Source of the DNA: Dehalococcoidia bacterium
GTDB taxonomy: Bacteria > Chloroflexota > Dehalococcoidia > Lucifugimonadales > SHYF01
DNA length: 22,664 nt
Assembly (NCBI GenBank): GCA_009692985.1
Contig: SHYF01000002.1
Location: forward strand, 1 to 22,664
Reading direction: 5' to 3'
A program made the position numbers and the translations under genes. Shown here one piece after another: positions 1-22,664 of the stretch (positions are counted from its first letter, which is position 1; every line of letters begins with the position of its first letter). The notes beneath the pieces are model-generated. The model had not been told where the DNA came from, did not search any database, and worked only from the letters and a program-made list of their open reading frames with translations.

Positions 1-230
1 ATGGGTAGGGTCCTCCCGTGGACGCCATGAAATCCGTAGGGCTGTGAGCCTTCCAGAAGGTGCACCAAGTTGCCGGAGCAGCCAATGCCCGCTACCACTA
101 CGTTCTTTTCCATGGGAGTCTCCAACTTCGCTATCCGCTCCTCCATGGCCCACTCCATTGCGCGGCGGACTCCAAAGTCGCCGCAGCCAGGGCACCACTT
201 GAAATCGTACTCTTGGTTTGTTGCGCTCAC
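1..230 (-). CDS. korB: 2-oxoacid:ferredoxin oxidoreductase, beta subunit (N-terminal part)
   Basis: This is the thiamine-diphosphate-binding beta subunit of a 2-oxoglutarate/2-oxoacid:ferredoxin oxidoreductase, which with KorA converts a 2-oxoacid plus CoA to an acyl-CoA, CO2 and reduced ferredoxin. Only the first 76 codons are present and the gene runs off the left edge. The visible protein has the family signature in order: KWCPGCGDFGV near residues 11-21, GIGCSG near residue 50, and HGVHGRTLP at the window edge. The GTG start at 230-228 overlaps the korA stop in a GTGA arrangement, so the two are probably translationally coupled. The exact substrate (2-oxoglutarate, pyruvate or another 2-oxoacid) cannot be read from this fragment. 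Confidence 0.93.
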   Translation of the reverse strand, partial: MSATNQEYDFKWCPGCGDFGVRRAMEWAMEERIAKLETPMEKNVVVAGIGCSGNLVHLLEGSQPYGFHGVHGRTLP

Positions 231-1945
231 ACTGTCACCGCCTTCCTCTGGTGGAGTTTTGCACGTTCTCTGATCCTGCCCATGAGGTTGCTGACCTTGA
301 AGGGCAAACCTGTGTACTGGGTGATAGACTCTGCGCGTACGCCTTGGGACCTCAGTACTGAGGAAAACTGGCCCAAGAAGTTGAGCTCAGGCACCAATAC
401 TAACTCTTTGCGCCGAAGCTCTTCCAGCAGCTTGGGGGGTAGGGGGTGCAGGTACATGGTGTAGTACCAGCCTATCACATCCCCTTGCTCCAGCAGCGTC
501 CGGTAGGCCTCTTTTGCCGGTCCCTTGGAGCCGCCCCAGGGCATGATGGCTATAGGCTCATCCCCGTATTCGCGCTCATAGGTGCCATCCTGTAGGAGGG
601 CCAGCTTGCTAAAGCGGCGTTGAGTCATCTGAATGTGGCGGCCAGGCAGGTGGGTGGTGTCGCCGATGGCGTCATGCTCACTGCCGTTGGCCACGTAGGA
701 GCCGGGATTCCCAGGTATTGGCATGGGAGATAGCTTGAAACCGTCGTACCGCTGGTAGCCATTGGTCCCATGATACTCCAGCCGCCTTTCGACCACCAGC
801 TTGCTCAAGTCAGGCTTGGGAAAGTTCTGGGCCGCTTCAGATAACATCTGCTCGCTCAGCACCACCACCGGGCCCTGGTACCGCTCGGCCCAGTTCAGGG
901 CTGCGACTGCGGCGTAGAAGCACTCCTCTACCGTACCTGGCGCAATGACGGGCAGCATCACGTCTCCATGCGCTGGAGTCAGCGCCGCCAACAGGTCTGA
1001 CTGCTCTGTCTTGGTGGGAAGGCCAGTAGCCGGCCCGCCACGTTGTACGTCAACTATGACCTCTGGAATCTCGGCCATCCAGGCTAGCCCAATGCCCTCG
1101 CTCATCAAGGAGAAACCTGGCCCCGCCGTAGCTGTCATGGCCTTTTTCCCCGCAAAGCCCGCACCGGTTATCGAGTTGATTGCCTCAATCTCAGAGCTAG
1201 CCTGGTATGTGAACTTGCCTGGGCCTAAGAGGTTGCGCTCCATATAAGTCAGGATGGGCGTGGCGGGGGATATGGGATAGCCTATGTACACGTCAAGGCC
1301 AGCGGCGACTGCGCCCACCGAAAAGGCGTCGTTGCCCTTAATCAGGATTTGGCGGTAATCGGGCTTATGAGGCTCTGGCAGGATGCCGACGCTGAAGCCG
1401 CTCTTGCCAACCTCCTGCCGTCCCAGGCTTAGGGCCTGGATGTTGGCACGTATGATTTCATCGTCTCCAGGGCGACCGCGACTGAACCGAGCGGTCACGA
1501 AAGTCTCCAGGAACTCCTGGGGCATTCCGACCAGCTGTGCAAAGGCACCTATGACTATCATGTTCTCGGCCCTGGCGTTGCCTGTGGACTTGGCCATTTC
1601 GCTGAAGGCCATGCCAAGGCTGTGGCCGTCCGGCTCTAGCTGGAACTCCTCGGAGTTGTAGATGATCACACCGCCGTCTCGTACCTCTGCGCGGTGGATG
1701 TCATAAGCTTCACGGTTGAACGCCACCAGGACATCCAGTTCGTCTCCTGGACTCAGGATGGGCGTTGCGCCAATGCGCACCTGGGCGAAGGTAGGTCCTC
1801 CCAGGATCTGGGATGGAAAGGTCGAATACGTTAGGACGTGATAGCCTACCTGGGACGCGGCCTGGGCAAGTCCTTCGGCAGCTGTGACCATGCCCTGGCC
1901 ACCCTCTCCAGCGAAGCGGGCCACAAAGTCTTGCTTAGCCTTCAT
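227..1945 (-). CDS. korA: 2-oxoacid:ferredoxin oxidoreductase, fused gamma-alpha subunit
   Basis: Catalytic partner of KorB, 572 residues. The N-terminal ~185 residues are the gamma domain (AGEGGQG near residues 12-18). The rest is the alpha (pyrimidine-binding) domain, with GYPISPATPI, TATAGPGFSLMSEG and QRGGPATGLPTKTEQSDL. This gamma-alpha fusion is the common form of KorA. The ATG at 1945 is preferred: an AGGAGG Shine-Dalgarno (complement of 1954-1959) lies 8 nt upstream, while the in-frame TTG at 1951 is only 2 nt from it. The stop overlaps the korB GTG by 4 bp. The pair is transcribed away from rplS. I see no convincing sigma70 promoter just upstream. Substrate is uncertain. Confidence 0.95.
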   Translation of the reverse strand: MKAKQDFVARFAGEGGQGMVTAAEGLAQAASQVGYHVLTYSTFPSQILGGPTFAQVRIGATPILSPGDELDVLVAFNREAYDIHRAEVRDGGVIIYNSEEFQLEPDGHSLGMAFSEMAKSTGNARAENMIVIGAFAQLVGMPQEFLETFVTARFSRGRPGDDEIIRANIQALSLGRQEVGKSGFSVGILPEPHKPDYRQILIKGNDAFSVGAVAAGLDVYIGYPISPATPILTYMERNLLGPGKFTYQASSEIEAINSITGAGFAGKKAMTATAGPGFSLMSEGIGLAWMAEIPEVIVDVQRGGPATGLPTKTEQSDLLAALTPAHGDVMLPVIAPGTVEECFYAAVAALNWAERYQGPVVVLSEQMLSEAAQNFPKPDLSKLVVERRLEYHGTNGYQRYDGFKLSPMPIPGNPGSYVANGSEHDAIGDTTHLPGRHIQMTQRRFSKLALLQDGTYEREYGDEPIAIMPWGGSKGPAKEAYRTLLEQGDVIGWYYTMYLHPLPPKLLEELRRKELVLVPELNFLGQFSSVLRSQGVRAESITQYTGLPFKVSNLMGRIRERAKLHQRKAVTV

Positions 1946-1959
1946 TAACAACCCCTCCT

Positions 1960-2501
1960 GAAAAAAGGCAAATGTTAGTTGAATGAGCGGGGATAGCCTG
2001 CGTGGTCAATTGGGACACCTTCGACAAGGAAAAACTGTTTTCTGCGAAGCCAGGGAGGCAGGCGTGGGCTTGGTGCGTAGTCATCGTTGTTGTGCCGATG
2101 CGTCAGAAGACCAGAAAGCCGACCGTTCTTGGGGAAACACAGTAACTTCCCCACACGAGGCTGTCAATAAGGAAGGCTACCCTAATCAGTGGCAACGGTG
2201 GCATTTATGCTTTAAGTCTAGCATCGGCCTTCGTCCCATGTCAACATTGCCGCTAGCTGTTTAGCCTGGCGCTTCTACGAAATCCGTAAAGTCTCTTACG
2301 CAGGCATCTAAGGCTCTCGGCGCGTCGCTGGGCAGTCAATGTTTCAGTGTAGTTGTCAATGGTTATTGCCAGCATGGTTTCCTCCATCTGCCACGGGGCA
2401 CTGGCAGTTGAACCGCAGGACCTCTTCCAAGCAGACCACAGGCTCCGGGACGGTAGGCCTAATCGTTTCGAGGCGGCGGCTGGTGGAAGGCAGGGGTTCT
2501 C
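1960..2501. other. Gene-poor divergent spacer between korA and rplS
   Basis: About 540 bp without a convincing gene. Short open frames here lack ribosome-binding sites and recognisable motifs. Visible structure is a 7-bp hairpin with a 10-nt loop at 2130-2153 (TGGGGAA / TTCCCCA) and the 46-nt dispersed repeat at 2273-2318. I looked for signatures of RNase P RNA, tmRNA, SRP RNA and tRNA and saw none. The length leaves room for a leader or small RNA, but nothing in the sequence proves one. Confidence 0.5.
2273..2318 (+). repeat. 46-nt dispersed repeat, copy 1
   Basis: Matches 13645-13690 at 39 of 46 positions without gaps. The first 17 bases and the last 12 are identical. It contains the inverted pair CGTAA / TTACG. 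In copy 2 the same stem is one pair longer (CGTAAG / CTTACG). Both copies are intergenic, in the same orientation, and upstream of a promoter and a plus-strand gene. Function unknown. Confidence 0.6.
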
Positions 2502-2530
2502 TTTACAATCTCACGATTGCAGGTTACACT
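2502..2530 (+). promoter_or_regulatory. Sigma70-type promoter for rplS
   Basis: TTTACA at 2502-2507 and TACACT at 2525-2530 are separated by 17 bp. Transcription would start near 2537, about 40 nt before the rplS ATG. It is called by similarity to the consensus only. Confidence 0.5.
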
Positions 2531-2577
2531 ACTATCCAATTTTACGACTGGGTCCGTCGCTCTGAGGTTGTTTTTCC

Positions 2578-2922
2578 ATGAACGCTGAAACAATAATTCC
2601 GGTAGTTCGCAACCCCAAAGTCCAGGAGTTCCGCCCAGGGGATACGGTCAAGGTAAGCCTCCGTGTCCGCGAGGGCGAGCGGGAGCGTACCCAGGCATTC
2701 GAGGGCCTGGTAATCCGGCAGCAGGGCAGGGGCCCCGGCACCTCCTTCACTGTCCGGCGTGTGGCGGCCCACGGCATTGGCGTGGAGCGCACCTTTCCAA
2801 TCTACTCGCCGCGCCTGGAAGCTGTGGACCTTGTCCGCCATGGCCAGGTGCGCCGCGCCAAGCTGTTCTACCAGCGGCAGCGGTTCGGCAAGGCCGCACG
2901 CATCAAAGAGAAGCGGTACTAG
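2578..2922 (+). CDS. rplS: 50S ribosomal protein L19
   Basis: Large-subunit protein at the 30S-50S interface, 114 residues, the usual L19 length. Recognised from [20 protein letters not shown] at the N-terminus, then [15 protein letters not shown], then [11 protein letters not shown] with a basic tail RRAKLFYQR. The ATG is preceded by GAGG at 2564-2567, 10 nt away. It is the first gene of the plus-strand housekeeping block and has its own predicted promoter. The trmD/rimM/rpsP genes that often accompany rplS are not next to it. A palindromic repeat follows the stop directly and may isolate it from priA. Confidence 0.97.
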
Positions 2923-2923
2923 G

Positions 2924-3020
2924 GACCATCCCCCTGGCCCCGTTCCTTGAAGGAAAGGGGTAAAGAAGAGAGAAGATATGGGGGGACGCCCCCCATTCCC
3001 ACCGTCCCTTCGGCTTCCCC
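2924..3020 (-). repeat. G-rich hairpin repeat, copy A (inverted orientation)
   Basis: Intergenic copy of the window-wide repeat family, reversed relative to the others. It holds a near-perfect hairpin at 2938-2960 and a perfect 8-bp stem with a 3-nt loop at 2978-2996 (ATGGGGGG / CCCCCCAT). Its outer parts, read on the minus strand, match the copy at 15441-15605: GGGAAGCCGAAGGG on one side and CAGGGGGATGGTC on the other. It fills the rplS-priA gap and could end rplS transcripts by structure, but no T-run follows either hairpin. Confidence 0.8.
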
Positions 3021-3077
3021 ACAACCACCAGCCTCGGCTATGATGGGCGCATGGTTCAGCCCCCATCGGAAGGCCGG

Positions 3078-5414
3078 ATGCCATTTGCCGAGGTTGCTGT
3101 GGACGCCCCTGTCCGAGACGGCCGGACATTCACCTACTCCATACCCACTCACCTGACGGTAGCGCCAGGCCAGATGGTGCAGGTACCCTTTGGGCCGCGC
3201 ATGGCAGACGGCGTTGTCTTCCAGCTTTCTCACACCACCAAGATTGACCTAGTTAGGCCAATTGAAGTGGCGGACCCCCTGGGGCTGCTGGTCTCGTCTC
3301 ATCACCTGGACCTGGCCAGATGGATCAGCGACTACTACATGGCCCCTCTCTACGCAGCCGTGGCGCTCATGCTGCCCCCTGGGTTTCGCAGCCGCACCGT
3401 GGTTTACTTGAAACGGCCCAGCGAAGAGGCCATAGCTTCCTTGGAAGCCGCTCTCCCGGCTAGCTTTCTCAGCCTGTTTTCGGCGAGCCGCCAGAGGGAA
3501 CGAGAGGAGCTTGTGCGCGGGAAGCTGGACCAGAAGGCCGGTAGAACCCTGGACAGGCTGATACGGAAGGGTGAAATAGCCCGGTCATGGGAGTGGCGCA
3601 TCCTCAAGGCCCAGCAGGGCCATGCCCCGCCTACGATAGAGGAGAACCCCGTAGCGGAGCCTGCTCTTACTCCTACCTCTCATCAGGCGCAATCGCTAGC
3701 CCAGATCGCCGCCGCCCTGGATGCCCGCGACCATGCCGCCTTTCTGCTCCAGGGCGTTACGGGCAGCGGCAAGACGGAGGTTTACATTCAATCCCTGTCC
3801 CGCTGCCTGGCCCAGGGCAGAAAGGGCATAGTTTTGGTGCCAGAGATATCCCTGACGCCCCAGATGGTGCAGCGGTTCGAGGCCCGTTTCCCTGGCAAAG
3901 TAGCGGTGCTGCACAGCCGCCTCTCTCCTGCAGACCACACGCGAATGTGGTGGGGACTCTTCCATGGCCGCTACGATGTAGCTATCGGCTCCCGCAGTGC
4001 CCTGTTTGCGCCGGTGCAACCCTTGGGGCTCATCGTCCTGGATGAGGAGCACGAGTGGACGTACAAGCAGGACGAACGAGAGCCTCGCTATCACGCCCGG
4101 GTGGTGGCGCTGCGCCTGGCCCAGCAGACCGACGCCGTGGTGGTGCTGGGCAGCGCCACGCCGGACGTGGTCACATACCACCATGCTCTGGCCGGCCAGA
4201 GCCTGCGCCTTCTTGAGCTACCATACCGTCTGGGAACCTCGGTTCCCGCCGGGGGTCTGGGGGTGTCCCCCAGATTCAATACTCCCCCTCTCCGTATCGG
4301 AGAGGGGGATATAGAGCCTGTCCTGAGCCTGCCGAAGGAGGGTGAGGTGAAGGCTCCTCTGGATAGTGAAGAGGGCGGCGAGCACCATCCCATGGCGCAG
4401 GTGCGCATCGTGGACATGCGCCAGGAGCTGAAGGATGGGAACCGCAGTGTCTTCAGCCGTCCCTTGCAGGAAGCCCTGAAGGAGACCGTCGGCAAGGGCG
4501 ACCAGGCCATCCTGTTCATCAACCGCCGCGGCGCCGCGGGCGTGGTGCAGTGTCGCGATTGCGGCCACGTGGTGCGGTGCCGCACTTGCGACATGCCGCT
4601 TGCATACCACACGGCACCGGAAAGGCTCCTCTGCCATCAGTGCAACCGCCGGTCGAAGATTCCCCAGGCGTGCCCCAACTGTCACAGCGCGAGGATACGA
4701 TACCTGGGCCTTGGCACACAGAAGCTCATGGGCGAGTTGGATGCCTTGCTTCCAAGTGTGACAACGTTGCGGTGGGACAGGGACGTGGCGGAGACAGACC
4801 GTGCCTCCAATACTGTGCTGGAGCGGTTTGCTCGCGGCGAGGCGCAGGTGTTGGTGGGCACGCAGATGGTGGCCAAGGGCCTGCACGTCCCATCCGTCAC
4901 CCTGGTGGGCGCGGTGCTGGCCGACATCGGACTCCACCTGCCCGACTTCCGTTCTGGCGAGCGCGTCTTCCAGCTCCTGTGCCAGGTTGCTGGACGCGCC
5001 GGACGCGGTGACCCTGGCGTCGCTATTGTCCAGACGTACCGGCCTGACCACTATGCCGTGGTGCTGGCGGCCCAGCAGGACTATCCCGCCTTCTACCGCC
5101 AGGAGGTGGCCTACCGCAGGGTGCAGCGGTTGCCTCCCTACGGCCGGCTTATCCGGCTCGTCTTTGCCCACATCAACGACGGAAGGTGTCAGGCAGAGGT
5201 GGAGCGCCTGGGCCGCGTCCTCCGCTACCAGCGCCAAGCGTGGGCCATGACCGAGGTGGATGTGATGGGGCCAGCGCCTGCGTATCCACCACGGCTGCGC
5301 GGCCGCTACCGGTGGCATATCCTGCTGCGCGGCCCCGATCCACGCCTTCTGCTGGACAAGGTGGAGCTATCTCAGGACTGGCTGGTGGACGTGGACCCAG
5401 CAAGCGTGCTGTGA
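3078..5414 (+). CDS. priA: Primosomal protein N' (replication restart helicase PriA)
   Basis: Superfamily 2 3'-5' DNA helicase that reloads the replisome at stalled forks; 778 residues from this start. Order: N-terminal 3'-end-binding domain (MPFAEVAVDAPVRDGRTFTY), Walker A GVTGSGKTEVY (Lys about 232), DEEH box (322-325), eight zinc-binding cysteines as four CxxC pairs (492-535), then a helicase C lobe with QVAGRAGRG. The ATG at 3078 is chosen because it aligns with the E. coli N-terminus and has GGAAGG just upstream; an in-frame ATG at 3051 would add nine residues. Unusual: residues about 385-441, between the ELPYR segment and the conserved VRIVDMR segment, include extra sequence encoded by a palindromic repeat. 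All helicase motifs remain intact. Confidence 0.96.
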   Translation: MPFAEVAVDAPVRDGRTFTYSIPTHLTVAPGQMVQVPFGPRMADGVVFQLSHTTKIDLVRPIEVADPLGLLVSSHHLDLARWISDYYMAPLYAAVALMLPPGFRSRTVVYLKRPSEEAIASLEAALPASFLSLFSASRQREREELVRGKLDQKAGRTLDRLIRKGEIARSWEWRILKAQQGHAPPTIEENPVAEPALTPTSHQAQSLAQIAAALDARDHAAFLLQGVTGSGKTEVYIQSLSRCLAQGRKGIVLVPEISLTPQMVQRFEARFPGKVAVLHSRLSPADHTRMWWGLFHGRYDVAIGSRSALFAPVQPLGLIVLDEEHEWTYKQDEREPRYHARVVALRLAQQTDAVVVLGSATPDVVTYHHALAGQSLRLLELPYRLGTSVPAGGLGVSPRFNTPPLRIGEGDIEPVLSLPKEGEVKAPLDSEEGGEHHPMAQVRIVDMRQELKDGNRSVFSRPLQEALKETVGKGDQAILFINRRGAAGVVQCRDCGHVVRCRTCDMPLAYHTAPERLLCHQCNRRSKIPQACPNCHSARIRYLGLGTQKLMGELDALLPSVTTLRWDRDVAETDRASNTVLERFARGEAQVLVGTQMVAKGLHVPSVTLVGAVLADIGLHLPDFRSGERVFQLLCQVAGRAGRGDPGVAIVQTYRPDHYAVVLAAQQDYPAFYRQEVAYRRVQRLPPYGRLIRLVFAHINDGRCQAEVERLGRVLRYQRQAWAMTEVDVMGPAPAYPPRLRGRYRWHILLRGPDPRLLLDKVELSQDWLVDVDPASVL
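4241..4355 (+). repeat. G-rich hairpin repeat, copy B, in frame inside priA
   Basis: Same family as the intergenic copies. It has a perfect 7-bp stem with TGT loop at 4257-4273 (CTGGGGG / CCCCCAG) and a perfect 11-bp stem with TAT loop at 4284-4308 (CCCCCTCTCCG / CGGAGAGGGGG). A GAGCCTGCCGAAGG motif follows near 4325, related to the GAGCTTGTCGAA motif at 10708. It is read through in the priA frame with no stop and encodes a Gly/Pro/Glu-rich segment. The insertion probably extends past the core, to about 4230-4400. Confidence 0.82.
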
Positions 5415-5449
5415 GGGATAGCCCCGCGTTCGTGCAGCAGCCCAAATGG

Positions 5450-5548
5450 GGAGCCCCGAGGGGCCACGCCCCTCGGGAAGGGGTCGCCCAGGGGTAAACC
5501 CCTTGCCCCTTCTTCCGCATCGCGGGAGAAGGGGCAAGGGGGATGAGG
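5450..5548 (+). repeat. G-rich hairpin repeat, copy C
   Basis: Three hairpins in series in the priA-def gap. The first is a perfect 10-bp stem with CAC loop at 5455-5477. The second is a short GGGG-TAAA-CCCC at 5491-5502. The third is a 20-bp stem with a 3-nt loop and one G-T pair at 5499-5541. The third shares bases with the second, so they would be alternative folds. No T-run follows, so this is not a classical intrinsic terminator. Confidence 0.75.
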
Positions 5549-5607
5549 GCGAGGCCCGGAAGGGTCACGTGGACTTCTGAAAGACCTGTGCCTCGGGCTT
5601 TCCCACC

Positions 5608-5637
5608 TTTACACCTGCCTCGTAGCACCCCTATAAT
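5608..5637 (+). promoter_or_regulatory. Sigma70-type promoter for def
   Basis: TTTACA at 5608-5613 and a perfect TATAAT at 5632-5637 are separated by 18 bp. Transcription would begin near 5644, giving a leader of about 53 nt before the def GTG. This suggests the def-cca-secD-secF run can be transcribed independently of priA. Confidence 0.6.
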
Positions 5638-5696
5638 AGCTCCGGAATGCGTAGCTTCGTTACCAGGCTATCCCAAGCTCTCGAAGAGGTATTGCA

Positions 5697-6215
5697 GTGG
5701 CTTTGCTGAATCTAAGGATCGTCCCTGACCCGGTGCTGCGCCGGAAGACCAGGCATGTCCGCAACATAGATGCGTCCATTCAGCGCCTCGTGGACGACAT
5801 GCTGGAGACAATGCACCATGAAGGGGGCGTCGGACTGGCGGCCAACCAGGTGGGCGTGCTTCACCGTGTCGCAGTCATCCACCTTCCCGAGGCCGAGGAG
5901 CCTATCGTGCTAATCAACCCGGAGGTGCTGCGCCGCGAAGGACAGCGCGAAGTGGAGGAGGGATGTCTCAGCATCCCAGGCTATCGTGCTATGCTGTTCC
6001 GCTCCGTTACAGTGCGGGTCAAGGCCCAGGATCGCGAGGGTAAGCCAATTCGCATCAAGGCGCAGGAGCTTCTGGCCCAGGCACTGGAGCACGAGATAGA
6101 CCACCTCAACGGCATTCTCTACATTGACCACCTGGAAAGCCACGAGAAGTTGTACAAGTTTCCTGCGGAGTCGGAAGAGCTTTCGGAAGAGCCAGTGGAG
6201 GCCGGCGTTGGCTGA
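5697..6215 (+). CDS. def: Peptide deformylase
   Basis: Metalloenzyme that removes the N-formyl group from nascent proteins in the cytoplasm; 172 residues. All three family motifs are present: GVGLAANQVG (residues about 44-53), EEGCLSIPG with the metal-binding Cys at 90, and HEIDHLNG with metal ligands His132 and His136 and catalytic Glu133. Translation starts at GTG, with GAGGT at 5686-5690 six nt upstream. The C-terminal tail is Glu-rich. The usual partner fmt (methionyl-tRNA formyltransferase) is not adjacent; cca follows after 15 bp. Confidence 0.96.
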   Translation: MALLNLRIVPDPVLRRKTRHVRNIDASIQRLVDDMLETMHHEGGVGLAANQVGVLHRVAVIHLPEAEEPIVLINPEVLRREGQREVEEGCLSIPGYRAMLFRSVTVRVKAQDREGKPIRIKAQELLAQALEHEIDHLNGILYIDHLESHEKLYKFPAESEELSEEPVEAGVG

Positions 6216-6230
6216 CACCGGGGCCGTGCC

Positions 6231-7733
6231 TTGAACGCTCTTTCCATGACCGCCATTGGCCCGTTGACTCCAAGGGTTGTCGCCTTCTTGCATCGGCTGC
6301 TGCCCATTCTGCCCGCCGAGCCTGAGCCTCACATGGTAGGCGGCTTCGTGCGCGATGCGCTGCTGGGTCGCGCTACTCGCGATATGGACATCACAGTCGG
6401 CGCTGATGCCGTTGCGGTGGCCCGGCGTATGGCCGATGCCCTGGGCGGCGCATTCGTCCTGCTGGACGAGCCGCGCAAGGTTGCCCGCGTGGTGGTGCAG
6501 GAAGGCGGAGAGACATGGCTTGTGGACGTGGCCTCTTTGCAGGGGGACCGCATGGAGGACTTGGCGCGCCGCGACTTCACCATTGACGCCATGAGCGTGC
6601 CTATCAAGGCGCTCGTGATGGATGAGTGGCAGGGGCACATCCTGGACCCCTTCGGCGGCAGGACAGACCTGGAAAGCGGTGTGATACGCGCTGTAAGCTC
6701 ACGAGTGTTCCAGGAGGACGGCCTGCGGCTGCTCCGCGCCGTCCGCCTCGCTGCATCCCTGGGATTCGACATCGAAGCAGGGACTCAGGACATGATACGC
6801 CGGGATGCAGGCGCCCTGGCGGGCGTCTCCGCCGAGCGGGTCCGCGACGAGTTCCTGGACATCCTGGCATCTGGCAAGGCGATGCGGCACGTATATCTCC
6901 TGGATGACCTCACCTTGCTTTGCCGGGTGGTGCCGGAGTTGGAGGAGGGCAGGGGGCTAACCCAGCCCAAAGAGCACTATTGGGACGTTCTACGCCATAA
7001 CATTGAGACCGTGGGAGTCGTGGAAGGTTTGCTGGAGCGCACCTGGGAGCCGGAGTGGGTGCTGGAAGCGATCCCCTGGGATGCAGCCCAGGCCGCTCGC
7101 TTCGAGGAGGTAGTGGGAGAGGGGCATACCCGTGGCACGTTTCTCAAGCTGGCGGGCCTTCTCCATGACATCGCCAAACCGGCAACCCGCACCGTGGATG
7201 AGGAAGGGCGAATACGGTTCAAGGGACACCAGAGCCAGGGCGCTACCACAGCCCAGGCAGTTCTAGGGCGGCTGCGACTGAGCCGGAGAACCATTGATAT
7301 GATTGCGGCGCAGATAGAGCACCATCTAAGGCCAGCCCAGATGAGCCAGGAGGCGGAGCTTGCCACGCCCAAGGCAGTGTACCGCTACTTCCGCAGTGCC
7401 GGCGACGTAGCCATAGATATCCTATACTTGAACCTGGCGGATTATCTGGCCGCTCGCGGGCCGCGCCTGGAGCGCGAGGAGTGGGCGGCCTACACTGCGA
7501 AGGTGCGGCATATAATGGTAACAGGCGCGGCCCAGGAACAGCCCATTCAAGCGCAGCCCCTGGTGGATGGCCATGCCCTTATGGGATACTTTCATCTGCC
7601 GCCTGGGCCGCTGGTGGGCCGGCTCCTGGAGGCGATTCGGGAGGCTCAGGCCACCGGAGAGGTGGCTACCAGGGAAGCGGCGCTGGCCCTGGTCAAGCAG
7701 ATGCTCTCTACTGAAAAAGGAGAAAGCGTGTAA
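6231..7733 (+). CDS. cca: tRNA nucleotidyltransferase (CCA-adding type, class II) with HD domain
   Basis: Adds or repairs the 3'-CCA end of tRNAs; 500 residues. The class II nucleotidyltransferase head shows GGFVRDALLGR (residue 37 on) and the catalytic DMD at 51-53. It is followed by RRDFTIDAM and EDGLRLLRAVRLAASLGF of the poly(A)/CCA polymerase family. An HD metal-dependent phosphohydrolase motif, LLHDIAKP, lies at 312-313. The start is uncertain: TTG at 6231, or ATG at 6246 giving MTAIGPLTP; neither has a strong Shine-Dalgarno. The stop overlaps the secD start by 1 bp (TAATG). A-adding or CC-adding specialisation cannot be excluded from sequence alone. Confidence 0.9.
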   Translation: MNALSMTAIGPLTPRVVAFLHRLLPILPAEPEPHMVGGFVRDALLGRATRDMDITVGADAVAVARRMADALGGAFVLLDEPRKVARVVVQEGGETWLVDVASLQGDRMEDLARRDFTIDAMSVPIKALVMDEWQGHILDPFGGRTDLESGVIRAVSSRVFQEDGLRLLRAVRLAASLGFDIEAGTQDMIRRDAGALAGVSAERVRDEFLDILASGKAMRHVYLLDDLTLLCRVVPELEEGRGLTQPKEHYWDVLRHNIETVGVVEGLLERTWEPEWVLEAIPWDAAQAARFEEVVGEGHTRGTFLKLAGLLHDIAKPATRTVDEEGRIRFKGHQSQGATTAQAVLGRLRLSRRTIDMIAAQIEHHLRPAQMSQEAELATPKAVYRYFRSAGDVAIDILYLNLADYLAARGPRLEREEWAAYTAKVRHIMVTGAAQEQPIQAQPLVDGHALMGYFHLPPGPLVGRLLEAIREAQATGEVATREAALALVKQMLSTEKGESV

Positions 7734-9649
7734 TGCGCAGAATAGGCTGGCCTCGCATCGTTCTGATACTTCTGGTGGTGGTGGTGTCGGTTGCCGCTCT
7801 GGCCTGGCAGTCCAAGGAAATGACCATTACTTTCCATGACCCTGTGAATGTGGATGACGTGCGCACGGTCCTAAGCGGCCTAGGAAAGACTGATGCCTTG
7901 GTGCAGAGCACCGGCGACCGTACTCTGACCGTGCAAGTAGGCACCTTGAAGGCGGAGCAAAAGGATGGACAGGGCAAGGTGACGCAGCCGGCGGAGCAGG
8001 ACACAATACGCCAGACATTGGAGGACAAGATCGGCAAAATCACTTCTGTTCAGGTGTCTAACATTTCTGCTTTTGACCTTCGCTTTCTGGGGCTGCGCCT
8101 TCAGCGTGGCAGCGACGCCGTCCTGGGAATGCGGCTTGGGCTCGATCTACAAGGAGGCGTCCATCTGCTATACCAGGCCAGGGGCAAGAAGGAGATGGCC
8201 ATTACCTTCGAGGGTGCTGTGAAAGAGGAAGACGTACGCTTGGTCCTGGCCGGTCTAGAGAAGTCCGACGCTGTGGTGAAGAGCACCGGTGAACGGACTC
8301 TGACAGTGCGGGTGAACACATTGAAACTGGAGCAGAAGGACGCACAGGGCAAAGTGACACAGCCTGCGGAGGAAGAGACGATACGCAAGTCATTGGAAGA
8401 GAAGGTAGGGAAGATCACATCTCTTCAAACGTCTGATATTCCCGCCGTCGTTACGCCGGACCAGATGGAGGGCGTGCTGAACATAATCACCAAGCGCATC
8501 AACCCCGTGGGCATCACCGAGCCGGTGATACAGCTCATGGACAACAACCGTATTCTGGTGCAACTGCCAGGCGTAAAAGACGTAGAGGAGGTCAAACAGC
8601 TCATTGGCCAGACGGCGCGTCTGGAGTTCAAAGAGCGCACATGTTTGACATCTGGATTCATGGTGCTGCTCAATGGTGAATCTGGTGATCTGTGCGACCT
8701 GCCGGAAAACCACCTGGATAAGGAAGTAAACCTCACGGGTGAGGACCTGACCCGGGCCTATCCCGGCACCGACCCGCAATCTGGGAAGCCCATCATCAAC
8801 GTAACGTTCAACTCCAGGGGAGCAGGCATATTCGGCGACATGAGCACTCGCTTGGCAGGCACGCCCCACCGATTTGCAGTCTTCCTGGACGAAGAGGAGA
8901 TAATGGCCCCGGTGTTCAGGGAGCCTATCCTTGGTGGCAGCGCTGTCGTGAGTGGCAGCTTCACGGCGGAGCGCGTTCGCACCATATCCATTCAGTTGGA
9001 GTCAGGCCGTCTGCCCATCCCCATAGAGGTCGTCCAGGAGAGCAGTGTTGACGCTTCTCTGGGCGCGGAGTCTCTTCGCAAAAGCCTGATTGCTGGCGTA
9101 GCGGGTCTGGGGCTGGTGCTGTTGTTCATGGTCATGTACTACAAGGCACCTGGCCTGGTGGCCGCTATGGCGCTGGCCATCTATACTGTGGCGCTGCTGG
9201 CCATATTCAAGCTGGTGCCCATAACACTTACCCTGGCCGGTGTAGCTGCCTTTATCCTGTCCATAGGCATGGCTGTGGACGCCAACGTTCTCATATTTGA
9301 AAGAATGAAGGAGGAGTTGCGCCTGGGCGGGACACTGGCCTCGGCCATCGAGATAGGCTTCAACCGGGCGTGGACTTCCATCCGTGATAGCAACGCGTCC
9401 ACCCTTATCACCTGCGTCATCCTGTTCTGGTTTGGGCAGCGCTTGGGCGCAAGTCTGGTAGCTGGTTTTGCCAGCGCATTGGCCATTGGCGTTGTGCTTA
9501 GCATGTTCAGCGCCATCATTGTCAGTAAGACTATTCTCAACCTGTTTAGCATCACTCCCTTGGGCAACCGGCGGTCCTGGTTCACCCCAGAACATCTGCC
9601 CGCTGCCCTGCGGACCGCCTCAACTGGTGTGGTCAGGGGTAAGGAGTAA
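7733..9649 (+). CDS. secD: Protein translocase subunit SecD with duplicated periplasmic module
   Basis: Membrane component of the SecDF complex that uses the proton gradient to help pull proteins through SecYEG; 638 residues. Transmembrane segment 1 is at about residues 7-24. The conserved LGLDLQGGVHLLYQA motif is at about 135-149. The head domain (MEGVLNIITKRINPVGITEPVIQ) follows, with five more membrane segments in the C-terminal third, including FILSIGMAVDANVLIFERMKEE. Two homologous 84-residue modules lie at 28-111 and 153-236, the second between LDLQGG and the head. The ATG overlaps the cca stop and has AGGAG 10 nt upstream. secF follows after 3 bp. Confidence 0.95.
   Translation: MRRIGWPRIVLILLVVVVSVAALAWQSKEMTITFHDPVNVDDVRTVLSGLGKTDALVQSTGDRTLTVQVGTLKAEQKDGQGKVTQPAEQDTIRQTLEDKIGKITSVQVSNISAFDLRFLGLRLQRGSDAVLGMRLGLDLQGGVHLLYQARGKKEMAITFEGAVKEEDVRLVLAGLEKSDAVVKSTGERTLTVRVNTLKLEQKDAQGKVTQPAEEETIRKSLEEKVGKITSLQTSDIPAVVTPDQMEGVLNIITKRINPVGITEPVIQLMDNNRILVQLPGVKDVEEVKQLIGQTARLEFKERTCLTSGFMVLLNGESGDLCDLPENHLDKEVNLTGEDLTRAYPGTDPQSGKPIINVTFNSRGAGIFGDMSTRLAGTPHRFAVFLDEEEIMAPVFREPILGGSAVVSGSFTAERVRTISIQLESGRLPIPIEVVQESSVDASLGAESLRKSLIAGVAGLGLVLLFMVMYYKAPGLVAAMALAIYTVALLAIFKLVPITLTLAGVAAFILSIGMAVDANVLIFERMKEELRLGGTLASAIEIGFNRAWTSIRDSNASTLITCVILFWFGQRLGASLVAGFASALAIGVVLSMFSAIIVSKTILNLFSITPLGNRRSWFTPEHLPAALRTASTGVVRGKE
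7814..8440 (+). repeat. Intragenic duplication in secD (two 84-codon modules)
   Basis: Module 1 is 7814-8065 and module 2 is 8189-8440, with 123 bp of conserved SecD sequence between them. By my count 57 of 84 residues are identical with no gaps, and the nucleotide sequences are also clearly alike (both contain a LTV-(Q/R)-V-x-TLK stretch and GKVTQPAE). The spacing shows this is not a simple tandem copy: the second lies at the site between the LDLQGG motif and the first head helix. Confidence 0.88.
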
Positions 9650-9652
9650 CTC

Positions 9653-10591
9653 ATGGACTTAGTAGCCAAGCGTGGCTGGTTCTACCTTCTTTCAATCGTA
9701 GTCATTTTGCCTGGGCTTATCTCTCTTCTTATTCCTCCGTCGTTGTTTCTGGGCATCGAGTTCACCGGCGGATCAACGGTGAGCGTTGAGTTCGCCGCGC
9801 CCGTGGCCAATGCCAAGGTGCGTGATGCTCTAGCTGGATTGGGGCACCCCGAAGCGGTGGTGCAGGCCACAGGCGACAACGGGTACTTCATCCGAACCTC
9901 CCTGCTGGGAGAGGCCCAGGCAGGTGGACGCGCCGAGCGGGAAATCATTCGAACTGCTCTGGATGGGCTGGCGCCGGTGACACGAATGGATGTGGCATCT
10001 GTTTCTGGAGTTGTAGCCAAGGACACTGTGCGCAACGCCACAATTGCCGTTCTTGTCGCCTCGGTAGCCATTTTGCTCTACATCACCTGGGCCTTTCGCC
10101 AGGTTCCCAACCCCTTCCGGTACGGTGTCGCTGCCATCGTAGCCCTCCTTCACGACGTGTTGGTCGTGGTAGGCATATTCTCCATCCTGGGCAAAACCAT
10201 CCACTTGGAAGTCAACGCAATGTTTATAACGGGCATCCTCACCGTCATCGGATATAGCGTCAATGACACCATAGTCGTGTTTGACCGGATCCGCGAGAAC
10301 GTGGCCAGGCTCCCTGGCGAGAGGCTGGAAAGGGTTGTGAACATCAGCATTCTGGAGTCCCTGGGCCGTTCCCTGAACACAAGCCTTACCACTCTCGTCA
10401 CTGTATTTGCGCTCTTTCTGCTGGGCGGCGAGAGCATCCGGGGCTTCGTCTTGGTGCTGCTCGTGGGCATCACGTCTGGTACATATAGCTCCATCTGCAA
10501 TGCTAGCCAGATAATCGTATCGTGGGAGACTGGGGACTTCGGACGGCTGCGGCGTCGCTTCCGCCGGGAGCCTGTTGCCTCTGAGGCATAA
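9653..10591 (+). CDS. secF: Protein translocase subunit SecF
   Basis: Partner of SecD in the export motor; 312 residues, normal family length. It has an N-terminal membrane segment (residues about 11-29), the GIEFTGGSTVSVEF motif, a periplasmic head, then five membrane segments. These include the conserved VNAMFITGILTVIGYSVNDTIVVFDRIREN and the SLNTSLTTL stretch. The head segment from SVEFAAPV to MDVASV resembles the two duplicated modules in SecD. ATG start with AAGGAG 6 nt upstream, 3 bp after the secD stop, so the pair is one operon. Confidence 0.96.
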   Translation: MDLVAKRGWFYLLSIVVILPGLISLLIPPSLFLGIEFTGGSTVSVEFAAPVANAKVRDALAGLGHPEAVVQATGDNGYFIRTSLLGEAQAGGRAEREIIRTALDGLAPVTRMDVASVSGVVAKDTVRNATIAVLVASVAILLYITWAFRQVPNPFRYGVAAIVALLHDVLVVVGIFSILGKTIHLEVNAMFITGILTVIGYSVNDTIVVFDRIRENVARLPGERLERVVNISILESLGRSLNTSLTTLVTVFALFLLGGESIRGFVLVLLVGITSGTYSSICNASQIIVSWETGDFGRLRRRFRREPVASEA

Positions 10592-10600
10592 TAGAGGTGG

Positions 10601-10733
10601 CCCGCTCATCTCCTTCCCTTCGGCTTCCCCATTAGCTTCGCTCAGGGCTTCGGCTCACTCAGGGCAGGCTAGCTTAGGATGAGCGGGATTATTACTACGC
10701 TCATGGTGAGCTTGTCGAACCATATGAGCGTAG
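10601..10733. repeat. Composite palindromic repeat, copy D
   Basis: Fills the gap after secF. An outer 10-bp inverted pair (CCCGCTCATC at 10601-10610, GATGAGCGGG at 10678-10687) encloses a 55-nt segment at 10616-10670. That segment is the reverse complement of 15466-15520 with a single mismatch. A second stem follows, with 10 exact pairs (CTACGCTCAT at 10695-10704, ATGAGCGTAG at 10724-10733), around a GAGCTTGTCGA core. Both stems contain GCTCAT. No coding potential seen. Confidence 0.8.
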
Positions 10734-10753
10734 TCTAGCCACGGGGTTTCCCC

Positions 10754-12124
10754 ATGCGGCCTGTTCTGCGTTTTATGGTCACCGAGCACCGTGCCCTTCC
10801 ACTCTTGGGCGCTATAGTCCTGGCTGCGCTCCTCGCGGTGGCGTGTGACCGATTGATGCTTCCATCGCGAAGCACGGCCATGCCTGCCACCCCTACCAGC
10901 GTGCCCATAGCGCAGCCCTCTCCGACCCCTGAGATAAGGGAGTCCCCCGCTGTGGTTGTGACCCCCACTCAGGGGCCACCGCTCATAGAAGGCCGCCCAT
11001 ACCTGCGGGACACCACGCCTGGTGCGGTTATATACTATGAGCCGCAGATAGGGTACCAAACAGTCGGGAAGGTCAAGGACGCCTTTGCCGCGGCTCTCAA
11101 AATCCTGGAGCAGGAGTTGGGCGCTCCCGCGCCTGAAAAGGTGGCCCTGTTCTTGTCAGGGCAGGACCAGTTCACTTTATTGGCCTCGGCTCATGGCTTC
11201 CCTCCCACTTCCTACATCCTTGGGTTCTACTCGCCATCCCCACAGCAGGGGGTTGAAGATGCGGCTTCAGGGGTATATCTGAACGCCGATGGTGAGAGCC
11301 TGTTCCACACTCTGGGCCACGAGCTGTCCCATGCTGCGGCGCCGGGCCTGCCCAGTTGGTTTGGCGAAGGACTTGCCGACTACATTGGAACTCGGGTGGA
11401 GAAGGAGATGAATCCTAGGAAGCAATTGGATCGAATGCAGGTCTACCGCCGTGTGGTCCGCGACGCTGTTAACGACGGCACTCTTTTAGACCAAACGGCG
11501 CTAGAGAGCTTCGACCTGAGGGCTGACCACGCCTGTCTTGAGCTGGACAGGTTTTACGGCCAGGCATGGCAGCTTATGGAGTATATTGGCATGACCTACG
11601 GCACTTCTGCTCTGCGGGGCCTGGTGGCAAGCTATCGTGACAACACTCAGAGCGGCGACCCTTTCAACGCTGTGCTGGGAACCCCGGCGGAGACGGTGTG
11701 GCAGAAGTTCAGCACAGATATAACGGAGAATCTCACCACGCAGGAACGAGTTGACCAGAGTCTCGATGGCATGCAACGATTGGCCGGCCAGGCAGAGGCC
11801 ATAACCCATGACTGGGACCTGTTCATTGCCCAGACTGCCCCTGGACAGCCTGAGAATCCCAGGGATGCTCTGATTGGCTTTGGGGAACGGTGGGTTTCCC
11901 TGGCCCAGCAGACAGCCAGGCTCGCTGCCCCTGGCCGGGCCTTATCTATCCGCGACCTTTGGTACCGCTACTTCCAGTCCATGGCGTTCGCCATGCAGGA
12001 TTACGCCCAGGGGAACGACGCCTCGGCCAACCGGAGAATTGCCGTTGCCAACCAGGCGTACTCCCTGGCCTCCGCGGCCCTGCAGGAGTCATTGCTGCGT
12101 CGCCCCTCGCTCTCCTGCGACTGA
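10754..12124 (+). CDS. Lipid-anchored zinc metallopeptidase, peptidase-MA-like (gluzincin)
   Basis: Predicted extracytoplasmic protein, 456 residues. The N-terminus is a signal peptide ending in LLAVAC; Cys31 is a plausible lipidation site, although the -3 position is Ala rather than the usual Leu. A Pro/Thr/Ser-rich linker follows (about 35-75). The catalytic domain carries HELSH at 189-193 and WFGEGLADYIG with Glu205, the HExxH-(11)-E pattern of gluzincin proteases of the peptidase_MA superfamily. The C-terminal part is helical and unrecognised. The start has no clear Shine-Dalgarno and lies just downstream of repeat D. Substrate unknown; a role in cell-envelope protein turnover is inference. 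Confidence 0.82.
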   Translation: MRPVLRFMVTEHRALPLLGAIVLAALLAVACDRLMLPSRSTAMPATPTSVPIAQPSPTPEIRESPAVVVTPTQGPPLIEGRPYLRDTTPGAVIYYEPQIGYQTVGKVKDAFAAALKILEQELGAPAPEKVALFLSGQDQFTLLASAHGFPPTSYILGFYSPSPQQGVEDAASGVYLNADGESLFHTLGHELSHAAAPGLPSWFGEGLADYIGTRVEKEMNPRKQLDRMQVYRRVVRDAVNDGTLLDQTALESFDLRADHACLELDRFYGQAWQLMEYIGMTYGTSALRGLVASYRDNTQSGDPFNAVLGTPAETVWQKFSTDITENLTTQERVDQSLDGMQRLAGQAEAITHDWDLFIAQTAPGQPENPRDALIGFGERWVSLAQQTARLAAPGRALSIRDLWYRYFQSMAFAMQDYAQGNDASANRRIAVANQAYSLASAALQESLLRRPSLSCD

Positions 12125-12165
12125 TGCCCCTGGAGGGTTAGCCGTGCTCTCGGATGGTTCGGGAT

Positions 12166-12222
12166 AGTCCAGGGAGGGCGAAGCCCTTCCTGGTGGGGGA
12201 CATGGGGGGTGGCCCCTCAGCT
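12166..12222 (+). repeat. G-rich hairpin repeat, partial copy E1
   Basis: A single first-hairpin unit: CCAGGGAGGGC, loop GAA, GCCCTTCCTGG, followed by a degenerate GGGG/CCCC segment. It begins with AGTCCAG, as do copy E2 and the copy at 15441. It lies in the convergent gap between the metallopeptidase and the alcohol dehydrogenase. Confidence 0.65.
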
Positions 12223-12268
12223 TTGCGCAAAAACTACCTACCTATATATTTGTTGTGCTTTGGCCTTA

Positions 12269-12390
12269 GGGAGTCCAGAGGGGCGAAGCCCCTTTGGCAG
12301 GGGCTAGGGGGTGTCCCCCAAATCTAAGTTTCTTCCCCCTCTCCCGCCCGAGGCGGGAGAGGGGGATACAGGGGGTGAGGGTGTTCCTAA
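12269..12390 (+). repeat. G-rich hairpin repeat, copy E2 (most complete)
   Basis: The clearest full-length member. Hairpin 1 is at 12275-12297 (10-bp stem, one mismatch, GAA loop). Hairpin 2 is at 12307-12319 (GGGGG, TGT, CCCCC). Hairpin 3 is at 12335-12365 (perfect 14-bp stem, CGA loop). The tail is GATACAGGGGGTGAGGG. It sits between convergent genes and ends about 7 bp before the alcohol dehydrogenase stop. It might serve both genes as a bidirectional transcript end, but has no T-run. Confidence 0.85.
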
Positions 12391-12396
12391 TTTCTG

Positions 12397-13428
12397 CTAC
12401 CCAGGCAACAACACCACTCGTCCAAACAGCTTCCGCTCGGTCATCCAGCCCAGGCCAATGAGCACGTCTTTCAGCGGCAGTGTGGTGTGTACCACAGGCC
12501 TGATTCTGCCATCCTTCACCATTTGAACTGCCTGCTCCACATGCCTCCGCTGTGCTCCCGTGGACCCCATTATCCTGGCGTCCCGGAAAAGTATCTCAGC
12601 CAGGTTGATCTGGGTGTTGCCTCCTGCCACCTCTCCCAATAGCACCATGCGTCCAAACTGAGCCAGGCTGTGGAACGACGATGCGAACAGCGGCGACCCT
12701 ACGGTATCCATGATGACGCTGACACCGCGCTCGCCCGTCATCGCCCTTACAATCTCGCTGAAATCCAGCCCTCCCACAGGAACAACATCGTCAGCTCCTA
12801 GCTCCAGCAGGCTGGCCATCTTCCCCTCGCTGGATGTCAGGGCCAGCGTCCTGGCGCCCAGCGCCTTGGCTATCTGCACCGCGTGGACGCCCAGCCCGCC
12901 GCTGGCGCCCGTTACCAGCACCTCGTCCGATGGAGTCACGCCGGCGATGTCCTGAGCGCCCTGCAACGCCACGCCTATGGGGCAGGTGAGAAGACATGCC
13001 TGCTCTGGTGGCATGTCGTCCGGTACCGGCACCAGCGCCGTCTCCCGCACCCGCACGTACTGGGCGAATCCGCCTGCCTCCGCGTGACCTATGCCTGCTC
13101 CGTTCAGGCACCGGTGCTCCTGGCCCGCCAGGCACCGTTGGCATTCGCCGCAGGCCTGGGTTAGCAGCGGAACGACCCGCTGTCCGACACGGATGCGGCT
13201 GACCTCGCTGCCGACGCGCACGACCTCGCCGCAGATCTCGTGGCCCAGAATAGCGCCTTGGCGGATGCCACGGCGCAGTACGCCTATCATGGCCAGGCGG
13301 TCGTGGTGGCAGAAGCCGCAGGCCAGCACGCGGAGCAGCGCGTCCCTAGGCCCTAGCTCCGGCTCCGGCAAATCTCGCAGCGCCATCTTGGGGATAGCGC
13401 CGGGCGACTCCAATACCAGTGCTTTCAT
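12397..13428 (-). CDS. Zinc-dependent alcohol dehydrogenase (MDR superfamily)
   Basis: Medium-chain dehydrogenase/reductase of 343 residues that would oxidise an alcohol or reduce a carbonyl with NAD(P). The GroES-like N-terminal half carries the catalytic-zinc region (CGFCHHD, then GHEICGEVVRVG) and the structural-zinc cysteines in ACGECQRCLAGQEHRC. The Rossmann fold shows VTGASGGLGVHAVQIAKALGA. The ATG at 13428 is chosen because AAGGAG sits 5 nt upstream; an in-frame TTG at 13431 is too close. It is the only minus-strand gene in the middle of the window and appears monocistronic. Substrate cannot be assigned. Confidence 0.92.
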   Translation of the reverse strand: MKALVLESPGAIPKMALRDLPEPELGPRDALLRVLACGFCHHDRLAMIGVLRRGIRQGAILGHEICGEVVRVGSEVSRIRVGQRVVPLLTQACGECQRCLAGQEHRCLNGAGIGHAEAGGFAQYVRVRETALVPVPDDMPPEQACLLTCPIGVALQGAQDIAGVTPSDEVLVTGASGGLGVHAVQIAKALGARTLALTSSEGKMASLLELGADDVVPVGGLDFSEIVRAMTGERGVSVIMDTVGSPLFASSFHSLAQFGRMVLLGEVAGGNTQINLAEILFRDARIMGSTGAQRRHVEQAVQMVKDGRIRPVVHTTLPLKDVLIGLGWMTERKLFGRVVLLPG

Positions 13429-13464
13429 CAACGCTCCTTCTTTGCTTTGGCTTTGCTTTGGGAC

Positions 13465-13470
13465 ATTATA
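13465..13470 (-). promoter_or_regulatory. Possible -10 element of the alcohol dehydrogenase promoter
   Basis: A perfect TATAAT on the minus strand, about 36 nt upstream of the ATG at 13428. No good -35 hexamer is found 16-18 bp further upstream, so this is a weak call. The bases between it and the gene contain the short repetition CTTTGCTTTGGCTTTG (read on the plus strand). Confidence 0.3.
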
Positions 13471-13644
13471 GCTGGTGGAGGCACGGAACTGCGCTGTTGC
13501 CCGGCACCGTTCAACTCAATGCTACCGCCTTCCTTCATCTCTGGTCTGGCTCATCTTCATCCCGTCCATGCCATTCGCATCGCCATGCGTGCGTGCCCGT
13601 ATGCCCGTATGTTCGCTTGCCCGTTGGCCCGTTCAATCCCAGAT
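13471..13644. other. Spacer without recognised gene
   Basis: No gene seen. Positions about 13591-13635 hold short direct repetitions built on GCCCGTATG and GCCCGTT, giving a low-complexity stretch just before repeat copy 2. No Shine-Dalgarno or protein motif supports the open frames here. Confidence 0.4.
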
Positions 13645-13690
13645 TTCTACGAAATCCGTAAGCGCTCTTACGCCAGGCTCTAAGGCTCTC
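13645..13690 (+). repeat. 46-nt dispersed repeat, copy 2
   Basis: Partner of 2273-2318. Here the structure is stronger: GATTTC-TAC-GAAATC (starting at 13642) is followed directly by CGTAAG-CGCT-CTTACG, giving two adjacent small hairpins, and then GGCTCTAAGGCTCTC with a repeated GGCTCT. It ends 4 bp before the TTGACA of the next promoter, so it could influence that promoter. Confidence 0.6.
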
Positions 13691-13694
13691 AACA

Positions 13695-13723
13695 TTGACA
13701 CAGCCTGAACTCTTGTATATACT
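13695..13723 (+). promoter_or_regulatory. Near-consensus sigma70 promoter
   Basis: TTGACA at 13695-13700, 17-bp spacer, TATACT at 13718-13723: the best sigma70 match in the window. Transcription would start near 13730, about 50 nt before the small zinc-protein gene. Strong constitutive expression is suggested. Confidence 0.7.
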
Positions 13724-13779
13724 GTCTTTTGCTGCAGTCGTCACAAGTTTCCCGCCACCTAGAAGTGAGGCGTAGATAA

Positions 13780-14040
13780 GTGCTAGACGCCATCGGTGAG
13801 GGGCTAACTCGGTTCCAAGGTTCGCTAGGGAATGTTATCCTTTCCCAGGCGACGGCGATTTCCCAGACAAGCCTATCCCCCATTGATGAGTGCGTTCACT
13901 TCTGGCTAATTGAGACCCCCAACGGGCCTACCAGCCAGGGTACATGTAAGCAGTGCGGCAAGGTGCAGTTGTTTCGCAACTCCGTGTCCAGTTCCACCTG
14001 GAACAGGGGCATCGCCAGGCGAGAGAACGAGTGGTTATAG
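13780..14040 (+). CDS. Small putative zinc-binding protein
   Basis: An 86-residue protein with an ECVHFW motif followed by LIETPNGPTSQGTCKQCGKVQLF. The Cys-x-His and CxxC pairs could together form one C-H-C-C zinc site. From memory, proteins with HHW..E-PNGPTS-G-CK-CG motifs are widespread small conserved proteins of unknown function in Chloroflexota and relatives; I cannot verify this here. Start is GTG, with GTGAGG at 13765-13770, 9 nt upstream, and a near-consensus promoter upstream. The N-terminal ~35 residues show no motif. It stands alone between the dehydrogenase and the methyltransferase. Regulatory or RNA/protein-binding roles are only guesses. Confidence 0.7.
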   Translation: MLDAIGEGLTRFQGSLGNVILSQATAISQTSLSPIDECVHFWLIETPNGPTSQGTCKQCGKVQLFRNSVSSSTWNRGIARRENEWL

Positions 14041-14093
14041 GTTCTGTCGTGTAGTGCCAGTGGATGTACTTCATAAGCGGTACGCCTTTCTTT

Positions 14094-14123
14094 TTGTCAG
14101 GTTCCGCGCCGCGCTGATACACT
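14094..14123 (+). promoter_or_regulatory. Sigma70-type promoter for the MidA-family gene
   Basis: TTGTCA at 14094-14099 and TACACT at 14118-14123 with an 18-bp spacer. Transcription would start near 14130, about 64 nt before the GTG at 14194. It is called on consensus similarity only. Confidence 0.45.
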
Positions 14124-14193
14124 AAGTTTTCCGTAGATTCTGTACGGGTTGCGACTGTCTGGCTGACTGGTTAATGTCCCCTGGAACGGCAGC

Positions 14194-15423
14194 GTGACAC
14201 TCCATTCCTTACAAGATGTCCTGGTAGAGCGGATTGCCGCCCGCCAGAAAATAACATTCGCTGACTTCATGGCACTGGTGTTGTATTGGCCCCGGGGCGG
14301 CTACTATACAACCACAAGCGCCTCCGCCTCTGCTGGCGACTACTTTACCGCTCCTTCCGCCCACCCGGTCTTTGGCGCTATCCTGGCCCTCCTGCTAGAG
14401 GAGATGTGGAGGCTGCTGGACTGCCCTCGCCCCTTTGTGGTGGTGGAGCCAGGCGCCGGATCTGGCCAGCTTGCTCGGGACATCACCGCTTACGCCGAGC
14501 ATTTGGACGCCTCTTTCAGGCAGGCGCTGCAATACGTGGCCGTGGACAGGTCCGCCAGGCTGGCCTCGAGTCCTGGCGATGGCTCTTTTGAGCGTCTAAT
14601 TGCCGCCGGACTCCCGCTCAAGGGCGTGACCGGTTGTATTCTATCCAACGAGCTGCTGGATGCCCTGCCTGTCCATCGCGTTACCATTCGCAATGGCCGA
14701 CTCCAGGAGATATACGTTGCCTATAAGGATGGGCGATTTCTGGAGGTGGAGGATGAACCTTCTACACCCCTTCTCGTCGCCCGCCTGGCTGGAGAAGGGG
14801 TGTCCCTGGAGGAGGGACAGCGAGCGGAGTTGTGTCTTGAACTCGACTCCTGGGTGCAAGATGTGGCCGCCGTCCTGGAGCGCGGCTTTGTGCTGACCGT
14901 GGACTACGGGTACGAGGCCCAGGATCTGTACTCGCGGCATCGCTTTCCCGGAACGCTTCGCTGCTACTATCGCCACACTTTGGCGTCCAGCCCCTATGTG
15001 CGGGTGGGCGAGCAGGACATTACGGCCCACGTGGACTTCACCGCCGTTGCATCTTTGGGAGCCAGATACGGCCTGGCCAGCCAGCCGTTGCAGACCCAAG
15101 CGGTCTTCCTCAACAACCTGGGGATGCAATCCTTCCAGCGTCGCCTGGCAACATCCGGACTGGGCCAGAGGCAGAGGGACGCCAACCGCATGGCGATGCT
15201 GGATCTGGCCCGCGCCGGCGGCATGGGCGACTTCAAAGTGCTAGTCCAGAGCAAGAATATTGCCGCCAGCGCCATATTTGGCGTACAGGGTGCCTCCGCC
15301 GAATGGAAGGATCGGCTGGAAAGGCTGCCGTTGCCCCTGCTGGATGACCAGCATCTGGCGCTTATGGAGGCCAGGTACCCTCATGCTGCCCATAGCTGGG
15401 GCGAAGGCTGGCCTTGGCGGTAG
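14194..15423 (+). CDS. SAM-dependent methyltransferase, MidA/NDUFAF7 family (COG1565)
   Basis: Class I methyltransferase of 409 residues. Family signatures occur in order: PRGGYYTT, then GDYFTAPSAHPVFGALLA-like sequence near 48, SAM-binding VEPGAGSG at 84-91, SNELLDALPVHR near 151, DYGYEAQDLYS, GTLRCYYRH, and QDITAHVDFTAV. The mitochondrial homologue NDUFAF7 methylates an arginine of complex I subunit NDUFS2; whether the bacterial protein does the same is unknown. Start is GTG with only a weak GGAAC upstream. It has a predicted promoter of its own. nuoE/F/G homologues lie 4.4 kb downstream, which may be coincidence. Confidence 0.9.
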   Translation: MTLHSLQDVLVERIAARQKITFADFMALVLYWPRGGYYTTTSASASAGDYFTAPSAHPVFGAILALLLEEMWRLLDCPRPFVVVEPGAGSGQLARDITAYAEHLDASFRQALQYVAVDRSARLASSPGDGSFERLIAAGLPLKGVTGCILSNELLDALPVHRVTIRNGRLQEIYVAYKDGRFLEVEDEPSTPLLVARLAGEGVSLEEGQRAELCLELDSWVQDVAAVLERGFVLTVDYGYEAQDLYSRHRFPGTLRCYYRHTLASSPYVRVGEQDITAHVDFTAVASLGARYGLASQPLQTQAVFLNNLGMQSFQRRLATSGLGQRQRDANRMAMLDLARAGGMGDFKVLVQSKNIAASAIFGVQGASAEWKDRLERLPLPLLDDQHLALMEARYPHAAHSWGEGWPWR

Positions 15424-15440
15424 CACGCTGCTGAGAAGGA

Positions 15441-15605
15441 GGAGTCCAGAGTGGCAAAGCCCTGGAGCCTGCCCTGAGTGAGCCGAAGCCCTGAGCGAAG
15501 CGAATGGGGAAGCCGAAGGGGTGGGGGTCTGGGGGTACCCCCCAGATTTATTTTCTACCCCCTTCCTGGCAGGAAGGGGGTCAGGGGGATGGTCGAAAGG
15601 GTTCT
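15441..15605 (+). repeat. G-rich hairpin repeat, copy F, with nested 55-nt segment
   Basis: Starts GAGTCCAG with a degenerate first hairpin. It then carries a 55-nt segment (15466-15520) shared, in reverse, with 10616-10670. Hairpin 2 is at 15528-15546 (TCTGGGGG / CCCCCAGA, perfect 8 bp). Hairpin 3 is at 15558-15580 (CCCCCTTCCT / AGGAAGGGGG, perfect 10 bp). The tail TCAGGGGGATGGTCGAA matches copy A and resembles copy G. Confidence 0.85.
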
Positions 15606-15735
15606 TCAGTAGCCTGCTAGTGCCGTTGGCTGCCAGCACCCCAACGGGAACCAGCATACACTTTGACTTGTGCCAGCAAATCTCCACCACGTATACTGGA
15701 CTCCACAAACCGGCCAAGAAAAAGGTGGTCGTACC

Positions 15736-16809
15736 TTGCGTAGTCCCCGCTTATGGCTAGGCCTGGCCTTTAGCCTGCTATTCCTGGGCCTCCTGCTCTG
15801 GCGCGTCGATCTCAAGGAGACGATGCAAAGCCTGAAGGAGGCCAACTACTTATTCGTTATACCTGGCGTGGCAGTCTACTTCCTGGGAGCGCTCTTCCGT
15901 ACTCTGCGGTGGAGGCTGCTTCTATTCCATTTGCAGCCCATAGCCGCGGGCAGGCTGTTTCCAGTGGTGGTGGTAGGATACATGGCCAATAACCTACTGC
16001 CGGTGCGCCTGGGAGAGCTGGTGCGCAGCTACTACCTGGGCCAGCGGGAAGGCGTGAGCAAGTCTGCGGCTCTAGCCACCATACTTGTGGAGCGGGTCGT
16101 GGATGGCGTGGTGCTTCTCTTCGTCTTGGTTGCTCTATCTCTTGTTCTGCCAGTAACCGGCCTGGTGGAGGGTGTGGCTAGGAGCATGAGCATACCGTGG
16201 CCCCTCCTGGTATCGGCGGTTGTTGCGCCCTTCGTGTTGGTCCTGGGACTCATGGTGATGATGGCCTATGACCCTCCGAGAGCGCTCGCCTTGACCGGCC
16301 TTTTGGTCAAGCCATTGCCTGTCAGAGTGAAGGCGCGCATCCTGGGGTTGTTGGAGACGTTCGTCGCTGGCCTGGGTGTCCTGCGCTATCCAGGGCGCAT
16401 TCCCTTGCTCCTGCTGCTGTCGCTCGCGGTCTGGTTGGCCGAAGGAGCAATGTACTACTTTGTTGCCCTCTCTTTTGGACTGGCATCGTCCCTCGGCGGA
16501 TTGACAGGCATGGCTGCGGCAATGCTTGCCGTGGTATGCACATCCAACCTGGGTTCGGCGCTGCCCTCCTCTCAAGGTGCCATCGGGCCTTTCGAGCTGT
16601 TCGCCGTGGCCACGCTGGTGGTCCTGGGCGTCCAGCGAGAGGCCGCCCTTGCATACACTGTTGCCTTGCACGTAGCTTTGCTGGTGCCGGTAACTCTTCT
16701 GGGGCTTTTGTACCTGTGGATGGGTAAGGAGTCCCTGGTGCAACTGGTGCGCCTGGGGACAGGCAACGCTTCTGTGGAGCAACCCAGCAGGGCAAGGGAT
16801 GCCCCTTGA
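15736..16809 (+). CDS. Lysylphosphatidylglycerol synthase transmembrane-domain (UPF0104) family protein
   Basis: Polytopic membrane protein of about 357 residues with roughly eight hydrophobic segments. Recognised from FRTLRWRLLL, then MANNLLPVRLGELVRSYYLG and SKSAALATILVERVVDG, the family's conserved core. It has only the membrane (flippase-like) domain and lacks the MprF aminoacyl-transferase domain, so lysyl-lipid synthesis should not be assumed. The TTG at 15736 is preferred: AAAAAGGTGG lies 7 nt upstream and the protein then starts as relatives do (LRSPRLWLGLAFSLLF). An in-frame GTG at 15670 would add 22 residues. Its stop overlaps the next gene by 4 bp. Confidence 0.87.
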   Translation: MRSPRLWLGLAFSLLFLGLLLWRVDLKETMQSLKEANYLFVIPGVAVYFLGALFRTLRWRLLLFHLQPIAAGRLFPVVVVGYMANNLLPVRLGELVRSYYLGQREGVSKSAALATILVERVVDGVVLLFVLVALSLVLPVTGLVEGVARSMSIPWPLLVSAVVAPFVLVLGLMVMMAYDPPRALALTGLLVKPLPVRVKARILGLLETFVAGLGVLRYPGRIPLLLLLSLAVWLAEGAMYYFVALSFGLASSLGGLTGMAAAMLAVVCTSNLGSALPSSQGAIGPFELFAVATLVVLGVQREAALAYTVALHVALLVPVTLLGLLYLWMGKESLVQLVRLGTGNASVEQPSRARDAP

Positions 16810-18128
16810 AGGTAGGCATCATCGGAGGCGGCGTTGGTGGATTGGGCGCAGCCTACTATTTGGCCGAGCGAGGCCACCAGGTGGCGCTCTACGAACGCGC
16901 GCCATTTCTGGGCGGCCTGGCTTCAACCTTCGACGTTGGTGGCGGACGGCTGGAGCGGTTCTACCACCACCTGTTCCTTTCAGACACCACCATCATCGGG
17001 CTGCTGAATGAGCTGGGGCTTGGCGACCGGCTTATATGGGAAGACTCCAAGACAGCCTTCTATTACAAAGGCAAGATATACCCGTTCTCCACGCCCATGG
17101 ACCTGCTGCGGTTCAAGCCCGTCAGCCTGATAGACCGCGTGCGGCTGGGGCTGGTGACGGTTTACCTGCAACGGGTCAAGAACTGGCGGAAGTTCGAAAA
17201 CACAACGGCTGCTTCCTTCATGCGCAAGTGGGCGGGAAAACGCAACTACGAGGTGATCTGGGAGCCGCTGCTCAAAGGCAAGTTCACCACCTACCACGAC
17301 CAGATCGCAATGCCGTGGCTATGGACCAAGTTCGCTACGCGGGTCTCTTCCAGGGACAAGACATTCAAGGAGAAGCTGGGCTACATCCGTGGAAGCTGGG
17401 GAGTCCTGATAGACACGTTGGAGGAGCGCATAAAGCAGCGGGGCGGTGAAATCCACACCAGCACATCCGTCAACCGTATCCTTACGGAGGGCGGCCGCGT
17501 CACTGGTCTGGAAGTCCAATCCCAGGAAGGCCAGCCCGCCCAGCGCCCCTTCGACCTGGTCATCGCCACCATTCCTAGCTTTGCTCTGCCGCGCCTGCTG
17601 GAGCTGCCTCAGGAGTACGCAGCCAAGCTGCACGGGGTGGACTACGAGGGCGCCATTGCAGTCATCTGGGTGCTCAGGCAAAGCCTGTCGCCCATCTACT
17701 GGCTGAACATCGCCGACCCGGACATCCCATTCCTTCTGGTGCTGGAGCAGACCAATCTGGTGCCCTCTTCGGAGTACGGTGGCAAGCACATCGTCTATAC
17801 TGCCAACTACGTCACCCGCTACGACCCACGTTGGTCCAAGTCGCCAGAGGAGATCGTCCAGGAGTACATACCCCACATGAAGAAGATCAACCCCGACTTT
17901 GACGAGTCTTGGATAGAGACCTACTACGTGCACAAAGAGCCTGCTGCCCAGCCCATTGTGACTGTCAACTACAGTGAAAAGATGCCTTCCACCAGGACGC
18001 CCGTCAAAGGTCTGTGGCTGGCGGCAATGAGCCAGGTCTATCCGGAGGATAGGGGTACCAACTACAGCCTGAAGCTGGCTATCGAGGTGGCGCGCCAGGC
18101 GGAAGAGGAGATGGGGAGGGCAGAGTGA
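16806..18128 (+). CDS. NAD(P)/FAD-dependent oxidoreductase, amine-oxidase/protoporphyrinogen-oxidase-like
   Basis: Flavoprotein of 440 residues. The N-terminal dinucleotide-binding motif is VGIIGGGVGGLGAAYYLAERG, followed by YERAPFLGGLASTF, the second FAD contact. The middle carries FYHHLFLSD and WEPLLKGKF. The C-terminal FAD motif is GLWLAAMSQVYPEDRGTNYS. This pattern places it near protoporphyrinogen oxidase-like and carotenoid/sterol-type amine oxidases; the substrate is unknown. Translation starts at TTG overlapping the previous stop (TTGA), with AAGGG about 8 nt upstream, so it is coupled to the membrane protein before it. The pair may act on a common lipid or isoprenoid, which is inference. 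Confidence 0.88.
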   Translation: MKVGIIGGGVGGLGAAYYLAERGHQVALYERAPFLGGLASTFDVGGGRLERFYHHLFLSDTTIIGLLNELGLGDRLIWEDSKTAFYYKGKIYPFSTPMDLLRFKPVSLIDRVRLGLVTVYLQRVKNWRKFENTTAASFMRKWAGKRNYEVIWEPLLKGKFTTYHDQIAMPWLWTKFATRVSSRDKTFKEKLGYIRGSWGVLIDTLEERIKQRGGEIHTSTSVNRILTEGGRVTGLEVQSQEGQPAQRPFDLVIATIPSFALPRLLELPQEYAAKLHGVDYEGAIAVIWVLRQSLSPIYWLNIADPDIPFLLVLEQTNLVPSSEYGGKHIVYTANYVTRYDPRWSKSPEEIVQEYIPHMKKINPDFDESWIETYYVHKEPAAQPIVTVNYSEKMPSTRTPVKGLWLAAMSQVYPEDRGTNYSLKLAIEVARQAEEEMGRAE

Positions 18129-18176
18129 GCTTGTGTAAGGACAGGTGAAGAATTACCTGCGTGGCGAACCAGGCAA

Positions 18177-18201
18177 AGTTCGAATCCCCTATGGCCCACC
18201 A
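18177..18201 (+). other. tRNA 3'-end-like fragment (possible attachment-site remnant)
   Basis: AGTTCGAATCCCCTATGG followed by CCCACCA looks like the T-loop, 3' T-stem, acceptor strand and CCA of a tRNA or tmRNA. The 5' T-stem strand and the rest of the molecule are missing: the bases before TTCGAAT do not pair with CCCCT, and the glf-like coding sequence ends only ~50 bp upstream. It is therefore a fragment. An inverted near-copy lies at 19700-19717 beyond the nuclease locus. Confidence 0.5.
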
Positions 18202-18229
18202 GCCCCCACACAACGTCGCCGGCAACTCA

Positions 18230-18246
18230 CCCGTTTGTTGAACGGG
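18230..18246 (+). other. Small perfect hairpin
   Basis: CCCGTT, loop TGTTG, AACGGG: a 6-bp perfect stem, flanked by CACCC/GGGTG further out. It lies between the tRNA-like fragment and the nuclease gene. There is no T-run, so a terminator is not claimed. Confidence 0.35.
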
Positions 18247-18328
18247 CGTTCAGTGGGTGCACCACTTGAAACCACGAGGCCCATAACGTGAAGGATTATT
18301 GCAGCGCCCAGCCCAGCAGAGAGACACG

Positions 18329-19579
18329 ATGAATCAAGTAGCCGGGGATGCACGGCATGAAGCCGAGTTATTGTCGTCTCTACCTCCAATTGTCGGCTAT
18401 TACAAGCGGTCTGTGATGCAAATGATGGGTGTCATCCGTGGTCTGAGAGCGGATCCATCGTCGGCGAGGGAAACATGCTTGAGTTTGCAGAGGACGCTGT
18501 TGGGGAGAATCCAGTATGTGGAAAACAGGATACGAGTCATCAGATCCCAGATCAAGAGTGCCAAGGCAGCCTTGAGTGGGTACGATGGTTCGAGGCCAGA
18601 CTAAGACTCACGCGCGTCAGCTCAAGAGCGCGATCCTAGCTCGAAAGAGCAGGTTGGAAGGGTACAAGCGGGTGTTGCACATTCTGAAGGATGTTGGAGA
18701 CGCCCTTGCGTTCACGTACGTTGATAAGTATGACATCAAGCCCATGCGTTTCAAGGAGGCATCTGGCTTCGTATCCGGAAAAGTAGGATTGCGGGAGGAA
18801 TGGCGCCTGCTGCAAAAAGTATTTAACCTGGGGGGCATTGGTATATTGAACGACCTCACCCATTGCCTCCGGTACGGCGATATCACTGCGGTGCGGGGAG
18901 ACAGTCTGCTCGCCATTGTCGAAGTGAAGTCGGGGAGGAATAGGAACCAGAGAGCAAGGAGGCAATCGACGGGGATCGAGAGAATAGTGGACTACCTGAA
19001 AACCGGCACGACGCGTGACCTGTACGGAATACAGGGCGAGTTCAAAAGATTCGCAGTTCGCGGCGAAGAGGTGAATCATAGAGAGAGGATGGACGCCATC
19101 ATTCGGAAGGCAAGGAAAGACGGTCTGAGTTGGGAAGAAGTCGAAAGGGCCTTTTCTATGTCGTAACGTACAAAGGCGAACTGGATTGGATGGACTCGGT
19201 GAGACAGAAATGTAAAGGTCAGCCAATGCTAGCGGTTGCTAATGCATCCAAATGGCAGAATCTCGCCTACTACCCTTTCACGTTGTCAATCTACAATCTG
19301 GATGCGTTGTGGGAGTTCTATCTTGGGAACATGGTTATTGCAATAGTCGTCGATACCAAGATACTGGAGGAGCGGTTCAACTCTCTAGCGTTGTCAGCGG
19401 AACTGATAGATGAAGAAGACTGGATAATAAAGATAGATTATCCAAGTTGGCAGATGGCCGGACCTGAGGCAACGGAATGCAGGGTCAGCCGCAAGTTCTT
19501 CAACCGCTTGTTCGCTGAGTTCTTGAGTCTAGAGTGGGTGTGTCATCAGATTGCCTGCGTAGTGAGGAGTGAGGAATAG
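18329..19579 (+). pseudogene. PD-(D/E)XK-type nuclease gene broken by two compensating frameshifts
   Basis: Three overlapping frames read as one protein of about 416 residues. Part 1 (18329-18604) is helical, probably coiled coil (ENRIRVIRSQIKSAKAA). Part 2 (about 18576-19166) continues that helix (KSAILARKSRLEGYKRVLHI). It then has GDITAVRGD and IVEVKSG, with Asp codon at 18879, Glu at 18921 and Lys at 18927: the D...ExK nuclease pattern. Part 3 (about 19130-19579) is a C-terminal domain (LFYVVTYKGELDWMD). Shifts occur near GGG 18578-18580 and TTTT 19152-19155 and cancel. Start is ATG 18329 with a weak GAGAG. Base composition is more A/T-rich than the neighbours, suggesting transfer. Alternatives are sequencing errors or three separate genes. 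I do not recognise the family. Confidence 0.55.
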
Positions 19580-19794
19580 TGGCACGGATGGAAGGAACGA
19601 GTCCAAGTGAAGCCCATGTCTCAGGATGTAGCCAGCAAGTGCCTCCGCCTGGCCGCTACGTCGGGCCGCAGAAAGTTCGAGTACTGGCCACAGAGCCCCC
19701 CGTAGGGGATTCGAACTGGTACCATCACTATACATTTGGTGACTAGCCAGGTTCAAGCACGCCACGCTCGTCAGGTTTTGTGCCCGCTCGTGTA
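19580..19794. other. Spacer after the nuclease locus
   Basis: No gene seen in about 215 bp. It contains the inverted tRNA-like fragment at 19700-19717 and a small CCCC-GTA-GGGG hairpin overlapping it. The rest shows no motif I can name. Confidence 0.4.
19700..19717 (-). other. tRNA 3'-end-like fragment, inverted partner
   Basis: On the minus strand this reads AGTTCGAATCCCCTACGG, matching 18177-18194 at 17 of 18 positions. As with that copy, the upstream T-stem strand does not pair, so it is not a tRNA gene. The two fragments face each other across the nuclease locus. Confidence 0.5.
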
Positions 19795-19824
19795 TTGAAC
19801 CCTCTTCAAAGATTGTGATATTAT
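19795..19824 (+). promoter_or_regulatory. Sigma70-type promoter for the nuoEFG module
   Basis: TTGAAC at 19795-19800, 18-bp spacer, TATTAT at 19819-19824. Transcription would start near 19831, giving a ~34-nt leader that includes the AGGGAG Shine-Dalgarno of nuoE. Confidence 0.5.
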
Positions 19825-19864
19825 TCTCATACTGTTTCCTCGCTCTACTTCCAGGGAGTAGCCT

Positions 19865-20383
19865 GTGACTTCTCAGAGCCATGCACTGCGCCAGACCATT
19901 CGCCAGGCGCTGGCCAAACGCCAGGACGGCACTGTCACAGTTCTTTCCTCGCTTCTGGCGGTTGAGGACGCCATCGGCTACATTCCCTCGGAGGCTATCG
20001 AAGAGGTGGCGGATCTCACCCACACCACAGTCAACGATGTCTGGGGCGTGGCATCTTTCTACACCAACTTCCGCTTCACCCCGCCTGGTCAGCACATCCT
20101 AGAGGTGTGCTGGGGGCCTACCTGCCATCTCTTGGGCGCTCCTGCCATTGTGAAAGCTGCCCTGGACTCCCTGGGCCTGGCCTCGGAGGGCGACACGCCT
20201 GATGGTGGCGTAACATTCAAGTACAACACGTGCCTCGGTGCCTGCGCCCAGGCCCCGGTGATGGCCATAGACCATCAACTCGTGGGCAGAGCGACGCCCC
20301 AGGCGGCACGTGAGAAGGTCTCCAAACTACAAGCTCCCAAGGACGCCAGTGGCCAGGGCCGCTCCGTGGGTGCCCGCCAGTGA
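19865..20383 (+). CDS. nuoE: NuoE-type [2Fe-2S] subunit of an NADH-linked oxidoreductase
   Basis: Thioredoxin-fold iron-sulfur protein of 172 residues that passes electrons from the flavin subunit. The four cluster cysteines are in the family spacing: Cys82 and Cys87 (CWGPTC), Cys123 and Cys127 (CLGAC). The N-terminal helical part (SSLLAVEDAIGYIPSEAIEEVADL, then VWGVASFYTNFRFTPPG) is typical. Start is GTG with AGGGAG 6 nt upstream. It leads a nuoE-nuoF-nuoG run, which may belong to complex I, a bidirectional hydrogenase or a formate dehydrogenase; downstream genes beyond the window would decide. The C-terminal tail after about residue 155 is basic and variable. Confidence 0.94.
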   Translation: MTSQSHALRQTIRQALAKRQDGTVTVLSSLLAVEDAIGYIPSEAIEEVADLTHTTVNDVWGVASFYTNFRFTPPGQHILEVCWGPTCHLLGAPAIVKAALDSLGLASEGDTPDGGVTFKYNTCLGACAQAPVMAIDHQLVGRATPQAAREKVSKLQAPKDASGQGRSVGARQ

Positions 20384-20429
20384 ACGACGACGCCATCTGC
20401 GACTTAGAGCCAGCCTGGACTCCCTACCC

Positions 20430-22136
20430 ATGACTCAAGCCTACGCAGCATTGAAACACAGTGCCCAGGAGCGGGAGCGCCTACGGGAAGCCCAGCCGCG
20501 CATCCGAGTAGGCACAGCCCTGTGCGGCCTGGCGGCAGGTGCGGGCGAGGTTGAAGAGGCCTTTCGGAAGGAACTCCAGGCCAAGGGCAGGGGGGCTATG
20601 GTGAGCGAGGTTGGATGCCTGGGCCTCTGCTACGCCGAGCCTTTAGTAGACATAACAATTCCAGGCGGCCCTCGTGTCTTCTACGGTAATGTGACCCCGG
20701 ACCAGGTGGCTGAGCTGGTGCAATCCCACGTGGTAAATGGGCGTCCCGTGGCGCAGCGGGCGCTGGCGGCTCTGGGCGGTGGTCCTGCACTTGGCATACC
20801 CGACCTGCACGACCTGCCTATGATGAAGGGTCAGGTGCGCGTCGCCTTGCGCAACGCGGGCCACATAGACCCCACTGACATAGACCAGTACATAGCTGCC
20901 GGTGGCTATGCCGCCCTGGACAAAGCGCTCAGTGAGATGACACCCCAGCAGGTAACGGAGCAGGTGACGGCGTCTGGGTTGAGAGGTAGGGGGGGAGCCG
21001 CCTTCCCAACAGGCACCAAGTGGCGGTTCATTGCTGGCTCCCCAGGCCCGGTGAAGTACATCCTTTGCAACTGCGAAGAGGGCGACCCCGGCGCATTCAA
21101 CGACAAAGGCATTTTAGAATCCGACCCACACACCCTTGTCGAAGGCATGATACTGGCGGGCTACGCTACAGGGGCCAGCAACGGCATCATATTCATCCGC
21201 CACGGCCACGAAGGCCCCATCGAGCGCAGCAGAGCGGCCCTTCGCCACGCGTATCAGGCCGGGCTTCTGGGCAAGAATATCCTTGGCAGTAGCTTCAGCT
21301 TCGAAGCGCAAGTCTCCCTGGTGGGTGAGTCGTACGTATCCGGCGAGGAGACGGCTCTTATGGAGGCAGTGGAAGGGAAGCGGGCCATGCCGCGGTATCG
21401 TCCACCTTTTCCAGCCGCCGTTGGAGCCTGGGGTAAGCCCAGCAACATCAACAACATCAAGACGCTTTCCTACGTGCCGGAGATCATAGCCAAGGGTGGT
21501 GCATGGTTCGCTGGCATAGGAACGGAGCGCAGCAAGGGCACGGCCATCCTATGCCTCTCCGGCAGCATCCGGCGGCCTGGCATGATGGAGGTCCCTATGG
21601 GCATGACGCTACGCCATGCCCTGGAAGAGATGGCGGGAGGTGTGCCTGAAGGAAGGCACCTGAAGCTGCTGCAGACGGGTGGGCCGTTGGGCGGCGTGCT
21701 CACTGCCGACAAGCTGGATATTGCCATGGACTTCGACGCCATGGCCCGCGCGGGTGCCATCCTTGGCTCTGGCGGCATCATCGTCGCCGACGATACCACC
21801 TGCGCAGTGGACCTGACGCGCCTGCTGGTGGCCTTCTGCCAGTACGAGTCGTGCGGCAAATGTTTCCCTTGCCGGCTGGGGACAACCCACATGCTGGAGA
21901 TTTTGGAGCGCATTTGCCGTTTCCAGGCCCAGCCGGGCGATATAGACCTGATGCGTGACATTGGGAAAAGCATGGCGGTCGGCTCCCTGTGCGGCCACGG
22001 TCAACTCGGATTCAATCCGGTGCAGTCGGCGCTCAACTCATTTGCGGATGAGTTTGCCGCCCATATTCAAGACAAGCGGTGTCTAGCGGGCGTTTGTACT
22101 GGAGAGTACCTGACGCCCCAGCGTTCCAGGCGATAG
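20430..22136 (+). CDS. nuoF: NuoF-type NADH-binding, FMN and [4Fe-4S] subunit
   Basis: Accepts a hydride from NADH onto FMN; 568 residues from this start. An N-terminal thioredoxin-like domain (VGTALCGLAAGA, then GCLGLCYAEP) precedes the core, as in HydB/HoxF-like long forms. The core has GRGGAAFPTG (from 186, FMN/NADH site), NCEEGDPGAFNDKG, GEETALMEAVEG, an SLBB region and the cluster motif ESCGKCFPCR with Cys475, 478, 481 and Cys521. It ends without the extra C-terminal ferredoxin domain of HydB. ATG 20430 is preferred; in-frame GTGs at 20310 and 20370 would overlap nuoE. The Shine-Dalgarno is weak, hinting at coupling to nuoE 46 bp upstream. Confidence 0.94.
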   Translation: MTQAYAALKHSAQERERLREAQPRIRVGTALCGLAAGAGEVEEAFRKELQAKGRGAMVSEVGCLGLCYAEPLVDITIPGGPRVFYGNVTPDQVAELVQSHVVNGRPVAQRALAALGGGPALGIPDLHDLPMMKGQVRVALRNAGHIDPTDIDQYIAAGGYAALDKALSEMTPQQVTEQVTASGLRGRGGAAFPTGTKWRFIAGSPGPVKYILCNCEEGDPGAFNDKGILESDPHTLVEGMILAGYATGASNGIIFIRHGHEGPIERSRAALRHAYQAGLLGKNILGSSFSFEAQVSLVGESYVSGEETALMEAVEGKRAMPRYRPPFPAAVGAWGKPSNINNIKTLSYVPEIIAKGGAWFAGIGTERSKGTAILCLSGSIRRPGMMEVPMGMTLRHALEEMAGGVPEGRHLKLLQTGGPLGGVLTADKLDIAMDFDAMARAGAILGSGGIIVADDTTCAVDLTRLLVAFCQYESCGKCFPCRLGTTHMLEILERICRFQAQPGDIDLMRDIGKSMAVGSLCGHGQLGFNPVQSALNSFADEFAAHIQDKRCLAGVCTGEYLTPQRSRR

Positions 22137-22155
22137 CAGGTTGCTCAAGAACTTG

Positions 22156-22236
22156 CCGGGGGTTTGGGGGTGTCCCCCAACTCTCTTCTCTCCCCCCCCT
22201 TCCTCGAAGGAAGGGGGGGGGATGGTCGAAGGAGTT
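22156..22236 (+). repeat. G-rich hairpin repeat, copy G, between nuoF and nuoG
   Basis: Hairpin 2 is at 22164-22180 (TTGGGGG, TGT, CCCCCAA, perfect 7 bp). Hairpin 3 is at 22192-22220 (perfect 13-bp stem, CGA loop). The tail GGATGGTCGAAGGAGTTATT parallels GGATGGTCGAAAGGGTTCTT of copy F. The first hairpin is absent. It interrupts what should be an operon. Confidence 0.85.
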
Positions 22237-22278
22237 ATTGAAAACGCAGATACAACAGGCATTCCATACAGGCGAATC

Positions 22279-22664
22279 ATGACTACCGACAACCGCATAA
22301 CAATCACAGTTGACGGCCACCAGGTCCAGGCAAAGCCCGGCGCCATGGCGTTGGAGGCTGCGATGGAGGCTGGCATCTACGTTCCGTACCTTTGCTACCA
22401 CACTGGCATGAAGCCGTTTGCCGCCTGCCGCATGTGCGTGGTGCAGGAGGAGGTGGAGGTTGAGGTGGAGCGCGACGGCCAAAAGGTCAAGGAGAAACAG
22501 CTCAGGCCGCCCACGGCCTCGTGTACCCTTCCGGTCAGACCTGGCATGGTAATCAAGACATCCACAGATTCCCTGCGCCAGGTGCAACGAGGTATCTTGG
22601 AGATGCTCATATCGGAGCACCCCCACGGTTGCCTTACATGCCACCGCATCGAGCTTTGCGGGCC
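22279..22664 (+). CDS. nuoG: NuoG-type iron-sulfur subunit (N-terminal part)
   Basis: First 128 codons, running off the right edge. The N-terminal [2Fe-2S] ferredoxin domain has ITITVDGHQVQAKPG and the cluster pattern PYLCYHTGMKPFAACRMC with a fourth Cys in ASCTLPV. The following segment SEHPHGCLTCHRIELCG is the start of the His-Cys cluster region found in NuoG and in formate-dehydrogenase alpha subunits. An acidic insertion (EEVEVEVERDGQ) separates the third and fourth cysteines. ATG start without a strong Shine-Dalgarno; the gap to nuoF is 142 bp and holds repeat copy G. Whether a molybdopterin domain follows cannot be seen. Confidence 0.9.
   Translation, partial: MTTDNRITITVDGHQVQAKPGAMALEAAMEAGIYVPYLCYHTGMKPFAACRMCVVQEEVEVEVERDGQKVKEKQLRPPTASCTLPVRPGMVIKTSTDSLRQVQRGILEMLISEHPHGCLTCHRIELCG

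Follow-up and report, generated by a model that had tools for sequence, protein, structure and literature searches.

A truncated copy of a 144-bp MITE translated in frame within the PriA helicase of a Dehalococcoidia bacterium

The segment at positions 4232 to 4364 of the window (the whole stretch of 22,664 nt analysed, which belongs to contig C2 of a 1.3-Mb assembly that is 71% complete) was confirmed to be a truncated copy of a multi-copy repeat lying in frame within the priA gene. The repeat is a MITE, as it is short, present in many copies and without a transposase gene of its own, and has inverted ends and 9-bp target duplications. The history that we consider most probable, at about 0.92, is that such an element was inserted into the priA linker with the reading frame kept, and that its ends were then lost while a loop remained in the protein. 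The best-known palindromic insertions of this in-frame kind are those of Rickettsia. Here, one family in the Chloroflexota shows most of the path, namely the ends of the element, its target duplication, sites without it in relatives, a length that preserves the frame and trimmed copies in conserved proteins, and this makes the route from mobile DNA to protein sequence testable. Among the matches listed from the open-licence literature, titles and the beginnings of abstracts mentioned no such element in Chloroflexota or in PriA.

The insert in priA

The priA gene (positions 3051 to 5414, forward strand) encodes the primosomal helicase N' of 787 aa, identified from the open reading frame, from Pfam domains and from PriA structures that match by both sequence and fold. 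The two named relatives nearest to this protein are from Chloroflexota and Dehalococcoidia, and similar loci come from assemblies of these groups; many of the genomes compared are metagenome assemblies. The reading frame from 3051 to 5414 is uninterrupted across the repeat segment, and PriA_3primeBD, DEAD, Helicase_C and PriA_C, which lie on both sides of the insert, all scored above the Pfam cut-offs, in agreement with the earlier note, which had the repeat translated in frame inside PriA. That note also held the helicase and zinc motifs to be intact; the zinc-ribbon model scored 23.5, its cut-off being 26.

The MITE-derived insert (4232 to 4355, forward strand) is trimmed at its left end, appears from comparison with other copies to be 15 nt shorter at its right end, and includes a REP-like module. 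Its extent was set using the better repeat matches within its own genome, which begin at 4232, its absence from the PriA of a second genome (G001), and a consensus of 25 copies. Three perfect hairpins were found on the forward strand, GGGAACC/GGTTCCC with a 7-bp stem (4232 to 4247), TCTGGGGG/CCCCCAGA of 8 bp, the centre of which is common to several related repeats (4256 to 4274), and TCCCCCTCTCCG/CGGAGAGGGGGA of 12 bp (4283 to 4309); the two perfect hairpins previously described at 4257 to 4308 are hence perfect but too few by one. The REP-like module (approximately 4314 to 4340, forward strand), delimited by alignment, adds a net 24 nt and is also present in some other MITE copies as a 168-bp variant. 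It is followed on the same strand by the shortened right end, GGTGAGGTGAAGGCT (4341 to 4355), where other copies have AAGGACTTTTG(A/G)GACAAGGC ahead of the target duplication, and by CCTCTGGAT (4356 to 4364), which from the position of the element ends would be the right copy of a 9-bp target duplication, the left copy having been lost or altered. The mobility proposed for the repeat is supported by close relatives that lack the insert and by a family with inverted ends and target duplications of 9 bp; the window copy itself is trimmed and has lost its terminal repeats.

The predicted RNA fold of positions 4232 to 4309 has an energy of -52.9 kcal/mol, compared with a mean of -29.4 (SD 3.2; lowest -39.2) for 300 mononucleotide shuffles. 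A BLAST search of the window genome (G000) using positions 4228 to 4402 gave 68 matches, a number that includes the window itself, palindromic matches on the opposite strand and many short matches, and the best non-self copy had an E value of 1.2e-42. No match was found in the window using Rfam at gathering scores.

The length between the LGSATP and FSRPL motifs was compared in the window protein (P0001) and its five closest PriA relatives, and was 107 residues in P0001, 116 in P0002, 64 in P0003, P0004 and P0006, and 63 in P0005. The insert is therefore present in P0001 and P0002 and missing from four of the five relatives, and no conserved segment of equal length was found in them. However, P0005 is the same protein as the PriA of G001, which belongs to the same genus as the window genome, and is not an independent empty site; in the G001 priA gene the insert is absent and the aligned region is shorter by 132 nt. 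The extra length in the window protein is 43 to 44 residues relative to P0003 to P0006, somewhat less than the 45 to 50 first estimated. When proteins of 0.55 to 1.75 times the length of PriA were searched for the segment, it was found in P0001 and P0002 only (2 of 36 candidates). Across 60 PriA proteins the same interval ranges from 59 to 128 residues and, by eye, P0002 alone of the other 59 carries the insert; P0017, P0047, P0008, P0012 and others also have long linkers.

A different palindromic REP-like repeat was observed in frame in the same linker of a PriA from another family (G036; locus L004, about 1125 to 1226), and seven more copies of it, 86–98% identical, are present in that genome. 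The PriA inter-lobe linker is thus a site that has taken up palindromic repeats more than once.

In a predicted model of the window PriA (overall pLDDT 84.3, pTM 0.86), residues 397 to 442 have pLDDT values below 50 and lie between strands at 386 to 390 and 450 to 455. The model shows the insert as a disordered loop, placed between the two lobes of the helicase, consistent with the surface loop suggested in the earlier note.

The repeat family and a candidate transposase

The element consensus, built from 25 copies with a mean pairwise identity of 0.876, is 144 bp long, and 82 merged copies or fragments were found in the examined loci of G000 and G001. Terminal inverted repeats of ~18 bp are present, with both ends reading approximately (G/A)GC(G/C)TTGTCTCAAAAGTC in end-to-end copies; the ends begin GGC(G/C/T)TTGT, or more fully are GGC(G/C/T)TTG(T/C)CTCAAAAGTC-like. 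In the 30 end-to-end copies from the examined loci of the two genomes, the length was exactly 144 bp in 22 and divisible by three in 25. The 9-mers flanking the two ends matched at 8 or more of 9 positions in 17 of 30 own pairs but in only 3 of 870 cross pairs, and mean flank identity was 0.77 at a length of 9 versus 0.22–0.34 at lengths of 5 to 8 and 10 to 12. Both L184 and L190, which have identical flanks and may be one locus, were counted in this test.

As 144 bp plus a 9-bp duplication is 153 nt, or 51 codons, a full insertion leaves the downstream frame unshifted, a property that could be luck, at one in three. Among 24 copies, frame -1 is open in 20, frame +1 in 17 and frame +0 in 13, and the frame +0 translation of the consensus is GVVSKVRKAQGTSVPAGGLGVSPRFKTPPLRRGEGDTGGEVKDFWDKA. 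The right end occurs in two variants, TTTTGA, which places a TGA stop in frame +0, and TTTTGG; TGA is the variant in 14 of the 26 ends kept in G000 and in 2 of 30 in G001.

A 145-base copy used as query matched 17 of the 59 genomes searched in the order, and among the matches listed those outside G000, G001, G029 and G058 were partial only. The end motif was present in 14 of 250 genomes from the same order, with counts above two only in G000, G001 and G029. Exchange of halves was also seen, since among 11 copies displayed, those read join one half to a different left or right half.

Five further relatives of the repeat lie outside large open reading frames in the window (2924 to 3020, 5450 to 5545, 12268 to 12380, 15430 to 15625 and 22137 to 22235). 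These have the central hairpin or the neighbouring palindromes in common with the insert and have different ends, one set being TAGCAGGCTGCTGAAAAAGG-like. Two repeats of other kinds were also noted in the window. A 46-nt repeat (2273 to 2318 and 13645 to 13690; TTCTACGAAATCCGTAA...) is 85% identical between its copies and has no obvious likeness to the MITE. A 257-nt direct repeat (7814 to 8070 and 8189 to 8445), 74% identical, is an internal protein duplication within a 638-aa open reading frame (7733 to 9649), presumably SecD.

Relatives of a DDE transposase were found in 6 of 59 genomes, 5 of which belong to the 17 genomes that the repeat matched (p 0.006), many of these matches being partial. 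Those of G029 and G001 include a SWIM finger and a DDE domain and are most similar to an IS5 family model, though below its cut-off. The genes in G029 (L303, 573 to 1856), G001 (L304/L310) and G026 (L312) each have a GGC(T/C)TTGC end immediately behind them, on the opposite strand. In G029 the sequence after the stop codon is the reverse complement of GGCTTTGCTCCAAAAGTC, which is similar to the MITE end; no left end was found, and at the same position after the stop G001 has GGCCTTGC and G026 has GGCTTTGC. These DDE relatives are a lead as the candidate mover of the MITE. The incomplete G000 assembly gave no match to this transposase. The PF13737 profile gave no matches, its 14 controls being likewise silent, and PF01609 matched once each in G000 and G001, in genes that do not have matching ends on both sides. 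A search for an autonomous element, using pairs of ends 450 to 3500 bp apart, returned nine rows (some from the same locus) among the loci from L141 onward, and no transposase was recognised in the open reading frames listed.

Copies in other genes and the shortened right end

Among the 82 merged copies or fragments from the two genomes, a frame-blind scan identified 12 that lie within stop-to-stop frames of at least 200 residues with at least 30 codons on each side. Four were taken, with the aid of Pfam, as genuine internal insertions, in PriA, an FAD-oxidase/Fe-S protein, a DUF2851 protein and a Ham1 protein. The other eight were judged by eye, homology not being used, to be intergenic, upstream or antisense.

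In the FAD/Fe-S protein (G000:C34) the MITE is in frame and has lost both of its ends; the corresponding linker is short in G035, G025, G038 and G024, and G001 has a different linker sequence. The DUF2851 protein encoded by G001:C147 carries the MITE and its orthologue in G000:C92 is empty. The Ham1-family gene (L182, 1621 to 2397; G001:C89:4973-5749), which is on the same contig as the G001 priA gene, also carries it, and the site is empty in G000, G038, G013 and G010. Between the two genomes, PriA is therefore occupied in G000 and not in G001, and the DUF2851 and Ham1 proteins are occupied in G001 and not in G000.

A peptide search starting from the DUF2851 protein retained 2 of 23 candidates, namely P0121, another DUF2851 protein, and P0122, which is a histidine kinase. 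The encoded peptide that the earlier note proposed to look for in other proteins is thus present, by scan or peptide search, in FAD/Fe-S, DUF2851, Ham1 and histidine kinase proteins, and all five protein families, PriA included, carry the MITE in the same frame. All four cases from the frame-blind scan are in frame +0, though frames -1 and +1 are more often open; by a hand calculation the chance of four cases agreeing on one frame is about 0.03, which is only suggestive. As P0121 and P0122 were found with the frame +0 peptide, they were excluded from this count. In G029, G058, G024 and G038, 43 copies or fragments in 34 loci included four in frames above 180 aa, none of which was judged by eye to be a real gene. 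An element fragment was also observed in G001:C32 (L258, around 2013 to 2089) soon after a possible start, MALTLAEAAKLSTPAI, which we take to be phage-capsid-like; the frame continues into other repeats and the gene is probably broken.

The right end of the window copy is GAGGTGAAGGCT whereas other copies have GAGGTCAAGGACTTTTG(A/G)GACAAGGC, and 15 nt (five codons) are gone from between two AAGG repeats. An identical loss was found in the Ham1 copy. In the examined loci of G000 and G001, 56 distinct right ends retain these 15 nt, including that of the coding DUF2851 copy, and exactly this stretch was lost in PriA and Ham1 only. The deletion is present in 2 of 4 coding copies versus 0 of 55 others (Fisher p 0.0035), in a post hoc test with just four coding copies. 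At the protein level P0002 also fits the shorter form, as its 43 element codons equal the 48 of a full element minus 5. The window protein has 17 residues fewer than P0002 on the left and 8 more in the middle of the insert, where the REP-like module lies, and 67-17+8 gives the 58 residues observed between R and Q.

The deletion would take out the TGA of frame +0 if the copy had one. Removal of a stop as the motive fits PriA moderately, given 14 of 26 G000 ends with TGA, and fits Ham1 poorly, as 28 of 30 G001 ends are TGG. It is unproven because TGA is common in G000 but rare in G001, the genome with the Ham1 insertion. A simpler account, common to both genes, is slippage between the AAGG repeats by which the mobile end was lost.

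By back-translation only, P0002 gives a weak indication of a target duplication, read as P-Q-N / P-L-(G/D). This replaced a first candidate, the codons R-L-G, as it adjoins the element and leaves no P0002 residues unexplained.

History of the insertion and related elements

The favoured history would begin with entry of the 144-bp non-autonomous transposon into the inter-lobe linker of priA and duplication of 9 bp. The downstream PriA frame would have been kept, as 144+9 is divisible by three and the element can land in an open frame. An in-frame deletion of 15 nt between the right-end AAGG repeats would have followed, removing a TGA if one was present, and in the window genome the left end would subsequently have been lost by a further in-frame deletion, in a copy that carries the REP-like module. 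What remains would be a disordered loop that the helicase tolerates, possibly a neutral one, and a copy without ends is probably immobile. Against this account, the window copy no longer has an intact target duplication on its left. A stronger version, in which the MITE is adapted to intragenic life through its frame-keeping length, one usable frame and a right-end direct repeat for shedding the end and any stop, leaving a fixed harmless loop, appears unlikely.

It is most improbable that the segment is instead an old domain of the PriA linker, palindromic by chance and lost in relatives. The variable linker length, 59 to 128 residues among 60 proteins, would suit such a domain, but its DNA is a multi-copy genomic repeat with defined ends, and the segment is missing from P0003 to P0006, the peptide search having recovered P0001 and P0002 alone. 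We also give little credence to a decaying or misassembled PriA in a cell relying on another copy. A second priA could lie in the missing part of an assembly that is 71% complete; however, P0002, a separate record, is a full-length PriA with the insertion, the structure model is of good confidence everywhere except in the insert, and residues invariant in 52 PriA proteins are retained, though this retention follows from how the alignment was built.

Whether P0001 and P0002 descend from one insertion or two bears on the same history. Trees from which the linker was left out join P0001 to P0003 and P0004 (100/99) and place P0002 outside; forcing P0001 and P0002 together, a constraint chosen because of the insert, costs 50 log-likelihood units (p-AU 0.0004). 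Independent hits on the two linkers by MITE variants with and without the REP-like module, each then losing the same 15 nt, would accommodate this non-sister placement and the different variants carried, and the recurrence of the 15-nt deletion in Ham1 indicates that it is repeatable. Yet the insert is at the same place with the same right junction, KA-PL(D/G)-SEEGG, in both proteins, and the residue arithmetic allows P0001 to arise from a state like that of P0002 through a single in-frame deletion and a single change of module. Two insertions are the less probable reading. The position and junction common to both proteins point to a single event followed by recombination or loss, and the differing variants and the repeated deletion make two events conceivable. 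The single insertion, which we regard as reasonably probable, would have reached non-sister species when the priA linker recombined locally, or have been lost in P0003 to P0005 and perhaps others, and the core would have changed later, perhaps through gene conversion from another copy. An element of this type is unlikely to be lost precisely and repeatedly, which counts against the second of these routes. At 40 informative sites, 35 place P0001 with P0003/P0004, and 396, 399, 448, 585 and 588 place it with P0002. Sites 396, 399 and 448 are within or beside the insert, in favour of one insertion, but 396 and 399 are in poorly aligned linker, P0006 also has the state at 448, and 585 and 588 are further P0002-like sites.

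In-frame MITEs are already known from RPE, ERIC and QMITE elements, according to the parts available of the sources (PMC10969869, PMC2229807, PMC5896051). The Rickettsia palindromic elements (RPEs) are palindromic repeats of 105–146 bp found in frame in many unrelated proteins (PMC2229807, PMC10969869) and encode conserved peptides (PMC10969869), and an RPE-bearing guanylate kinase is active (PMC2229807), as given in the portions of these papers at hand. The parallel with RPEs drawn in the earlier note is upheld, in that one palindromic repeat encodes the same peptide within proteins unrelated to each other, four found by the frame-blind scan and P0122 by peptide search. Unlike RPEs, the host is not Rickettsia and belongs to a different phylum, and the target duplication here is 9 bp, compared with an entry of unknown in Table 1 of PMC2229807, part of which was available; set against RPEs, 4 of 82 copies or fragments are taken as gene-internal here. 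By analogy, the element appears to work like an RPE but is a separate MITE family, RPEs being compared by description and not by sequence.

ISAba12-type elements, presumably of the IS5/IS903 group, offer a comparison for the ends. In the available parts of PMC6382973, MITEAba12 is mostly 113 bp, has consensus stops in all six frames and occurs in Acinetobacter and Moraxella, and the ends of the MITEAba12/ISAba12 group start GGCTTTGT and produce 9-bp duplications (Table 2). The GGC(G/C/T)TTGT ends and 9-bp duplication found here resemble this type as so described, and the 144-bp length and Dehalococcoidia host differ from MITEAba12. Coxiella QMITE1 and QMITE2 are fused in frame with genes, some copies being in the middle of hypothetical ORFs, and insertions in annotated functional genes are at 3' ends (PMC5896051, available sections); ERIC and RU-1 are likewise MITEs fused in frame with genes (PMC2229807, available sections). 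Unlike QMITE as represented there, the inserts here are internal in conserved protein families. REP elements are described in the accessible part of PMC3733652 as short palindromic repeats, which the REP-like pieces in the window copy and in the G036 PriA resemble, and by that description the main element differs in having terminal repeats and target duplications.
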